Shown here: piece by piece, positions 1 to 64,000 of the stretch | Position numbering within the stretch: position 1 is the first letter of the stretch | Layout: each line of letters begins with the position of its first letter | Assembly: GCA_003222395.1 (NCBI GenBank) | Contig: QHWB01000045.1 | Span: forward strand, 1 to 64,000 | DNA length: 64,000 nucleotides | Reading direction: 5' to 3' | Source of the DNA: Acidobacteriota bacterium | GTDB lineage: Bacteria > Acidobacteriota > Vicinamibacteria > Vicinamibacterales > CAVVIG01 | Translations under genes and position numbers: made by a program | The notes under the pieces: model-generated | Told to the model about the DNA's origin: nothing | The model's input: the letters and a program-made list of their open reading frames with translations, nothing else | Database searches by the model: none

Positions 1-54
1 TCGAGGCAGGCCGGGCGTGGCATCGGCTCGATTGAAGTGAAGGGGATGAAGATT

Positions 55-789
55 ATGAGAAGAGTGTGTTTCGCCGCCGCCGTGATCGTGCTCGCCGGAG
101 CCGGTCGCGCGGCGGCACAGAGCACGATCGCCTTTGGCCCGCACGACTTCAGCGCGGGTTCGGCGATTCGCAACACCGACGCGAGTATCAACGGTCAAAC
201 GTGTGTCTTCTGTCACACGCCACACGAGGGGAGCGTCAACGTTCCGCTGTGGAACCGCAGTTCATCGACGAGCACGTATCAGGTGTACGCGAGCTCGACG
301 ATGGACGCGGCGGCGCCCACGTCGGCGGCAATCCAGAGCGGCGTGTCGGGTGCGTGTATGAGCTGCCACGACGGCAGCATCGCGATCGACGTGCTGGCGA
401 ACCTGTCCGGCGTGGCGCACGCCGCCAGCGTCGCCTTCACACGGCAGGCGACGGCAAAGGCGACGTACTCGGCGAGCGGCACCGGTACGAACAACATCCT
501 GTCGGCCGGCTCGCCATTCCTGGGCACCGACCTGCGCAACGACCATCCGATCACGATCATCTACGAGACCTCCCGTGCCGCGACACCGACGCAGTTCGTC
601 ACCCAGGCGATCTCGGGGACGAAGATCACCGTCGGCACCAACCTGCCGCTGCCGCTGTACGGCTCGTCGACGGCGACAGCAACCGTCGAGTGCGCGAGCT
701 GCCACAACCCGCACAACAACGCGTTGGGCTCGTTCCTCCGGAAATCGAATGCCGGAAGCGCCTTGTGCCTGACGTGCCACATCATGTGA
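55..789 (+). CDS. Secreted tetraheme c-type cytochrome (doubled-CXXCH family, OmcE-like candidate)
   Basis: Predicted exported electron-transfer protein of 244 residues. A signal peptide (about residues 1-22, ending AAAQ) precedes four CXXCH heme sites: CVFCH near 50, CMSCH near 101, CASCH near 213 and CLTCH near 238. The mature chain has nine histidines, four in the heme motifs and five others (PHD, TPHE, VAHA, NDHP, NPHN), so bis-His ligation of all hemes is possible. I chose the ATG at 55 because AAGGGG lies 9 nt upstream; in-frame GTG 37 and ATG 46 are alternatives. It resembles the first four-heme module of the large cytochrome at 4716. It heads an operon with PpiC, beta-barrel and NHL genes. 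The match to filament-forming tetraheme cytochromes such as Geobacter OmcE is inference from length, heme number and motif context. Confidence 0.85.
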   Translation: MRRVCFAAAVIVLAGAGRAAAQSTIAFGPHDFSAGSAIRNTDASINGQTCVFCHTPHEGSVNVPLWNRSSSTSTYQVYASSTMDAAAPTSAAIQSGVSGACMSCHDGSIAIDVLANLSGVAHAASVAFTRQATAKATYSASGTGTNNILSAGSPFLGTDLRNDHPITIIYETSRAATPTQFVTQAISGTKITVGTNLPLPLYGSSTATATVECASCHNPHNNALGSFLRKSNAGSALCLTCHIM

Positions 790-816
790 AAGATGCCGGT
801 TTCGAGCACCTGACGT

Positions 817-843
817 CCGGGGAGGAGCGCATCTCCTCCCCGG
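817..843 (+). promoter_or_regulatory. Intercistronic GC-rich hairpin
   Basis: An 11-bp perfect inverted repeat (CCGGGGAGGAG at 817-827 and CTCCTCCCCGG at 833-843) with a 5-nt loop lies between the tetraheme cytochrome stop and the PpiC start. No T-run follows, so it is not a classical intrinsic terminator. It could partly attenuate read-through or protect the 3' end of the cytochrome mRNA. The right arm ends 14 nt before the ATG at 858. Confidence 0.6.
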
Positions 844-857
844 GCTTTGAGACACCT

Positions 858-1877
858 ATGCGTATTCAGCTTGTAGGTTTGATACATCTGGTCCTGAGCG
901 TGTCGGTGATGGCGCAGCTCACGCCGGTGCCATCGCACAACTCACGCCGTTCGTCGCCGCCGGACGGCGCCGTCGTGGCGCGCGTGAACGGCGTGCCGAT
1001 TCTCGGCGGCGACCTCACAGCCGCGTTAAACACTCTCGTCCCGCTCACCTCGTACCACGAGAACGTGAAGCCCGAGAAGATGGACGAACTGCGCGGGCGC
1101 GCGCTCGACGGCCTCATCGACGAAGAGCTTCGTTATCAGGAAGCCGTACGGCTGAAGGTGCAGGTGCCGCCGGCGGAAGTCGAGCAGGCGCTCGACCGCG
1201 CGCGGAAGGCGTACCGCACCGCGGAAGAATTCGAACGCGCGCGCCACGAGTCGGGCGCGACGATGCCGCAGCTGCGCTCGAGCATCCTGCGCGCGCTGAT
1301 AATCCGCAAAACGTACGAACAGGTCGTCGGCAGCAAGTGCGCCGTCAGCGAAGACGACGCCACGACCTATTACCGCGAGAACACCGCGCGCTTCGTGCTC
1401 CCCGAGCAGGTGCGCACGTCGATCATCACGATCGGCGTCGAACGGTCGGCGTCGCCGCGCGAATGGGAGCGGGCGCGGCACGAAGCGGAGGACCTCGCGC
1501 AACGGATCGCCGCCGGGGCATCGTTCGAAGCGCTCGCCCGCGAGCACTCGTCCGATCCCAGCAAGACGAAGGGCGGCGATCTCGGATTCGTCCATCGCGG
1601 TCAGCTGATTGACGAATTCGAGCGCGCGCTGACCCCGCTGCGTCCCGGCCAGGTGAGCCCGGTCGTGCAAACGATCTACGGCTTCCACCTGCTGCGGCTC
1701 GTCGAGATCCGGTCGTCGACCCAGAAGACGTTTGCGGAAATGAAATCGACGATCGTGCGCGACCTGACCGAGACGCGTTGCAATCAGGCGAGCGCCGAGT
1801 GGTCGAAACGGCTGCGCAAGGCCGCGAGCATCGAGATCGTCGACGAACGCCGTCCCGGCGCGAGGATGGCGGGTTGA
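858..1877 (+). CDS. Secreted PpiC/SurA-type peptidyl-prolyl cis-trans isomerase
   Basis: A 339-residue periplasmic or membrane-tethered foldase. A hydrophobic export signal (about residues 1-20) is followed by a SurA-N-like helical region (about 35-170) with the ARVNGVPI segment typical of the family, then a parvulin rotamase domain (about 180-280) with the usual HSSDPS, GGDLGFV and GFHLLRL blocks. It probably helps fold or export the neighbouring cytochromes and beta-barrel. The downstream barrel gene starts inside this gene's stop (TTGA overlap), so translation is likely coupled. The start is the ATG at 858; the frame is open upstream but that part is arginine-rich shadow sequence over the cytochrome gene. 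Family assignment is firm; client proteins are inferred from context. Confidence 0.88.
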   Translation: MRIQLVGLIHLVLSVSVMAQLTPVPSHNSRRSSPPDGAVVARVNGVPILGGDLTAALNTLVPLTSYHENVKPEKMDELRGRALDGLIDEELRYQEAVRLKVQVPPAEVEQALDRARKAYRTAEEFERARHESGATMPQLRSSILRALIIRKTYEQVVGSKCAVSEDDATTYYRENTARFVLPEQVRTSIITIGVERSASPREWERARHEAEDLAQRIAAGASFEALAREHSSDPSKTKGGDLGFVHRGQLIDEFERALTPLRPGQVSPVVQTIYGFHLLRLVEIRSSTQKTFAEMKSTIVRDLTETRCNQASAEWSKRLRKAASIEIVDERRPGARMAG

Positions 1878-3673
1878 TCGAACCGATCGCGCTGCGGGCG
1901 TCGATCGCCTGCCTCTTCGTGCTCGTTCCGGTGGTGCTCGCCGCGCAAAGCATCGACGGTACGGCCGACTGGGGCTATGGCCGTTCGACGTACCGCACCG
2001 GCGACGAGCAGACGACGAACAGTTCGTTCATGCAGGGCTATACGCTCGGCTACCGATCGTCGTTCTGGGATCCGCGCTTTCTGACTTATGCCGGGGAGCT
2101 GACGTTCAACAGGAACACGTTGACGTTCGGCCAGGACGAGGGCGCATCGAAGCAGACGGGATTCAAAGTGACGGCGAATCTGTTCCCGACGCGACCGTTT
2201 CGCGCGTCGATACACGGATCGCGTCAGATCGGCGGCGAATCGGCGAACTATCCGGAATCGAGCGCCATGCGCGGCGGGCTGGTGCTGGCGGCCGGATCGA
2301 CACCTGAACTGAGGACCGAACGGTCGGAGTTCGGCGTCAACTGGCAGCTCACGGGCAAGTCGATGCCGCGCGTGGAGCTGAGCTACCAGGAAGGTACGGC
2401 GACGATCGCCGCCGGCTCGCTCGATGCCGTGCAGCAGCAGAGCTCGCTCCAGGCGCTCGTCGCGCGCGAGGGGCCGCGCCTCAGCAACACGCTTCGCTAT
2501 CAGCGCAGCGCGTTCGACAACGGCGTTTCACAGGCGTTCCGGCAGCGGTACAGCGACCTTGGGTACGAGCTCGTGGCGCGGGCCAGCGATCGAACCTGGG
2601 GGACTGTGCGTGCCGGCCGGCGCACCACCTTTTCGCTGTTCGACGTCCCGGCGCAATTCACCGACATCGGCATCGCCAGCTACCATCCGCCGCCGGGTGG
2701 CGAAATCGACCTTCTGTACGGGACGGCCACGCTCGCGCACCAGGCGAACGAGGGTCTTTCCGCCGACATGAGCGTCGGCTTCGATCGCGAGCAATCGGAC
2801 GTCGGCGGCACGACCGCGCTCCTCGCAACCGCAACGACGCAGTATCGGCCGTTGACCGGCGTCACGCTGCACGGCAGCGGAACCTACGGCGATCGCGGTC
2901 AGGAGACACCCGGCACGCGGCTCGTCGTGCTGACGCGCGGCGTCGCGACCGGCGCCGAATACAGTCTCGTTCTCCGCCTCCTGCGCGCCGGCGCCGCGTA
3001 TGAAGTCGGCCGCGGCTGGAACACGAGCGAGCACGGGCTCAACGGCGCGTCGCGCCTGTGGCGCGGACGCGCCGAGGCGGGGACCGGCGTGCTTCGCTTC
3101 GTGCAGCTCAACGTCGGCTACGACCAATCGCGATCGGTCGACGATCTGCTGCCGTTCGGCAACCAGTGGCAGGAGCGCACGCACGCGAGCGCCCACAGTA
3201 CGCTGACCGCCCGCATCACGCTCGACGCCGGCTACGAAACGGCGTCGATCGAACGCGGCCTTGCGCCGGAGCTGTTTCGCACCCGCTATCGGCAGGCAAC
3301 CGGTGCGGTGTCGTTCGCGCTGACGCGCCAGCGGCAGCTGTCGTTCACCAGCGGCCGTTTCTTCAATCACTCGTTCGCGGCCGACGACAGCAACGAGTAC
3401 GTCGGGCTCGCGTTCAACGGTTCCCTGGTCGGGCCGCTTCGCCTCGCGCTCACCGTCCGGCGCGAGCACACGTTGTCAGCCGTGTCGCGGCTCGATCAGG
3501 ACGGCTACTACACCAACGGTGTGATCGAATACCGGGTTCGACTATTCACCTTCAGCCTCGAGCACCGGTACACCGATCTCGCGCTCGTGTATGCAGGCCG
3601 CCTCGAGCCGCTGACGTTCACCGGCAATCAGATCCTGTTCCGGGTAACCCGAAGATTCGGGCTCGCGCGCTGA
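1874..3673 (+). CDS. Putative outer-membrane beta-barrel protein of an electron-transfer locus
   Basis: About 599 residues. The TTG start at 1874 overlaps the PpiC stop by 4 nt and gives a typical signal peptide (hydrophobic core about residues 6-22, ending LAAQ). The rest alternates polar and hydrophobic residues in the pattern of transmembrane beta-strands, with many aromatic girdle residues and repeated basic-aromatic strand ends such as LRYQRS and LEHRYTDL. No plug domain or TonB box is seen. Between two multiheme cytochrome genes, a barrel of this size could be the porin part of a porin-cytochrome conduit (MtrB or OmbB analogue). I see no sequence signature that assigns a named family. 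The stop overlaps the next ATG (TGATG). Confidence 0.7.
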   Translation: MIEPIALRASIACLFVLVPVVLAAQSIDGTADWGYGRSTYRTGDEQTTNSSFMQGYTLGYRSSFWDPRFLTYAGELTFNRNTLTFGQDEGASKQTGFKVTANLFPTRPFRASIHGSRQIGGESANYPESSAMRGGLVLAAGSTPELRTERSEFGVNWQLTGKSMPRVELSYQEGTATIAAGSLDAVQQQSSLQALVAREGPRLSNTLRYQRSAFDNGVSQAFRQRYSDLGYELVARASDRTWGTVRAGRRTTFSLFDVPAQFTDIGIASYHPPPGGEIDLLYGTATLAHQANEGLSADMSVGFDREQSDVGGTTALLATATTQYRPLTGVTLHGSGTYGDRGQETPGTRLVVLTRGVATGAEYSLVLRLLRAGAAYEVGRGWNTSEHGLNGASRLWRGRAEAGTGVLRFVQLNVGYDQSRSVDDLLPFGNQWQERTHASAHSTLTARITLDAGYETASIERGLAPELFRTRYRQATGAVSFALTRQRQLSFTSGRFFNHSFAADDSNEYVGLAFNGSLVGPLRLALTVRREHTLSAVSRLDQDGYYTNGVIEYRVRLFTFSLEHRYTDLALVYAGRLEPLTFTGNQILFRVTRRFGLAR

Positions 3674-4719
3674 TGGTGCCGATTCGACGCACCATGTCGG
3701 TCCGCGCCGCGACCGCAGCGACGGTCGTTGCCGTCGCCCTGGCGTCGCCGCACGCCCAGACCGGCGGCGTCGAACGCGGCGGCCGAACCCGTGTCGCGGC
3801 CAGGAGCGTCGAGCGCGTGTGGCCCGATCCGCCGGCCCAGGCGCGCATCCGATTCGTGACCTCCCTGGTGCCGCAAACCTCGGCCAGGCGTTCGCTCCTC
3901 CGCAGGCTATGGACCGCGGTGTCCGGCGGAAGCGACGCGCCGGCGATGGCGCACCCCTACGGCATGGCGATGGGTCCGCTCGGCCGCCTCTACGTCACCG
4001 ACGCGGCCGGCCACGCCGTGCACGTGTACGACGTCCGCGCAGGCGGCTACTCGAAATTGAACGTCGACGGTGAATCGCTGATCGGTGTCGCCACGCTCGG
4101 CGGTCGTCTGTTCGTCACCGACTCCGTAGGCGGCAGCGTGATCTGTCTGAACGCCGCCGGACGGAAGCAGTGGGCCGTCGGCGCCGAAGCCGGACTCCAG
4201 CGACCGACGGGCATCGTCGCTGCGGACGATCGGCTGCATGTCGTCGACACGCTCGCTCACCGCATCGTCACGCTCAGCCCCGAGGGGCGCGTGATCGGGT
4301 CGTTCGGATCGCGCGGCAACGAGCCGGGTCAATTCAACTACCCGACCAACATCGCGCGCGATCGGAGCGGCCGGTTGTACGTGACCGACAGCATGAATTT
4401 CCGCGTCCAGATTCTGACGTCGGAGGGGCGCTACATCTCCGACTTCGGACGTGTCGGAGACGGCTCCGGCGACTTGAATCGACCGAAAGGCGTGGCCGTC
4501 GACGGCGAGGGTCATGTGTACGTGGTCGAGGGACTGCACGACGTCGTGCAGATCTTCGACAGCGAAGGTCACTTCCTTCTCAGTTTCGGAGAGCCGGGCC
4601 ACGGCGACGGGGAATTCTGGCTCGCGACCGGAATCGCGATCGTCGGCGATCGCATCTACGTGGCCGATTCCTCGAACGGACGCGTCGAAGTGTTCGACTA
4701 CCTGCGGGAGGAGCGGTGA
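3673..4719 (+). CDS. Secreted NHL-repeat beta-propeller protein
   Basis: 348 residues with a signal peptide (about 1-30). At least five or six NHL-type blades follow, from about residue 95 to the end, marked by recurring motifs such as GRLYVTD, RPTGIVAADDRLHVVD, GQFNYPTNIARD, GHVYVVE and DRIYVADSSNGRVEVF. NHL propellers act as protein-protein scaffolds and are often found near exported multiheme cytochromes, so a role in assembly or surface docking of the cytochromes is likely but inferred. The start overlaps the barrel stop by 1 nt and the end overlaps the next start (GTGA), placing the gene in the middle of a translationally coupled operon. Confidence 0.88.
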   Translation: MVPIRRTMSVRAATAATVVAVALASPHAQTGGVERGGRTRVAARSVERVWPDPPAQARIRFVTSLVPQTSARRSLLRRLWTAVSGGSDAPAMAHPYGMAMGPLGRLYVTDAAGHAVHVYDVRAGGYSKLNVDGESLIGVATLGGRLFVTDSVGGSVICLNAAGRKQWAVGAEAGLQRPTGIVAADDRLHVVDTLAHRIVTLSPEGRVIGSFGSRGNEPGQFNYPTNIARDRSGRLYVTDSMNFRVQILTSEGRYISDFGRVGDGSGDLNRPKGVAVDGEGHVYVVEGLHDVVQIFDSEGHFLLSFGEPGHGDGEFWLATGIAIVGDRIYVADSSNGRVEVFDYLREER

Positions 4720-6506
4720 GAGCGACGGCGGCGCTTTGCACGGCGTCCGCGGTGCTGGCGGCCGCAATCGCGCTCGAGTCGACGGCGCGCGCGCAGGTGC
4801 CGGTGTCTTCGCCGTCGAACAAGCACAATCTCTCCGTCAGCGGCACTGGAACCGTTCGTTCGACGGGAACGACCGAGATCTGCATCTTCTGCCACGCGCC
4901 GCACAACGCGAGCCCGTCGGCGCCGCTCTGGAACCAGACGCAGTCGGGCGTCACCTATACGCCCTACAGCAGCAGCACGATGGCGGCTTCTCCCGGCGCG
5001 CCGACCGGATCGGCGAAGCTGTGTCTGAGCTGCCACGACGGCACCGTCGCGATTGGGTCGACGCTGTCGCGAGGGTCGATCCCGATGACCGGCGTCGATG
5101 GGTCCGGACGGCTGACCGGCGCCGCGGCGATCGGATCGAACCTCTCCGACGACCATCCGATTTCGTTCGTGCCCGTCACGGGTTCGCAAATCGTCGCACC
5201 CCGGGCCGGCGATCCGGTGAAGCTCGACGACCACGGCATGCTGCAGTGCCGCAGCTGTCACGATCCGCACCAGCAGGACGTCGATCCGGTCACGAAGAAG
5301 TTCCTCGTCAAGAACAATTCGCAGTCGGCCTTGTGCCTCACCTGCCATCAGAAGACCTACTGGTCGTCGACGCCCGCGTCGCACCGAACATCCACGAAGA
5401 CGTACACGGCTGCGCAGGGAGCGCACACCGGCTATACGACTGTCGGGGCGAACGGATGCGAGAGCTGTCACAAGCCGCACACGGCCACCAACGCCAGCCG
5501 GATGTTGAAAGACGTCGAGGAGAAGAGCTGCGACGCGTGCCACGGATCGAGCGGCGTCGCGACGTCGAACATTGCCGCGGAATTCAACAAGGCCTATCAA
5601 CATCCCACGTACACCGTCACGCCGTCGGCGCACGATGCCTCGGAGTCGCCCGATTCAATCCTTTTCAAGATGCCGGAGACGACCGCCACCGCCGCGCGAC
5701 ACGCGGAATGCGCCGACTGCCACAACCCGCATGCGAGCCATGCGGCGGCAACGACTGCCCCCAAGGCGTCCGGTCGATTGGCGGGCGTGTGGGGGATCGA
5801 CAGCAACGGGCTGCGCGTGGAACCGAGCGGAACGCCGCCGTCGGTTCGCGAGTACGAGATCTGTTTGAAGTGTCACGGCGATTCGGCGAACAAGCAGCAG
5901 CCGGCGGGACCCTCTCCGCCGTACGCGAATCGCCAGGCCGCTCAGTTCAACAAACGGCTGCAATTCGATCCGGCAAATCCTTCATTTCACCCGGTCGAGG
6001 CGCCGGGACGCAGCACGTCGGTTCCGAGCCTGATCGCGCCGTGGTCGACGACCAGCACAATCTACTGCACCGACTGCCACGACAACGACACTGGTCCGAA
6101 GGCGCCCACGCCGGGCACCGGCCCGGCGGGGCCGCACGGCTCGAACTACAAGCACCTGCTCGTCGCGCGGTACGACATGGACAACGGCTCGCAGCTGGAG
6201 TCGGCCGCCGCGTATGCGCTCTGTTACAAGTGCCACGACCGGTCGAGCATTCTCTCGGACATCTCGTTCAAAAAGCACAACCGTCACCTCGTGAACGCGG
6301 CGGCCCCGTGCTCGGTGTGCCACGACTCGCACGGCATCAGCGCGACGCAGGGCACGACGACGAACAACAGTCGCTTGATCAACTTCGACAAACGATTCGT
6401 GTCGCCGAACGCGAGCGGGCTGCTTCGCTTCGAGGTCACGGGAGCCGGCAGCGGTCGCTGCTATCTGAATTGTCATGGGATTGAACATAACCCTCTCAGC
6501 TACTGA
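4716..6506 (+). CDS. Large exported multiheme c-type cytochrome (11 CXXCH plus one CXXXCH)
   Basis: 596 residues, GTG start overlapping the NHL stop by 4 nt. The signal peptide (about 1-28, ending ARAQ) is followed by eleven CXXCH sites: CIFCH (about 56), CLSCH, CRSCH, CLTCH, CESCH, CDACH, CADCH, CLKCH, CTDCH, CYKCH and CSVCH. A twelfth, unusual CYLNCH site (CX3CH) lies near residue 582. Residues to about 215 repeat the architecture of the tetraheme protein at 55-789 (paired CXXCH, SDDHPISF-like block, CRSCHDPH, ALCLTCH), so the protein looks like that module extended with eight more heme sites. Many CXXCH are followed by NPH, DPH, KPH or DSH, giving extra histidine ligands. It is likely periplasmic or outer surface and part of a long-range electron path with the upstream genes. 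Confidence 0.9.
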   Translation: MRATAALCTASAVLAAAIALESTARAQVPVSSPSNKHNLSVSGTGTVRSTGTTEICIFCHAPHNASPSAPLWNQTQSGVTYTPYSSSTMAASPGAPTGSAKLCLSCHDGTVAIGSTLSRGSIPMTGVDGSGRLTGAAAIGSNLSDDHPISFVPVTGSQIVAPRAGDPVKLDDHGMLQCRSCHDPHQQDVDPVTKKFLVKNNSQSALCLTCHQKTYWSSTPASHRTSTKTYTAAQGAHTGYTTVGANGCESCHKPHTATNASRMLKDVEEKSCDACHGSSGVATSNIAAEFNKAYQHPTYTVTPSAHDASESPDSILFKMPETTATAARHAECADCHNPHASHAAATTAPKASGRLAGVWGIDSNGLRVEPSGTPPSVREYEICLKCHGDSANKQQPAGPSPPYANRQAAQFNKRLQFDPANPSFHPVEAPGRSTSVPSLIAPWSTTSTIYCTDCHDNDTGPKAPTPGTGPAGPHGSNYKHLLVARYDMDNGSQLESAAAYALCYKCHDRSSILSDISFKKHNRHLVNAAAPCSVCHDSHGISATQGTTTNNSRLINFDKRFVSPNASGLLRFEVTGAGSGRCYLNCHGIEHNPLSY

Positions 6507-6839
6507 TCCGCGTTCGTCACGGCGGAAGGGATGGGACCACCGTCCGGCCGCCGACGTTCGCGTTTGTACGTTCGGGTTTTTCGCAGCTCCTCGTTCGCAG
6601 TCACACCCCCAGCGCTGCTCGGAACGCGCGAGGCTGCGGCATTCGAGGTCATCGCACGGAACGGTACGTGGCTCGTCCGTCACATCAATCGATGTGTTGA
6701 GGACGACGAGCCGGGCACGACGGTCGCCGCATCGCAAAGGGCGGACCCGTCGTGCGGCGCCGGAAGACGCGCGAAAAGTCCAGCGCGTGGACTGCACCAC
6801 CGGCATTCACTGGACGCGTAGTAACGCAGGGGGTGTGAG
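6507..6839 (+). other. Non-coding spacer, first copy of a duplicated segment
   Basis: No convincing gene. The last 70 nt resemble the sequence before the second lipoprotein (9230-9297), including a GCGTGGACTGCA / GCGCGGACTGCA block, so it belongs to the duplicated unit. A purine-rich CAGGGGGTGTGAG precedes the ATG at 6840 and can serve as ribosome binding site. Confidence 0.6.
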
Positions 6840-8453
6840 ATGAGGCGTTTTCGATTAGCAGCCACATGGGTGGCGATGATAGGCCTTGTGGCCTGTCAGG
6901 GCCGGACGCCAACCGCGCCGAGCGGCGGAACTGGCAATTCTCCGGCGAGCGTAGTACTTCACGACGACTCGGGTTCGCTGAGCGCGCAACTGACAGCGTC
7001 GCCGTCGACGATCAACTCTGGGCAGTCTTCGACCCTGACGTGGACCACGAACGACGCCGATTCTGCGTACCTGGATGGCGTCCAGGTGGCCAGGAGTGGA
7101 TCGAAGACCGTTTCTCCAACTGCGACGAAGACTTACACACTCGTCGCGGTCGACCACGACCAGCGCGTGTCGTCGAGCGCGACGGTCACGGTGTCGGGTA
7201 GCGGCTCGAGCGGCGGCAGCACTGAGCACGTTGAGGCACACCTCGTGGCGAGCCCAACGACGATCCAACCGGGACAGTCTTCAACGCTGACATGGACCAC
7301 AGACGACGCGGACCATGCGTACTTGAATGGCGTCGAAGTGTCGAGGTACGGATCCAAGACCGTCTCTCCAGCCAGCACCACCACCTACACGCTGGTCGCA
7401 GTGAACGGAACCCTGAAGGACTCATCGAGCGTCACGGTGACGGTGTCGGGCACGGCGCCGCCGCCTCCACCGGTAGCCACGCCGACCGCGTTGTTGACGC
7501 CGGCGTCGGCGACGATTGTAAGCGGCCAGTCGGTCACGTTGACGTGGGCCACGACGAACGCGACGTCGGTGACGATGAATGGCAGCGCCGTCGCTGCGAG
7601 CGGATCGCAGTCGTACTCGCCGACGGTCACGACGACCTACACGCTCGTGGCCAGCAACTCTGCCGGCTCGGTCACGGACACGACAACCGTAACGGTGAAC
7701 GCTCCTGCGCCGCCGCCGGTTGCAATGCCCACCGCAACGTTGACGCCGCCGTCGGCGACGATTACGAGCGGCCAGTCGGTGACGTTGACGTGGTCCACGA
7801 CGAACGCGACGTCGGTGACGATGAACGGCGTCGCCGTCGGCGCGAACGGATCGCAATCGTACTCGCCGACGGTCACGACGACCTACACGCTGGTGGCCAG
7901 CAACTCCGCGGGCTCGGTCACGGACACGACAACCGTGACGGTGAATGCGCCGATGCCCACCGCGCTAATCAACGCGATGCCGATGTCGATCCAGAGCGGC
8001 CAGAGCTCGACGCTCCAGTGGTCCAGCTCGAACGCGACGACTGTGACGTTGAACGGGTCGGCCGTCAGCGCGAGCGGATCGCGAATGGTCTCGCCGACTG
8101 CTACGACGACGTACACGCTGGTCGCCAGCAACTCGACCGGTTCGGTTCAGTCGGCGGTGACCGTGACCGTCACGGCTCCGGCGCCGGTGGGGCTCACCTA
8201 CGTGACCGACATCAAGCCGATCATGGACAGCAACTGCATCATGTGTCACGGCGGCCCACAGCCGACCGCGGGGCGTGATTTCTCGACGTACGCCGGCGTC
8301 ATGACCGTCGTCACGCCGGGCGATCCGAATTCGCGCATCATTCAGATGACGAGGACCGGCGGATCGATGCACTTCTACCTCAATCCGAACCCGGATGTAA
8401 GGGCGCAGACGATCTACGACTGGATCGTCACGTACGGCGCACCGCAGCAGTAA
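6840..8453 (+). CDS. Lipoprotein with five Ig-like repeats and a C-terminal monoheme cytochrome domain (copy A)
   Basis: 537 residues. A lipobox (IGLVAC, Cys about residue 19) predicts a lipid-anchored protein. Five Ig-like repeats of about 80-90 residues follow, each with SGQS(S/V)TLTW near its start and TTTYTLVASN or similar near its end, separated by Pro-rich linkers. The C-terminal domain (about 455-537) carries one heme site, CIMCH (about 466), and a conserved Met (GGSMHFYLN) that could be the distal ligand, as in planctomycete-type cytochrome domains. The layout suggests a stalk holding a heme away from the membrane. A diverged tandem copy lies at 9298. Two hairpins follow the stop. Acceptor or donor partners are inferred to be the upstream multiheme cytochromes. 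Confidence 0.82.
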   Translation: MRRFRLAATWVAMIGLVACQGRTPTAPSGGTGNSPASVVLHDDSGSLSAQLTASPSTINSGQSSTLTWTTNDADSAYLDGVQVARSGSKTVSPTATKTYTLVAVDHDQRVSSSATVTVSGSGSSGGSTEHVEAHLVASPTTIQPGQSSTLTWTTDDADHAYLNGVEVSRYGSKTVSPASTTTYTLVAVNGTLKDSSSVTVTVSGTAPPPPPVATPTALLTPASATIVSGQSVTLTWATTNATSVTMNGSAVAASGSQSYSPTVTTTYTLVASNSAGSVTDTTTVTVNAPAPPPVAMPTATLTPPSATITSGQSVTLTWSTTNATSVTMNGVAVGANGSQSYSPTVTTTYTLVASNSAGSVTDTTTVTVNAPMPTALINAMPMSIQSGQSSTLQWSSSNATTVTLNGSAVSASGSRMVSPTATTTYTLVASNSTGSVQSAVTVTVTAPAPVGLTYVTDIKPIMDSNCIMCHGGPQPTAGRDFSTYAGVMTVVTPGDPNSRIIQMTRTGGSMHFYLNPNPDVRAQTIYDWIVTYGAPQQ

Positions 8454-8475
8454 ACCGTAGACGGAACGACATTGA

Positions 8476-8510
8476 CCGACGCCCTCGGCAGTGACTGCCG
8501 GGGGCGTTCG
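8476..8510 (+). terminator. Hairpin after lipoprotein A
   Basis: Inverted repeat GACGCCCTCGGCAGT / ACTGCCGGGGGCGTT, 22 nt after the stop codon. No long T-run follows directly. It may act with the stronger hairpin just downstream. Confidence 0.5.
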
Positions 8511-8543
8511 TCAATCGACACGACAAGGGGATGAAGAGGACAT

Positions 8544-8588
8544 GTGCGGAAGCCGGTGATCCCGGCTTCCGCAGATGACGCTTTTTTA
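8544..8588 (+). terminator. Intrinsic terminator after lipoprotein A
   Basis: Stem TGCGGAAGCCGG / CCGGCTTCCGCA with a 5-6 nt loop, followed within 15 nt by a run of six T at 8582. The same stem sequence recurs after lipoprotein B (10565-10597), so it was duplicated with the gene. Confidence 0.7.
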
Positions 8589-8645
8589 CCGATCGCGGCC
8601 GCAGCTACAGCTTCGAGTCCTGCCGACGCTCTCGTCCTCGTACGC

Positions 8646-8872
8646 GGTCGCGCCATCTCATTGCTGGCGTCGGCTCCGTACGCTTGATGTGCCACCACTC
8701 CTACGGCGTCAGCGCAACGCATAGCACCTCTCTGAACAAACCGCCGCGCAGTCAAAGTTCGACGAACTATTCGTGTCGCCCAGCGGACACTGGTTCGATT
8801 TCGACGGGAGCAGGAAGCGGTCGGTGCTACCGGAATTGTGATGTGACGAAACACAATCCTGCCAGCCGCTGA
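8646..8872 (+). pseudogene. Decayed copy of the 3' end of the large multiheme cytochrome
   Basis: The translated remnant (most clearly 8686-8872) matches the last 75 or so residues of the cytochrome ending at 6506. Shared blocks are CH-S-GVSAT against CHDSHGISAT, TGAGSGRCY-NC against the identical TGAGSGRCYLNC, and KHNPAS against EHNPLS. Heme residues are lost: CSVCH became RLMCH and CYLNCH became CYRNCD. There is no start codon context or signal peptide. It lies in the same position relative to lipoprotein B as the intact cytochrome does to lipoprotein A, so it is the truncated left end of a tandem duplication. Confidence 0.8.
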
Positions 8873-9297
8873 CGCTCGATCGTTGCGAGCGCAAAATTCG
8901 GATCAAGCGAGAAATCGCCGCGTGCGCGCGTGTTCGTTCGTGTCCGTTACCGCGGTCGTCGATCGCCACAATTGCACGGCACGTCGGCGTGAAATCGTCC
9001 GTCACAGTCACATCGCCCACACACTTCGTCGCTTCGGATCGAAGGACGTCATCGCATCGTGCGTGCGTCGGTCCTCGAGCGGCAGGCAGGCGCGAGCCCG
9101 CGACACGCGAAGTGACGGTGCTGCACGCACTTCGCTCGTCGGTCGCATCAATCCACATGTGGAGACGACGGGCGGCATAACGGTTGCCTTATTCAAGCTC
9201 AACGCGTCTGCACGACCGCAAGTCCGCGTGAGAACTCCACCGCGCGGACTGCATGGTCGTCATTAACGGACGCGCCCAACCCAGAGGAGGTTGTGTG
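8873..9297 (+). other. Non-coding spacer, second copy of the duplicated segment
   Basis: No gene seen. The final 60-70 nt align with the spacer before lipoprotein A. A strong Shine-Dalgarno (AGAGGAGG near 9282-9289) precedes the ATG at 9298. Elsewhere the two spacers are strongly diverged and this one is about 90 nt longer. Confidence 0.55.
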
Positions 9298-10542
9298 ATG
9301 AAGCGTCTTGGATTAGCACTCTTGTCGATAGCGGCGCTCGGTCTGACGGCGTGTCAGGGCCATTCGCCAACCGGTCCGAGCGAGGCTCCTGCTGTCGCTG
9401 CCGTGAACGGCGTCCTGAACGATGACTCCGAGGACTCGTATGTGAAGGCGCGCCTGACGGCAAATCCGTCGACGATCAGCGCCGGACAGACGTCGACTCT
9501 GACGTGGACGAGCAGCAACGCGAGATACGTGTACCTCGATGGCGTTGCTGTGGCGAAGAGCGGATCGAAGAACGTCTCTCCCAGACAGACGAAAACCTAC
9601 ACGCTTGTTGCCGTCAATGGATCCCACCGCACCTCGTCGAGCGCCACGGTAAAGGTGTCGAGCGGCTCGGATGACGGCGAACGCGACGATGACGACGACC
9701 ACACATCCACGCCGCCGCCACCGCCAACGCCTACACCAACGCCTACACCAACGCCTACACCAACGCCTACACCAACGCCAACGCTGCCGACGGCATCGTT
9801 GACGCCGGCATCGGCGACGATTCAAAACGGCCAGTCGATCACGTTGAATTGGACCACAACGGACACAGTGTCGGTGACGATGAATGGCGTCGCGGTCGCC
9901 TTAAACGGATCGCGGACGTACTCACCGACTGTTTCCACGACGTACACGCTCGTCGCCACCAACCCCGCCGGCTCGGCCACGGATACGTCGATCATCACCG
10001 TGACGGCCACGCCCCCGCCGCCGGCGCCGATGCCGACCGCGCTGCTCATTGCGATGGGGACTTCGATCCAGAGCGGCCAGAGCACACAACTGCAGTGGTC
10101 CACGTCGAACGCGGTGACGATCACCCTCGACGGATCGCCCGTGAGCGCGAACGGATCGCGAACGATCTCGCCGACGGCGACGACGACGTACACGCTCGTT
10201 GCCAGCAATGCGAGCGGGTCCGTCGAATCGGCGGTGACCGTCACGGTTACAGCAGCGCCGACACCCCCTGCGCCAGCGGCGCTGACCTACGTGAACGACA
10301 TCAAGCCGATCATGGACAGCAACTGCATCATGTGTCATGGCGGCCCATCCCCGACCGCCGGACGTGACTTCTCGACGTACGCCGGCGTCATGACCGTCGT
10401 CACGCCGGGCGATCCCAATTCGCGCCTCATTCAGATGACGAGGACCGGCGGAGCGATGCACTTCTACCTCAATCCGAATCCGGATGTAAGGGCGCAGACG
10501 ATCTACGACTGGATCGTCACGTATGCCGCGCCGGAGCAGTAA
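9298..10542 (+). CDS. Lipoprotein with three Ig-like repeats, a TP-rich linker and a C-terminal monoheme domain (copy B)
   Basis: 414 residues. The lipobox is LGLTAC (Cys about 19). Three Ig-like repeats with the same SGQ-S-TLTW and TYTLVA signatures as the upstream paralogue are present, so two repeats fewer. An acidic DDGERDDDDDH stretch and a Pro-Thr repeat (about residues 143-163) separate the first repeat from the other two. The heme domain is nearly identical to copy A (CIMCHGG, GRDFSTYAGVMTVVTPGDPN, GGAMHFYLN), indicating conservation of the redox head while the stalk length changed. A strong SD lies 10 nt upstream. Likely outer-membrane or periplasmic anchored redox protein; partner unknown. 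Confidence 0.82.
   Translation: MKRLGLALLSIAALGLTACQGHSPTGPSEAPAVAAVNGVLNDDSEDSYVKARLTANPSTISAGQTSTLTWTSSNARYVYLDGVAVAKSGSKNVSPRQTKTYTLVAVNGSHRTSSSATVKVSSGSDDGERDDDDDHTSTPPPPPTPTPTPTPTPTPTPTPTPTLPTASLTPASATIQNGQSITLNWTTTDTVSVTMNGVAVALNGSRTYSPTVSTTYTLVATNPAGSATDTSIITVTATPPPPAPMPTALLIAMGTSIQSGQSTQLQWSTSNAVTITLDGSPVSANGSRTISPTATTTYTLVASNASGSVESAVTVTVTAAPTPPAPAALTYVNDIKPIMDSNCIMCHGGPSPTAGRDFSTYAGVMTVVTPGDPNSRLIQMTRTGGAMHFYLNPNPDVRAQTIYDWIVTYAAPEQ
9724..9783 (+). repeat. 12-bp tandem repeat encoding a Thr-Pro linker
   Basis: About four to five copies of a CCAACGCCTACA-type unit inside lipoprotein B, coding for alternating Thr-Pro. It is absent from copy A. Length is likely variable between strains by slippage, which would alter spacing between the first Ig-like repeat and the distal part of the protein. 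Confidence 0.85.
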
Positions 10543-10563
10543 GAGTCGAACGTGAGCAAGAGG

Positions 10564-10598
10564 ATTTGCGGAGGCCGGAGATTCCGGCTTCCGCAAAC
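10564..10598 (+). terminator. Hairpin terminator after lipoprotein B
   Basis: Stem TTTGCGGAGGCCGG / CCGGCTTCCGCAAA with a short loop, about 22 nt after the stop. It is homologous to the terminator after lipoprotein A. The flanking AAA/TTT could make it work in both directions, toward the convergent glycosyltransferase gene as well. Confidence 0.65.
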
Positions 10599-10663
10599 CT
10601 GTTCAATGTGGCGCGAGCCTTTGAGGCGAGCCCAATGTCGGGTTTCCCAGACGAACCCGTCGG

Positions 10664-11656
10664 TTACAGCTTCGAGTCCTGCCGGGCGCGCCAGTTTTCG
10701 CGCTGCGAATCGCGCGCCTTGCGCGTGTCGTGAAGAATCTCTTCCACCTGGAACTTCAGCCGCGCGATCAAGTCGGCGAGGAGGGCGACGGCGCCGAGCA
10801 GGACCGCCAGCAGCACGCCGCCCACGCTCACGATGATGAACGAGGTGTACGGCGCGGTTTCACCGGTCTTCAGCCAGTGCACGAACACGCCGCCGCCGAT
10901 CGACACCGACGCGACGAGCGCGACAATGGACAGCGATCCGAAGAACTTCAGCGGGCTGTAGTCGCGGATGGCGCCGACGAGCACCGGCCCGGCGCGCAGC
11001 GCGTAATAGGAAAGGCTCGACGCGATGCGCGACTCGCCGATGGCGCGCTCCGCGCGGACGGGCAGCTCGACCTCGACGACGCGCTGGCCGAAGCGGCGCC
11101 ACGCGAGCAGCGATTCGTGGATGTACTCGAAGTCGCTGTGCACGTCGACGCGCAGCGCCGCGTCGCGCGTGAACGCGCGGAAGCCGCACGACACGTCGGT
11201 GAACTCCTGGCCGGCCGTCAGGCTGATGATCTTGCACAGCAGCCAGTTGCCCGCGCGCTTGGTCCGTGGCATCCGGCCGGTCAGCTTGCTGTTCGGACCG
11301 AAGCGCGTGCACAGCGCCACGTCGGCCTCGCCGGTGACGATTGGCGCGACGAGCAATCGAATGTCGGCCGGCGAGAATTGCCCGTCGGCGTCGATGCCGA
11401 CGATGACGTCGGCACCGTCGGCGAGCGCCGACTGCACCCCCGACATGAACGCGCGGCCCGTCCCGAGATTGCGCGGGTGACGCACCACGCGCGCGCCATG
11501 ACGCTCGGCGACCGCCGCCGTTCGATCCGTGGATCCGTCGTCGACGACGATCGTCTCGAGCTCGGTGACGCCGGGGATGTCGCGCGGAATCGCGTCCAGC
11601 AGGGCGCCGATCGTCGCGGCTTCGTTCAGCGCCGGCAGGTACACGACGAGCTTCAC
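10664..11656 (-). CDS. GT2 family glycosyltransferase, polyprenyl-phosphate sugar transferase type (DPM1/GtrB-like)
   Basis: 330 residues. The N-terminal GT-A fold (about 1-225) has VVYLPALNEAATI, the VVDDGSTD nucleotide-binding motif and a GIDADGQ (DXD) metal site, followed by SCGFRAF. Two C-terminal transmembrane helices (about 240-262 and 273-300) anchor it, and a charged coiled tail follows. This layout is typical of enzymes that load a sugar from a nucleotide donor onto a lipid carrier at the inner membrane. It diverges from the methyltransferase at 11680 with only about 23 nt between start codons. A short copy of its 3' end (TACAGCTTCGAGTCCTGCC) is also found near 8605, left by the tandem duplication. 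Confidence 0.85.
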   Translation of the reverse strand: MKLVVYLPALNEAATIGALLDAIPRDIPGVTELETIVVDDGSTDRTAAVAERHGARVVRHPRNLGTGRAFMSGVQSALADGADVIVGIDADGQFSPADIRLLVAPIVTGEADVALCTRFGPNSKLTGRMPRTKRAGNWLLCKIISLTAGQEFTDVSCGFRAFTRDAALRVDVHSDFEYIHESLLAWRRFGQRVVEVELPVRAERAIGESRIASSLSYYALRAGPVLVGAIRDYSPLKFFGSLSIVALVASVSIGGGVFVHWLKTGETAPYTSFIIVSVGGVLLAVLLGAVALLADLIARLKFQVEEILHDTRKARDSQRENWRARQDSKL

Positions 11657-11679
11657 GGTCCGGTATATTAGCGCGCCCG

Positions 11680-12348
11680 ATGCGTGCCATTCGAATCGAG
11701 GCCGAGACGCTGCGCGCCGCCGCGCTCGCCGCTCCGCGCGAATCGCGCGACGAGATGGCGGCGCCGTCGTACCTCCATCCGAACCCGCTCATCCGCTGGC
11801 TGTTCTGGAAGCGGTTGGACGCCGTCGCCGATTTCCTCTCCGAGCGCGGCGCGCGATATGCGTCGGGACTCGACTTCGGATGCGGCATCGGCGTGCAGCT
11901 GCCGACGCTGAGCGCGATGACCGATCTCGTGTACGCGACCGATCTGGTCCTGGCGCCGGGACGTCACGTCGCGTACCGCCTTGCCCTCGGGAACGTGACC
12001 TTCGTCGAAGCCGATCGCCTGTCGTCGCTCCCGCCGCTCGACTACATCGTCAGCACCGACGTGCTCGAGCACGTTGAGGATGTCGAAGCCGTGGTGCGCC
12101 GCTTCGGCGACGCGCTGAAGCCTGGCGGAACGCTCGTTGTCAGCGGCCCGACGGAAAGCGCGCTCTACAAGATCGGGCGCATGCTCGCCGGATTCGCCCG
12201 AAAGGGCGGCTATCACCGGACCGACATCTTCCACGTTCACGAAACGATCACCCGCGATCGCGCCCGCTTCGACGTCGTCGCTCATCGCGCGCTGCCGCTG
12301 ACGCATATCGTCGAGGCGTTCCACATCTACGCGTACGCGCGCACGTAG
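11680..12348 (+). CDS. Class I SAM-dependent methyltransferase
   Basis: 222 residues. SAM motif I (LDFGCGIG, about 67-74), the acidic loop after strand 2 (YATDL) and motif IV/post-motif (DYIVSTDVLEHVEDVEAV) are clear, followed by LKPGGTLVVSGP. This is the UbiE/Methyltransf_11 fold. The substrate is unknown; position among glycosyltransferases suggests a sugar or lipid-linked glycan. A TATATT box ends about 10 nt before the ATG, leaving almost no leader. The stop codon TAG is part of a repeat element shared with the convergent gene. Confidence 0.8.
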   Translation: MRAIRIEAETLRAAALAAPRESRDEMAAPSYLHPNPLIRWLFWKRLDAVADFLSERGARYASGLDFGCGIGVQLPTLSAMTDLVYATDLVLAPGRHVAYRLALGNVTFVEADRLSSLPPLDYIVSTDVLEHVEDVEAVVRRFGDALKPGGTLVVSGPTESALYKIGRMLAGFARKGGYHRTDIFHVHETITRDRARFDVVAHRALPLTHIVEAFHIYAYART

Positions 12349-12456
12349 GGGCGGACCGATGTGTCTACCCCGGTGCCGCGCGCCCGCCCGGGACCGCGTG
12401 TTCGCCCTGGGCGCTGCGCGTCCCCGCGGGGGCCGACAGACGGGTCGGCCCCTACT
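12345..12456. repeat. GC-rich inverted element between convergent genes, supplying both stop codons
   Basis: The left end reads GTAGGGGCGGACCGATGTGTC and the right end is the near reverse complement GACAGACGGGTCGGCCCCTAC, with further internal inverted segments (CCCGCCCGGGACC, GCGCGTCCCCGCGGGGGCC). The TAG stops of both the methyltransferase (12346-12348) and the TPR protein (12454-12452 on the minus strand) are the TAG of the TAGGGGC arm. A related GGGCCGACACGACGGTCGG segment lies at 55103-55121. Confidence 0.7.
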
Positions 12457-14398
12457 TCGTCAAGTGCGATCGCGCGAGCGCGAGGTTGTTGCGGGCGAGC
12501 GGGAAATCGGGACGCAGCGCCATCGCCCGCTCGCATGCGGCAACGGCCTGCGGATAGCGCTGCATGGCATTTTCCGCGGCACAGATGTTGTTGTACGCCT
12601 CCGCGTAGTCGGGCCGCAGGCTCAGCGCCTTCTCGCTCGCGTCGATGCACTCCTGGTATCGCCCGAGGCGGTACGCCGTGAGGCTGATTTCGATCCATCG
12701 CTCGGGCGTGTCCGGCGTCGTTGCCGCCGCCGCTGGGGCGTGAGGCTGCCGTGGGCGCGACTGCAGCTCCGCCAGAAGCTGCTGCGCTTCGGCATGGCCA
12801 GGGCTCAACTCGAGCGCGCGACGCGCGAAGGCGATCGCTTCGTCGACGCGGCCCACCGAGCCGAGCCAGCGCGCGTAGTAGTAATAGCTGACCGGATTGC
12901 CTGGGTCGTACTGCTGCGCCGCGCGAAAGTGCCGCTCGGCTTCGGCGGCGTCTCCGAGCGCGCCTTTCAGCACGCCGATGTTCACGTGCAGGTACGCATA
13001 CTGTGGCGCGTACTGGAGCGCGCGGGTGAAGTACTGATCCGCGACGTCGTACCGCCCTTTTGCCATCTGGATGACGCCGTACGTCATCAATCCGCGGCCG
13101 TTCTGCGGACTCTTCTCGGTCACGTCGAGCCACAGCGACTCTTCGGTGCGCCAGACGATGTTTCGTCGATGCGTGCCATATGCGTGCGCCGCCAGGACGA
13201 CGAGGCACGCCGTCATCAGAATGGCGGCCGGCTTCAACCGAACCCGAACTCCCGCGACCGCGACGACTGTATCCTTCCGATTGAACGCGGCCAGCGCGAT
13301 CGCCCACGAGGCGGCGAGCGTCAGTCCGACGAACGGAAAGAACACGCGATGATCGTTCATCACCTCCGCAAACGGCACGATGCTCGACGTCGGCACCAAG
13401 GCGCCGAGGAACCAGAAGATGCCGAAGGCAATCGGACGCGTCTCGCTCCGGCGCCAGGCCGTGACCCCGAGCCACAGCAGCGCGCCGACGAACACGAGGC
13501 CGATGACGACGCGATCGTCGAATGGATTGGCGAACGGCGACCAGTCGGTGTCGGCGCTCAGATTGACCGGCAGGACGAACGTATAGACGTAGTGAAGGAT
13601 GACGAACGGCTGCGTCCAGAGATAGGCCCACCGCGACGCGCCGCCCGGCGTAAACGTGGTCGCCAGCCGCAGGCCGCCGACGAGGATCGCCATGCACGCG
13701 ACGAGCACCGGCCACGTGTCGGCGACGAGCCGGGCGATATTTCGAGGCTGGAACAGCTCGCCCATGGTCAGCTCGCGCTCGAACAGCGCGACGTACAGCA
13801 TGATGAGCGGCGCGGCGATGACGCCCTGTTCCTTGGCGCACACCGCGAGGGCGGCGGGAATCGCGTACAAGCCCCACCGGCGCGCGACGCCCTTGCTCGT
13901 GAACATGAGCAGCGAGACGACGACGCCCAGCGTCGAAAGAATTTCCGATCGCGCGATGATGTAATTCACCGTCTCGGCGTTCGCCGCGTGCAGCGCGTAC
14001 CACGTGGCAGCGAACAGCGCAATCCACCGGTTCCAGGCGTGTGGTCGCGCGCGATCCATCAGCCGCCGGTAGAGCACCAGCATCGCGGCGCACTGCAGCG
14101 CGAACAGCGCGAAGCTGGTCGCATGAAACGCCCGCGGGTCGAGGCCGCCGGCCATCCAGTAATCCAGCGCGAGCGTCGTCGTCAGCAGCGGGCGGTAGCT
14201 CTGGTTCGCCGGCAGCGAGCTGAACGTCTTCGGATCGACGAAGAAGCGCGGGATGTTGTGAACGTCGCGGATGAAGTGGTTGTTGCGGATCGTGTGGTCG
14301 TCGTCGAAATGGAAGTCGTTATGAAAGTGGTCCGCGTACGTGGCGACGAGCGCCGCGAGCGCCAGACCGCACGCGACCGCGTACGCCCGTCTGCTCAT
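12452..14398 (-). CDS. Multi-pass membrane GT-C-like protein with C-terminal TPR repeats (TMTC-like)
   Basis: 648 residues. The N-terminal part has about ten transmembrane helices and an acidic motif in the first periplasmic loop (FHFDDDHTIRN), which in TMTC and other GT-C enzymes marks the catalytic Asp that binds a polyprenyl-phosphate sugar. From about 430 to the end there are five or six tetratricopeptide repeats (for example GRYDVADQYFTRALQYAPQ and GRYQECIDASEKALSLRPD). It may glycosylate exported proteins or build a glycan, with TPRs holding the acceptor. The start is the ATG at 14398, overlapping the epimerase stop by 4 nt, so the two are translated together. Specificity cannot be read from the sequence. 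Confidence 0.78.
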   Translation of the reverse strand: MSRRAYAVACGLALAALVATYADHFHNDFHFDDDHTIRNNHFIRDVHNIPRFFVDPKTFSSLPANQSYRPLLTTTLALDYWMAGGLDPRAFHATSFALFALQCAAMLVLYRRLMDRARPHAWNRWIALFAATWYALHAANAETVNYIIARSEILSTLGVVVSLLMFTSKGVARRWGLYAIPAALAVCAKEQGVIAAPLIMLYVALFERELTMGELFQPRNIARLVADTWPVLVACMAILVGGLRLATTFTPGGASRWAYLWTQPFVILHYVYTFVLPVNLSADTDWSPFANPFDDRVVIGLVFVGALLWLGVTAWRRSETRPIAFGIFWFLGALVPTSSIVPFAEVMNDHRVFFPFVGLTLAASWAIALAAFNRKDTVVAVAGVRVRLKPAAILMTACLVVLAAHAYGTHRRNIVWRTEESLWLDVTEKSPQNGRGLMTYGVIQMAKGRYDVADQYFTRALQYAPQYAYLHVNIGVLKGALGDAAEAERHFRAAQQYDPGNPVSYYYYARWLGSVGRVDEAIAFARRALELSPGHAEAQQLLAELQSRPRQPHAPAAAATTPDTPERWIEISLTAYRLGRYQECIDASEKALSLRPDYAEAYNNICAAENAMQRYPQAVAACERAMALRPDFPLARNNLALARSHLTK

Positions 14399-15381
14399 CG
14401 CCAGCTGTTCGGCAGGTTTCGATCGATTTCGATGTCCGACCGCCGGCTCGGCTCGCGCGGCCCGACGCGCCGCGCCCAATCGGCCATCCGCTGCAGCCCG
14501 TCCGGCAGCGACCATTTCGCCTTGTAGCCGAACACGCGCGCAACCTTGGCATGATCGGCGACGGCGTGCAGCACTTCCTTCCGCGCCTCGACGTGGTCGA
14601 TCGCCGGCGGCTTTCCCATCGCCCGGGCAACCATGACCGCCAGCTCGTTGACGCTCGTCGCTTCGTCGGCGCCGACGTTGAAGACGTCGTCGTAGGCGGC
14701 AGGCACGTCGATCGCGCGCGCAATCAGCGGAGCCACGTCGCCAATGTAGCTGAAGCCGCGCGACTGCATCCCGTCGCCGAAAATCGTCATCCGTTCGCCG
14801 CGCATCAGCTGATTCATGAAGATGCCGATGACGTTGCGATAACGGTCGCCGAGGTGCTGTCGCTCGCCGTAGACGTTGTGCGGCCGGAAGATGACGTAGC
14901 GCAGCCCGAACATGCGCCGCGCCGCCCGCAGATCGAGCTCGACCGCGAATTTCGCGACGCCGTACGGATCCTCGGGCTCCGGCGTGAGCTCTTCGTGCAT
15001 CGGTGTCTGGCCGGCGCCGTACACCGCGATCGAGCTGGTGAAGACGAAGCACGCCACTTCCGCTTTCACCGCCTCGTTCAGGACGTTCATCGAGCCGACG
15101 ACGTTGTTGGTGTAGTTGAACCGGCGAATGAAATGGCTGAGACCTTCGGCCGCGTAGGCGGCCAGGTGGAAGACGTGCGTGATGCGATGCTCCGCGAAGA
15201 TCCGCGGAACGAGCGTGGCGTCGGCGACCGATCCTTCGTAGAAGATCGTGCCCTTCGGCAGATTATCGGTAAATCCTCCGGAAAGATCGTCGAGCCCGAC
15301 GACTTCGTTTCCGCGTCCGAGAAGGTGCTCGACGACGTGCGATCCAATGAAGCCGGCGGCGCCGGTCACGAGGATGGCCAT
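14395..15381 (-). CDS. NAD-dependent sugar-nucleotide epimerase/dehydratase (extended SDR)
   Basis: 328 residues. The N-terminus has the Rossmann TGAAGFIGSH signature (residues 6-15). An SSIAVYG segment precedes the catalytic YGVAK (YxxxK, about 140-144). A HNVYGERQHLGDRYRNVI region and an FGDGMQSRGFSYIGD block are typical of UDP-glucose 4-epimerase-like enzymes. It probably supplies an activated sugar for the flanking glycosyltransferases. It overlaps the TPR gene by 4 nt and follows the GT2 gene at 15397-16329 by 15 nt, all on the minus strand, so the three form one operon. Substrate specificity is not determined by the visible motifs. Confidence 0.85.
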   Translation of the reverse strand: MAILVTGAAGFIGSHVVEHLLGRGNEVVGLDDLSGGFTDNLPKGTIFYEGSVADATLVPRIFAEHRITHVFHLAAYAAEGLSHFIRRFNYTNNVVGSMNVLNEAVKAEVACFVFTSSIAVYGAGQTPMHEELTPEPEDPYGVAKFAVELDLRAARRMFGLRYVIFRPHNVYGERQHLGDRYRNVIGIFMNQLMRGERMTIFGDGMQSRGFSYIGDVAPLIARAIDVPAAYDDVFNVGADEATSVNELAVMVARAMGKPPAIDHVEARKEVLHAVADHAKVARVFGYKAKWSLPDGLQRMADWARRVGPREPSRRSDIEIDRNLPNSWR

Positions 15382-15396
15382 CAGCGCGTATCGGGC

Positions 15397-16329
15397 TTAT
15401 CCGCCGGCGCGCCCGTGCCGTAACAGCGCGAACTGTTTCTGCCGCATCGATCGCTCGCGTACGTGCGAGAAGGGCGCGGCGCCAGTCATCCAGCGCGCCA
15501 CCTGCCACAGGGTCGCCGTCGTCAGCCGTCCGACCATGATCGAGTAGTAGAGCGCGGCCGGAAGCGAGCCGTGATGTTTGCGGAAGTAAGAGAGATGGCT
15601 GCGAAAGTGGACGAAAGTCTTGTCCTTCATGAACGGCCGCGCGGCGGCGCCGAGGTGGATCATCGATGCGCCCGGCCAGAACCGAACCTTCCATCCCGCC
15701 GTCCATGCGCGACGGCACCAGTCGATGTCCTCGTCGTAAATGAAGAACCGCTCATCGAGCGGGCCGATCTCGTCGAGACATCTGCGTCGCACCAGCAGAA
15801 AGCTGCCGCAGACCCAGTCGACGTCGCGCTCGGTGTCGACCGCCGCAGGTGACGCATCTTCAGGGTTATGTCGGAGGCCGACCAAAGACAGTAATTCACG
15901 CCATGGTCTGGGGAAACGATACGCCGAGGGCTGCCGCGACCGCGCCGCGTCGGCGTTGCAGTGCAGGATCCCGAGCGCGCCGACGTCCTGATGAGCGTCC
16001 ATGTAGCGGACGGCAGCCGTCAGCGCGTCACCTGTCTGAACGGTATCGTTGTTCAGCAGCACGACGTAGCGTCCAGTCGCGCGCGCGATGCCCTGATTGT
16101 TCGCCACGCTGAACCCGAGGTTGCGCGGGTTCGCGATGAAGGTCATCGAGGGAAACCGTTTGGGCAGCTCGCGCGCGCTGTCGTCGCGCGTCGTGCCGTT
16201 GTCGACGACGATCAGCTCGTAGCGGATGCCCCGCGTGTGTTCCTGGATCGACGCCAGCGCAGCCGCGGTCGTCTCGCACGCATTCCAATTCACGAGGATG
16301 ACCGAGAGATCGGGGAGGATGCGAAGAAT
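15397..16329 (-). CDS. GT2 family glycosyltransferase (rhamnosyltransferase-like), start codon uncertain
   Basis: About 310 residues. Motifs include DLSVILVNWN at the N-terminus, LIVVDNGTTRDDS, NPRNLGFSVANNQG, VLLNNDT (DXD-like) and FIYDEDIDWCRRA, which match the WbbL/rhamnosyltransferase branch of GT2. There is no ATG, GTG or TTG between the family's usual N-terminus and position 16434. Candidates are ATT at 16329 or ATC at 16320 (7 nt after a TATAAT at 16333-16328), a TTG at 16434, or an internal GTG at 16293 that would remove the first strand. The boundary given is a compromise. It is the first gene of the epimerase/TPR operon. Confidence 0.8.
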   Translation of the reverse strand: MLRILPDLSVILVNWNACETTAAALASIQEHTRGIRYELIVVDNGTTRDDSARELPKRFPSMTFIANPRNLGFSVANNQGIARATGRYVVLLNNDTVQTGDALTAAVRYMDAHQDVGALGILHCNADAARSRQPSAYRFPRPWRELLSLVGLRHNPEDASPAAVDTERDVDWVCGSFLLVRRRCLDEIGPLDERFFIYDEDIDWCRRAWTAGWKVRFWPGASMIHLGAAARPFMKDKTFVHFRSHLSYFRKHHGSLPAALYYSIMVGRLTTATLWQVARWMTGAAPFSHVRERSMRQKQFALLRHGRAGG

Positions 16330-16434
16330 TATACGTGAGGTGCCCGAGCTCGGCCGTTCATCGTGGTATCGCCCTTGCTCAGAACGGCGTCGTTCTTTCC
16401 GCCCACGTGACGTCCGAGAAGGAGGAGGCCGCAA

Positions 16435-16587
16435 ATGGCGAACGACAGCGATCGGAATCAGAACGAAGAGGCAATCCCGGGCACGAAGGATGAGGAGATG
16501 AGGGGTCGCGCCGAAGACGAGAGCGAAGACGATTTCGAGGACGTTGAAGAGGTCGAGGCAGACGAACACGAAGTGGACGAAGAGTGA
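16435..16587 (+). CDS. Small, highly acidic protein of unknown function
   Basis: A 50-residue protein starting MANDSDRNQNEE, with about half of all residues Asp or Glu, very few hydrophobics and no Cys. It is preceded by an excellent Shine-Dalgarno (AAGGAGGAGG, about 8 nt before the ATG). The stop overlaps the next start (GTGA), which strongly supports translation. No family is recognised; the composition suggests an intrinsically disordered protein, perhaps stress-related or nucleic-acid mimicking. Confidence 0.6.
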   Translation: MANDSDRNQNEEAIPGTKDEEMRGRAEDESEDDFEDVEEVEADEHEVDEE

Positions 16588-16808
16588 AGCGACACGATCG
16601 ACCTGACCACGACGTCGACGTCGACACGCCCGAGGCCCAGGCGACGGGCGAGGTCGCCAGCGAAGGCGGCTCGTCCGGCGACGTGGAAGTCGGCGTCGAC
16701 GAACAGCCCGGCCGCGGCAGCGAGGCGACCGAAACGCGGCGCCCGAGCGAACGGCGCCCGACCGAGGTCGTCCGCGACGAAACGGGCGAGGGACGGCGCA
16801 GTCCGTAG
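16584..16808 (+). CDS. Small hydrophilic disordered protein, coupled to the upstream acidic ORF
   Basis: 74 residues from a GTG at 16584 that overlaps the previous stop by 4 nt. It is rich in Asp, Glu, Arg, Gly and Ser (VDVDTPEAQATGEVAS, RRPSERRPTEVVRDE), with no predicted globular core or membrane segment. Function unknown. It ends 9 nt before the HAD phosphatase start, so the three genes may be one transcript. Confidence 0.5.
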   Translation: MKRHDRPDHDVDVDTPEAQATGEVASEGGSSGDVEVGVDEQPGRGSEATETRRPSERRPTEVVRDETGEGRRSP

Positions 16809-16816
16809 CGTTCGTC

Positions 16817-17497
16817 ATGTACCGCGCCGTCATCTTCGACGTCGACGGAACGCTCGTCGACAGCAACGACGCCCACGCGTGGGCGTGGATTCAGGCGCTC
16901 GCCGAAGGCGGCCGGCACGTCGATTTTGCGCGCGTCCGGCCGCTCATCGGCAAAGGTGGCGACAAGCTCCTGCCCGAGCTTGCAGGCATTTCCATCGAAT
17001 CGCCGGAGGGCCAGGCGATCGGCGACGCCCGCCGGCGCATTCTCCAGCGCGACTTCATCCCTCGCATCAACGCGACACGCGGCGCACAGCAGCTGCTGGA
17101 ATGGATGCGCGACGAGCGGCTGACGCTCGTCGTGGCGAGCTCTGCGGAAACATCCGAGGTCCGGGATCTGCTGCGGATCGCCGGCGCCGTCCGTTTCTTC
17201 GACGCGACGACGTCGTCCGACGAGGCCGATCGATCGAAGCCCGATCCCGATATCGTGCACGCGGCGCTCGAGCGCACCGGGTGCCGCGCGAGCGAGGCGA
17301 TCATGATCGGCGACACGCCGTACGACATCGAAGCGGCCGACCGCGCGGGCATCGGCACGATCGCGCTTCGGTGCGGCGGATGGTGGTCAGACGGCGATCT
17401 GTCGCGCGCCGTCGCGATATATGCCGATCCCGCCGATCTGCTGAACCACTACGACGTCTCGCCTTTCAAACGTCCACTGCCCGTACGTTCGGCATAA
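16817..17497 (+). CDS. HAD-superfamily phosphatase (phosphoglycolate phosphatase/beta-phosphoglucomutase-like)
   Basis: 226 residues. HAD motif I is FDVDGTLVDSN (catalytic Asp pair, about residues 8 and 10). A helical cap (about 17-85) contains GKGGDKLLPEL. Motif II is VVASSA, motif III includes SKPDPDIV, and motif IV is MIGDTPYDIEAA. All catalytic positions are present, so an active phosphatase or mutase is expected; the substrate is not evident. The 3' end overlaps the convergent ligD gene by 49 nt. Confidence 0.85.
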   Translation: MYRAVIFDVDGTLVDSNDAHAWAWIQALAEGGRHVDFARVRPLIGKGGDKLLPELAGISIESPEGQAIGDARRRILQRDFIPRINATRGAQQLLEWMRDERLTLVVASSAETSEVRDLLRIAGAVRFFDATTSSDEADRSKPDPDIVHAALERTGCRASEAIMIGDTPYDIEAADRAGIGTIALRCGGWWSDGDLSRAVAIYADPADLLNHYDVSPFKRPLPVRSA

Positions 17498-19506
17498 CGG
17501 GTGACGCGCGCCAGGTCGATGCCCTTCGATTTCCGCAGCTCGCCCCACAAGTCGCCGACCTTCGTCAGTCGACCCGGCACCGATTCGATGGTGAAGTCTT
17601 CGCGTTCGAGCCCCTCGTCTATCTCCCGCCACGACAACGGCGTGGAGACGCCGGCGTAGTCGCTCGCGCGCGCGCTGTAGGCGGCGGCGAGCGTCTTTCC
17701 CAGAACGTTCTGCATGAAGTCGACGTACACGCGTTTGCCGCGGGCGCGGACGCTGCGCTCGACGGTCGCGACCTTCGGATGTTTCTGCGCGACGACCGTC
17801 GCGACGATCTGGCAGAACAGCAGGCCGGCGTCGTAAGGCGTCCCGGCGGGGAGCGGGACGTACACGTGCAGCCCGGATGCGCCCGACGTCTTCGGCACGC
17901 CGAGCGCGCCAAGCGTTTCGAGCTCGTCGTGGACCCAGCGGGCCACGTCGAGGACGCGCGCGAACGGCACGCCTTCGGACGGGTCGAGATCGAGCGCGAC
18001 GTAGTCGGCGAACTGCGCATGCTGGACGCGCGAGAACCACGGGTCCTGCGAGATGGCGGCGAGTTGCGCGGTGTAGAGGAGGGTTTTCAGCGTGCCGCCG
18101 ATGATCTGCGGACGACGTTCGGCGACGCTGACGACTTCGGTTCGAACTCCTGCCGGAACGTCCTCCACGCGGTGCTGATAGAACCATTTGCCCGTGACGC
18201 CGTTCGGATATCGCTTCATCACGAGCGGGCGATCGGCCACGGCCGGAAGAATGAACGGAGCGACGCGGACGTAGTAGCGGAACAGATCGCCTTTGGTCAG
18301 CTTGCGCGCCGGCCAGAAGACCTTGTGAAGATTGGTGACGGTGAACCGATCGCCGTCGGGCAGCGTGAGGACGCCGTCGCGGCGAGAGCCTTCGATCGCG
18401 TTCAGCTCATCGATGAGGTGATCGAGTCCGGGTTCGGGGTTCCGGGTTCCGGGTTCGCGGTTCTTGGTTCGCGGTTCTTGGTTCTTGGTTCCGGGTTCGG
18501 AGTTCGAACCCCGAACCCCAGAACCCCGAACCCGGAACCCCGAACTGCGAACCCGAAGGTGTTCCTCCCGCCGTACCTCTGTCGGCTTCTTGTCGTCGCG
18601 CAATCCGAGGTAGACCGGGTGCCGCAGCCTGCCGTCGGCGGTCCATTCGGTGAATTTGATTTGCGCGACCAGCTCGGGTCGCACCCAATGTGCGCGCTCG
18701 TTCGTTTTCGGCCGCCCGCGAAACGGACATTCTTTCGTTTCGCGCGGCTTCAGGAGCTTCATCACGCGGGCGAGCTCTTTTTCGTTGAAGCCCGTTCCCG
18801 TGTGACCGACGTAGATCAGATTTCCGTTCTCGTCGTACACGCCGAGCAGCAGCGCGCCGAAGCACGTCCGCGTCTGCCGAGGCTCGGTCCACCCGCCGAT
18901 GACGAACTCCTGCTCGTGGACGATTTTCAGCTTACGCCAGTCCGGCGTCCGCTTGCCCGACTTGTATTGAGAATCGGCGCGCTTGGCGATGAGGCCTTCC
19001 CAGCCGTGGTCGAGCGCCTCTTTGTAGAGCGCGCGGCCGTCGCCGCGCTCCATTGCGCTGATACGCAGCAGCGGTGAGCCGGTCCGGCCGAACAGCCGTT
19101 CGAGAATCGCGCGCCGTTCGACGAGCGGCAGGTCGCGCAGGTCGCTGCGGCCGCGAACGAGCACGTCGAACGCGATGAACGCCACGTTGTCCGACGGCGC
19201 CGCCGAGGCGACGTGAATCCGTCCCTGGAGCTGCTGGAATCCGGTCGGCTCGCCTTTGCTGTCGAGCGCCACGATTTCGCCGTCGAGTACGACCGGCTCT
19301 TTCAGCTTGCGCGCCCACTTCTGGAGCGCCGACGTGATTTCGGGGAACTGATGCGTCTTCTCGTTGCCGAGGCGCGACCGGAGCGTAACCCCGCGCTTCG
19401 CATCGATTTCGGCGATGGCGCGGATGCCGTCGTATTTGGGTTCGTAGATGAGCGCAGGGTCGTCGAGCGGCGCGTCCATCAGCGACGCGAGCATGGGCTG
19501 GATCAT
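17449..19506 (-). CDS. ligD: ATP-dependent DNA ligase LigD (ligase-polymerase), NHEJ
   Basis: 685 residues. The N-terminal ligase domain has EPKYDGIRA (KXDG, adenylated Lys about 24), VVLDGEIVALD, EGLIAKRADSQYKSGKRTPDWRKLK and an OB region up to about 310. The C-terminal LigD primase-polymerase domain (about 380-680) has LHKVFWP, DLDPSEGVPF (metal-binding Asp pair) and SGASGLHVYVPL. The nuclease domain found in some LigD proteins is absent, and the order is ligase then polymerase. The connecting linker (about residues 317-363) is encoded by a short-word inverted repeat and is rich in Pro, Glu, Gly, Arg and Asn. With Ku immediately upstream on the same strand it should repair double-strand breaks by end joining. 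Confidence 0.93.
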   Translation of the reverse strand: MIQPMLASLMDAPLDDPALIYEPKYDGIRAIAEIDAKRGVTLRSRLGNEKTHQFPEITSALQKWARKLKEPVVLDGEIVALDSKGEPTGFQQLQGRIHVASAAPSDNVAFIAFDVLVRGRSDLRDLPLVERRAILERLFGRTGSPLLRISAMERGDGRALYKEALDHGWEGLIAKRADSQYKSGKRTPDWRKLKIVHEQEFVIGGWTEPRQTRTCFGALLLGVYDENGNLIYVGHTGTGFNEKELARVMKLLKPRETKECPFRGRPKTNERAHWVRPELVAQIKFTEWTADGRLRHPVYLGLRDDKKPTEVRREEHLRVRSSGFRVRGSGVRGSNSEPGTKNQEPRTKNREPGTRNPEPGLDHLIDELNAIEGSRRDGVLTLPDGDRFTVTNLHKVFWPARKLTKGDLFRYYVRVAPFILPAVADRPLVMKRYPNGVTGKWFYQHRVEDVPAGVRTEVVSVAERRPQIIGGTLKTLLYTAQLAAISQDPWFSRVQHAQFADYVALDLDPSEGVPFARVLDVARWVHDELETLGALGVPKTSGASGLHVYVPLPAGTPYDAGLLFCQIVATVVAQKHPKVATVERSVRARGKRVYVDFMQNVLGKTLAAAYSARASDYAGVSTPLSWREIDEGLEREDFTIESVPGRLTKVGDLWGELRKSKGIDLARVTRYAERTGSGRLKGETS
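18427..18556. repeat. GGGTTC-word inverted repeat inside ligD
   Basis: The plus strand reads as tandem variants of GGGTTCC, GGTTCTT and GGGTTCG from 18427 to about 18510, followed by the complementary words CGAACCC and GAACCCC to 18556. It can fold as a long imperfect hairpin. It is open in the ligD frame and encodes the interdomain linker. Similar architecture with other words occurs at 26151-26243 and 63835-63960. Confidence 0.8.
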
Positions 19507-19529
19507 TCAGCTTTCAGCTTACAGCCATC

Positions 19530-19655
19530 GGTAGCGCGAGGCTTTCAGCCGAGCGTCGGCTCGCGTGGCGGCGTCGGCTCGCGTGGCGGCGTCGGCTCGC
19601 GTGGCGGCGTCGGCTCGCGTGGCGGCGTCGGCTCGCCTGAAAGGCTCGCCCTACC
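19530..19655. repeat. 18-bp tandem repeat flanked by an inverted repeat (ligD-ku intergenic)
   Basis: Four exact copies plus a partial fifth of an 18-bp GCGTCGGCTCGCGTGGCG unit (19553-19624 and on). They are bracketed by GGTAGCGCGAGGCTTTCAG (19530-19548) and its near reverse complement CTGAAAGGCTCGCCCTACC (19637-19655). It lies between the Ku stop and the ligD start. No spacers of unique sequence occur, so it is not a CRISPR. It resembles an amplified REP/BIME-type element. Confidence 0.8.
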
Positions 19656-19669
19656 GTACCGGCCGGTGT

Positions 19670-20545
19670 TCATGCGGCGTGGCGGGATCGTTTCTTCGTG
19701 CCGTTCTTCCCGGCGGCGCGCTTCGGGCGATGGGCGGCGTGGCTGCGCGGTTCGGCGGCAGAGCGCTGGCCGCGGCCTCCCTGTTCGAGGCTGCGGCGGA
19801 GGCGCTCCATCAAGTCGACGACTTCGGCCTGGCGCGGTTCGGCCATCGGCTCGAGGGTCACTTCCTTGCCTTTGACCTTGCTCTGGATGATCCGCATCAG
19901 GTTCTCGCGGTACTGGTCGGTGTATTTCGACGGATCCCATTCGGCCGCGAGGCTGTTGACGAGCGCCTTCGCCATGTCGAGCTCCGCCTTGCGCACGCCG
20001 TCGCTCGCCGGAAAGTCGAACTGGCCGACGTCGACGAGCTCGTCGGCGAATCGCATCACGGTCAGGACAATCGCGTTCTCGATCACTTCGACGGCCGCAA
20101 GATGCTGCGAATCGCGGAGGATGAACTTGGAGATGCCGATGCGCCCCGATTCCCGGATCGCATCACGGAGGAGCGCGTAGGCGCGTTCGCCGCCCTTTGC
20201 CGGCACGAGATAGTACGGGGTTTCGAAAAATCGATCGTCGATCTCCTCGGCCTTGACGAAGTCGACGATGTCGATCGTGCGCGTCTTTTCGAGCGCGGCG
20301 GTCTGAAAGTCCTCCTTCGACATCACGACGAAGTGGCCCTTCTGATATTCGAACCCCTTGACCAGATCCTCCCAGGCCACCGGCTTGCCGTCGCGCACGC
20401 ACATGCGCTCGAACTTCACAGGCGACTTGTCTTTCGCGTGCAGCATGCGGAACTTCGGCCGGTGATCGCGAACCGCCGTATGCAGTTCGATTGGGATGTT
20501 CACCAGCCCGAACGAGATCGATCCCTTCCAAAGCGGTCGCGCCAT
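19670..20545 (-). CDS. ku: Ku protein, NHEJ DNA end-binding
   Basis: 291 residues, close to the usual bacterial Ku length. It starts MARPLWKGSISFGLVNIPIE, a hallmark of prokaryotic Ku, followed by the ring core with RMCVRDGKPVAWEDLVKGFEY, FETPYYLVP, and a C-terminal YTDQYRENL segment. The tail from about 250 is rich in Lys and Arg, as in Ku proteins that bind DNA and recruit LigD. It is followed on the same strand by ligD after an intergenic repeat, so the pair forms a two-component end-joining system. Confidence 0.95.
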   Translation of the reverse strand: MARPLWKGSISFGLVNIPIELHTAVRDHRPKFRMLHAKDKSPVKFERMCVRDGKPVAWEDLVKGFEYQKGHFVVMSKEDFQTAALEKTRTIDIVDFVKAEEIDDRFFETPYYLVPAKGGERAYALLRDAIRESGRIGISKFILRDSQHLAAVEVIENAIVLTVMRFADELVDVGQFDFPASDGVRKAELDMAKALVNSLAAEWDPSKYTDQYRENLMRIIQSKVKGKEVTLEPMAEPRQAEVVDLMERLRRSLEQGGRGQRSAAEPRSHAAHRPKRAAGKNGTKKRSRHAA

Positions 20546-20606
20546 ACTTGCCCTTCGTACTTCTGACTTCGACTCCTGACTTCCTGCTTCTTACTTCCGA
20601 CTTTTC
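20546..20606. repeat. GAAGTC-word repeat upstream of ku
   Basis: On the minus strand a run of AAGTCGGAAGTAAGAAG-type words spans the end of the DUF2934 gene and the spacer before the Ku start. The stop codon TAA of the upstream gene is part of a repeat word (GGAAGTAAG). The same word family recurs at 63050-63095. Confidence 0.6.
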
Positions 20607-20887
20607 AATTCTCTCTCGGCCTCAATCCAGTCGTTGAAGTGCTGGCCGTGCCCGCCGCCGCGTTCGAGAAATCGGTGGTAGGCGCGCGTGCGGATGTCGT
20701 TTTCGCTCGGAGCCCCTTCGGTTTGTTCCGGCGCGTTGCCCATGTCGGCGGCTTCCGCGGCCGCTTCCTGCACCGAAGTAGAGGTCGCCGATCGAACACG
20801 GGCTCGCCGCGGCTTCAGCGCCTCGGGCGCCACGCTGGCGGTGTCGTCTGTGTGCGTGTCGGTTCGTGACGAGGGTCGTTTGGCCAT
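20591..20887 (-). CDS. DUF2934 domain protein
   Basis: 98 residues from the ATG at 20887. The first 60 residues are low-complexity and charged. The C-terminal part carries the DUF2934 signature (IRTRAYHRFLERGGGHGQHFNDWIEAERELK, here split for length: residues about 64-95). Such small proteins are common near DNA-repair and stress genes, but the biochemical role is unknown. It lies upstream of ku on the same strand with a repeat-containing spacer of about 45 nt. Confidence 0.75.
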   Translation of the reverse strand: MAKRPSSRTDTHTDDTASVAPEALKPRRARVRSATSTSVQEAAAEAADMGNAPEQTEGAPSENDIRTRAYHRFLERGGGHGQHFNDWIEAERELKSRK

Positions 20888-20994
20888 TCCGCGTTCTCCG
20901 CAATCAAAGCGACTCAACCGCCCGCAGCGGCCGTCGCGAAATCATTCGATTGTAGGTCCGTTCCCCACGGAAAACCGGACCCTTCTGCACAACG

Positions 20995-23900
20995 TTAGCC
21001 ACGTTCAATGATGAGCTTCGCAATTCCGACCAACGGAATGCGTACCCAGTCCGGGCGATTGTTCAGCTCGTACGCGAGCTCGTACAGCGCTTTGTCGAGC
21101 GTGAACGCACGCAGCAGCAGCGCGAACGCGTCGTCGGGCGGCGCGATCGGCGAGTCGCCGATCGTGTCGCGGTAGCCCTGCAGGAACGCGTCGACGGTCC
21201 AATGCCTCCACGTTTCGGCCCAGCGTTCGAGCCAGGCATACGCGTCGGGCGCGTGCACGGTGAACGCGAACAGCGCCGCATAGGCCGCGTAGCTGTACGA
21301 CCGCACCATGCCCGCGACATCTTTGAGCGGCGATTGTTTCGCGCGCCGCTCCGCGATCGATCGCGCGGGTTCACCTTCGAAATCGAGGATCACGAAGTCC
21401 TCTTCGGTCCGCAGGACCTGGCCGAGGTGGTAATCGCCGTGAACGCGGATGCGCCAACCGCCGCCTTCGAGCGGGCGCAGATCGTCGAACCGCTTCAGCA
21501 ACGCGTCGCGCGATGCGAGCACTGCCTCGGCATACGGACGCGACGCGTCGTTCAGGGTCTGGAGCCGCTGCTCGAGCATCGTCAGCGACGAAACCGCGTG
21601 CTCGCGCATGTCGTCGGCAACGGTTCGAAGCGCCGGGCGGTCGAGCGGCTCGGGCGCGAACCCGTCGCCCGGAGCGTGCGCGAGCGTCAGGTGCAGCTCC
21701 GCCGTCCGCCGGCCGAGCGTTGTCGCGCTCGACAGATACCAGTGTTGAAGCGCAGCGAAGAACGGCGGCGGCGCCTGCCGGTCCTCCGCCTCCTGCCTCT
21801 CCCGCGTTTCCAGCCTTTCCCGCCCGTCCGGCGAATCAGATCGCTTGACCCGCGCCGATACGCGTTCGTAGTACCGCCGCAGTTCGTCGATCGTGAACTC
21901 CCATCCCGATCCCTGATGCTTGATCGCCGCCTGGACGACGGCGAGCGTGCCCGGTTCCACGCCCGGACGCAGGTACTCGAGCGCTCCGGCGAGCGGCGGC
22001 GTCCGCACGAACCGCTGTTCCGTCAACACACGGCCGATCTCGAGCTCGGGATTCGGCGTCGGCTCGATGCGGCGGAACAGTTTCAGCACGAATCCGTCGT
22101 TCGCGAACGCAATGCTGTTGCTCTGTTCGGCGCTTCCGCGCGTCCATCGACCGGACGCCTGCGACTGCGTCGCGGGGGGCGTTAGGAGCGCGAGCCCGTG
22201 AACGCTCCCTTTCGCAGTCGCCGTTTCTTCGCCGCGCGCGATCATCGTCAGCAGTCGATCGCACACGTCATCGTCGTACAGACCGTCGACGATGGCGCCC
22301 TTGCGCGCGCCGGTGATGCGCGCGAGAACCGAGGATGCCGACTGCAGCGCGCGCTCGCCGTCATCGGAGATGAGCGCGAGCGGAACGAAGTAGCTGTCGC
22401 TCCAGCCGTCCGCGTACGTAAGAGAGACGATGGTGAGGAACGCCGGCTCCGATCCACGCCGGACTGGCACCCAGTCGGAGAAACGCGCGTGCCGGATCTC
22501 CCGCGACTTCGACCCGAACCAGCGCTGGCGCTGGATGAACGGCGCCAGCGCTTCCCGCTCGAGCACCGTCCGCGTGCCGCTGTCGAGCATGTTCTGCCAA
22601 TCGGTGCCCACGAGCAGCCGGGGCAGCGAGTCGCGGATCAACGCGTTGGGATCGGACGGCGCCGTCGCGCGCGGCGAGGTCTGCAGCGGCTCGTGCTGCA
22701 GCGTGAACCAGTACGACGCGTAGCCGTTGAGCGAGAGGAAGTACGGCTGGTCGCCGATGCGCGGGAATTCGGTGAGGCCGCCCATCTCGATCGGAATCAG
22801 CCCGCTGAAGGACCGCAGATCCAGCTCCGCCGGCTGCACGGTGCGGGAAAGATTGACGACGATGAGAATGGTTTCTTTGTCGTCGCGCCGCAGGTAGGCG
22901 AGCACCTTGCGGTTCGGGCACGAGACGAAATCAATCGACCCGCGTCCGAACACGCGGTGCTGCCTGCGCGTCGCAATGAGGCGTTTCATCCAGTTCAGGA
23001 GCGAGAACGGATATCGCTCCTGCGCTTCGACGTTGATCGCCTGATAGCCGTACACAGGATCCTGAATCGGCGGCGCGTACAGCCGCGCGGGATCGGCGCG
23101 GGAGAAGCCGGCATTGCGATCCGGGCTCCACTGCATCGGCGTCCGGACGCCGTTGCGATCGCCGAGATAGATGTTGTCGCCCATCCCGATCTCGTCGCCG
23201 TAATAGATGATCGGCGTCCCCGGCAGCGAACAGAGCAGCGTGTTCATCAGCTCGATGCGCCGGCGGCTGTTCTCCATCAGCGGCGCGAGACGCCGCCGGA
23301 TCCCGAGGTTCAACCGCGCCTGCGGATCAGAGGCGTATACCGAGTACATGTAATCGCGCTCTTCGTCGGTCACCATCTCGAGCGTCAGCTCGTCGTGATT
23401 GCGCAAGAACAGCGCCCACTGGCTGTTGTCGGGAATGTCCGGCGTCTGGTTGAGGATCTCGGTGAGCGCGTGGCGGTCCTCCTGCCGCAGCGCCATGAAC
23501 ATGCGCGGCATCAGCGGGAAGTGGAAGGCCATGTGGCATTCGTCGCCGTCGCCGAAGTAGGGGCGCACGTCGGAGGGCCACTGGTTCGCTTCGGCCAGCA
23601 GCATCCGGTTGCGGTAGGCCGCGTCGAGCTCCCGCCGCATCCGCTTCAGCACCGCGTGCGTCTCGGGCAGGTTCTCGTTGTTCGTTCCCTCGCGGACGCA
23701 CAAGTACGGAACCGCGTCGAGACGCAGCGCGTCGACTCCGAGATCGAGCCAGAACTTCATCACGTCGATCACGGCGTCGACGACGGCCGGATTGTTGTGA
23801 TTGAGGTCGGGCTGGTGCGAGAAGAACCGATGCCAGTAGTACTGCTGCGCGGCGTCGTCCCACGCCCAGTTCGACTTTTCCGTGTCGAGGAAGATGATCC

Positions 23901-24387
23901 GCGTTTCGGGGAACTTCTTGTCGGTGTCGCTCCAGACGTAGAACTCGCGCTCCGGCGATCCCTTCGGCGCGCGACGCGCCCGCTGAAACCAGGGATGCTC
24001 GTCGGAGGTGTGGTTGACGACGAGCTCGATGAGCACCTTGACGTGGCGATCGTGCGCGGCGCGGACGAACGCCTCGAAGTCGCGCAGCGTGCCGTAGCTC
24101 GGATGCACGTCCCGATAGTCGGCGATGTCGTAGCCGTCGTCCTTCAGCGGCGAGGGGAAAAAGGGGAGCAGCCAGAGGCAGGTGATCCCGAGGCTCTGCA
24201 GGTAGTCGAGCTTCTGCGTCAGCCCGTGAAAGTCGCCGCTGCCGTCGTTGTTCGAGTCGAAGAACGATTTGACGTGCGCCTGGTAGATGACGGCGTCCTT
24301 GTACCAGAGAGGATCGTCCTGCGCGGCCGACGGTGCCGGCGTGACGGCGTCGACTGGAACCGTCAGGTTCGGGATTTCGGTAGCCAC
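20995..24387 (-). CDS. treS: Trehalose synthase-maltokinase fusion (TreS-Mak/Pep2)
   Basis: 1130 residues. The N-terminal GH13_16 domain (about 20-565) interconverts maltose and trehalose. It has the DPLWYKDAVIYQ start, VVNHTSDEHPWFQ, the nucleophile in LRLDAVPYL (about 224), acid/base in LLAEANQWP (about 265) and LRNHDELTLEMV (about 330). The C-terminal maltokinase domain (about 610-1125) has the N-cap QRWFGSKSR, HGDYHLGQVL and FVILDFEGEP, the ATP and metal loops of Pep2. It yields maltose 1-phosphate for GlgE, whose gene precedes it. I chose the GTG at 24387, which overlaps the GlgE stop by 25 nt; an in-frame upstream start would overlap more. Confidence 0.92.
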   Translation of the reverse strand: MATEIPNLTVPVDAVTPAPSAAQDDPLWYKDAVIYQAHVKSFFDSNNDGSGDFHGLTQKLDYLQSLGITCLWLLPFFPSPLKDDGYDIADYRDVHPSYGTLRDFEAFVRAAHDRHVKVLIELVVNHTSDEHPWFQRARRAPKGSPEREFYVWSDTDKKFPETRIIFLDTEKSNWAWDDAAQQYYWHRFFSHQPDLNHNNPAVVDAVIDVMKFWLDLGVDALRLDAVPYLCVREGTNNENLPETHAVLKRMRRELDAAYRNRMLLAEANQWPSDVRPYFGDGDECHMAFHFPLMPRMFMALRQEDRHALTEILNQTPDIPDNSQWALFLRNHDELTLEMVTDEERDYMYSVYASDPQARLNLGIRRRLAPLMENSRRRIELMNTLLCSLPGTPIIYYGDEIGMGDNIYLGDRNGVRTPMQWSPDRNAGFSRADPARLYAPPIQDPVYGYQAINVEAQERYPFSLLNWMKRLIATRRQHRVFGRGSIDFVSCPNRKVLAYLRRDDKETILIVVNLSRTVQPAELDLRSFSGLIPIEMGGLTEFPRIGDQPYFLSLNGYASYWFTLQHEPLQTSPRATAPSDPNALIRDSLPRLLVGTDWQNMLDSGTRTVLEREALAPFIQRQRWFGSKSREIRHARFSDWVPVRRGSEPAFLTIVSLTYADGWSDSYFVPLALISDDGERALQSASSVLARITGARKGAIVDGLYDDDVCDRLLTMIARGEETATAKGSVHGLALLTPPATQSQASGRWTRGSAEQSNSIAFANDGFVLKLFRRIEPTPNPELEIGRVLTEQRFVRTPPLAGALEYLRPGVEPGTLAVVQAAIKHQGSGWEFTIDELRRYYERVSARVKRSDSPDGRERLETRERQEAEDRQAPPPFFAALQHWYLSSATTLGRRTAELHLTLAHAPGDGFAPEPLDRPALRTVADDMREHAVSSLTMLEQRLQTLNDASRPYAEAVLASRDALLKRFDDLRPLEGGGWRIRVHGDYHLGQVLRTEEDFVILDFEGEPARSIAERRAKQSPLKDVAGMVRSYSYAAYAALFAFTVHAPDAYAWLERWAETWRHWTVDAFLQGYRDTIGDSPIAPPDDAFALLLRAFTLDKALYELAYELNNRPDWVRIPLVGIAKLIIERG

Positions 24388-26462
24388 AGGATGTGCCCTT
24401 GACGGATCTCGGGATCGAAGCGGACGTAATTGCGCCCGCGGTGCCACGTGTACTCGACGTCGTCGATGAGGTCGCGGACGACGAACGAATCGAGATCGAC
24501 GGGAACGTCGACGAAGCCGTGCTGCATGTGACGCGGATCGAGGCTCACGACGACGAGGACGCGGTCGTCGCCGTTGCTCTTGCTGAAGGCGATGATTTCA
24601 GGGTTGTCGGCGTCGTGAAACCGCAGCGTGCGATCGAATTGCAGCGCGCGGTGACGGTGCCGCGCGGCGTTGACGCGGCAGATCAGCTCCGCCATCGCGC
24701 CGGCGCGCGACCAGTCCCGCTTCTTGTACTGATACTTCTCAGAGTCGGCGTATTCCTCCGACCCCGGCTTGAGCGCGCGCGACTCGCACAGCTCGAACCC
24801 GCTGTAAATGCCATAGCTCGCGCCGAGCGTCGCCGCGAGAATCAGACGCGCCTGGAACGCGGGACAGCCGCCGTGCTGCAGATAGGCGTGCAGGATGTCC
24901 GGCGTGTTCGCGAACAGGTTCGGCCGCAGGTACTCGCGTACTTCGCCCTGCGTGAGCTCGGTGAAGTAGTCGACGAGCTCGGATTTCGAGTTTCGCCAGG
25001 TGAAGTACGTATACGACTGCGTGAAGCCGGCTTTCGCCAGGTACCGCATCAACGCCGGCCGCGTGAAGGCTTCCGACAGGAAAACGACGTCGGGGTGCTG
25101 CGCGTGCACGAGATCGATCATCCATTCCCAGAAGCCGAAGGTCTTCGTGTGCGGATTGTCGACGCGGAAGATGCGAACGCCGCGCTCGACCCAGAACAGC
25201 GTGACGTCGAGCAGTGCCTGCCAGAGCGCCTGCCATTCTTCGCTCTCGAAGTCGAATGGATAGATGTCCTGGTACTTCTTCGGCGGATTCTCGGCGTATT
25301 TGATCGTGCCGTCCGGCCGATGCTTGAACCATTCCGGATGCTCTTTCACCCACGGATGATCCGGCGAGCACTGCCAGGCGAGATCCAGCGCGACTTCCAT
25401 GCCGAGCCGTTCGGCTTCCTGCCTGAACGCGACGAAGTCGTCGATAGTGCCGAGTCCGGGTTCGACGGCCGTATGTCCGCCCGCGTTCGATCCGATAGCC
25501 CAGGGGCTGCCGGGATCGTCCTGGGCGGCGGTCAGCGAGTTGTTGGGACCTTTCCGGAAGCTGGTTCCAATCGGATGAATGGGCGCCAGGTACACGACGT
25601 CGAACCCGAGATCGGCGATCCGCGGCAGCTCCGCGCACGCTTCGGCGAAGGTGCCGCTTCGACCAGGATCCGGACCGGCCGATCGCGGGAACATCTCGTA
25701 CCAGGCGCCGAAGCGCGCGCGCTCGCGATCGACCCAGACGCGCCTGGATGGCGACGTCGTCGCGCGCGAGCGGTCCGCGTACCGTGCCATCAGCGTCGCG
25801 AGCTCGCCGTCCATCCCGCTCGCCACGCGCTCTTCGATGGGCGTCGACTCGGTGAGCGCATCGGCCCATTCGAGCAGCCGGTTCGCGTCGGGCTGCGTCG
25901 ATCCGATCTGTTCCGCGCGTGCGGCCGCCTCGCGAACGAGAATCGATCCTTCGAGCAACTCCAGCGACACGTCCTGACCCGCCGCCGCCTTCACCTGCAC
26001 GTCGCGCCGCCATGTGAGGAATCGATCGACCCACGCGACGATCGCGTACTCGTGCCATCCCGGCTCGCAGACGTCGAAGTTCGCCGTCCATTCGTCGGTG
26101 CCCGGCGCGCCGAGCGTCATCGGCGTCTCGCGCCACTGGGTGCTTTCCGCCGGGATTTGGGATTTGGGATTCGGGATTTGATCGGGATTCGGGATGTGTG
26201 AGGAATCGTTTTCGAATCCCGAATCCCGAATCCCGAATCCCGGAGCGTGCCGATCGCGCAATACCGCCGTCACCACGTCGTGGCCGTCTGCGAACACCTG
26301 CGCGAATACCTCGACGGTCTCGCCGACGGTGCGCTTGATCGGGAAACGGCCCGCGTCGATCTCGGGCCGGATGCGCTCGATGACGGCGCGGCGGGCATGC
26401 GCCTCGTCGATTTCGGCGGGCGGCGCACGACGAACGACGACTGCCTCGCTGGGCCGCGCCAT
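24363..26462 (-). CDS. glgE: Alpha-1,4-glucan:maltose-1-phosphate maltosyltransferase GlgE
   Basis: 699 residues. It transfers maltose from maltose 1-phosphate to alpha-glucan. The N-terminal beta-sandwich domain is followed by the GH13_3 barrel with DVVYLAPIHPIGTSFRKG, DLAWQCSPDHPWVKEHP, the nucleophile in FRVDNPHTK (about 434) and the acid/base in FLSEAFTRP (about 462). A TYFTWRNSK block is also typical. Residues about 73-103 are an insertion encoded by a GGGATTC-type repeat (IPNPDQIPNPKSQIP), located in the N-terminal domain. The ATG at 26462 follows the GlgX stop by 2 nt. The product maltokinase gene follows, completing the TreS-Mak-GlgE chain. Confidence 0.92.
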   Translation of the reverse strand: MARPSEAVVVRRAPPAEIDEAHARRAVIERIRPEIDAGRFPIKRTVGETVEVFAQVFADGHDVVTAVLRDRHAPGFGIRDSGFENDSSHIPNPDQIPNPKSQIPAESTQWRETPMTLGAPGTDEWTANFDVCEPGWHEYAIVAWVDRFLTWRRDVQVKAAAGQDVSLELLEGSILVREAAARAEQIGSTQPDANRLLEWADALTESTPIEERVASGMDGELATLMARYADRSRATTSPSRRVWVDRERARFGAWYEMFPRSAGPDPGRSGTFAEACAELPRIADLGFDVVYLAPIHPIGTSFRKGPNNSLTAAQDDPGSPWAIGSNAGGHTAVEPGLGTIDDFVAFRQEAERLGMEVALDLAWQCSPDHPWVKEHPEWFKHRPDGTIKYAENPPKKYQDIYPFDFESEEWQALWQALLDVTLFWVERGVRIFRVDNPHTKTFGFWEWMIDLVHAQHPDVVFLSEAFTRPALMRYLAKAGFTQSYTYFTWRNSKSELVDYFTELTQGEVREYLRPNLFANTPDILHAYLQHGGCPAFQARLILAATLGASYGIYSGFELCESRALKPGSEEYADSEKYQYKKRDWSRAGAMAELICRVNAARHRHRALQFDRTLRFHDADNPEIIAFSKSNGDDRVLVVVSLDPRHMQHGFVDVPVDLDSFVVRDLIDDVEYTWHRGRNYVRFDPEIRQGHILWLPKSRT
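26151..26243. repeat. GGGATT-word inverted repeat inside glgE
   Basis: Plus strand words GGGATTTGGGATTTGGGATT (26152-26171) continue to about 26195, then a short spacer, then four CGAATCC-type words (26212-26243) that are the reverse complement. It reads in frame through glgE. The same word family forms a hairpin at 56157-56193. Confidence 0.8.
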
Positions 26463-26464
26463 GA

Positions 26465-28657
26465 CTAGCTCTCGACAATGGCCGGTTCGGTCGCCACCTG
26501 CCGCTCGTCGTCGAGCGTCCGGCGTCGATCGCGGATCGGCGGAATGATTCTGAACACGACGAGGGATCGCCCCTGCAGCGGATACCGGATTCCCGGCTTG
26601 AACGCACGATCCGGTGAATGAGGCTCGTAGGTGTCGATGACGCGCCGCCATTGCTGATCCGCGTCGAGCGACGGCAGCGTGAACGGCACCTTGTCGCTAT
26701 GCGCGTTCAGGAGAACGAGCAGCGTGTCGCTGATGACCGCATCGCCGCGCTCGTTCACTTCCTCGATCGCGCTGCCGTTGAGCAGCATGCCGAGCGACCG
26801 CACGAAGTCGGCGTTCCACGCCTGGTCGGTCATCTCGCGGCCGTCCGGAGCAAGCCACGCGAGGTCTTTCACTTCGCCGCCGCGAATGCTGCGTCCCTGG
26901 AAGTACTTCCGGCGGCGCAGCGCCGGCTGGCTGTGGCGGAAGTGCACGAGCTTGATCGTGAAGTTGAGCAGCGCGCGCTTGTCGGCGTCGAGGTTCCAGT
27001 CGATCCACGTGATCTCGTTGTCCTGGCAATAGGCGTTGTTGTTCCCCTGCTGCGTACGCCCCATCTCGTCGCCGTGGCTGATCATCGGGACGCCCTGCGA
27101 CAACATCAGCGTCGCCAGGAAATTGCGCTTTTGCCGCTCGCGCAGCGACTTGACGTCCGCATCGTCGGTCGGGCCTTCCGCGCCGTTGTTGCAGCTCAGG
27201 TTGTTGTTCTCGCCGTCCTTGTTGTCTTCGAGGTTCGCGTCGTTGTGCTTCTGGCTGTAGGTGACGAGATCGTTCAGCGTGAACCCGTCGTGCGCCGTGA
27301 TGAAGTTGATGCTCGCATAGGGCTGGCGGCCGCTGCGCGCGTACAGGTCGTTGCTGCCGGCGAGCCGCGTCGCCAGCTCCGACACGGTGCCGCCGTCGCC
27401 GCGCCAGAAGCGCCGCACCGAATCGCGATACTTGCCGTTCCATTCCGTCCAGAGCACGGGGAAGTTGCCGACCTGATAGCCGCCCTCGCCGAGATCCCAC
27501 GGCTCGGCGATGAGCTTCACCTGCGACAGCACCGGATCCTGGTGGATGATGTCGAAGAACGCGCCCAGCCGATCGACGTCGAAGAGCTCGCGCGCCAACG
27601 CGCTCGCGAGGTCGAACCGGAATCCATCGACATGCATCTCGAGGACCCAGTACCGCAGGCTGTCCATGATCAGCTGCAGCACCTGCGGGCTCTGCATGTT
27701 GAGCGTGTTGCCGCAGCCGGTGAAATCCATGTAGTAGCGGCGGTTGTCGGCGCCGAGCCTGTAGTACGAGGCGTTGTCGATTCCCTTGAGCGACAACGTC
27801 GGGCCCATGTGGTTCCCCTCGGCCGTGTGGTTGTACACGACGTCGAGAATCACTTCGAGGCCGGCCGCGTGAAGCGTCCGCACCATCCGCTTGAACTCGC
27901 GGACCGCGCCGGCGGGCGTCCGTGACGCGGCGAAACGCCGCTCCGGCGCGAAATAGCCGTAGCTGTTGTAGCCCCAGTAGTTCGTCAGCCCTTTTTGTTC
28001 GAGATAGCGATCGCGCGCGTGGTGGTGCACCGGCATCAGCTCGACGGCCGTCACGCCGAGCTTCTTGAGATGTTCGAGCGCCGGCTCGGTCGTGAGCGCC
28101 TCGTACGTGCCCCGCAGATGGTCTGGAATGTTGGGATGGCGGATCGAGAAGCCGCGCACGTGCATCTCGTAGATGACGGTGTTGTGCCACGGCGTCCGGG
28201 GCGGACGATCGTCGCCCCAGGTAAATGCGGGGTCGACGACGGCAGCGAGCGGCGCGTACTCGGCGTTGTCGCGATCGTCGAATGAGAGATCGTCGCGTGG
28301 ATCGCCGACCACGTAGCCGAACATCTGGTCGGCCCATCGAACTGTACGCGCCACTGATTTGGCGTATGGATCCATGACAACTTTGTTGGGGTTGAAACGG
28401 TGTCCCTTCGTCGGTTCGTAGGGTCCGTAAACGCGATAACCGTAGAGCTGGTTAGGCCGCGCGTCGGGCAGAAAGGCGTGCCACACCTGATCGGTGTGCT
28501 CGGTCAGCTCGATGCGTTCGCGCTCTTTAATCGCATCCGGCGCATCGAACAAACAGAGTTCGACTGTGGTCGCGTAAGCGGAGAAGAGCGCGAAGTTCAC
28601 CCCGACGCCGGTCCAGGTGGCGCCGAGAGGATAGGGATCGCCCGGCCACGCGCGCAT
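26465..28657 (-). CDS. glgX: Glycogen debranching enzyme GlgX (isoamylase type)
   Basis: 730 residues, normal for the family. The CBM48 N-terminal domain begins PYPLGATWTGVGVNFALFS. The GH13_11 barrel has VYNHTAEGN, the nucleophile in FRFDLASAL (about 349), acid/base in LIAEPWDLG (about 382) and transition-state Asp in TAHDGFTL (about 455). MISHGDEMGRTQQGNNNAYCQDNE is also diagnostic (two motifs joined, residues about 530-553). It removes branches from alpha-glucan, the reverse flow to GlgE. It heads the minus-strand operon glgX-glgE-treS/mak with 2-nt and overlapping junctions. Confidence 0.94.
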   Translation of the reverse strand: MRAWPGDPYPLGATWTGVGVNFALFSAYATTVELCLFDAPDAIKERERIELTEHTDQVWHAFLPDARPNQLYGYRVYGPYEPTKGHRFNPNKVVMDPYAKSVARTVRWADQMFGYVVGDPRDDLSFDDRDNAEYAPLAAVVDPAFTWGDDRPPRTPWHNTVIYEMHVRGFSIRHPNIPDHLRGTYEALTTEPALEHLKKLGVTAVELMPVHHHARDRYLEQKGLTNYWGYNSYGYFAPERRFAASRTPAGAVREFKRMVRTLHAAGLEVILDVVYNHTAEGNHMGPTLSLKGIDNASYYRLGADNRRYYMDFTGCGNTLNMQSPQVLQLIMDSLRYWVLEMHVDGFRFDLASALARELFDVDRLGAFFDIIHQDPVLSQVKLIAEPWDLGEGGYQVGNFPVLWTEWNGKYRDSVRRFWRGDGGTVSELATRLAGSNDLYARSGRQPYASINFITAHDGFTLNDLVTYSQKHNDANLEDNKDGENNNLSCNNGAEGPTDDADVKSLRERQKRNFLATLMLSQGVPMISHGDEMGRTQQGNNNAYCQDNEITWIDWNLDADKRALLNFTIKLVHFRHSQPALRRRKYFQGRSIRGGEVKDLAWLAPDGREMTDQAWNADFVRSLGMLLNGSAIEEVNERGDAVISDTLLVLLNAHSDKVPFTLPSLDADQQWRRVIDTYEPHSPDRAFKPGIRYPLQGRSLVVFRIIPPIRDRRRTLDDERQVATEPAIVES

Positions 28658-28685
28658 GGCGCATGGCCGAGGTTCAATGACTATG

Positions 28686-28760
28686 CCAGCTATCAGCTAT
28701 CAGGTTTCCAGCTACCAGTTTCCCGATCAGATGACAGCTGATAGCCGACAGCTGAGGGCT
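28686..28760. repeat. CAGCTAT-word inverted repeat
   Basis: CAGCTATCAGCTATCAG (28688-28704) is followed by CAGCTGATAGC and CAGCTGAGGGCT (28735-28760), the complementary arm. It fills the space between glgX and the oxidoreductase gene and reaches into the latter's stop codon (TAG). The same words occur at 19506-19523 and 63150-63180. Confidence 0.65.
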
Positions 28761-29463
28761 ACGTCGAATAGCGATCGTTGAACCATGGCTCGGCGGAGTT
28801 CGAGTAGCCGCGTACTTCCCAGAATCCCTTTTTGTCGGCGGCAAGGAATTCGATCTTGCGAATCCACTTCGCGCCTTTCCACGCGTACAGCTTCGGAGTG
28901 ATCATCCGGCACGGGCCGCCGTGCTCGAGTGGAAGCGGTTTGCCTTCCCACGTGTGTACGAGCAGCACGTCGTCTTCGATCGCGCGCGCGAGCGGAAGGT
29001 TCGTCGTGTACGGAATGAACGTGCCGGGCATGAAATCGTAGCCGGTACACAGTACGTATTTCACTTCCTCTTTGGGAATCGCAAGCTCGGCGATCGTCTT
29101 GAATCGCACCCCGCGCCAGTGATTCTCGTAGCGGCTCCACGTCGTCACGCAGTGAAAGTCGCTGACGTCCTCGGCCTGCGGCAGCGCGAGGAATTGATCC
29201 CAGGTGAGCGTGAACGGATTGTCGACGAGGCCGCCGACGTCGAGCTTCCACTCTGCCGTCGGCACGTGCGGCTGCTCTCCGAGATCGAGGACGGGCCAGT
29301 TCTTCACCTCGTGCTGACCGACTGGCAGCTTCGGCATCCCATGCTGATTCGGCGCGCCGCTGCCTTTCGGCTGCATGCCCGCGAACTTCACGTTCACCGC
29401 GCCCTTGTCGATTTTGATCTGACGCTGAATGTAGCGGCGACGCCGCTCGACCAGATTGTTCAT
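28759..29463 (-). CDS. Molybdopterin-dependent oxidoreductase, sulfite-oxidase fold (no signal peptide)
   Basis: 234 residues. The Mo-pterin domain is recognised by the ligand Cys in DVSDFHCVTTWSRYE, by WRGVRFKTIAEL and by GGPCRMITPKLYAWKGAKW. It lacks a twin-arginine signal and the C-terminal dimerisation domain of sulfite oxidase, like cytosolic YedY-like or short sulfite-oxidase homologues. The start is the ATG at 29463 (MNNLVERRRRYIQ); the frame is open further upstream. Substrate unknown. It stands alone between glgX and grpE. Confidence 0.85.
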   Translation of the reverse strand: MNNLVERRRRYIQRQIKIDKGAVNVKFAGMQPKGSGAPNQHGMPKLPVGQHEVKNWPVLDLGEQPHVPTAEWKLDVGGLVDNPFTLTWDQFLALPQAEDVSDFHCVTTWSRYENHWRGVRFKTIAELAIPKEEVKYVLCTGYDFMPGTFIPYTTNLPLARAIEDDVLLVHTWEGKPLPLEHGGPCRMITPKLYAWKGAKWIRKIEFLAADKKGFWEVRGYSNSAEPWFNDRYST

Positions 29464-29632
29464 TTTCCTATTTTGTGCGCGGGGCCCACATTTATCAGGG
29501 CGCCTGGGGCCCCACCCGCGGGCGCTCTCGTTCGCGCGTTGCGCTCGCTCGGGCTCAAGGCTGTCACGCACCTGTCGCCGCTCGCTTATGCTCGCGGCGA
29601 CGGCTGCCGTGCCTTGACCAATTCGTGGCCGC

Positions 29633-30217
29633 TCACCGCGTCAACGTTCCAACGATCACTGATGCAGGACGCAGCAGCTCGTCGCCGATCGTGTAGCCTT
29701 CTTTCACGACGGCGAGGACGATGCCATCCTTCGACGCGTCGTCGACAGGCGCGGTGGCGATCGCTTCGTGGTGAACGGCATCGAAGGGGTGGCCGAGCGC
29801 CGGGACGCGCATGACGCCGAGGCTTTCCAGCTTGGCGAGAAACTGATCGTGAACGAGCTGGACGCCGCGCAGCAGCGGCGACGCTGACTCCTCGCCGGCC
29901 GCCGCAATCGCGCGGTCGAGGTTGTCGACCACGTCGAGCAACTCGATCAGCACCGATCGCTTCCCACGTTCGACCTCGCGCGCCACGTCTCGCCGGATGC
30001 GCGTCCTGGCCTGCTCGAAATCGTCGACGACGCGTCGCCGCTCGGTCAATGCGTTCTGCAACTGTGCGGTCGTGTCGGCGAGCCGCCGCTCCAGGTCTTC
30101 GACGTAGGTCGGCTTCAGCGCGACGCGCTCGGTCGTATCCGCGGATGAGTCGCCCGAATCCGCCCGCGCCCACCAGCGCTTGTCGATAACGCGAATTTCG
30201 GATGCCTTTTCTGCCAC
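29633..30217 (-). CDS. grpE: GrpE-family nucleotide exchange factor
   Basis: 194 residues from a GTG start at 30217. A long coiled-coil (about 40-110, with RRVVDDFEQARTRIRRD and ELLDVVDNLDRAIAA) is followed by the beta-domain with HPFDAVHHEAI and VVKEGYTIGDELLRPASV, the classic GrpE C-terminus. It would release ADP from DnaK. dnaK and dnaJ are not in the window, so this is a solitary or second grpE copy. It diverges from the small ORF at 30247. Confidence 0.88.
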   Translation of the reverse strand: MAEKASEIRVIDKRWWARADSGDSSADTTERVALKPTYVEDLERRLADTTAQLQNALTERRRVVDDFEQARTRIRRDVAREVERGKRSVLIELLDVVDNLDRAIAAAGEESASPLLRGVQLVHDQFLAKLESLGVMRVPALGHPFDAVHHEAIATAPVDDASKDGIVLAVVKEGYTIGDELLRPASVIVGTLTR

Positions 30218-30246
30218 GGGCTCATTTTATCGGTACGTCACTTGCG

Positions 30247-30495
30247 ATGAAATCGCGTATGGCCCAGGAGCATACGCACGACCCGAAGGATGGTCCGCTC
30301 GACGGCAGCACGAGCGGGACGATTGGCGGCGGCGGACCCGAAACCGGAGGGCCGACGGAGCGGCCGAAGGCGCCCGATATGCCGCCGGCGCACCCTGAAG
30401 ATGCGGCGAGCGGCCGGCGCGCGCCCGACGCGATCGGCGCGACCGTTGATCACGACGAACTAAAGCCGGGCCCAAGCGACGTTTCACGGCGCTGA
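30247..30495 (+). CDS. Small hydrophilic protein of unknown function
   Basis: 82 residues if the ATG at 30247 is used (MKSRMAQEHTHDP); the ATG at 30259 is an alternative. The chain is Pro-, Gly- and Asp-rich (GGGGPETGGPTERPKAPDMPP) and appears disordered. No family is recognised. It is divergent to grpE with about 30 nt between them and may share a control region. Confidence 0.5.
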   Translation: MKSRMAQEHTHDPKDGPLDGSTSGTIGGGGPETGGPTERPKAPDMPPAHPEDAASGRRAPDAIGATVDHDELKPGPSDVSRR

Positions 30496-30526
30496 CGCGC
30501 GTCGGCGGCGCGTGTCCTGCCGAACG

Positions 30527-32992
30527 TCAGGCGATGCGCTGCGGAGCGGGCTGCGGCGGGTCGAACAGGTTGCCGAGAAAGTCGGCGGCGCCCGGCCCAC
30601 CCGGCACGTGGATGTGGCCGCGGCGGTTCGCCTTGTCGCGATACATGCGGTGATCGGCGTCTGCGAGCAGCGTCTCGTACGTGGTGCCGTCGTGCGGGAA
30701 GACCGATGCGCCCGCGCTGGCGGCGAGCCGCAGCCGCTTGCCGGCGCGAACCTCGAGCTGAATTTCGGCGATCTTGCTCTGCAGCTCGCGCCGCTTCGCG
30801 TCCGCGGCTTCCCGCGTGCAGTCGGCCAGCACCACGATGAATTCATCGCCGGCGTAGCGCACGCACAGGTCGTAGGGGCGCAGCGCGCCCTGAAGCGCGA
30901 TTGCGACCTGCCGGAGCGCGTGGTCGCCGACGTTGTGGCCGTACGTGTCGTTGATCGCCTTGAAGCCGTCGACGTCCATCACGATCAGCGCGACTTCGGT
31001 CTTGAGCCGCTCGGCGCGCGCGAGCTCGCGCGACAGGTGCACGAACATCGATCGGCGGTTCGGCAGTCCGGTCAGCGGGTCGGTGAGCGAATCTTCCTGC
31101 GTCTGCTCGAACACGATTGAGTTGTGGATGACCGCGCCGGCCTGCTCGGCGATGCGCTCGAGCAGGCGTCGATGATCCTCGGTGTAGTGGTTCGAGTCGA
31201 CGTGGTAGAGCGCGAGGCTGCCGATGAGCCCGTCGTTGAAATGCAGCGGGCACACGAGAGCCGATTTCAGTGAGAGCTCGCTCGAAAACGCCGCCGCTTC
31301 GAACGTGACGCGAGGATCGGCGTTGACGAGCGTGCGGCGGTTGCGCGCCACCCATCCCGACAGGCCGTAGCCGGCCTTCAACGTCACGTTCAACAGCTTC
31401 GGCGCGTCGACGCCGGCCGCAAAGCGGCACTTGAGCGAATCCGATTCCTGGTTGTACAGGAATAGCGCGCAACCCGACCAGGGGACGATTTTCGAGATCT
31501 TTGACGAGATCAGCGCCATCGTGTCCGCCACGCCGAGGCTGGTGCCCATCGCCTGCGCAATCTCGTACAGCGCGTAGATCTCGCGATGTGCCAGCGCGAT
31601 ATTCTCGAATGCATTCGCGCCGCTCGCCGGAATCAGTCCGACGGCAGTCGATCCGCCGATCGCGTCCGGCGGCTCGGCATTGGTCGTCGGCTGCTCCTGG
31701 ATGCCGAGCTCCGCGACGAGCGCCGGCAGGTGCTCGATGAACAGCGGGACCAGCTTCGGGTCGAGCGCGCGTCCCGTCTCGTGCCGCAGCAGACCGACGG
31801 CGCTGTCGTGTGTCAACGCTTTGTGGTACGGCCGCTCGGTCGTCACCGCGTCGTAGTAGTCGACGATCGTCAGGATGCGTGCGCCGATAGGAATGCTCTC
31901 GCCCGTCAGCCCCTGCGGATACCCCTTGCCGTCCCATCGCTCGTGATGGCTCAGGATGATCGGCGCGACAGGATACGGGAACGGTACCGCCGCGATGATC
32001 TCGGCGCCTACCTGCGGGTGAATGCGGATCTTCTGGAATTCCTCCTGCGTCAGCGGACCCGGCTTCGACAGAATATGTTCCGGTACGGCGAGCTTGCCGA
32101 TGTCGTGGAGCAGCGCCGCCGTCTTGACGCCTTGAATCTCCGATTCGGTAAGGCCCGCGACGCGCGCCAGGCCGGCGGCGTACACCTGCACGCGCCGGAT
32201 GTGCATCTGCGCGGTTTGATCCTTGGCGTCAATCGCGCGCGCCAGCGCTTCGATCGTGGCGAGGTGCAGATCGGACGTCTGCTGCACGTGGCGCTGCTCG
32301 TCTTCGATCCGCCCCATATATACCTTGTAGGTTCGGAACGTGAGATAGACGGGCGCAAACGTGAAGGGGAGCCAGAACCCTGCGTGCACGAGGAACCACG
32401 CGGCGACCGCCGCCGTGCCGGCGCCGACGAAGTAGCTCGGCGCGCTCCACAGGAAGTTGTTGTGCCACGTCGACCACAGCCGCTCCCGCGTCGTCAGCGC
32501 GACGGCGGCGGCGACCAGACCGGTGTTGAACAGGAAGTACACCGTGGCCGCCGCGACCAGCGGGCGCGCCATGCCGGACAACGTCGCCGCCGCGTCGCCG
32601 GCGCCGAACACGTTGAAGGCGAGGCCGGCGGCCTGCACGGTGATCACGAGCGACGCGATGTTGAACAGAATTCGGTGCGGCGGGTTTCTGTCCTTCGAGT
32701 TGAAGTTCGATTGACACACCGCGCTGCCCGCCGCGATGAGCATTGTCTCGTGCGGACCGAGCAGCAGCAGCGAGGCGAAGTCAACCGCGTACGACACCGA
32801 CATCGTCGAACCGCTCGCGGTGAGCGGCAGCGACACCTTCAGCGACGCGGAGAGCGACGAGAGCACGAGCAGCGCCGCGAAGAGCAGCGGCTGGCCGAAA
32901 TGAATGTGGGGAAGACCGGCGAAGAACAGCACCGTGCCGAGGGCGACAACGGCGACGACGTACGCACGGGCTGCCGGCGGCAGGTGCTTCAT
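30527..32992 (-). CDS. Membrane-bound HD-GYP and GGDEF dual-domain c-di-GMP protein
   Basis: About 821 residues. Six or seven N-terminal transmembrane helices (about 10-225) precede an HD-GYP phosphodiesterase domain (about 245-420; LLHDIGKLAVPEHIL, HHERWDGKGYPQG), a GAF domain (about 440-620; GLSGWVARNRR), and a GGDEF domain (about 650-800) with the active loop RYAGDEF. The first Gly of GGDEF is Ala, which can still support cyclase activity in some proteins, so it may make and degrade c-di-GMP. The start is the ATG at 32992, which overlaps the stop of the acetyltransferase upstream (TGATG). Confidence 0.9.
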   Translation of the reverse strand: MKHLPPAARAYVVAVVALGTVLFFAGLPHIHFGQPLLFAALLVLSSLSASLKVSLPLTASGSTMSVSYAVDFASLLLLGPHETMLIAAGSAVCQSNFNSKDRNPPHRILFNIASLVITVQAAGLAFNVFGAGDAAATLSGMARPLVAAATVYFLFNTGLVAAAVALTTRERLWSTWHNNFLWSAPSYFVGAGTAAVAAWFLVHAGFWLPFTFAPVYLTFRTYKVYMGRIEDEQRHVQQTSDLHLATIEALARAIDAKDQTAQMHIRRVQVYAAGLARVAGLTESEIQGVKTAALLHDIGKLAVPEHILSKPGPLTQEEFQKIRIHPQVGAEIIAAVPFPYPVAPIILSHHERWDGKGYPQGLTGESIPIGARILTIVDYYDAVTTERPYHKALTHDSAVGLLRHETGRALDPKLVPLFIEHLPALVAELGIQEQPTTNAEPPDAIGGSTAVGLIPASGANAFENIALAHREIYALYEIAQAMGTSLGVADTMALISSKISKIVPWSGCALFLYNQESDSLKCRFAAGVDAPKLLNVTLKAGYGLSGWVARNRRTLVNADPRVTFEAAAFSSELSLKSALVCPLHFNDGLIGSLALYHVDSNHYTEDHRRLLERIAEQAGAVIHNSIVFEQTQEDSLTDPLTGLPNRRSMFVHLSRELARAERLKTEVALIVMDVDGFKAINDTYGHNVGDHALRQVAIALQGALRPYDLCVRYAGDEFIVVLADCTREAADAKRRELQSKIAEIQLEVRAGKRLRLAASAGASVFPHDGTTYETLLADADHRMYRDKANRRGHIHVPGGPGAADFLGNLFDPPQPAPQRIA

Positions 32993-33603
32993 CAATGCAC
33001 CCGGGGTCCTGTCGGCACCCAGTGGTCGCCCCAATCTTCCTTGAGCACCGACCAGAGCACCTGGTCGACGTACTCGCCGCCGTACCGCAGCGACCGGCGG
33101 AGGATGCCTTCCTGCACGGCTCCGAGCTTGCGCAGCGCGCCGTTGGCGCGGCCGTTCTGCAGCAACACGCGCGCTTCGATTCGATGGACGCCAACCGAAC
33201 CGAACGCAAACGATCCGACCAGCCGCACCGCGTCCAGGAACACGCCGCTCCCCCGTGACGAGGGCGCGACGGTGCATTCCCATTCGGCCGCCTCGAATGC
33301 GGGATCGAGTTGGCGCATCTGTACGAGTCCGACGACGGCGCGCGTTGTCGCGAGCGCGATGACGTATGTGAACGCCGTCCCGTTGGCGCGATCGCGGACG
33401 GCGCGTTCGATGAGTTGCTGGATGGTGAGATCCGTTGGCGGCTCGTCGAGACCAAAGCGCGTCGCATCTGCCATCGACAGCAGATCGACCAGAGGTCCCA
33501 GGTCGTGGGTCGTCGGCTCGCGCAGCACGACGCTCCGGCCCGCGAGGACCGGCAATTCGGCGCGCCAGTTCGACGTACTAATCAAGGTGTTATCGCTTCC
33601 CAT
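32992..33603 (-). CDS. GNAT-family N-acetyltransferase (RimJ-like)
   Basis: 203 residues. The Acetyltransf_3 fold is seen from RSVVLREPTTHDLGPLVDLL through VVGLVQMRQLD, a pantetheine-loop region SSRGSGVFLDA and VHRIEARVLLQNGRANGALRKLG, the family's characteristic helix. It ends in a YVDQVLWSVLKEDW strand. Substrate could be an N-terminal Ala/Ser of a ribosomal protein or another amine. It is co-transcribed with the HD-GYP/GGDEF gene (1-nt overlap). Confidence 0.85.
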   Translation of the reverse strand: MGSDNTLISTSNWRAELPVLAGRSVVLREPTTHDLGPLVDLLSMADATRFGLDEPPTDLTIQQLIERAVRDRANGTAFTYVIALATTRAVVGLVQMRQLDPAFEAAEWECTVAPSSRGSGVFLDAVRLVGSFAFGSVGVHRIEARVLLQNGRANGALRKLGAVQEGILRRSLRYGGEYVDQVLWSVLKEDWGDHWVPTGPRVH

Positions 33604-34163
33604 GACGCGTTCGGGCAGTGAGCGACACGACTGCCGTATCGCACGTCAGCAGCAACTCTAGCGCCAAGCTGAGCGTTATCCGTTAAACTGTTATTATTGA
33701 ATCAGATAGATATCGCTCGCCCGATCGAATCATGCCGTCATCGTGTTCGTATATATGACAATAACGTCATTGTACAAGCGGCGTTTGCCGGTGTAGGTGC
33801 TTAGTTTCAAATGAGTTGGCGGCGCGCTGCTCCGATTCGGCACAACATGTCCCGCTGTAGTACACGAAATCTGAAACACAGTCGTCCGCACGAATTGCAG
33901 CGGCGGGCATAACGGTCAGGTGGACGATCCCGCGGTCAGGCCCTCGCTCGCTGACGCTTTACATCATTTCTTATCGGCGGCCTGCGCTCGCTGGGGCTGC
34001 GAGACGCGTGAACGCTGCGATCGCCCGGTCAGCGCGCGGCGACGCGCTCGGTGGTGGGATACGTGGCGCCGATGCAGTGCCAGGCTACGAATGCAGCAGG
34101 CGGCGACGGAATGGGAGGCGGTACTTCCACCTCCCGAATAATCCGCGATGTTCGAAACGGCGA
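33604..34163. other. Long intergenic region, relatively AT-rich
   Basis: About 560 bp with no convincing gene. The part around 33680-33780 is notably AT-rich (for example TTATTATTGAATCAGATAG). It contains a near-perfect palindrome at 33758-33773. Short reading frames here have no start context or composition supporting them. Confidence 0.5.
33758..33773. promoter_or_regulatory. Near-perfect 16-bp palindrome, possible operator
   Basis: ACAATAACGTCATTGT matches its reverse complement at seven of eight base pairs. It lies in AT-rich sequence about 155 nt upstream of the acetyltransferase start on the minus strand. The regulator is unknown. Confidence 0.3.
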
Positions 34164-34379
34164 TTACCTCATCGTGCGCGGCTCGTATGGATCCGCCTGC
34201 GCATCGGGCTGGCCGGGAGCCGGGTCGCCTCGGCGTCCGGGGTGCGCGTCGCCAGTGCCGACCGGCGTGCGCGGACCGAGCGTCGCCTTGCCGCGGCGGA
34301 TTTCCTTCACCAAGTACGGCACCCAAAGCGCAACCATGAGCACGATTGCGACGAGGATGCCGAGGCCGAGCTCGGACAT
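34164..34379 (-). CDS. Small single-span membrane protein
   Basis: 71 residues. One transmembrane helix (about 4-24, LGLGILVAIVLMVALWVPYLV) is followed by a basic then Pro/Gly/Asp-rich cytosolic tail. Function unknown. It starts at the ATG at 34379, about 80 nt from the divergent MBOAT start, so they may share a promoter region. Confidence 0.6.
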   Translation of the reverse strand: MSELGLGILVAIVLMVALWVPYLVKEIRRGKATLGPRTPVGTGDAHPGRRGDPAPGQPDAQADPYEPRTMR

Positions 34380-34442
34380 AGACACCTCCGCCACAACAAG
34401 TGGCAACGCTCGTGCCGCACTCCGGCCCTCCGCCTACCGCGA

Positions 34443-34448
34443 CTATAA
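34443..34448 (+). promoter_or_regulatory. -10-like TATAAT box for the MBOAT gene
   Basis: TATAAT ends 9 nt before the GTG at 34458, so a transcript would begin at or very near the start codon. No Shine-Dalgarno is visible. The same arrangement is found at 59155. Confidence 0.45.
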
Positions 34449-34457
34449 TTCGCGCAC

Positions 34458-35639
34458 GTGATCTTCACGACGTCCGCGTACTACATCCTGCTCATCCCAA
34501 CCGCCATACTGTTCAGGATCGTCGGTCCGCAGGTGCGGCCGTGGATCTGCGTCGCATCCGGCGCGCTGTTCTTCATTTACTTTTCGGTAACCGAGGTCGG
34601 CGGCTGGCTCGGTGCGGCATGCATCCTTATCTTCCTGTGGGAAGCCGTTATCAGCCGCCTCTACTCCCCCCGATCCGCATGGTGCCTCGTCGGCGTCGCG
34701 GCGAGCCTGTGCATTCTCGGCATCTTCAAGTACTGGAACTTCACGACGGGACTGCTGTCGGCGCCGTTCAGTCGGAATTCGCTCGTGTGGCGCGGCGCGT
34801 TTCTCCCGCTCGGCGTGTCGTTCTTCACGTTCGAGTTCATTCACTACGCCGTCGATCGGTATTACGGCCGCGTCGAGCGCGGCACGCTCGGCCAGTATCT
34901 CGCGTTCATCTTCTTTTTTCCGACGCTCGTGGCCGGGCCGATCAAGCGGTTTCAGTACTTCGGTCCCGGCGTAGAGCAGCCGAGCACAGACTGGCCCGCC
35001 GACTGGAACCGCGGCATCACACGCATCCTCGTCGGCCTCGCGAAGAAGTTCGCGGTCGCCGATCTCCTGACGAGCGTCACCGACCATCTGAACCGCGCCG
35101 ACATCGCGGCGGCGAGCCGCGGCGCACTCATCGTGTGGATCCTGGCGTACGCGTGGAAGATCTATTTCGACTTCTCGGCGTACTCGGATATCGCAATTGG
35201 ATCGGCGCGGCTCTTCGGCATCCGGATTCCGGAGAACTTCGATTGGCCTTACGCGCGGACGAACATCACGGAGTTCTGGCGGCGGTGGCATCGATCGCTC
35301 TGGCGATGGCTCGTCGACTACGTGTTCGTGCCGCTCGGCGGCTCGCGCGGATCGCGTCTGTCCGTGTACGTGAACCTGCTGTCGGTAATGCTGATCAGCG
35401 GCCTGTGGCACGGCGCGGGATTGAACTTCATCGCGTGGGGCGCGTGGCATGGCTCGCTGCTCGTCATCCATCGGCTGTGGACCGACTGGCGTCCGCTGCA
35501 CGAAGACCGGACGCCGACGTTCGTCGGCCTGGCGGCGTCGTGGGGCGTGACGTTCGCGGCCGTGACGCTCGGATGGGCGCTGTTCGCGATGGATCTGCCG
35601 ACGGCGCTCTTCTATTACCGCCGCCTGATTCTCGGATGA
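34458..35639 (+). CDS. MBOAT-family O-acyltransferase (AlgI-like)
   Basis: 393 residues with about ten membrane segments. Hallmarks are LGVSFFTFEFIHYAVD, FFPTLVAGPI, YFDFSAYSDIAIGSARLFGI, FWRRWHRSLWRWLVDYVFVPLGG and the catalytic His in ISGLWHGAGLNFIAWG. This enzyme passes acetyl groups across the membrane to an exopolysaccharide or cell-wall glycan. It starts at a GTG with a TATAAT box 9 nt upstream. It is followed by a 63-aa membrane protein (4-nt overlap) and an SGNH/AlgJ-like protein, giving a complete acetylation module. Confidence 0.9.
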   Translation: MIFTTSAYYILLIPTAILFRIVGPQVRPWICVASGALFFIYFSVTEVGGWLGAACILIFLWEAVISRLYSPRSAWCLVGVAASLCILGIFKYWNFTTGLLSAPFSRNSLVWRGAFLPLGVSFFTFEFIHYAVDRYYGRVERGTLGQYLAFIFFFPTLVAGPIKRFQYFGPGVEQPSTDWPADWNRGITRILVGLAKKFAVADLLTSVTDHLNRADIAAASRGALIVWILAYAWKIYFDFSAYSDIAIGSARLFGIRIPENFDWPYARTNITEFWRRWHRSLWRWLVDYVFVPLGGSRGSRLSVYVNLLSVMLISGLWHGAGLNFIAWGAWHGSLLVIHRLWTDWRPLHEDRTPTFVGLAASWGVTFAAVTLGWALFAMDLPTALFYYRRLILG

Positions 35640-35827
35640 CGCTGATGAATCGACTCGCGTGGATCAAGAGCCTCGCCGACTATCTCGGCGGCGCCGAAGA
35701 CCTGCCGCCCGCCGGCCTGTCGCTGCCGGCATCGTCGTCGTGGTGGGGACTCTGGTGGGGTGCGCTGACGATCGTCATCGTGCTGTTCTGCGGTCAGGCG
35801 TCGAAGTTCATCTACATCGATTTCTGA
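35636..35827 (+). CDS. Small membrane protein of the acetylation operon
   Basis: 63 residues (MTLMNRLAWIKSLAD start) with one transmembrane helix near the C-terminus (about 38-56) and a Trp-rich approach (SSSWWGLWWG). It overlaps the MBOAT stop by 4 nt (ATGA) and ends 3 nt before the SGNH gene. A helper subunit is likely because similar small membrane proteins occur beside MBOAT genes. No named family recognised. Confidence 0.65.
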   Translation: MTLMNRLAWIKSLADYLGGAEDLPPAGLSLPASSSWWGLWWGALTIVIVLFCGQASKFIYIDF

Positions 35828-35830
35828 GCC

Positions 35831-36775
35831 GTGCGGATACGAGCCATCTTCGTCCAGTTGATGGTGTGGGCGGGCGCGCTTGGGCTCCTCAACGTGGCGA
35901 TCGTGCGGCTGACCGCCAACTCACTGCCGCGGCAGGTGCTGCGCGCGATCGCGGAATCGGCGAACGTCACCGATCTCTTCGTCGGCAACTCGGTCATGGT
36001 TGCCGCGCTCGATCGCGCCGGATTCGAAGCCGCGCGTCCCGGCACGCGCGCGCTCAACGTCGCGGTCGGTTCCACCTCACCGGTCGAACACGATCTGTTC
36101 GTCCATCGAGCGCTGCGCCTTGCCCCACAGCGCGTGTATTACGCGTTTTTCGACAGTCAGCTGACGCGGCCCGTCCCGAGCCGATGGAGGGACCTCTCCG
36201 GCACGCGTGCGATGGTCTACTACGTGGATCGCGAGCGGGCAATCCGGCTGATGGGCCGCGATGGTCCGTCTGCCTGGCAGGTTCGCCTGACGTCGTGGCT
36301 GCCGATGGTGGTCGAGCGCGCCACGCTGTGGGCCGCAGTCGAACGCGCGCGCAGGAAGCTCGCCGGTTTCGGAGCGCCGCCGCCAGAGATCGGACGGTTC
36401 GGCCGTACCGCCGACTTCGCCGGACTCGAGGACGATCCGGACGTGTTTCGCCAATACTGCGCCGACGTGGTGGCGCATCGGGCGCCGCTTCTGGCGGCCG
36501 TCAGGGATCTGTTCGAGACCGTGCGGGACGCGCGCGCAGAATTGATCGTCATCGAGGCGCCGATGACGTCGAGCCACCGCCGCCGCTTCTACGACACGCC
36601 CGAATGGGAGGCGTATCGCGCGTACGTGCGATCCGAAACCGAACGGTTCGGCGGTCGATTCGTGGATGCGTCGGACTGGATGGTGGACGCCGCGTTCGAG
36701 GACGCCGTGCACCTGAGCGCCGCCGGCGCGACGACATTCACGACGCGGCTTGCTCTTCGACTCGCTCGGTCTTGA
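35831..36775 (+). CDS. SGNH-hydrolase-like protein, AlgJ/DltD-type partner of MBOAT
   Basis: 314 residues with an N-terminal signal anchor (about 5-26). FVGNSVM (Ser about 54) fits SGNH block I and DAVHLSAAGA near 295 fits block V (Asp-His). Those residues could form a catalytic triad that attaches acetyl groups delivered by the MBOAT to a sugar in the periplasm. GTG start 3 nt after the small membrane gene. Family placement rests on motifs and context and is moderately sure. Confidence 0.72.
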   Translation: MRIRAIFVQLMVWAGALGLLNVAIVRLTANSLPRQVLRAIAESANVTDLFVGNSVMVAALDRAGFEAARPGTRALNVAVGSTSPVEHDLFVHRALRLAPQRVYYAFFDSQLTRPVPSRWRDLSGTRAMVYYVDRERAIRLMGRDGPSAWQVRLTSWLPMVVERATLWAAVERARRKLAGFGAPPPEIGRFGRTADFAGLEDDPDVFRQYCADVVAHRAPLLAAVRDLFETVRDARAELIVIEAPMTSSHRRRFYDTPEWEAYRAYVRSETERFGGRFVDASDWMVDAAFEDAVHLSAAGATTFTTRLALRLARS

Positions 36776-36799
36776 GCGGGTCGGCGGACAATCTCCGGA

Positions 36800-37342
36800 C
36801 TACGGAATGACGGTGAACTTGGCCTGTCCGACGGTCGGCTTGGCCCATCCAAGCAGCGATCCGCTCAGCGGGCGCATGCGCGCGCTGACGCGGACGTAAT
36901 AGTCGCGCGTCGGATCCAGCTTCGACGTCTGGTAGAGCGGCACGCGGCTCCAGCGCATCAGCCACGTCTTGACTTCGGATTCGTCGTCGGTCACGAGAAC
37001 TTCTTCGACGCGGCCGTCGACGGTGCGCGACAGCGTATGGCGGCGCGTGAGGTTATCGTACAGATCGCTCGTCGTGACGACGACGGTCGCGATCGTGCGA
37101 TCGAGCCATGCAGTGCCCACGGTCCGCAGCTCGAGTTCATACGTGAATGTTGTCCGCAGACCGCTGCCGATCGCCTGTCGGATTGCGTCGGTATACGCAT
37201 CGGTGAGCTCGAACGAGACGACGACTCTGTCGTCGTGCAGGATTGGCGTGACGCGCAGCGTCTCAGCCGCCTCGACCGTGGCTGCGGCCGCCAGAAGCGC
37301 CATCATCGCGAACACCCGCCGGACTCGCATCTTTCCCATCAT
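36800..37342 (-). CDS. DUF4390 secreted protein
   Basis: 180 residues with a signal peptide (about 1-26). The mature part fits DUF4390: VVVSFELTDAYTDAIRQAIGSG, a TFTYELELR strand, RRHTLSRTVDG, YYVRVSARM, and a C-terminal strand. DUF4390 proteins are periplasmic and in some genomes neighbour NtrY-type kinases. The role is unknown. It follows the beta-barrel gene at 37344-37946 by 1 nt on the same strand. Confidence 0.75.
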   Translation of the reverse strand: MMGKMRVRRVFAMMALLAAAATVEAAETLRVTPILHDDRVVVSFELTDAYTDAIRQAIGSGLRTTFTYELELRTVGTAWLDRTIATVVVTTSDLYDNLTRRHTLSRTVDGRVEEVLVTDDESEVKTWLMRWSRVPLYQTSKLDPTRDYYVRVSARMRPLSGSLLGWAKPTVGQAKFTVIP

Positions 37343-37343
37343 T

Positions 37344-37946
37344 CTAGTACCGAATCGCCAGCCCCATGGTGGCGCGCCAGTAGGATAGCCGTTCCGTGTC
37401 GACGCTCACGCCGCGCGTCTGACCGCTGCGGACGACGTTGCGGAAGCGCCTCACGTCCCAGCAGACGCCGATCCGGTCGGTGACGAACCCGATCGCGCCG
37501 CCGCCGATATCGTACGCCAGGAAACTGTCGGCAATCGGCAGGACGCCAAAGTAGTCGAGGGCGTTCACGCGCATGAGGCCGAGACCGCCGACGACATACG
37601 GACGCAGCGTGTACTCCGTCAGGTGACGGGGCACAGCCAGCACGAAATTTCCCATCAGCGTCGTCACGCTGCTCTCGAGGACCAGGTGGCGATCGCCGCT
37701 CTGGAAAAAACCCGGTCCTCGCGCGAGGTCGATGTCGATGCCGACAACGTCGCCCAGGATCGCGTTCGTGACGCCGATCATGCCGTGGTGCTTTTCGACC
37801 GCGTCATCGAGGTTGACGAGAGTGGTGCGGCCGCCGAACGTGAAGCCGACGAACGGACGGATCTGCCAATCGGCGGCGCCGGCCGGTCGGCCGAGCGCGA
37901 GCACCGCGAGCGCGAGCACCGCGCGCAATCCGCGCCGCTCGGTCAT
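37344..37946 (-). CDS. Small outer-membrane beta-barrel protein
   Basis: 200 residues with a signal peptide (about 1-24). The body alternates polar and nonpolar residues, with FVGFTFGGRTTL, LRPYVVGGLGLMRV and the C-terminal YWRATMGLAIRY ending in a Tyr, features of OmpA/OmpW-size barrels (OMP_b-brl). Function unknown. The start ATG at 37946 overlaps the serine-hydrolase-like gene stop by 4 nt. Confidence 0.72.
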   Translation of the reverse strand: MTERRGLRAVLALAVLALGRPAGAADWQIRPFVGFTFGGRTTLVNLDDAVEKHHGMIGVTNAILGDVVGIDIDLARGPGFFQSGDRHLVLESSVTTLMGNFVLAVPRHLTEYTLRPYVVGGLGLMRVNALDYFGVLPIADSFLAYDIGGGAIGFVTDRIGVCWDVRRFRNVVRSGQTRGVSVDTERLSYWRATMGLAIRY

Positions 37947-38932
37947 CGCGTGAAGAGTCCCACGAACAACTTTGCGAACGGCGAGACGAGCACGTCGCCG
38001 GCCGCGAGCGGCAGCGGGTTGACGAGGCCGTCGCTGTTCGCGAGCAGGATCAGCGTCAGCGCGCGGCGCGGCAGCATCACCGTCATCGAAGACGAGGCGT
38101 TGTCGCCCAGGCCGAACTGCCACACGATCGGCTCGCCGTTATAGTTCTGCACGAACCATCCCAGACCGTGGGGCAGCAGCTGACCGCTGGCGGTGGTCGG
38201 ATTGCTCCACGCCAGAGCGATCGTCTCCGGTCGCAGCAGCCGGCGGCGCTTCAGCTCCACGTCGAATTTTGCCAGGTCGCGCGTCGTCGCAATCAGTCCG
38301 GCGGCCGCGGTGAGCGTCGTCGCCGCGTAGCGCGACGGCGACGGACGCCGCTGCGCGTTGACGGCGTACGGCGTCGCGAGTCGATCGAGCTTGCTCGCGT
38401 AGGCCTGCGGCGACGCGTCTGGTCCGGGCACCGCGTCAATCATATTGAGCTGATCGAGCAAACCAGCCATCGAGGTGCGGAACGATTCACCGGTGCACGT
38501 CGACACCGCCTCCGCGAGCGGCGCGAGACGATCCGGACGGTAGAGGAATTGCGGAGCGTCGGCGGCGCCGGTCGTGTGCGTGAGCAGCTGCCGAATCGTC
38601 GCGTCGCCGGCGCGGCCGTCGAGCGACAGACGTCCTTGCTCGACGCAGCGCAGGACCAGGGTGGCCGTGAGCGTTTGCGTCAAGCCGTCGACGTGATACA
38701 GCGTATCGGTCCGCGTCGCGACCAGACGCTCGACGTTCGAGTAGCCGAAAGGGCGCTCCCACGTGATGTCGTTGGCGCCGACAATCGCCGCAGTGAGACC
38801 GGGAATGCCAACCTGCGCCCGCAGCGAATCGAGGTAATCGCCGAACCGATCGAGCACGAGGTCTTGCGCGTGCACGGGCAGGCGTAGACAGAGGGTTGCG
38901 GCGGCGATTGAGGCCAGTGCAAGTTTGCGCAT
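37943..38932 (-). CDS. Beta-lactamase/serine hydrolase-fold protein lacking catalytic residues
   Basis: 329 residues with a signal peptide (about 1-22). The fold of class C beta-lactamase-like proteins is evident: ITWERPFGYSNVE, DTLYHVDGLTQTLTATLVL, IRQLLTHTTG, AAGLIATTRDLAKFDVEL, PHGLGWFVQNY and LPRRALTLILLANSD. The SxxK motif should fall at VDGLTQ, but the Ser is replaced by Gly and the Lys by Gln, and the late His-x-Gly is GLGDNAS preceded by Gln. So it is likely a pseudoenzyme or binder, not a hydrolase. The start at 38932 sits on the ATG before MRKLALAS. Confidence 0.8.
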   Translation of the reverse strand: MRKLALASIAAATLCLRLPVHAQDLVLDRFGDYLDSLRAQVGIPGLTAAIVGANDITWERPFGYSNVERLVATRTDTLYHVDGLTQTLTATLVLRCVEQGRLSLDGRAGDATIRQLLTHTTGAADAPQFLYRPDRLAPLAEAVSTCTGESFRTSMAGLLDQLNMIDAVPGPDASPQAYASKLDRLATPYAVNAQRRPSPSRYAATTLTAAAGLIATTRDLAKFDVELKRRRLLRPETIALAWSNPTTASGQLLPHGLGWFVQNYNGEPIVWQFGLGDNASSSMTVMLPRRALTLILLANSDGLVNPLPLAAGDVLVSPFAKLFVGLFTR

Positions 38933-39040
38933 CGAATGTGGCAGGGCCTGTCGGGGAGCGGCAACCATGATACCGGAGATCGCGATCCGAGTCATTCGAT
39001 GCCGATTCAGTACGCCGTTGACATACACTCTGGCCGATCG

Positions 39041-40285
39041 ATGCCCGTGAACGCGTTCCTGGCTGCTGGCAGCGCGGCGGCGATCGCCGTCGGATCCCTG
39101 ACGCTTCCGCCGCCGCAGGGGCCGCTGAGGGTCGGACGCACGCAATGGATCGTGACCGACCCGGACCGGACGGATCCGTTCGACGCGCCGCATCAACGGC
39201 AAATCGAAATCGTCGCGTGGTATCCCGCCGGCGCCGGTGCGCGCGCGACGCCTGCACCGTACCTGCTCGACGGCCTCGATGAAGTGCGGAATTTTGCGAG
39301 CCTGTTCGGAAACGCCGCGCTCTTCGATGACGTGGCGATGCTTGCGACACACGCGCAAAAGGATGCACCGCCTCGACCGGGACGCGACCGATTGCCGTTG
39401 CTGTTGTTCTCCCATGGCTACACGAGCGTGCCCTCATCTGCGACGGTGCTCCTCGAGGATCTGGCGAGCCGCGGATACGTCGTGCTCAGCATCGTGCATC
39501 CGTATGAAGCGACCGCAGCGACCGTCGCCGGGGGAACCGTCGTCAGCATGCTCGACAGCGGTGGAAGGTTCCGGCAGCCAATCCAGGACGTGTTCTCTGA
39601 GTGGACGACGGAGGACGCGGTCGTGAATCAGGTGACGAGCGCCTCGAACGACGCTGAGCGCATCCGTCTGCTTCGGGAGTATCTCAGCGGTCTCGGTCAA
39701 ACGCACGTGGCGCTGCGGCGATGGGTGGACGATGCGCGCGCGGTCATCGCGCGCCTGGCGAATCCGCCGCGCGACACCGCGATCGAACGCGTGATCGCGC
39801 GCGCCGACGTGCGCCGGTTCGGCGCGTTCGGTCATTCCATGGGCGGGGTGATGGCCGCCGAGCTGTGCCTGACGGAAAAGCGCTGCGCGGCGGTCCTGAA
39901 CCTCGATGGCAGTCCTCAGTACGGCTCGATGATCGACACGTCGCTCGGGCGTCCGCTGCTGATGACGTACTCGGCCCGTCGTGGAAGACTCGGCGCGAGC
40001 GACGTCATCTACAGGCGCGCCGCCTCGCGGTACTACCGTGTCGACGTCGCCGACACGCTGCACCTGGATTTCACCGACATGGCGCTGTGGCCCGCGCTCC
40101 GCGACCGGAAAGCCACCGGCGCCCTTCCCGCGGAGCAGGCGATAGCGGTGACGCGAACGATCGTCCGCGAGTTTTTCGATCAGGAATTGCGGGGACGGCG
40201 CTCGAAGCTACTGAACGATGAGCGCCGCCTGGCGGGCGTCGAGGTCAAACGCCCACTGAACGACAGCAACCGCAGACACCGCTGA
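39041..40285 (+). CDS. Secreted alpha/beta hydrolase (platelet-activating-factor acetylhydrolase-like)
   Basis: 414 residues from the ATG at 39041. A short hydrophobic N-terminus (MPVNAFLAAGSAAAIAV) is followed by VAWYPAG, LPLLLFSHGYTS (oxyanion strand), ASRGYVVLSIVHPYEAT, the nucleophile elbow FGHSMGGVMAAEL (Ser about 266), an acid strand around VLNLDGS, and DTLHLDFTD as the likely His. It resembles PAF-AH p-II/chlorophyllase-like enzymes. The substrate is unknown. Divergent from the pseudo-hydrolase gene. Confidence 0.82.
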   Translation: MPVNAFLAAGSAAAIAVGSLTLPPPQGPLRVGRTQWIVTDPDRTDPFDAPHQRQIEIVAWYPAGAGARATPAPYLLDGLDEVRNFASLFGNAALFDDVAMLATHAQKDAPPRPGRDRLPLLLFSHGYTSVPSSATVLLEDLASRGYVVLSIVHPYEATAATVAGGTVVSMLDSGGRFRQPIQDVFSEWTTEDAVVNQVTSASNDAERIRLLREYLSGLGQTHVALRRWVDDARAVIARLANPPRDTAIERVIARADVRRFGAFGHSMGGVMAAELCLTEKRCAAVLNLDGSPQYGSMIDTSLGRPLLMTYSARRGRLGASDVIYRRAASRYYRVDVADTLHLDFTDMALWPALRDRKATGALPAEQAIAVTRTIVREFFDQELRGRRSKLLNDERRLAGVEVKRPLNDSNRRHR

Positions 40286-40775
40286 GAAACTCAAGCGCCG
40301 CGATCTCCGCGTGCTGCCGGGCTGTTTTGGCCGGTTCGAAAATCGTGTAAGGCGATCTCCGGTTTCGGATAGTACGTAAGCGTAATAAACCGAGCCGCGA
40401 CGCGCTTGGTACTGGACGCCGACGGCCGATCAGATGTTACGTCGGATCCACATGATCCCGGCTGAAGCGGGATGCCGCGTGAAGTCGATCAGGGCCGAAC
40501 GCTGCTCGAGACTGTTGCAAACGTCTCTGGAAGTAAGGATGGGGTGGGTGACGGGTTTCGAACTCGATAAACGCGTTTTTTCCAAGTTGGTGATGCCGCG
40601 CGACTTCTGTTGTTAAGCATCTTGTCACCAAGAGGTTGGCGGCTTCGAGTCTCCTCTCGCGTCCGCTCGAATGCTCTGATTTCGACCTCCGTCGTTATGA
40701 CATCATTTTGGAAACGGCGGAGACGTCTCCTCTCCCTTCTGGCTGGTGATGCGACAATAGACGCGGGAGCTTGCG
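40286..40775. other. Intergenic region holding the left island boundary
   Basis: 490 bp. No gene supported. It contains the 26-bp copy of the tRNA-His 3' end at 40538-40563. From about 40560 on the sequence becomes visibly less G+C-rich, in line with foreign DNA to the right. Confidence 0.6.
40538..40563. repeat. Left attachment-site copy (tRNA-His 3' end, attR-like)
   Basis: 26 nt identical to 46488-46513, comprising the encoded CCA, acceptor 3' strand and T-arm of tRNA-His plus two flanking bases. The rest of the tRNA is absent here. This is the usual remnant left where a tyrosine-recombinase element integrates into a tRNA gene. Confidence 0.8.
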
Positions 40776-41003
40776 ATGACGCCGTTGACCAGAATCACGC
40801 TCGACCCTGATGTGATGGGCGGCAAGCCGTGCATCCGCGGTCTGCGCAACACAGTCGGGACGATCGTCGGCCTTGTCGCGGCTGGCCGGAGCATTTCCGA
40901 GATCCTCGCGGCGTATCCCTACCTGGAAGAGGCAGACATCCGCGAAGCGCTGTCCTACGCCGCGTGGCGCGTCGAAGAGACCGAAGTCCCGATCAACAAG
41001 TGA
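40776..41003 (+). CDS. DUF433 antitoxin-like protein
   Basis: 75 residues. ITLDPDVMGGKPCIRGLRN is the DUF433 signature; a helix-turn-helix follows (TVGTIVGLVAAGRSISEILAAYP) and the end is EADIREALSYAAWRVEE. Such proteins pair with DUF5615 PIN-like toxins and are thought to neutralise them and repress the operon. The stop overlaps the partner start (GTGA). Confidence 0.88.
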   Translation: MTPLTRITLDPDVMGGKPCIRGLRNTVGTIVGLVAAGRSISEILAAYPYLEEADIREALSYAAWRVEETEVPINK

Positions 41004-41269
41004 TTAAGCTGGTCGTCGACGTCAGCCTGCCGCCGGCGTGGGTTGACGTGTTCGTCACGTACGGGTGGCCGGCCGTTCACTGGACGAGCGTCGGAAACCC
41101 GCGCGCAACGGACCGCGTCGTCATGACGTGGGCGCGCGAACACGTCCATGTGGTGCTCACGCACGACCTGGACTTCGGCACGTTACTCGCGCTGACGCGA
41201 GCGAGCGGCCCGAGTGTCATTCAGGTCCGCAGCCAGGACGTGCTTGCTGAGCATCTCGAACAATCGTGA
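41000..41269 (+). CDS. DUF5615 PIN-like toxin, apparently frameshifted at its 3' end
   Basis: 89 residues in the open frame. The GTG start at 41000 overlaps the DUF433 stop. The segment VVDVSLPPAWVDVF, VMTWAREHVHVVLTHDLDFGTLLAL and GPSVIQVRSQDVL fit DUF5615 (acidic PIN-type residues Asp in VVDVSL and HDLDFG). The family normally runs on by about 35 residues. That missing end (ITTIRRYESQLQEGALVTVD, KVRLLPIG) is present in the neighbouring frame from 41266 to 41379, starting at a GTGA overlap. So the gene has a 1-nt frameshift, or the toxin is made in two pieces. Confidence 0.78.
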   Translation: MIKLVVDVSLPPAWVDVFVTYGWPAVHWTSVGNPRATDRVVMTWAREHVHVVLTHDLDFGTLLALTRASGPSVIQVRSQDVLAEHLEQS

Positions 41270-41676
41270 TCACCACGATTCGCCGGTATGAATCCCAACT
41301 GCAAGAAGGGGCGCTCGTAACAGTGGATGAATCGCGCGGCAAAGTACGCCTATTGCCGATCGGTCCGCTGAACAACTGATAGCTCAATCTAGAGTAGCGA
41401 TCGCGTGTGCGGGCTTGTGATCCAACAATCGAAGTGCGCGGTTTAGTTACGCCCCGACCAGAATCACGGACGGTCTCGTCGCGCTACCGCGTTCAAATCA
41501 GGCCGGGCGGTTTGGCGCGAGGGTCGCCGTGTCTGCGGCTCTCGGCTCCGTTCGACTGCTTCCGCCGAGTGCTGGTCAGGGTCATCGGATTGTTCGCCGT
41601 ACGAACCGTGAACAGCGCCATACGGCGAACAGATACCCTGGAGTCACGATCCAAAGAAATCCGACGATCGGAAGGA

Positions 41677-42303
41677 CTACTCTCCCCACATTCCGAATGG
41701 CGCGTTGATGATTCCGAATACCACAACGACTGCAATGGCAATTGGGATGATCGACTTCCAAAATGAGAGAGCAAACCGGACACGCCCGGTGTCGTCTGGA
41801 ATAAGCGGCTCGCCTCTATCGATCATCGACAGCGGACCCGCAGTAACCCACCAACTGACGCGGAAGTGGACACTTTCGCCGTCGGCGACGAACTTTGAAG
41901 CGCCCTTGCGCAGGAACGCCTGGCGTAACGCGGGCAACGAAGATCCAAAGTGGTGCGCCCGGCGATTAAATGAGTCGTGCGCCAGCGTAATGGTGCCATC
42001 ATAAGAAAGTGGAAATGGTATTGTGCGTTTCTTCGACGAAGTCTCTACAGCCCCCAGGCGCGCACAAGGCTCGCGCCGTGACGCATCTTCCCAACGACAA
42101 GAAAGGACGAATCTATCGAAGCACCTGTTCCGCGCGGACGTCGATCGGCCAGACCCGCAGTGGCGATCGCGGTTGCGATCGGGCAATTCCCTCGGCGGAT
42201 TCAAGGACCTACCTGATTGCCTCGCGCCGTCTGGAGTGGCTAAACTGACGATGAGGTAAAGCGGCCCAGCCCAGGACGTTAAGACCGGCAAGCGGTATGG
42301 CAT
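41677..42303 (-). CDS. Hypothetical protein with C-terminal membrane helix
   Basis: Up to 208 residues. Only the last 110 or so look protein-like: FPLSYDGTITLAHDSFNRR, FHFRVSWWV-type aromatic strand (here ESVHFRVSWWVTAGPLSM), and a terminal transmembrane helix (SIIPIAIAVVVVFGIINAPF). The first 90 residues are Arg-rich and could be untranslated. No ATG lies near the likely true start. No family is recognised. Located in the island between the toxin and the kinase, which are on the other strand. Confidence 0.35.
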   Translation of the reverse strand: MPYRLPVLTSWAGPLYLIVSLATPDGARQSGRSLNPPRELPDRNRDRHCGSGRSTSARNRCFDRFVLSCRWEDASRREPCARLGAVETSSKKRTIPFPLSYDGTITLAHDSFNRRAHHFGSSLPALRQAFLRKGASKFVADGESVHFRVSWWVTAGPLSMIDRGEPLIPDDTGRVRFALSFWKSIIPIAIAVVVVFGIINAPFGMWGE

Positions 42304-42359
42304 GGCCAGTTCGAGCGCCTATCGCAACAGTCGTCCATCGCGGAGACAGTTCCTTCTGC

Positions 42360-43559
42360 ATGACCGTGCGAACCCTAACAACATCCGCCGTTGAATCGTC
42401 GACTTCGTGCAGCTCTCCTGTCTTCAAGGAGCTGATCAGACATCTGCGGCGCAGTCGCGCCCGCCTGCGGAAGCTGTGGCTTCACCGCATTCTCGACGGT
42501 CAATACCTCACGGCGATGACCGCAGAGGAAATCTGTGCCGAAACCACCTCCCTGTATGACAGTTACCTCGAGGTCCTGGCGACGGGCGACATCGAAGCGC
42601 TCGAAGGATACGCGCGCAATCTCTCGGAGCGCATCATTCCGCGCGGCGTGCAGACCCGGGAGGTCGTCGGCATCGTGCTGCTGCTGCGCGATGTACTCGC
42701 GCGAGAGCTGTTCAGCAAGTACGGCGAAGATAGCGTCATGCTGACCCGAGTGCTGGACGCATACGAGCCCGCCGCGAATCGGATCGCCACTACCGTCAGT
42801 GTCGGGTTCGTCCAGGAGCGTGAACGAACGATTCGCAGGCAGCAGGAGGCAATCCGCGAGCTCACTGCCCGCAGACAGGCAGAACAGGCCCTGCGCGCAC
42901 TGAACCAGCGGCTAGAAGAGGAGGCAAGGCGAATTGCGCACGCCCTTCACGATGAGGTAGGACAGCTGATGGTCTCAGTCTACCTCGCGCTGGACACGCT
43001 GCTCGCCCAGCTCCAACCCGACGCTCGCGAACAGCTGACCGAGATTCGCGCGCTGCTCGGGGAAGTCGAGGCACAGCTACGACGACTCTCTCATGAGCTC
43101 CGCCCGACCATCCTGGATGATCTGGGACTGAAACCTGCCATCGAATTCCTCGCAGACGGAATTTCGAAACGGACGGGCCGTTCAGTGGTTGTGACCGCCT
43201 CAATCGGCAGGCGTCTTCCCGGCCCCGTCGAAACTGCGGTGTACCGGATCGTGCAAGAGGCACTGACGAATATGATCAAGCACGCGCAAGCCACCCAGGC
43301 CGTTGTCCACCTGGTGCGCCATCCGGACGCACTCGTCTGCTCTATTGCAGACAACGGATGCGGTTTCGATGCGAGAGCGCGATCCGCACACACACATAAC
43401 CAGGGGCTCGGACTGATCGGCATGAGAGAGCGGGCTGCCAGTCTTGGCGGGACGCTCTCGATCGACTCGAGCCCCGGCAGAGGGACGACACTCAAGGTCG
43501 TGGTTCCGCTGAAAGATGTGACATGCCGCCCCGGATACTCCTCGCCGACGACCACGTAA
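42360..43559 (+). CDS. NarL-type sensor histidine kinase
   Basis: About 399 residues from the ATG at 42360 (an in-frame ATG at 42297 is an alternative). The N-terminus (about 20-165; LRKLWLHRILDGQYLTAMT, LLLRDVLARELF) resembles the RsbRD-type sensory domain. A coiled coil leads to HisKA_3 (RRIAHALHDEVGQ, His about 197), and the HATPase region has IVQEALTNMIKHAQAT, ADNGCGFDAR and GLGLIGMRERAASLGG. No transmembrane helix, so the signal is cytosolic. It overlaps its response regulator by 37 nt, a strong sign of a cognate pair. Encoded within the tRNA-His island. Confidence 0.88.
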   Translation: MTVRTLTTSAVESSTSCSSPVFKELIRHLRRSRARLRKLWLHRILDGQYLTAMTAEEICAETTSLYDSYLEVLATGDIEALEGYARNLSERIIPRGVQTREVVGIVLLLRDVLARELFSKYGEDSVMLTRVLDAYEPAANRIATTVSVGFVQERERTIRRQQEAIRELTARRQAEQALRALNQRLEEEARRIAHALHDEVGQLMVSVYLALDTLLAQLQPDAREQLTEIRALLGEVEAQLRRLSHELRPTILDDLGLKPAIEFLADGISKRTGRSVVVTASIGRRLPGPVETAVYRIVQEALTNMIKHAQATQAVVHLVRHPDALVCSIADNGCGFDARARSAHTHNQGLGLIGMRERAASLGGTLSIDSSPGRGTTLKVVVPLKDVTCRPGYSSPTTT

Positions 43560-44155
43560 TCGTCCGACAAGGCTTCCGAGCCCTTCTGGAACGCGAAGGG
43601 CTCGAAGTCGTCGCCGAGGCGGCCAACGGTCATGAGGCGGTCCGGTTGGCCGGCGAACTTCTCCCGGACGTCGCAGTCCTCGACTTTGCGATGCCGCTCC
43701 TAAATGGCCTTGACGCGGCCAAGGAAATACGCCGGTGCTCCCCACGGACTCGCACGATACTCTTGACAGTGCACAGCGAGGATCACTACGTCCTCGAAGC
43801 GCTGCAAGCGGGGGTCCATGGATATGTTGTGAAGACACAAGCTGCGGCGGATCTCGTGCAGGCAATTCGCGAGATTCGTGGGAACGCGATCTACTTGAGT
43901 CCCACCATCTCACGCGCGGTTGTCGAGGCGTACTTCGACAAAGCCACTCCGCCTGGCGATGTGTTGAGCTCACGCGAACGGCAGGTACTTCAACTCGTGG
44001 CGGAGGGAAAGACGACGAAGGAGATCGCCGGAGTCCTCGGAGTCAGTATCAAGACAGCTGATAGCCATCGGGCTCGCATCATGCGGAAGCTGGACATTCA
44101 CGATACTGCCGGCCTGGTCCGCTTCGCGATTCGGCGTGGGCTCATCCACGCGTAA
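43523..44155 (+). CDS. NarL/FixJ response regulator
   Basis: 210 residues. The receiver domain has ILLADDHVIVRQG, phosphoacceptor Asp in AVLDFAMP (about 54), and the Lys in GYVVKTQ. The C-terminal LuxR/GerE helix-turn-helix (about 145-205) has LSSRERQVLQLVAEGKTTKEIA and IKTADSHRARIMRKLDI. It starts inside the kinase gene (37-nt overlap). It likely controls island or host genes as a dimer. Confidence 0.93.
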   Translation: MPPRILLADDHVIVRQGFRALLEREGLEVVAEAANGHEAVRLAGELLPDVAVLDFAMPLLNGLDAAKEIRRCSPRTRTILLTVHSEDHYVLEALQAGVHGYVVKTQAAADLVQAIREIRGNAIYLSPTISRAVVEAYFDKATPPGDVLSSRERQVLQLVAEGKTTKEIAGVLGVSIKTADSHRARIMRKLDIHDTAGLVRFAIRRGLIHA

Positions 44156-44249
44156 TCTCGGGCTTTGCCCTCCGCATCAGGAATCTTTCCTATTCGATTG
44201 CAGAGTTCACCTAATTGTTTCTCCGACTCCTCCTCCGTACGATGGGCGC

Positions 44250-44582
44250 ATGAGAAATGGCAACGGAAACGAGCGCGATGTGTGGGTGATGATCGACCAC
44301 GACGGTCACAGAACCTTATACCAATTGGTCGAAGTGGGAAAAGGAGGCGATGCCTTGCGGCTGGCCCGCGAACTTCATGCGCCGGCTGTCGTTGTTGACA
44401 TGGCGCTACCCGCCCTCCCGGCGCTCGACGGGATGTCTGAGGGGCGTCGCCGATTAGGGAACTTGAGACTCATTCTGCTGAATGTGCGTCCGGCGACCGG
44501 TAATGATGCGAACGGCACCGTTGTCCGACGTATCGTTCGCCAGCCATCCAAACCCGTCCGGATGGCCGCGTCTTCGGACTGA
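44250..44582 (+). CDS. Degenerate receiver-like small protein
   Basis: 110 residues from the ATG at 44250. The segment VEVGKGGDALRLARELHAPAV and VVDMALPALPALDGM follows the pattern of helix 2/strand 3 and phosphoacceptor loop of a receiver domain, though the N-terminal acidic pair is weak (MIDHDGHR) and the Lys region is missing. It lies just after the island's two-component system. It may be a decayed or auxiliary regulator. Moderate to low confidence. Confidence 0.4.
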   Translation: MRNGNGNERDVWVMIDHDGHRTLYQLVEVGKGGDALRLARELHAPAVVVDMALPALPALDGMSEGRRRLGNLRLILLNVRPATGNDANGTVVRRIVRQPSKPVRMAASSD

Positions 44583-44670
44583 TCGGAGTAACGAAGCTCC
44601 GTCTCAAACCAACAAGTGCGGAGCGGATCTTCGTTACTAGCGTGGCGGACATCGCCGACGACCATCACGC

Positions 44671-44859
44671 GTGACGAAGCGGATGGCTCACTTTATTCAT
44701 TTTGTCCAACAGCGACTCTGGTCCCAAGAACGCGCCCTACTCCAATCGCTGGAACGAGAGGGCGGGCCGATCGATGTGCGGGATGAGAAACCGAGCGTTG
44801 CAGCCATTGAGGAATTAGAGTCAAGCGGCCGGTGCGACAAGAACATTCAGCTGCCTTGA
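44671..44859 (+). CDS. Short ORF of unknown function
   Basis: 62 residues from a GTG (or 58 from the ATG at 44683). Sequence is hydrophilic, with a possible helix MAHFIHFVQQRLWSQERALLQS. No SD of note and no family seen. It may be a fragment. Included because it lies between two better supported island genes on the same strand. Confidence 0.25.
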   Translation: MTKRMAHFIHFVQQRLWSQERALLQSLEREGGPIDVRDEKPSVAAIEELESSGRCDKNIQLP

Positions 44860-44868
44860 ACCGACTTG

Positions 44869-44910
44869 TTAATTGCTACTGATTAATTGCTACTGATTAA
44901 TTGCTACTGA
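44869..44910. repeat. 14-bp tandem repeat, three exact copies
   Basis: TTAATTGCTACTGA repeated at 44869-44882, 44883-44896 and 44897-44910. AT-rich against a G+C-rich genome. It lies upstream of the 44957 gene and might be a slippage-prone spacer or binding array. Confidence 0.9.
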
Positions 44911-44956
44911 ATGCCCGGGGCGTCCGATGACGTTCCTCTGCGGGCGGGAGGGAGTG

Positions 44957-45574
44957 ATGAGGTTTCACCGAATTCAGCAGTACGAGCTCATTTATGCAGG
45001 TGGGCGATGGTATCGACCGCAGGCATATGGCGACCGGCAGCCAGACGGTACATGGGATGGATGGCTTATCTTTTTCCCGATCGGCGGATGGTCGGCCATC
45101 GCTCCTCGGGGCCCGGAGACGACGCAGAGCACGTGGGCGCTGCTGGTAGCCTGGGCGGCTGACCTGACGCTTGCTTACCTTGAAAGTGCCCTTGCTCGGG
45201 CGTTGAGACTTGCGCAGCAGCCTCTTCTGATCGACCGACTCGCGGACGCTGAATACGAGGCGCTCGAGGACGCGGAGCGGCTGGAGCGATCGGCCGAGGT
45301 CGAGCGCACCGCTGCGGACCTCGACGAGGCCGCCGCGAGTGCAGCCCGCGCCGATGCCAAACGCATCCGGCGACAGCGTCTCGACACGGAGGGTGCGCTG
45401 GCGGCGACAGAAGAAGCAGCTGCCAAACGGGAAGCGAACGTACCCGCGCAGGCGGCCCGAGACGCACGCGCGGTTGCTGCCGATGCCGCGCCCCGGCGCC
45501 GTTCAGCGCACGCCAAAGCGACGCCACGAACGCACACAAAGCGACGCGGGGACAAGAAGTACTGGAGCCGGTAG
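44957..45574 (+). CDS. Hypothetical protein with Ala/Arg/Glu-rich helical tail
   Basis: 205 residues from the ATG at 44957, with GGGAGGGAG directly upstream. The N-terminal 60 residues form a compact aromatic-rich domain (YELIYAGGRWYRPQAYGD, GWLIFFPIGGWSAIAP) and the rest is a long charged helix (EALEDAERLERSAEVERTAADL) ending in a basic tail (RTHTKRRGDKK). The tail would bind nucleic acid or act as a coiled coil. No family recognised. Located in the island. Confidence 0.6.
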   Translation: MRFHRIQQYELIYAGGRWYRPQAYGDRQPDGTWDGWLIFFPIGGWSAIAPRGPETTQSTWALLVAWAADLTLAYLESALARALRLAQQPLLIDRLADAEYEALEDAERLERSAEVERTAADLDEAAASAARADAKRIRRQRLDTEGALAATEEAAAKREANVPAQAARDARAVAADAAPRRRSAHAKATPRTHTKRRGDKKYWSR

Positions 45575-45689
45575 CGACGCTACGGCGCAGCGGTTGACGG
45601 CACCTCGAGCAACACGAATCCTTACGGCTTGAGGATTGAAATCGAACTGTGCCGTCCAAAACGGCGGCTCGAGCCCAAAGCGTTCGGCG

Positions 45690-45975
45690 TCGGCGTCACC
45701 GGTGTCGTGGCGCAGTCGTCCGCATAGCGCACGACGATGACCTCGCCGCGAGCCTGCGCCGCCGCCACCGCTGGACCCAGAGGTCGAACACATAGTGCAG
45801 ATAGACATTCGCCAGCAGGGGCGATGCACTGCCTTTGCGGCGTGCCGTCTCACTCCATGTCCGCGTTCCGTCCTCCAACACGCCGACGTTGAGCCACTTC
45901 TGAATCAATCGCACGCGCCGGTCCGCTATCCGGTGCTCGAGAAATTTCACCAGCCAGCCACGGTCGCGTGTCCGC
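45690..45975 (-). pseudogene. Group II intron-type reverse transcriptase remnant
   Basis: Minus strand. One frame reads GWLVKFLEHRIADRRVRLI, QKWLNVGVLEDG and SPLLANVYLHYVFDLWVQRW, the core of an LtrA-like reverse transcriptase. The catalytic YADD is found in another frame (RGEVIVVRYADDCATT near 45730), so a frameshift separates them. The N-terminus and everything after the YADD box are missing. This is a decayed intron-encoded protein. Confidence 0.75.
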
Positions 45976-45988
45976 CCGACTGTTGGGG

Positions 45989-46484
45989 CCTGCTGAAAAA
46001 TAAATTGCACACTACGCCGACAAGGCGCAATCGTGTAGTTCCAATCGGGATGCAGCGTATGGCGACGCACGTGAACATCGTGCATCATCTCGTCTTCCAC
46101 ATTGAGGCCCTTCTGATAGGTTCTCGTAACTCCGATTATGCCGCGCTCACAACACGAGCTTTATGATCCACCAGTTGTAGCAGTTCACCTGCTGAACCCG
46201 CCATCGGCATAAATCCGATTGTCGGCATGATGGCGGTTATGCCGCGCGCCGAATAACCGTCACACCTTCTGTTCGCACCTGGCAATGCGTGGCGCACCGG
46301 CGCGGGCCATCCAGGAGCTCGCCGGACATCGCGATCTGTCGACGACGCAACGGTACATGCACCTGAGTCCTGCAGCGCTCGATGCGGCGGTACGGCTGTT
46401 GGACGCCCCGCGAAGTCCTTCAACTCGCGGAGATATTTTGGAGACGGGTGGAGGTACTTTCGCGGACGCCTAATTTTCAGCAGG
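45989..46484. mobile_element. Segment between inverted CCTGCTGAAAA ends, possible insertion remnant
   Basis: CCTGCTGAAAAAT at 45989-46001 and ATTTTCAGCAGG at 46473-46484 are inverted copies. The left end interrupts the reverse-transcriptase remnant and the right end coincides with the stop of the integrase remnant. Length about 496 bp and no transposase inside, so a deleted insertion element or chance; low confidence. Confidence 0.3.
46261..46473 (+). pseudogene. Tyrosine recombinase (integrase) C-terminal remnant
   Basis: The reading frame contains HTFCSHLAMRGAPARAIQEL, AGHRDLSTTQRYMHL and a helical end. These are the last helices of a phage-type integrase, with the conserved GH and the catalytic Tyr of RYMHL. 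The Arg/Lys/HxxR part and the entire N-terminal DNA-binding domains are missing, and the sequence upstream does not continue the frame. It lies 15 nt from the tRNA-His att site, as an integrase normally would. Confidence 0.8.
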
Positions 46485-46489
46485 TTAGA

Positions 46490-46565
46490 TGGGGTGGGTG
46501 ACGGGTTTCGAACCCGCGACTTCCGGAGCCACAGTCCGGCGCTCTACCCCTGAGCTACACCCACC
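46490..46565 (-). tRNA. tRNA-His (GTG)
   Basis: Complete cloverleaf on the minus strand: G-1, acceptor GTGGGTG/CACCCAC, D-arm GCTC/GAGC, anticodon stem CCGGA/TCCGG with loop CTGTGGC (anticodon GTG), T-arm GCGGG-TTCGAAA-CCCGT, discriminator C and encoded CCA. The extra G-1 and C73 are the identity elements of tRNA-His. Its 3' 24 nt are duplicated at 40540-40563. Confidence 0.97.
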
Positions 46566-46607
46566 GTGAACTCTCGAGTGTAGCACTACCGGTCCGGGGA
46601 ACGGCCA

Positions 46608-47579
46608 CTACGATCGCGCATCCTCCGACGCGGGCGCCTCGTCGTTGCGCACTTCGATCAGTGCCCCGTCTTCGAGCCTCAGGCGCATCAGGTAAATATG
46701 GCTGGCGCGCTCGCCCTTTGCTTCATACATCAACTTGTCGGCGCGCTGAATGAGATCGGCGGCGAGACGGCGCGCGATGAAACGCCGTTCGGCCACGCGG
46801 CCGAGCGACAGGCAGACGACGCCGACGTCCACGCGCACGGGCTGCGCGGCGAGCCGGCGATCCTCTTGTGACCAGTCGTGGCGCTCGACGGCCTCGCGGA
46901 ACCGTTCGCCTATCGAGTGCGCGAGGTGGTACTCCTCGAGATCGGGAATGAGGAAGCAGAACTCGTCGCCGCCGAATCGCGCGTGCAGATCCGGATTGCG
47001 GCGCTCCTCGTCCATCGCGCGCGCGCCCGGACGGTCCTGCGCCAGCAGGTCGTCGGAGCGCACTTGTTCACGCAGCAACTGCGCCACGCGCTCGATGATC
47101 CGATCACCGACCGCGTGGCCGAGCGCGTCGTTGTACCACTTGAACCCGGTGATGTCGACCAATCCCACGGCACACCAGCGTCCGCGCTGCTCGAGCGCCA
47201 GAAACGATTCCAGCTGCTCCGTGAAGCGCTCGAAGTTCATCAGCTTGGTCTTCGGATCGCGATGCGATTTGTCGGTGAGGTCGGCGACGAGCGCCTCGAA
47301 GTACCGCGAGATGCTGCTGACGGTGGCATCGCGCGCCGACAACTCCGTTTTCACGCGCGCCATCTTGTCGGCGAATCCGGACGACAACGCTTGAATCGCT
47401 TCCTGTTTTGATTCCTGCCACAGCCGTTCATGCCGCGTGAATACGGCATCGATCGCCGCGACCAACTCAGCCTCGAGTGTGGATGCAATCCGCAGGTGAT
47501 CGCGGATCCATGTCTGCAGCTCGCTTCGCGTTTGAGGCTGGTGATGGTCGCCGGTGGCGAGAACCCTGTCGGAGCGCAT
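46608..47579 (-). CDS. GGDEF diguanylate cyclase
   Basis: 323 residues, no membrane segment. An N-terminal helical region of about 110 residues (STLEAELVAAIDAVFTRHER) precedes a GGDEF domain (about 118-300) with VGLVDITGFKWYNDALGHAVGD, the intact GGDEF loop in RFGGDEFCFL, and a ADKLMYEAKG helix near the end. Insertion of an Arg-rich loop (AQDRPGARAMDEERRNP) between the substrate helix and GGDEF is unusual. It should make c-di-GMP. Located just outside the island, next to tRNA-His. Confidence 0.9.
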   Translation of the reverse strand: MRSDRVLATGDHHQPQTRSELQTWIRDHLRIASTLEAELVAAIDAVFTRHERLWQESKQEAIQALSSGFADKMARVKTELSARDATVSSISRYFEALVADLTDKSHRDPKTKLMNFERFTEQLESFLALEQRGRWCAVGLVDITGFKWYNDALGHAVGDRIIERVAQLLREQVRSDDLLAQDRPGARAMDEERRNPDLHARFGGDEFCFLIPDLEEYHLAHSIGERFREAVERHDWSQEDRRLAAQPVRVDVGVVCLSLGRVAERRFIARRLAADLIQRADKLMYEAKGERASHIYLMRLRLEDGALIEVRNDEAPASEDARS

Positions 47580-47727
47580 TATGGTACGCAGCTAGTCCAC
47601 CTCTACAAATGGCGTACCGCTCTTACGCGCAGATTTACAGCTGATTGGCGGGGAGATCGAGAGGAACGGTGGATCGGCGAGCGCACCGACCCACCGCGCG
47701 CCGTTCCACTTTTGTGGAGCGGGCGAT

Positions 47728-48315
47728 TTACTGACAGCTCGACGAGATCATCTTGACGGAGGTCACCTCGAGTTTAGGCTGATTCGTCTCGCGGGCTCCC
47801 CTGGGGTACCGCTGCTCGTCAGTGGTCGCGCCAGAGGTCCCGACCGGCGTCGACGTGCCGGCTGTGGTCGTCGTCGGATTCGGATTCGCCGGCTCGGTCG
47901 TCGTCGGCGCCGCCGAGGCAGTGGTGTCGCCGGGTTTGCGGTCCATCGTGCCGGTCCAGTCGGTGCGACCCGTCACTTCGATCTTGTGACCGACGTGCTT
48001 GTCGAGATCCGTGCCGCCCTCGAGCTTCCACGTCATGGCGGTGGTGGACGAGGATGTCGAACCGGACGCTGGCGGCGTCGTGGTCGTCGTTCCCGATGTC
48101 CCCGTGGTCGTGCTCGGTTTGTTCTCCGCGCGCGCGTTCATGAGCATGAAGTTCCCGTCGGCGCCCTTGGATAAACAGCCCGTCACAGTCACCTCGTGGC
48201 CCTTGTCTTTGTCGCCGGTCTTGCCGTACTGCTGATTCGCCGGTGTCTGGGCGGCGAGCGTCACGGCACAGCCGAAGGCTGCCGCGACGCAAAGTCCTGT
48301 TACGCTGCGTGTCAT
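47728..48315 (-). CDS. Secreted Thr/Pro-rich protein of unknown function
   Basis: 195 residues with a signal peptide (about 1-22, ending LAAQ). The mature part has GHEVTVTGCLSKGADGNFML, a long Thr/Ser/Pro linker (about 75-95), WKLEGGTDLDKHVGHKIEVTG, a second Thr-rich linker, and a terminal LEVTSVKMISSSCQ. The VTVTGCL...HKIEVTG pattern occurs in small exported proteins of Acidobacteria that fold as an OB-like barrel. Role unknown. It is followed upstream by the CsbD gene on the same strand. Confidence 0.6.
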   Translation of the reverse strand: MTRSVTGLCVAAAFGCAVTLAAQTPANQQYGKTGDKDKGHEVTVTGCLSKGADGNFMLMNARAENKPSTTTGTSGTTTTTPPASGSTSSSTTAMTWKLEGGTDLDKHVGHKIEVTGRTDWTGTMDRKPGDTTASAAPTTTEPANPNPTTTTAGTSTPVGTSGATTDEQRYPRGARETNQPKLEVTSVKMISSSCQ

Positions 48316-48348
48316 ATCCGTAGCCTCCCCCTGAAAAAAGTTCACTCC

Positions 48349-48555
48349 CTATTGGCCCACTTTCTTGCCGAGGTCTTTGATGGCGTCGCCGACCTTCCTG
48401 CGCCCTTTGGCAAGTCCCTCCTCGACGCGTCCCGCGGCTTCGTCAGCCTCGCCCTCACTACGCAAATCTTCGTCGCCCCGCAGCTCGCCCGCTTTCTTCT
48501 TCACCCCTCCTTTGATGCGATCAGCCTTGCCCCGCATCTCGTCCTTGTTCCACAT
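48349..48555 (-). CDS. CsbD-family stress protein
   Basis: 68 residues, MWNKDEMRGKADRIKGGVKK then AGELRGDEDLRSEGEADEAAG, the CsbD helical repeat. Such proteins are made in general stress and stationary phase. Biochemical role unknown. It is about 33 nt upstream of the secreted Thr/Pro-rich gene and is preceded by a strong GGGAGAG-type SD. Confidence 0.9.
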   Translation of the reverse strand: MWNKDEMRGKADRIKGGVKKKAGELRGDEDLRSEGEADEAAGRVEEGLAKGRRKVGDAIKDLGKKVGQ

Positions 48556-48735
48556 CAGGTCTCTCCCTCCTTGGTGCGACTCCGCGTGGGGTGCACGAGT
48601 CGTTCCTTCGAATACGGCTGGGCGTCCGGCATGACGGGGTCTCAGCGTGATTGGCGCCGGGGCGCGCGTGGGGCGACGCGTCGAAGGCGACGTGGCCGAG
48701 TTGCGGCGCGATCGGAGAGGAGCGCGACTGGAGAA

Positions 48736-52320
<3,585 letters not shown>

Positions 52321-52357
52321 CGACCGGAATCACACATTGTATACTCGCCATCGACTC

Positions 52358-52984
52358 ATGCAGGTGCTGATCGCGGAAGACGATCGCGTCACCGGAGAAA
52401 TTCTCGCGCGCACGCTTCAGCGATGGAACTACGAGACGGCCGTCGTGGGCAACGGGACGCAGGCGTGGGAACATCTGCGCACCATCAACGCGCCGACGCT
52501 TGCGATCCTTGACTGGATGATGCCCGGCATGGACGGTCCCGACGTTTGCCGCAGGGTCCGCTCGGAGCTGCCGCTGGCGAACATGTACCTGCTGCTCGTC
52601 ACGGCGCGCGAGAGCCGCGGCGACGTGATTGCCGGCCTCGACGCCGGCGCCGACGACTACATCATCAAGCCGTTCGATCCCGAGGAGCTGAGGGCGCGCG
52701 TCGCGGTCGGCGTGCGCGTGCTACGGCTGCAGCAGAAGCTCGCTGAGCGCGTCGCCGAACTGCAGACCGCGCTCTCCAGCGTCAAGCAGCTGCGCGGACT
52801 GCTTCCGATCTGCAGCTACTGCAAGCGCATTCGCGGCGACGATCAATATTGGCAGCAGGTCGAAGGGTATATCGCGGAGCATTCCGACGCGCAGTTCAGC
52901 CACGGCATCTGCCCGAGCTGCTACGCGACGATCTCGGCGCAGCTCGACGCCGTCTCAAAAAAATTCCCCGACGCGCCACGGTGA
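52358..52984 (+). CDS. Response regulator with C-terminal four-Cys zinc-ribbon domain
   Basis: 208 residues. The receiver (about 1-120) has VLIAEDDRVTGEI, phosphoacceptor Asp in LAILDWMMPGMDG (about 52) and the Lys in DDYIIKPFDPEEL. A coiled-coil linker (RLQQKLAERVAELQTALSS) leads to a small domain LLPICSYCKRIRGDDQYW, then FSHGICPSCY. The two CxxC pairs (152/155 and 186/189) should bind zinc. This tail is widespread in receiver and PAS proteins but its partner is unknown. TATACT lies 12 nt before the ATG. Divergent from the hybrid kinase. Confidence 0.85.
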   Translation: MQVLIAEDDRVTGEILARTLQRWNYETAVVGNGTQAWEHLRTINAPTLAILDWMMPGMDGPDVCRRVRSELPLANMYLLLVTARESRGDVIAGLDAGADDYIIKPFDPEELRARVAVGVRVLRLQQKLAERVAELQTALSSVKQLRGLLPICSYCKRIRGDDQYWQQVEGYIAEHSDAQFSHGICPSCYATISAQLDAVSKKFPDAPR

Positions 52985-53520
52985 GTGCTCCGGCCACGAT
53001 CTGAGCGCGTCGATCGCCCACGCGTTGCTCTTGTCGGCGTGGCAGCCGGTGCATGCGTTCGGCACCTTCAAGCGTTCGGCCGCGCCGGGAGAGATGAACC
53101 GCATCGTGTGGCTGCGGACCATGACGTCGCCGAGCGTCTGCGCGATCGCGCGCCTGTGGCACGCGACGCATTCGACACCGGCATCCGGAGGTCGGCGTTG
53201 TTGGTCGTGCCGTGGACGTCGTGGCAGTTGAAGCAGGTCACGCCGCGCAGGTACATGCGGCTCGTCACGAAGTCGTTGCCCTGCATCCGGTTCTTGTGCG
53301 CCGTGCCGTCGGCGTAATAGAGGAAATCCTGCCTGCCGAGCTCCGGTTCATCGAGCCGCCAGAAATCGCGAAGATTCGTGGTTGCGGCCACATGGAAACC
53401 GACCGGCCAGTCGTAGTGACGTCCCTCGATCGGATCCTTCAGCGGCTGTCGGGCGCGGCGAATCCCGCGAGAAAGACCGCGGCGACACCGAGTTTCGTCA
53501 ATGCTGGCTGGAAACCTCTG
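52955..53520 (-). pseudogene. Frameshifted multiheme cytochrome c remnant
   Basis: On the minus strand, successive frames give a signal/membrane helix (LTKLGVAAVFLAGFAAPDS), then HYDWPVGFHVAATTNLRDFW and GVTCFNCHDVHGTTNN (one CXXCH), then after a frame change VECVACHRRAIAQTLGDV and NACTGCHADKSNAWAI with two more CXXCH, ending at TGA 52957-52955. A complete tetratricopeptide-like multiheme cytochrome of this family would be much longer. At least two frameshifts are needed. It overlaps the end of the convergent response regulator. Confidence 0.72.
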
Positions 53521-54340
53521 CGACGATCTGGCGCGCGAGGGGAAGGCTGATGCCGCAGTTGGGATCGTCGACCCGGCAGCGCGCGACCGTCAGATCGCAG
53601 CCGCACGTGCACGGCTTCGCGTTGAGCTTCTCGAGCGCTTCGGTTCGTTTCGCCGGCGACAGCTTCGAGAGGTCGACGCCCGGGATGTTCAGCGCCTGCG
53701 CGCCGTTCTCGAGCTTCAGGCCTTGGGCCTGGTCCACTTCTTCGATGGTCGTGTTGACCGACAGTCCCGCGAGCGCGCGCGTCTCCTCCTCGGTGAGGCG
53801 CGCCGCCAGCATGCCGACGTGCTTCTGCACGATGCGTCCGTCGCGATCGATGACGAACGACGTGGGCAGCGCGGCGACGCCGGGGAACAGCTTGTCGAGC
53901 TCCGGCGATGCCATCACGATCGGATAGTTCATGGCGTGCTCGGCGACAAAGCGCTTCACCACCTCGACGCCCGCTTCGTCCTGCGAGATGCCTATGACCT
54001 GCAGCCAATCGCGGTACTTCGCCTGCAGCGCGATCAAATCCGGAATCTCCGCGCGGCACGGCGGACACCACGTCGCCCAGAAGTTGACGATCGTCACTTT
54101 GCCGCGCAGCGACGCCAGCGAGATCTCGCGCCCGTCGATCGTCCTCGCGCTGAAGGACGGTGCGTCGGCCGGATGCCTGAAGAACCGGATCGTCATTCGC
54201 TCGCCGGCCGGTTCCGGCGACGAGGCGTCGGCAGCTTCATCGCGAGCGGCCCGTGAGTAGCGTGCGCCGAGCCACACGACCGAGATGGCGAGCAGCGCGA
54301 CGCCGACGATGCCGACGAGGAACGTGTCGCGAGATCTCAT
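53498..54340 (-). CDS. TlpA/ResA-like membrane-anchored thioredoxin
   Basis: 280 residues. An N-terminal anchor (about 8-28) is followed by a periplasmic thioredoxin-like domain with VTIVNFWATWCPPCRAEIPD (CxxC near residue 94), LPTSFVIDRDGRIV (cis-Pro) and GISQDEAG. A C-terminal extension has CTCGCDLTVARCRVDDPNCG, a Cys-rich segment like that of CcmH/CcdA-linked proteins, which may take part in cytochrome c maturation. It follows a broken cytochrome gene. A link to heme-attachment chemistry is plausible, inferred from context. Confidence 0.87.
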   Translation of the reverse strand: MRSRDTFLVGIVGVALLAISVVWLGARYSRAARDEAADASSPEPAGERMTIRFFRHPADAPSFSARTIDGREISLASLRGKVTIVNFWATWCPPCRAEIPDLIALQAKYRDWLQVIGISQDEAGVEVVKRFVAEHAMNYPIVMASPELDKLFPGVAALPTSFVIDRDGRIVQKHVGMLAARLTEEETRALAGLSVNTTIEEVDQAQGLKLENGAQALNIPGVDLSKLSPAKRTEALEKLNAKPCTCGCDLTVARCRVDDPNCGISLPLARQIVAEVSSQH

Positions 54341-54393
54341 GAACAGATCGCGGCCCTTTCGGGCGCCGCGTCCTACCAGTGTAAGCTGAAGCG

Positions 54394-55134
54394 GTGCCGA
54401 TTCAAACCGTGTTTCTCGACGCGGGCGGCGTCCTCGTCAACCCGAACTGGACACGCGTCAGCGACGCGCTCGGCCGCCACGGTGTCCGTGTGGCCGCCGC
54501 CGACCTCGCCGCAGCGGAGCCACGCGCGAAAAAGCAGCTCGACACCGGCGCCACCATTCAGGTGACGAACGATCAGCAGCGCGGCTGGACCTACTTCAAC
54601 CTCGTGCTGAGCGCGTGCGGCATGCCGCGCTCGGCGGCGAACGACGCGGCGCTCGCCGAGCTCCATGCCTATCATCAGACGTCCAACCTGTGGGAATCGG
54701 TACCTGACGAAGTGGTCCCCGCATTGACCGCGCTGCGCGGCTTCGGTTACCGCCTCTTCGTCGTGTCGAACGCGAACGGCACGCTGCGACGCGCGTTCGC
54801 GCGGCTCGGGCTGTTGGACGCCGTCGATGGGCTCTTCGATTCATGCGACGAGGCCGTCGAGAAACCCGATCCGCGCTTCTTTCACATAGCCCTCGCCCGC
54901 ACGGGCGCCTCGGCGTCTACCACGATTCACGTCGGCGACCTCTATCACGTCGACGTCGTCGGCGCGCGCGCCGCCGGCATCCAGCCGGTGCTGCTCGACG
55001 TGGGCGACTTGTATCCGGACTGCGATTGCCCCCGCGTCCGTTCGCTCGCCGCGCTCGTCGAATTCTTACGGGCGGCCGTGCGTGTCCGCCCGTCACGGGC
55101 CGACACGACGGTCGGTCCCTGCAAAGGCACGTAG
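54394..55134 (+). CDS. HAD-superfamily hydrolase with DAGG motif and repeat-derived tail
   Basis: 246 residues from a GTG at 54394. Motif I is VFLDAGGVLVN, where the usual second Asp is Gly, motif II is VVSNANG, motif III KPDPRFF and motif IV HVGDLYHVD. The second Asp normally protonates the leaving group, so activity may be reduced or different. The last 20 or so residues (VRVRPSRADTTVGPCKGT) are encoded by a GGGCCGACACGACGGTCGG element like that at 12345-12456 and lie outside the fold. Substrate unknown. Confidence 0.75.
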   Translation: MPIQTVFLDAGGVLVNPNWTRVSDALGRHGVRVAAADLAAAEPRAKKQLDTGATIQVTNDQQRGWTYFNLVLSACGMPRSAANDAALAELHAYHQTSNLWESVPDEVVPALTALRGFGYRLFVVSNANGTLRRAFARLGLLDAVDGLFDSCDEAVEKPDPRFFHIALARTGASASTTIHVGDLYHVDVVGARAAGIQPVLLDVGDLYPDCDCPRVRSLAALVEFLRAAVRVRPSRADTTVGPCKGT

Positions 55135-55140
55135 GAGATC

Positions 55141-55521
55141 ATGATGATGAAGGTCTTGGCGTTCACGCTTGCAACCGCGGCACTCGTCACGGCCGATCAA
55201 ACCTACCCGGGCCAGCCGACGCAGGCGAAGGTGTGGATCCAGAATCACGGCCGGAGCGAAGTCGTTCCGGTCAGCCTGCAGGAAGCCGCGAGCGATACGC
55301 AGCTGAAGGTGCAGGTGAGCGGCACGCCGAACGTGCAGATCGTCAACGGTGTCGACGCGCGCCTCGTGCGGCAGACGTGGCAGTACTCGCGTGTCGTCAT
55401 CGGATCGGGACAGGATCCGATCGTCGAGTTGAACAAGGCGGGCGCTGACGGCTGGGAGACAACGGGCCTGCAGCTGACCGAGTCGCGCGGCGTCGCGTAT
55501 GTTCTGAAGAGGCCGAGATGA
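55141..55521 (+). CDS. Small exported protein, DUF4177-like
   Basis: 126 residues with a short signal peptide (about 1-18). The C-terminal part, QTWQYSRVVIGSG, LNKAGADGWETTGLQLTE and AYVLKRPR, fits the DUF4177 pattern (WEY..., LN..G..GWE). The N-terminal 60 residues resemble a beta-sheet protein. Function unknown. It overlaps the cupredoxin gene by 4 nt (ATGA). Confidence 0.65.
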   Translation: MMMKVLAFTLATAALVTADQTYPGQPTQAKVWIQNHGRSEVVPVSLQEAASDTQLKVQVSGTPNVQIVNGVDARLVRQTWQYSRVVIGSGQDPIVELNKAGADGWETTGLQLTESRGVAYVLKRPR

Positions 55522-56153
55522 CCCAGGCCGGCCGGCTTCGCCGCGTTCTCGCGGCCGCCGCCATCGTCGTCAGCGCCTGCTCGAGGTCCGAGCCGGCGAA
55601 ACCCGCCGCGCCGCAGTCGTCGCCGCCGGATTCCTCGACCGGCATCGTCAAGGGACGGGTGCCGCTGCCGACACCCGGCGCCACGATCGTCGTCGTGCTC
55701 GAACCGAAAGACGAACGATCGTTTCCACCGCAGAGCGATACGCCGGTGATGGATCAGGTCGGGCTGACGTTCGGCCCGCCGCTGCTCTTCGTGCGAACGG
55801 GGCAGCCGGTCGAATTCCGCAACAGCGACGCCACGCTGCACAACGTCCACGTGAGCAACGAGGACACGCGCGAAGGCGCGTTCAACGTCGCGATTCCGAC
55901 CGACGGCTCGTACACCTACACGTTCGCGCGCGACGGCTTCTACCACGTCGGGTGCGACATCCATCCGGCGATGTCGGCAGAGATCGTGTCGACGACATCG
56001 CCGTACGCGACCGTGGCAGATAGTGAAGGCACCTTTGAGCTGCCGGACGTCGAGCCCGGCGCCTACTCATTGACCATCTATGCGAGCGGCACGAAAACGC
56101 GGCGCGATGTAGAGGTGAGACGCGGGACGATGACGATCGCGACGTCGCCATGA
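55518..56153 (+). CDS. Cupredoxin-like lipoprotein with carboxypeptidase-regulatory domain
   Basis: 211 residues. A lipobox-like VVSACS near residue 20 suggests lipid anchoring. A plastocyanin-like region has VEFRNSDATLHNVHV (His ligand), FYHVGCDIHPAMSAEI (Cys, His and Met ligands of a type 1 copper site). The C-terminal GTFELPDVEPGAYSLTIYASG is a carboxypeptidase regulatory-like/CarboxypepD_reg fold. It would carry electrons in the periplasm or bind copper. Its neighbour upstream is the small DUF4177-like gene, translationally coupled. Confidence 0.8.
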   Translation: MTQAGRLRRVLAAAAIVVSACSRSEPAKPAAPQSSPPDSSTGIVKGRVPLPTPGATIVVVLEPKDERSFPPQSDTPVMDQVGLTFGPPLLFVRTGQPVEFRNSDATLHNVHVSNEDTREGAFNVAIPTDGSYTYTFARDGFYHVGCDIHPAMSAEIVSTTSPYATVADSEGTFELPDVEPGAYSLTIYASGTKTRRDVEVRRGTMTIATSP

Positions 56154-56156
56154 AGG

Positions 56157-56193
56157 AGGGATTTGAGATTCGTCGTTCGAATCCCAAATCCCT
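56157..56193. terminator. Bidirectional hairpin between convergent genes (GGGATTC words)
   Basis: AGGGATTTGAGATTCG and CGAATCCCAAATCCCT are inverted with a 5-nt loop, 15 of 16 bp paired. It begins 4 nt after the stop of the cupredoxin gene and ends 20 nt before the stop of the convergent kelch/collagen gene, so it can serve both. Same word family as the repeat inside glgE. Confidence 0.6.
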
Positions 56194-56212
56194 CGGCATC
56201 ACGACAGCCTGT

Positions 56213-59140
56213 CTATCGCTTCAACCAAACGTTGACAGTGACTGATCCTCCGCCCGCCGTCGGCACGCGGAACGTCCCCACCATCACGAAACCCGATGGC
56301 GGTGTACCGCCGGCCTCCAGCAGGAGAATCGATCCGACGGGCCAATCGGGTCCGGCCGGTCCCTGTGGTCCGGTCGCGCCGGTCGCACCGGTGGCGCCCG
56401 TCGGCCCGATGGGTCCTTGCGGTCCGCCAGCGCCCGTTGCGCCTCGCGCGCCGGCTGGTCCAACGGTTCCTTGCGGTCCAACCGGTCCTTGCTCCCCGGT
56501 CGCGCCGGTCGCGCCGGTCGGACCAGTCGCACCCTGTGGCCCTTGATCCCCGGTCGCACCTTGCGCACCCGCCGGTCCGATCGATCCTTCCGGTCCGGTC
56601 GCACCGGTCGGACCAACCGCACCCTGCGCGCCCGCCGCACCGGTCGGGCCAACCGCTCCTTGTGCGCCTGTCGCGCCGGTCGGCCCGATCGCACCTTGAG
56701 CGCCGGCGGCGCCCGTGGAGCCGCTTGGACCGGCAGCTCCAGCCGGTCCGACGAGATTCTGGAGCTGGGCGACGTCATCGATCAGCACCGCGGCGAACGC
56801 GGCGAAGTTGAATGCGTTCGAATCGAATCGAATGGCGCGAATGCCCGGACCATTCAACGTGAAGATTTGGGCCGGCACGTCGGAGAAGCTCGAAATCAGC
56901 GCTTCGCCGACAGTCGCTAATTCGTGTCCAATCGCATCGAGCGCGTGCGCGCTCCACTGCGGATGCGTGATGCCGCTCGGACCTGTCAGCAGCAGCGGCC
57001 GCGTGAACGTCAGGTGGTCGAGCGCGACGGGGAAGTTCATCGTGTACGACAATGCCTGACCCGCCGACCCGCACTGTGTCAGGACATTTGGCATCGAGGC
57101 CGCCTGGGTGGCCTGGCCGTTGTAGGTGGCCGCCGAGTTCACGATGCCCACCGTGGAACCGGGCGTTATGCCGGAGAGTGTGATGCCGAACTGCGCCAGG
57201 TACGTCGTGGCGTCGGTGCAGTTCGCGCCGGCCGATATGGAGTCGAAGTTCAGCATGACGGTTCCGGCCGCCAGCCCTTGCGGACCCTGTGGACCTTGCG
57301 CGCCGGTTGCGCCGGTCGCGCCAACCGGTCCCTGTCCACCCTGCGGTCCCTGAGGACCAGTCGCGCCAGTCGGACCGATTGATCCCTGAGCGCCTGTTGC
57401 GCCGGCCGGTCCCTGTGCACCCGTCGGTCCGGCTGCTCCCTGAGAGCCGGTCGCGCCGGTCGGACCGATCAGTCCCTGCGAGCCCGTCGCGCCAGTCGCA
57501 CCCTGCGGGCCGGTCGCCCCGGTCGCCCCGGTCGCCCCGGTCGCCCCGGTCGCCCCGATCGCGCCCTGCGGCCCGGTTGCGCCCGTTGGTCCGGTTGCAC
57601 CCATTGATCCCGTTGCGCCCGTAGCACCCGTCGGTCCTGTGGCGCCCGGCACACCCGTTGGCAACACGACTCTCACGTTGACTGAGTCGCTGCTCTGATG
57701 CCCTGAGCCATCCACCGCGGTCACGGTGAACGTGTACGCGCCAACGCTCAACGTCAGCGTGATTGATTGCCCGGCTGCGTTCACCACACCGGGTCCGGAC
57801 CACGAGTAGCTCGTAGGCGTTCCGACAACAGGGGCTGCCGTCAAGGTCACCGTCGCTTGCGCGATCGCGTTCGACGTGACGGTGACATCCGTTCCGGCGT
57901 CGACGAGCAGCGACGACGTCAGCGCCCACGTGTCGTTCAACATGACGCTGCCGTTGTTGCCGCCGAACACGATCATCGTCTGCCGGATGGGGTCGTATGC
58001 GGCGGAGTGCGCGTAACGTGCAGCCGGCGGCGTACCGCTTGGAGCAAGTGACGTCCATGCCTGGCCGCTTGTTGCATTCGTGTTGCTCATCACCGAGATG
58101 TCGTTCAAGAGCACGCTGTTGTTGCTTCCGCCGAAAACGAGCATCCGATGCTGCGCGGGATCGACAACCGTCGAGTGACTCACGCGTGCCGACGGCGCAG
58201 TGCCGAGCAACACCCACGTCGGAGTACCACCCAGGCCATTTGCATTCAGCAGCGCCCACGGGTTGCCGAATAGCGTGCCGCCGCAATCGGGGTGGCCCCC
58301 GAACACGATCATTTCGTTCGCGGCGGCGTCATACACGGCCGTGTGGCGCATACGCGCCTCAGGCAATCCGCCCGCTGCGCTGACCGGCAGCCACGCAGGC
58401 GATCCGCCGAGGCCGTTGGCGAAGGTGAGGATCCACGTATCGTTGGACTCGCCGCCGCAATAGCCTTCGGTGCGGTTGCCGCCGAAGACGATCATCCGGT
58501 TGTTCACGGCGTCGTAGACAGAACTGGACGAATTGCGGGCCGCAGGCGCAGCACCTGAAGGCGACAATTGAACCCATGCGGGCGTGCCGCCGAGGCCGTT
58601 GGCGTTCGTGAGAACCCACACGTCGTTGCGCGGCGGCGGTGCGCCGGCACAGTAGCCGCCAGAGGCGCCGCCGAACACGACCATCCGATTGTTCGTGGCG
58701 TCGTACACGGCATTAGGTGCGTACCGAGCATCGGGTCCGACGCCGGTGGGCGTCAGTTGTGTCCACGCCGGTGCGCCGGTGAGACCGCTTGCGTGGGCCA
58801 GCACCCAGACGTCATTCAGGGGCGCGCAGTTGGCAGCGCCGCCGAACATGATCGCGCGATCGTTTGCGCTGTCGTAGACCATCTCCTGATAGAAACGAGC
58901 GGGCGGAGGATTGCTGGCGTTGACGGTCACCCATTGCTGCGCGGAAACGTTTGCTGCTGTGAGAAGAACCCCAGCGAGTCCGACGAACACACACAATCGA
59001 CCGATACGAGTCGCACCCTTCCCTTGGCTCGGCTGTCTGAAACTAGCTCGGCTGTTTAGGAGATGCGTAAAGATACGCTGTTGTTTGGTATTGTCAAGTT
59101 CACAAGATGACACAATATGACACGATGTTCGGATGATCAC
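56213..59140 (-). CDS. Secreted kelch-repeat and collagen-like (Gly-X-Y) protein
   Basis: Up to 975 residues. A signal peptide ([20 protein letters not shown], about 49-68) follows a long, possibly untranslated N-terminus; TTG near 59000 is an alternative start. Six or so kelch blades (about 70-400; [30 protein letters not shown]) form a propeller, then an Ig/PKD-like domain (about 405-485), a GATGPTG-type collagen stretch (about 495-635), a globular domain (about 645-780; SPQ-like [13 protein letters not shown]), a second collagen stretch (about 785-930) and a short trimerisation-type C-terminus. Collagen regions likely make a triple-helical stalk with adhesive heads. Confidence 0.85.
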
Positions 59141-59154
59141 GACAGCGCAAATCG

Positions 59155-59160
59155 TATAAT
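59155..59160 (+). promoter_or_regulatory. -10-like TATAAT box for the KdpD-like kinase
   Basis: TATAAT ends 9 nt before the TTG start at 59170, giving a leader of only a few nucleotides. No Shine-Dalgarno precedes the start. Confidence 0.45.
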
Positions 59161-59169
59161 CGACACGTT

Positions 59170-60396
59170 TTGCTGAAGTTCGCGGCGCGGTTTCCGTTCT
59201 GGACGGCGATCGGATCGGTCGCGGCGGCTGTCGGTTTGCTCGAGTTCATCAGGCCGACGGTCAACGGCGCGAGCGCGGCGCAGGTGTTGCTGCTGGTCGT
59301 ACTGCTGGCCGCGCGCTTCTGCGGCAGCCGTCCGGCGCTCGTCGCCGCCGTTCTCGCCGTCGCAGCCTTCATCCGGTACTTCCTCACTCCGAGCGGCTTC
59401 GCATTCGGCGAGCCGAACGACTGGGCGGCGCTCGTTGCCTTCATCATCATCGCGGCGGTCGGCTTCGAGCTCGCGGCGCGCGCCGAGCGTCGAGCCGAAG
59501 AAGTGGCGCACCTCTATGCGCAGCTTCAGGCGGCGTTCGAGCGCGAGAGCGAGGCGGAAGCGACGCGCCGCAGCGAACGGCTGAAGGCGACGCTGCTCGA
59601 CGCGATGAGCCACAACCTCAGGACGCCGCTCACCGCGATCAAAGCGTCGGTGACGGCGCTCCTCGGATCGCATACCTGGCGCCGCGACGCGGCGCTGCGC
59701 GGCGATGAGCAGCGCGAGCTGCTGCAGATCATCGACGAGGAATCGGACCGCTTGAACCGTTTCGTCGGCGGGCTGGTCACGAGCCCCGACGAAGAAGCGG
59801 CGCACCCCTCGACGCTCCGATCGATCGACATCGGCGTCATCGTCGCGAACGCGGTGGCGCGCGCCGAAACGCTGACGCGCGACTACAGCGTCGTCGTCTC
59901 GTCCGGCGACGTGCCGCCGGTGAGCGTCGATCCCTCGTCGCTGACCGAAGTGATCTACATGCTGCTGGACAACGCGAGCAAGTACGCGCCGCCGCGGACG
60001 GCCATCCAGATCGCGACCCACCGGTTCGACGCCCATCACGTCGCCGTGACGGTGACCGATGAAGGGCCGGGGATTCCCGACGAGCTCCGCGAGCGCGTGT
60101 TCGACAAGTTCTTCCGCATCGCGAACCGCGAATCCGCCGACCCGTCGCGCCGCGGCGTCGGACTGGGGCTGCCGCTCGCGCGCCGCTTGATTCAGATGCA
60201 GGGGGGACGGGTGTGGATCGAGACGCCGCCGTCTGGCCGCGGCGCGTCGATCATTGTCGCCGTACCGATCGCGCCCGGCCTAGAGAGCGGCGATCGCGAG
60301 AAACGCCCAGCCGAGGACGAACGCGACGCCGCCGACGGGCGTGAGCGCGCCGAAGATGCTCACGCCCGTCAGCGCGAGCGCGTACAGGCTTCCTGA
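59170..60396 (+). CDS. DUF4118-type membrane sensor histidine kinase (KdpD C-terminal-like)
   Basis: 408 residues from a TTG start. The DUF4118 four-helix membrane region (about 10-105) is followed by a coiled coil, HisKA with [18 protein letters not shown], and HATPase with [29 protein letters not shown] and [18 protein letters not shown]. It lacks the KdpD N-terminal and USP domains. The C-terminal 35 residues are Arg/Glu-rich and overlap the convergent DUF423 gene by 117 nt. No response regulator is adjacent. Confidence 0.88.
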
Positions 60397-60642
60397 AAAC
60401 AGCACGATTCCGATCGTGAAGCTCCAGCCCGCAGCCGGCATGAGCCAGCCGTCGATGCGCGTCATCAGCGCCGAGACGAGCAGGAGCGCGAGCGCGTGAT
60501 ACATGTGGTAACGGACGGCCGTCTCGAACACGGCGACCATGTCGGGCGCGAGACGCCCGCGCAGCCCGTGCGCGCCGAAGGCGCCGAGCGCGACGCCGAC
60601 GACGCCGCCGAGCGCCCCGATCAGGAGGAATGTCCGCGCCAT
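60280..60642 (-). CDS. DUF423 membrane protein
   Basis: 120 residues, four transmembrane helices. The GALGGVVGVALGAFGAHGL start and TAVRYHMYHALALLLV block are diagnostic of DUF423 (YgdD). Function unknown, possibly a small membrane transporter. The ATG overlaps the stop of the next gene upstream (TGATG). Confidence 0.92.
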   Translation of the reverse strand: MARTFLLIGALGGVVGVALGAFGAHGLRGRLAPDMVAVFETAVRYHMYHALALLLVSALMTRIDGWLMPAAGWSFTIGIVLFSGSLYALALTGVSIFGALTPVGGVAFVLGWAFLAIAAL

Positions 60643-61274
60643 CACTTCGTCGGCGCGTACTTCGCGAGCGCGCCCTCGTCCGACGTCGTGTTCACCAGCT
60701 CGTAGTCGAAACCGCCGTCGCCGCGCGCGGTGCGAACGGTCACGTTCGCGCTCCGCTCCCACGAGACGGTCTGATACCAGTCGCGCGGGTGTACCTCCCA
60801 GCGCGATCCGTCTTCGAGGACGATGTACCTGCCGTCGCGGCTCACCTCGCGCAGCAGATGGCCGCCGCCAAGGGCGGCATACGGTTCGGCGCGCGCCGGG
60901 GTCTTCACCGTTTTCTTGGTCACGCGCAGCTTGTGCTCCACGCCGGCTTCGTCGCGGACGTACACGCTGTTCTTCTCGAGCGCGAACGTCACCGGCGCGC
61001 CGGCCGACACGTCGATGGAGCGGCGGCCGACGGCCGCGGTGTCGCGCATCTCGATCCGCAGCGTGTCGGTCTCGATGACGTAAACGCTCACGTCGGCGAG
61101 CGCCCGCATTTCCACACCGGGCCTCGGCGGACCGAAGCTGCTGCTGCCGGGCCCGAAGTCAATCATCTGCCGCCTGGTCGACACGTCGCCCCACGTGCCC
61201 GTCTGCCAGGCTCGCTCGGCGGCGTGGCACACGACGCCGGCAACGAGGGCGGCCGTCAGGAGAACGATTCGCAT
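60642..61274 (-). CDS. Exported protein of unknown function
   Basis: 210 residues with a signal peptide (about 1-18, ending CHAA). The chain has beta-rich segments such as VSVYVIETDTLRIEMRDTA, SIDVSAGAPVTFALEKNSVYV and YIVLEDGSRWEVHPRDWYQT. Nothing catalytic is seen. The RWEVHP..Y.TVSWE pattern repeats a small beta-barrel fold found in many acidobacterial exported proteins. Overlaps DUF423 by 1 nt. Confidence 0.6.
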   Translation of the reverse strand: MRIVLLTAALVAGVVCHAAERAWQTGTWGDVSTRRQMIDFGPGSSSFGPPRPGVEMRALADVSVYVIETDTLRIEMRDTAAVGRRSIDVSAGAPVTFALEKNSVYVRDEAGVEHKLRVTKKTVKTPARAEPYAALGGGHLLREVSRDGRYIVLEDGSRWEVHPRDWYQTVSWERSANVTVRTARGDGGFDYELVNTTSDEGALAKYAPTK

Positions 61275-61376
61275 CGGCTCAGCATATCGTGGCGACGGCG
61301 GCGCGTAAATCAGGTTGCCACTGCGTCGGTCCAGCTGTCGCTGCAAACGATCCCGCGCGTCGCGAGTGCGATTGCG

Positions 61377-61766
61377 TCAGTGAGCGGGATTGCGTGAGAG
61401 GAGGCGGTCGGCGAGCCCGTGCAGTTCTTCGGTCCAGATAGGCTTGAAGCAGATCTCGGCGCCGAGCTCGTGGATCTCGGAGAGCGCTTCTTCGCTCAGC
61501 GACACATCGCCGGTGATGACCGTCACCGGAATGCCCTGGCCCTCGGAGCGCTCGCGTAGCCGGTAGAGAAACCCCAGTCCGTTCACCAGAGGCATGCGGA
61601 GGTCGAGGATGATCGCGTCGGGGTGGAAGTTTTCGGCTTCGCGCAGGCCGTCCTGCGCGTTCATCGCGGTGCGGACCTGGTGACCTTCGAGCCGCAGAAT
61701 CCCGGCGAAAGTCTGCGTGACGCCTTCGTCATCGTCGACGATCAGTAAACGTCCGGTCCGCGTCAT
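61377..61766 (-). CDS. Single-domain response regulator
   Basis: 129 residues from the ATG at 61766. GRLLIVDDDEGVTQTF, phosphoacceptor in IILDLRMPLVNGL, TVITGD and CFKPIWTEEL give the complete receiver set, no output domain. It may act like CheY or pass phosphate on in a relay. Stand-alone; the nearest kinase is the DUF4118 protein at 59170 on the other strand. Confidence 0.9.
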   Translation of the reverse strand: MTRTGRLLIVDDDEGVTQTFAGILRLEGHQVRTAMNAQDGLREAENFHPDAIILDLRMPLVNGLGFLYRLRERSEGQGIPVTVITGDVSLSEEALSEIHELGAEICFKPIWTEELHGLADRLLSRNPAH

Positions 61767-61777
61767 CGGATGGAGGA

Positions 61778-61993
61778 TCACGACGCCCACGCTGTGGCAG
61801 GAGCTGGAGCACAGGACGCGAGGAACAGCGCTTCGATCTCCTGCTCCCGGCTCAACGCGGCGGCTGTAGTCGTAAAGTATTCTACGATTGTTCCGCGCGC
61901 GTGGTGCACCGCCAGCTTGTAGGGTCCGGTACTGCCGAGCGCCGTCACTTCCCACTGCACGAGATCCGATCCGGCCATGAAGAAGCTAGTCAT
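61778..61993 (-). CDS. Small hypothetical protein
   Basis: 71 residues, MTSFFMAGSDLVQWEVTALG then YKLAVHHARGTIVEYFTTTAAAL. It has an alternating strand pattern and no signal. The ATG at 61978 is an alternative. It lies 11 nt upstream of the response regulator and is likely co-transcribed. No family recognised. Confidence 0.45.
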   Translation of the reverse strand: MTSFFMAGSDLVQWEVTALGSTGPYKLAVHHARGTIVEYFTTTAAALSREQEIEALFLASCAPAPATAWAS

Positions 61994-62051
61994 CGTGGCG
62001 AGTGCCTGCGCAAGTCAGGTGCCGTCACATAACTGAACGAAGGTGCACGCT

Positions 62052-62104
62052 CTTGCAGTCGGGCGTGTCCCCTCGGAGGACACAGCGACCGACAAGGCTG
62101 CAAG
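62052..62104. other. Nested stem structure upstream of small protein/MBL genes
   Basis: Outer stem CTTGCAGTCGG against CCGACAAGGCTGCAAG and inner stem GTGTCC against GGACAC with a 7-nt loop. It could be a 5'-leader structure for the minus-strand gene at 61993 or an operator for the plus-strand gene at 62164. TATAAT at 62108-62113 lies just downstream of it. Confidence 0.35.
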
Positions 62105-62163
62105 CCGTATAATCCGCGTCGTTCGCGGACGCCATTGTCCATATGACGCGCAAGGAGACTGAC

Positions 62164-63057
62164 ATGAGACGAATCATCCTGTTGGGAGGCCTCATCGCGG
62201 TAGGCGGATTGACCGCCGTCGTCGCTCAGCAGCAACAGCAGCCGCGGCCTCCGCTGCCGGATGCGATCAAGGTCAAAGACAACCTATGGGTGATCACGTC
62301 GTCCACGCCGGGTCCCGAGTTCACCGGCGGCAACACCGGCATCTTCGTCACCGATTCGGGCGTCATCCTCGTCGACACGAAGCTGTCCGGATACGGGCCG
62401 ACGATTCTCGAGAAGGTGAAGAAGATCACCGATAAGCCCGTGACGACGATCATCAACACGCACACGCACGGCGATCACACCGGCAGCAACGAGGCGTTTC
62501 CCGCGACCGTCGACATCGTCGCGCACGAGAACACGAAGGCGAACATGGCGAAGATGCCGGCCTTCCAGGGCGAGAAGGCGTCGTTCCTTCCGAAGCGGAC
62601 CTACAAGGACAAGCTGACGATCGGCAGCGGCAGGAACCGCGTCGACCTCTATTACTTCGGCGCGGGACACACCAACGGCGACACGTTCGTCGTGTACCCG
62701 GCTTTGCGGGTGCTGCAGACCGGCGACATGTTCGCGTGGCGTGACGCGCCGGTGCTCGATCGCAACAACGGCGGCAGCGGGTTGGAGTTCCCGAAAACGC
62801 TGGCGAAGGCGGTGGCAGGAATCAAGGACATCGACACGGTGATTCCCGGGCATAGTCCGGTGACGACGCCGAAAGATTTTGATCAGTATCAGAAGTTCAC
62901 CGCCGATTTCGTCTCGGCGGTCCAGGGCGCGCTGATGGCGGGGAAGAGCGCCGAAGAGGCGACGAAGTCGATCGATCTGGCTTCGAAGTACTCGGGATAC
63001 AAGAGCGACCGCTATGCGGCCGCGGTGACGGCGCTCTACGCGGAGATCAAGAAGTAA
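62164..63057 (+). CDS. Exported metallo-beta-lactamase-fold hydrolase
   Basis: 297 residues from the ATG at 62164 with AAGGAG 9 nt upstream. A signal peptide (about 1-22) precedes the fold: GGNTGIFVTDSGVILVDTK, the zinc motif NTHTHGDHTGS, a further metal-site GAGHTNGDT, LQTGDMFA and a final VIPGHSP. The chain is close to quinoprotein relay/SoxH-like metallohydrolases. The metal ligands are all present, so it should be active; substrate unknown. A TATAAT lies at 62108-62113. Confidence 0.85.
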   Translation: MRRIILLGGLIAVGGLTAVVAQQQQQPRPPLPDAIKVKDNLWVITSSTPGPEFTGGNTGIFVTDSGVILVDTKLSGYGPTILEKVKKITDKPVTTIINTHTHGDHTGSNEAFPATVDIVAHENTKANMAKMPAFQGEKASFLPKRTYKDKLTIGSGRNRVDLYYFGAGHTNGDTFVVYPALRVLQTGDMFAWRDAPVLDRNNGGSGLEFPKTLAKAVAGIKDIDTVIPGHSPVTTPKDFDQYQKFTADFVSAVQGALMAGKSAEEATKSIDLASKYSGYKSDRYAAAVTALYAEIKK

Positions 63058-63222
63058 GAAGTCGGAAGTCGGAAGTACGAAGTACGAAGTGTGCGAACGC
63101 AGAAACCGCAGAGACGCCGAGACTCAAATTGCTTTGCGATTCGAGCGCGCTCTGTCAGCTGTCAGCTGTCAGCTATCAGACTTCAGACCTTCAGACTTCG
63201 TACTTCGAACTTCCGCCTTTCA
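63058..63222. repeat. GAAGTCG- and CAGCTGT-word repeats between convergent genes
   Basis: GAAGTCGGAAGTCGGAAGTA-type words (from the stop at 63055 to 63090) are followed by CAGCTGTCAGCTGTCAGC (63156-63173), CTTCAGA and ACTTCGTACTTCGAACTTCC, which is the complementary arm of the first words. The segment lies between two converging genes. The MBL stop TAA is within the GAAGTAAGAAG word. Confidence 0.7.
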
Positions 63223-63816
63223 CTACGGTCTCTTGAACCGTCCCATCAACACAGCCTTTCCGAGGATGTGTCCGTCGATCGCTTTCAGCACTTCGGCGCG
63301 GGTCGCGTCGGGACCGAGATCGAGCTTCGTGTCGAGCGCGTACAGCTCCCAGGTGTAGTGATGATTCGGTCCGACCGCCGGCGCGCCGGGCCCGCGAAAC
63401 CCGACCACTCCGCCCTGATTCTTGATCTGCACCGTGCCGTCGGGCAGCTGCGCGTTCGGCGGCACGTTCTCGGGCAGCTCGCGCGCGGTTCCGGGGATGT
63501 TGAACGCGACCCAGTGGACGACGGTGTCGGTCTTGCGCTGAAGCGCCGTGTCCGGATCCAGCATGTTCAGCACGAACGTGACCGTCCCGTCAGGCACGTT
63601 GGTCCATTCGAGCTTCGGAGACACCGGATTCTGAACTGCCTGCGTGTACTTCTGCGGAATCTCGCCGCCGTCGGTGAATGCGGATGTCGTCAGCGTGAGT
63701 CCCGGACGCGCGGGCGCGCTGCCGCGCGCCGCCGGCGGCTGTCCGCCGCCCTGTGATGCCGCGACGCCGATGGCGGCGGTGACGATGGCGATCGGCGCGA
63801 TGACCGTACGTTTCAT
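63223..63816 (-). CDS. PEBP/YbhB family protein, exported
   Basis: 197 residues with a signal peptide (about 1-20). The phosphatidylethanolamine-binding protein fold is clear: LTTSAFTDGGEIPQKYTQ, SPKLEWTNVPDGTVTFVLNMLDPDT, VVHWVAFNIPGTARELPENV, GFRGPGAP and HHYTWELYALDT. YbhB/YbcL-like proteins may bind small anions or inhibit kinases. Function here unknown. Confidence 0.92.
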   Translation of the reverse strand: MKRTVIAPIAIVTAAIGVAASQGGGQPPAARGSAPARPGLTLTTSAFTDGGEIPQKYTQAVQNPVSPKLEWTNVPDGTVTFVLNMLDPDTALQRKTDTVVHWVAFNIPGTARELPENVPPNAQLPDGTVQIKNQGGVVGFRGPGAPAVGPNHHYTWELYALDTKLDLGPDATRAEVLKAIDGHILGKAVLMGRFKRP

Positions 63817-63834
63817 TCGTGGCCTCCATCTGAA

Positions 63835-63960
63835 ATTGGGTAATTGGGTAATGGGGTAATCGGGTAATCGAGTAATCGAGTAATCGGATGGTCGATTGCG
63901 TATTTGCGCAATTACCCGATTACCCGATTACCCGATTACCCGATTATCCAATTACCCGAT
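63835..63960. repeat. GGGTAATC-word inverted repeat upstream of the PEBP gene
   Basis: GGGTAATTGGGTAATGGGGT and on to about 63888, then a short spacer, then ATTACCCG words (63910-63960), forming a long imperfect hairpin. It lies directly upstream of the PEBP start and reaches the next gene's end. Confidence 0.8.
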
Positions 63961-64000
63961 CAATTGATGGCGAAGCAGTAGAACAATCCGGCGCCGCCGG
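63960..64000 (-). CDS. Partial gene at window edge (3' end only)
   Basis: The minus strand ends GGAGLFYCFAIN then TGA, read from position 64000 to the stop at 63962-63960. Only about 13 residues are inside the window and no family can be named. The composition suits a secreted or pilin-type C-terminus. Confidence 0.3.
   Translation of the reverse strand, partial: GGAGLFYCFAIN

Follow-up and report, generated by a model that had tools for sequence, protein, structure and literature searches.

The window (the whole stretch of DNA that was analysed, 64,000 nucleotides) begins at a contig end. Open reading frames and their translations place five co-directional plus-strand genes at positions 55-6506, in the order tetraheme cytochrome, PpiC isomerase, large outer-membrane barrel, NHL propeller and 12-heme cytochrome (Table 1). 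As an earlier sequence-only reading of this DNA had stated, the genes overlap tightly save at the first junction. The PpiC and barrel genes share 4 nt (TTGA), the barrel and NHL genes 1 nt, and the NHL and 12-heme genes 4 nt (GTGA), while the tetraheme and PpiC genes are separated by a gap of 68 nt, the sole non-overlapping junction. The barrel gene starts with TTG, and the tetraheme gene has further in-frame starts at 37 and 46. All five proteins have a hydrophobic N-terminus, and a lipobox is absent from all five. Because the same gene order was found again in relatives with diverged proteins, and because dN/dS relative to L115, a relative with an intact operon, is 0.16-0.34 across all five genes, the five-gene arrangement is not due to chance.

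Table 1. Features of the operon and of the region downstream (positions are those of the window)
Feature	Position	Strand	Size	Basis or detail
OmcE-type tetraheme c-type cytochrome, candidate wire subunit	55..789	+	244 aa	Sequence, ligands, predicted fold
Hairpin after subunit gene	817..843	+		Perfect 11-bp stem, 5-nt loop
SurA/PpiC-type peptidyl-prolyl isomerase, exported	858..1877	+	339 aa	Family profile matches
Outer-membrane beta-barrel (predicted)	1874..3673	+	599 aa	AlphaFold2 model, 28 strands; top Foldseek match MtrB
NHL-repeat propeller, exported	3673..4719	+	348 aa	PF01436
12-heme cytochrome, OmcE-like N-terminal domain	4716..6506	+	596 aa	CXXCH/CX3CH motifs, domain match
Probable accessory lipoprotein, Ig-like repeats and one C-terminal CXXCH	6840..8453	+		
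Decayed fragment, C-terminus of second 12-heme cytochrome	8645..8872	+		CYRNCD replaces CYLNCH
Second Ig-repeat monoheme lipoprotein	9298..10542	+		Paralogous to 6840..8453 product

The operon is truncated at position 1 and, judged from gene content and synteny, is longer than the 55-6506 first assigned to it. It continues upstream on contig C106, which holds the missing 12-heme, ResA-like, 9-heme and NHL genes, the upstream gene set being given by L115. The join of C106 to C30 was drawn from synteny with L050 and L115; a direct sequence overlap between the two contigs was sought and none was found. The upstream 12-heme protein matches, at E=1e-14, a single chain in entry 6r2q (the Mtr complex), its match to the DmsE family falling below the cut-off, and both this protein and the 9-heme protein appear to be MtrA/DmsE-like periplasmic cytochromes. 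Directly behind the operon in L115, an ORF encodes a protein with one CXXCH and a start similar to that of the 6840..8453 product.

By sequence, the tetraheme protein and OmcE, a nanowire subunit of Geobacter, are homologous and approximately 38% identical. A phmmer search matched its residues 10-242 to OmcE (PDB 7TFS) at E=7e-32, and the profile of its family matched OmcE at E=5e-63. The same profile reached OmcS at only E=5e-8 over 39 residues, and the four-heme protein is not an OmcS-type hexaheme wire subunit. No archaeal filament protein was among the matches listed. The comparison with OmcE, OmcS and archaeal filaments proposed by the sequence-only reading thus came out clearly in favor of OmcE. 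The AlphaFold2 model of the protein, which is of medium confidence (pLDDT 72.8), aligns with 7TFS over 190 residues (Z=13.0, rmsd 3.2 A), the only PDB match at E<=0.001 in a Foldseek search. The four CXXCH motifs and five other histidines counted earlier are present, but only four of the latter are conserved. Exactly eight histidines (H30, H54, H57, H105, H164, H217, H220 and H242) are invariant in 86 relatives, with H30, H57, H164 and H220 lying outside CXXCH, and the alignment places all eight ligands at matching positions in OmcE. A ligand role for all five extra histidines was rejected, as H122 occurs in 4 of 86 relatives. The invariant eight are enough for four bis-His hemes. One inter-subunit His-heme bond is present in the OmcE filament, which has a rise of 34 A (PMC12954529), so that a ligand donated by a neighbor would fall within these eight if the hemes are ligated alike. 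Sequence and model together make the protein a candidate subunit of a probable OmcE-type wire; kinship with a filament subunit is in itself no proof of polymerisation.

The 68-nt gap behind the tetraheme gene contains a hairpin. Among subunit genes having a gap of 40-250 nt, stems of at least 8 bp follow 42%, versus 8% of other genes (p=2e-9). An intrinsic terminator was considered for this hairpin and rejected. Since it has no T-run and was not listed by the terminator scan, its likelier role is in stability or partial attenuation, and an element of that kind would allow the subunit to be produced in excess.

The PpiC protein matches Rotamase_3 (E=3e-21) and also contains SurA_N, and the propeller matches PF01436 (E=1e-26). 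No Pfam or NCBIfam family, MtrB/PioB models included, was matched by the barrel. Its 28-strand model (pLDDT 86.5) has MtrB as top Foldseek match (6r2q_B, E=2.5e-10, TM 0.47), with many other barrels close behind. TonB receptors made up most VIA-align rows, at an rmsd of ~12 A, and these rows were not taken as a sign of kinship. Profile iteration assigned 81 of 90 barrel-sized ORFs at the barrel position to one family. The last gene encodes the 12-heme-class cytochrome that had been predicted, with 11 CXXCH motifs and one C-terminal CX3CH (C582). Its N-terminus (about residues 24-213) is an OmcE-like domain in which all eight ligands are kept. Within the family of this protein, all four distal histidines of the domain are kept in 59 of 63 members and the CX3CH in 58 of 62.

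These proteins could be read as a porin-cytochrome conduit without a wire, in which the barrel would feed terminal cytochromes on the outer surface, namely the tetraheme and 12-heme proteins as monomers, as in Mtr. We consider this unlikely, as sequence, fold and the complete set of eight ligands all tie the tetraheme protein specifically to OmcE, and the hairpin behind its gene suggests that many copies are needed; the top Foldseek rank of MtrB for the barrel model, the MtrA/DmsE-like cytochromes upstream and the presence of the OmcE-like domain within a larger cytochrome would nonetheless suit it. Far less probable still is a set of soluble periplasmic multiheme carriers with generic folding factors and no extracellular role. 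The lack of lipoboxes and the commonness of NHL and PpiC proteins would agree with such carriers, but the operon includes a dedicated outer-membrane barrel, with 28 predicted strands, whose gene is translationally coupled to its neighbors, and the gene set has been kept in different phyla.

Relatives of the subunit are encoded by 55 of the 396 acidobacterial genomes sampled and by members of many other phyla, and their gene neighbors are often the same; related gene sets occur in more than 10 bacterial phyla. The combination is thus not confined to this organism, its variants being widespread. PpiC lies near 65 of 183 subunit-like genes. The sequence-only reading would have counted homologues lacking any of the neighbors against itself, a demand that we judge too strict, since PpiC or one NHL is absent from many homologous loci. 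The literature on osc/oet clusters bears out its statement that loci of this kind come with PpiC and propeller proteins (PMC13194489, PMC5539420). No description of OmcE-type wires from soil Acidobacteriota was found in the open literature.

Taken together, sequence, models and analogy suggest that the operon probably specifies a cytochrome wire of the OmcE type, together with a dedicated conduit in the outer membrane and factors for assembly. This reading is based on homology, ligand conservation, predicted folds, gene order and hairpin enrichment. A conduit plus a wire is proposed because the 28-strand barrel model and the OmcE-fused 12-heme protein fit it, and these two, along with the OmcE match, support the original suggestion of a cytochrome-filament or porin-cytochrome system. 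The tetraheme subunit would be exported and hemylated, with the PpiC chaperone keeping it foldable, and may exit the cell through, or beside, the barrel. Subunits would then polymerise, one heme per subunit receiving a histidine from its neighbor as in OmcE. The 12-heme protein, with its wire-like first domain, may be the base of the wire, providing its electrical link with the barrel and with the putative periplasmic 12-heme and 9-heme cytochromes encoded upstream, and the two NHL propellers may help assembly or cap the complex.

The wire-operon reading leaves the direction of electron flow free and therefore overlaps with one in which wire and conduit run inwards, taking up electrons that Fe(II), Mn(II) or a partner cell supplies rather than giving them to minerals. 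Among the relatives found are those of symbionts of tubeworms and lucinids, of Sulfuritalea and Rhodoferax, and of a Betaproteobacterium labelled MnB, and for the related oet cluster an uptake of electrons from methane-oxidising archaea has been proposed (PMC10553843). Gene content cannot tell direction, however, and a search of the genome for a quinol-to-periplasm cytochrome of the NapC/NirT type found none. Inward flow is judged less likely than not.

Secretion, anchoring and charging of cytochrome wires are unsettled even in Geobacter (PMC12307469). In more than 10 phyla, soil Acidobacteriota among them, the cluster joins an OmcE-type subunit with a definite set of helpers, thus opening wire assembly to study far outside Geobacter. 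It names a candidate, the OmcE-fused 12-heme protein, for the piece that is missing between the wire and the outer membrane, and it makes every helper accessible to tests by deletion or by reconstitution. As a genomic marker, the cluster is more specific than heme-motif counts. We tentatively propose, as a possibility, a phylum-spanning machine that makes and anchors OmcE-type wires. The 12-heme protein would be its adaptor, with the OmcE-like domain as first rung and the other hemes, the last of them at the conserved CX3CH, connecting the wire to the 28-strand barrel, and a similar helper set would serve unrelated subunits, OmcS in Geobacter and the OmcE-type here.

Among known systems, the MtrCAB conduit (PDB 6R2Q) has a large barrel that may resemble the one predicted here, MtrB leading a Foldseek list in which many other barrels are close, and it is matched by the DmsE/MtrA-like cytochromes found upstream here. 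The MtrB barrel has 26 strands, whereas 28 are predicted here for a barrel that matches no MtrB/PioB family model. OmcE of Geobacter sulfurreducens (GSU0618, PDB 7TFS) shares with the tetraheme protein its family, predicted fold, four CXXCH motifs and four distal His positions. Unlike OmcE, the candidate subunit described here is linked to PpiC, a barrel, propellers and an OmcE-fused 12-heme protein. The omcE gene is a predicted single-gene transcription unit (PMC1829397) with ppcA, resBC-like genes and other cytochromes as neighbors (PMC1829397, PMC7894505), and OmcE itself may therefore not need linked partners.

By description, the DFE_0448-0465 island of Desulfovibrio ferrophilus likewise has several multiheme cytochromes, propellers and a PpiC isomerase (PMC8322314, PMC9769857), but no OmcE-type subunit appears in these descriptions. 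The SEEP-SRB1/OetABI cluster groups a propeller, PpiC, the barrel OetI and large cytochromes (PMC5539420, PMC10553843); its core cytochromes have 16 and 26 hemes, with OmcS-/OmcX-like wires, in contrast to the 12- and 9-heme proteins and OmcE-type subunit here. Compared by gene class rather than by sequence, and as far as secondary accounts describe it, the osc cluster (GSU2504-GSU2494) is similar in its wire cytochrome, OscD, OscEFG, OscH and large cytochromes. OscD is reportedly propeller-like and OscH a prolyl isomerase. Those accounts, citing Shen et al. 2025, assign morphology to OscD, secretion to OscEFG and folding to OscH (PMC13194489, PMC12977616), and genes of the matching classes have been put forward as folding, secretion and shaping factors of OmcS wires (PMC13194489). 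The osc wire is the hexaheme OmcS, whereas the subunit here has four hemes and is OmcE-like, and OmcE and OmcS are without sequence similarity (PMC12954529). In Geobacter osc and oet, a propeller, PpiC, a channel and large cytochromes stand beside an OmcS-type wire (PMC13194489, PMC5539420, PMC10553843). All of these gene classes are present here beside a wire-type cytochrome, and we regard the operon as a variant of osc/oet-like clusters with a probable OmcE-type wire in place of the OmcS-type.

The operon very probably encodes an OmcE-type wire, a putative polymeric cytochrome filament, together with a dedicated conduit and a set of assembly proteins, as judged from homology, heme ligands, predicted folds, gene order and hairpin enrichment. 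Five genes that overlap at every junction but the first had been proposed from sequence, and the arrangement was recovered as described, with overlaps of 4, 1 and 4 nt at the last three junctions. Hydrophobic N-termini typical of export were found in all five proteins, and a search for a lipobox returned none among the five. Values of dN/dS against the proteins of L115, an intact related operon in Acidobacteria gp6 AA36 (66-88% identical), were 0.16-0.34 for each gene, which indicates that all five are under protein-level selection.

Features of the cytochrome locus and related segments (window coordinates unless a contig or locus is named)
Feature	Position	Strand	Remarks
Tetraheme cytochrome (subunit)	55-789		
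Hairpin	817-843		perfect 11-bp stem
PpiC	858-1877		
Outer-membrane barrel	1874-3673		
NHL	3673-4719		
12-heme cytochrome	4716-6506		11 CXXCH and one CX3CH
Lipoprotein	6840-8453		Ig-like repeats, then single terminal CXXCH domain
Cytochrome fragment	8645-8872		decayed C-terminus of second 12-heme cytochrome, between the lipoprotein genes
Lipoprotein	9298-10542		paralogue of 6840-8453 product, same layout; PT-rich linkers
12-heme cytochrome, ResA-like thioredoxin with TPR repeats, 9-heme cytochrome, truncated NHL	C106:1-4072 (L110), left end	minus	
12-heme cytochrome of L115	L115 14599-16494		terminal CX3CH kept

The tetraheme subunit matched OmcE of Geobacter sulfurreducens (PDB 7TFS) at E=7e-32 and a further multiheme cytochrome of known structure (9YUQ) at E=6e-26 in sequence searches. 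OmcE, OmcS and archaeal filament proteins had all been put forward for comparison; a profile built from 86 relatives reached OmcE at E=5e-63 and OmcS at only 5e-8 over 39 residues, and archaeal filament proteins were absent from its match list. The AlphaFold2 model of the subunit (pLDDT 72.8) aligned with 7TFS over 190 residues (Z=13.0, rmsd 3.2 A), the sole Foldseek match at E<=0.001. The sequence-only reading had counted five His residues beyond the CXXCH motifs: four of these (H30, H57, H164 and H220) are invariant among the 86 relatives, as are the four CXXCH His, and the fifth is not among the invariant residues. OmcE carries all eight, and eight axial ligands would be the exact requirement of four bis-His hemes. 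In OmcE, a neighboring subunit supplies the second His to one interfacial heme (PMC12954529), so a neighbor-donated ligand should be among the eight conserved His here as well. In the phylogenetic tree, OmcE falls inside the subunit family beside a Myxococcota protein, and the window subunit is placed in an acidobacterial clade.

Past its signal peptide, the 12-heme cytochrome begins with an OmcE-like domain of ~190 residues (7TFS matched at E=5.5e-25), and the four distal His of this domain are all kept in 59/63 family members. The terminal CX3CH (C582) is kept in 58 of 62 such proteins; this spacing is uncommon among heme sites, and the heme-like motif is a putative one. With a subunit-like domain fused to extra hemes, the protein is a putative wire base or adaptor. 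Downstream, the cytochrome fragment suggests a tandem duplication of cytochrome and lipoprotein. The two lipoproteins may be monoheme cytochromes tethered at the cell surface as part of the same system, and the L115 operon is followed by an ORF that begins similarly and has a single CXXCH.

The barrel protein matched no family in Pfam or NCBIfam. Its AlphaFold2 model (pLDDT 86.5, 51-sequence alignment) has 28 beta-strands as counted from the DSSP listing, and the top Foldseek match was chain B (MtrB) of the Mtr porin-cytochrome complex (E=2.5e-10), with a TM of only 0.47 and other large barrels close behind. An iterative profile search seeded with the barrel recovered 81/90 barrel-sized ORFs at the same position in other loci; since such a search may drift among barrels, this supports position and fold more than strict orthology.

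The sole gap in the operon, between the subunit and PpiC genes, contains the hairpin (fold z=-3.2); a similar hairpin is present in L115. Among gaps of 40-250 nt in the same loci, a perfect stem of at least 8 bp followed 27 of 65 tetraheme genes versus 19 of 232 other genes (p=2e-9, overstated because the rows are not phylogenetically independent); for gaps of any length, the counts, likewise from non-independent rows, were 38/138 and 24/756. A stem-loop 3' of a highly expressed subunit gene is a common means of raising subunit dosage, and the enrichment would fit a polymer subunit.

The span of 55-6506 initially assigned to the operon proved too short. Window position 1 is base 1 of its contig (C30) in a 7.74-Mb genome, and the upstream genes lie on another contig of that genome, C106, where the NHL gene runs off the contig end. 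The best match of this NHL protein is encoded immediately upstream of the tetraheme gene in a related locus (L050), where that gene is 71% identical to the window's, and L115 has the unbroken order 12-heme, ResA-like, 9-heme, NHL, tetraheme, PpiC, barrel, NHL, 12-heme. From these two observations we infer with high confidence that C106 joins C30 and that the operon continues upstream, a search for sequence overlap between the two contigs having found none.

Subunit relatives occurred in 55/396 sampled Acidobacteriota genomes and in 5 of 27 from the window's own family, and the trait is thus patchily distributed. When named genomes were scanned, at least 562 relatives came up; the 80 best include Nitrospirota, Gemmatimonadota, KSB1, Calditrichota, Myxococcota, Campylobacterota, Aquificota, others, and Pseudomonadota, among them tubeworm and lucinid symbionts. 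The neighborhoods of 183 subunit-like genes contained an NHL gene no more than two positions upstream in 95 cases, a downstream ORF of barrel size in 105, a second NHL in 86, a cytochrome with at least six hemes in 107 and PpiC in 65; these counts are approximate, as a few loci were counted twice, and many genes without neighbors are at contig ends or are paralogues. Seven genomes from a single family of Acidobacteriota, f33, encode giant cytochromes with ~42 CXXCH (~1,030 residues) next to their tetraheme clusters (L060, L063, L065, L066, L068, L070 and L072). Chemosynthetic tubeworm and lucinid-clam symbionts (L144, L148, L150, L151, L160, L165 and L183) have a compact form of the cluster, which comprises NHL, tetraheme, small three-heme proteins, a large ORF, NHL and an 11-CXXCH cytochrome.

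Whether cells physiologically need cytochrome wires is disputed (PMC13194489). Our search of the open literature, with partial coverage, found no description of the OmcE-type cluster in Acidobacteriota, and novelty is claimed cautiously. The omcE gene of G. sulfurreducens is predicted to be transcribed alone, with ppcA and resBC-like genes nearby (PMC1829397, PMC7894505). That helper proteins accompany wire loci in Geobacter, as the sequence-only reading had it, agrees with the osc cluster, where the same classes lie beside OmcS according to two papers citing it (PMC13194489, PMC12977616). Syntrophic sulfate reducers have a propeller, PpiC and 16- and 26-heme cytochromes (PMC5539420), as well as OetABI, including the barrel OetI (PMC10553843), and Desulfovibrio ferrophilus has a comparable island (PMC8322314). 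The window cluster differs from osc, oet and the D. ferrophilus island by its OmcE-type subunit.
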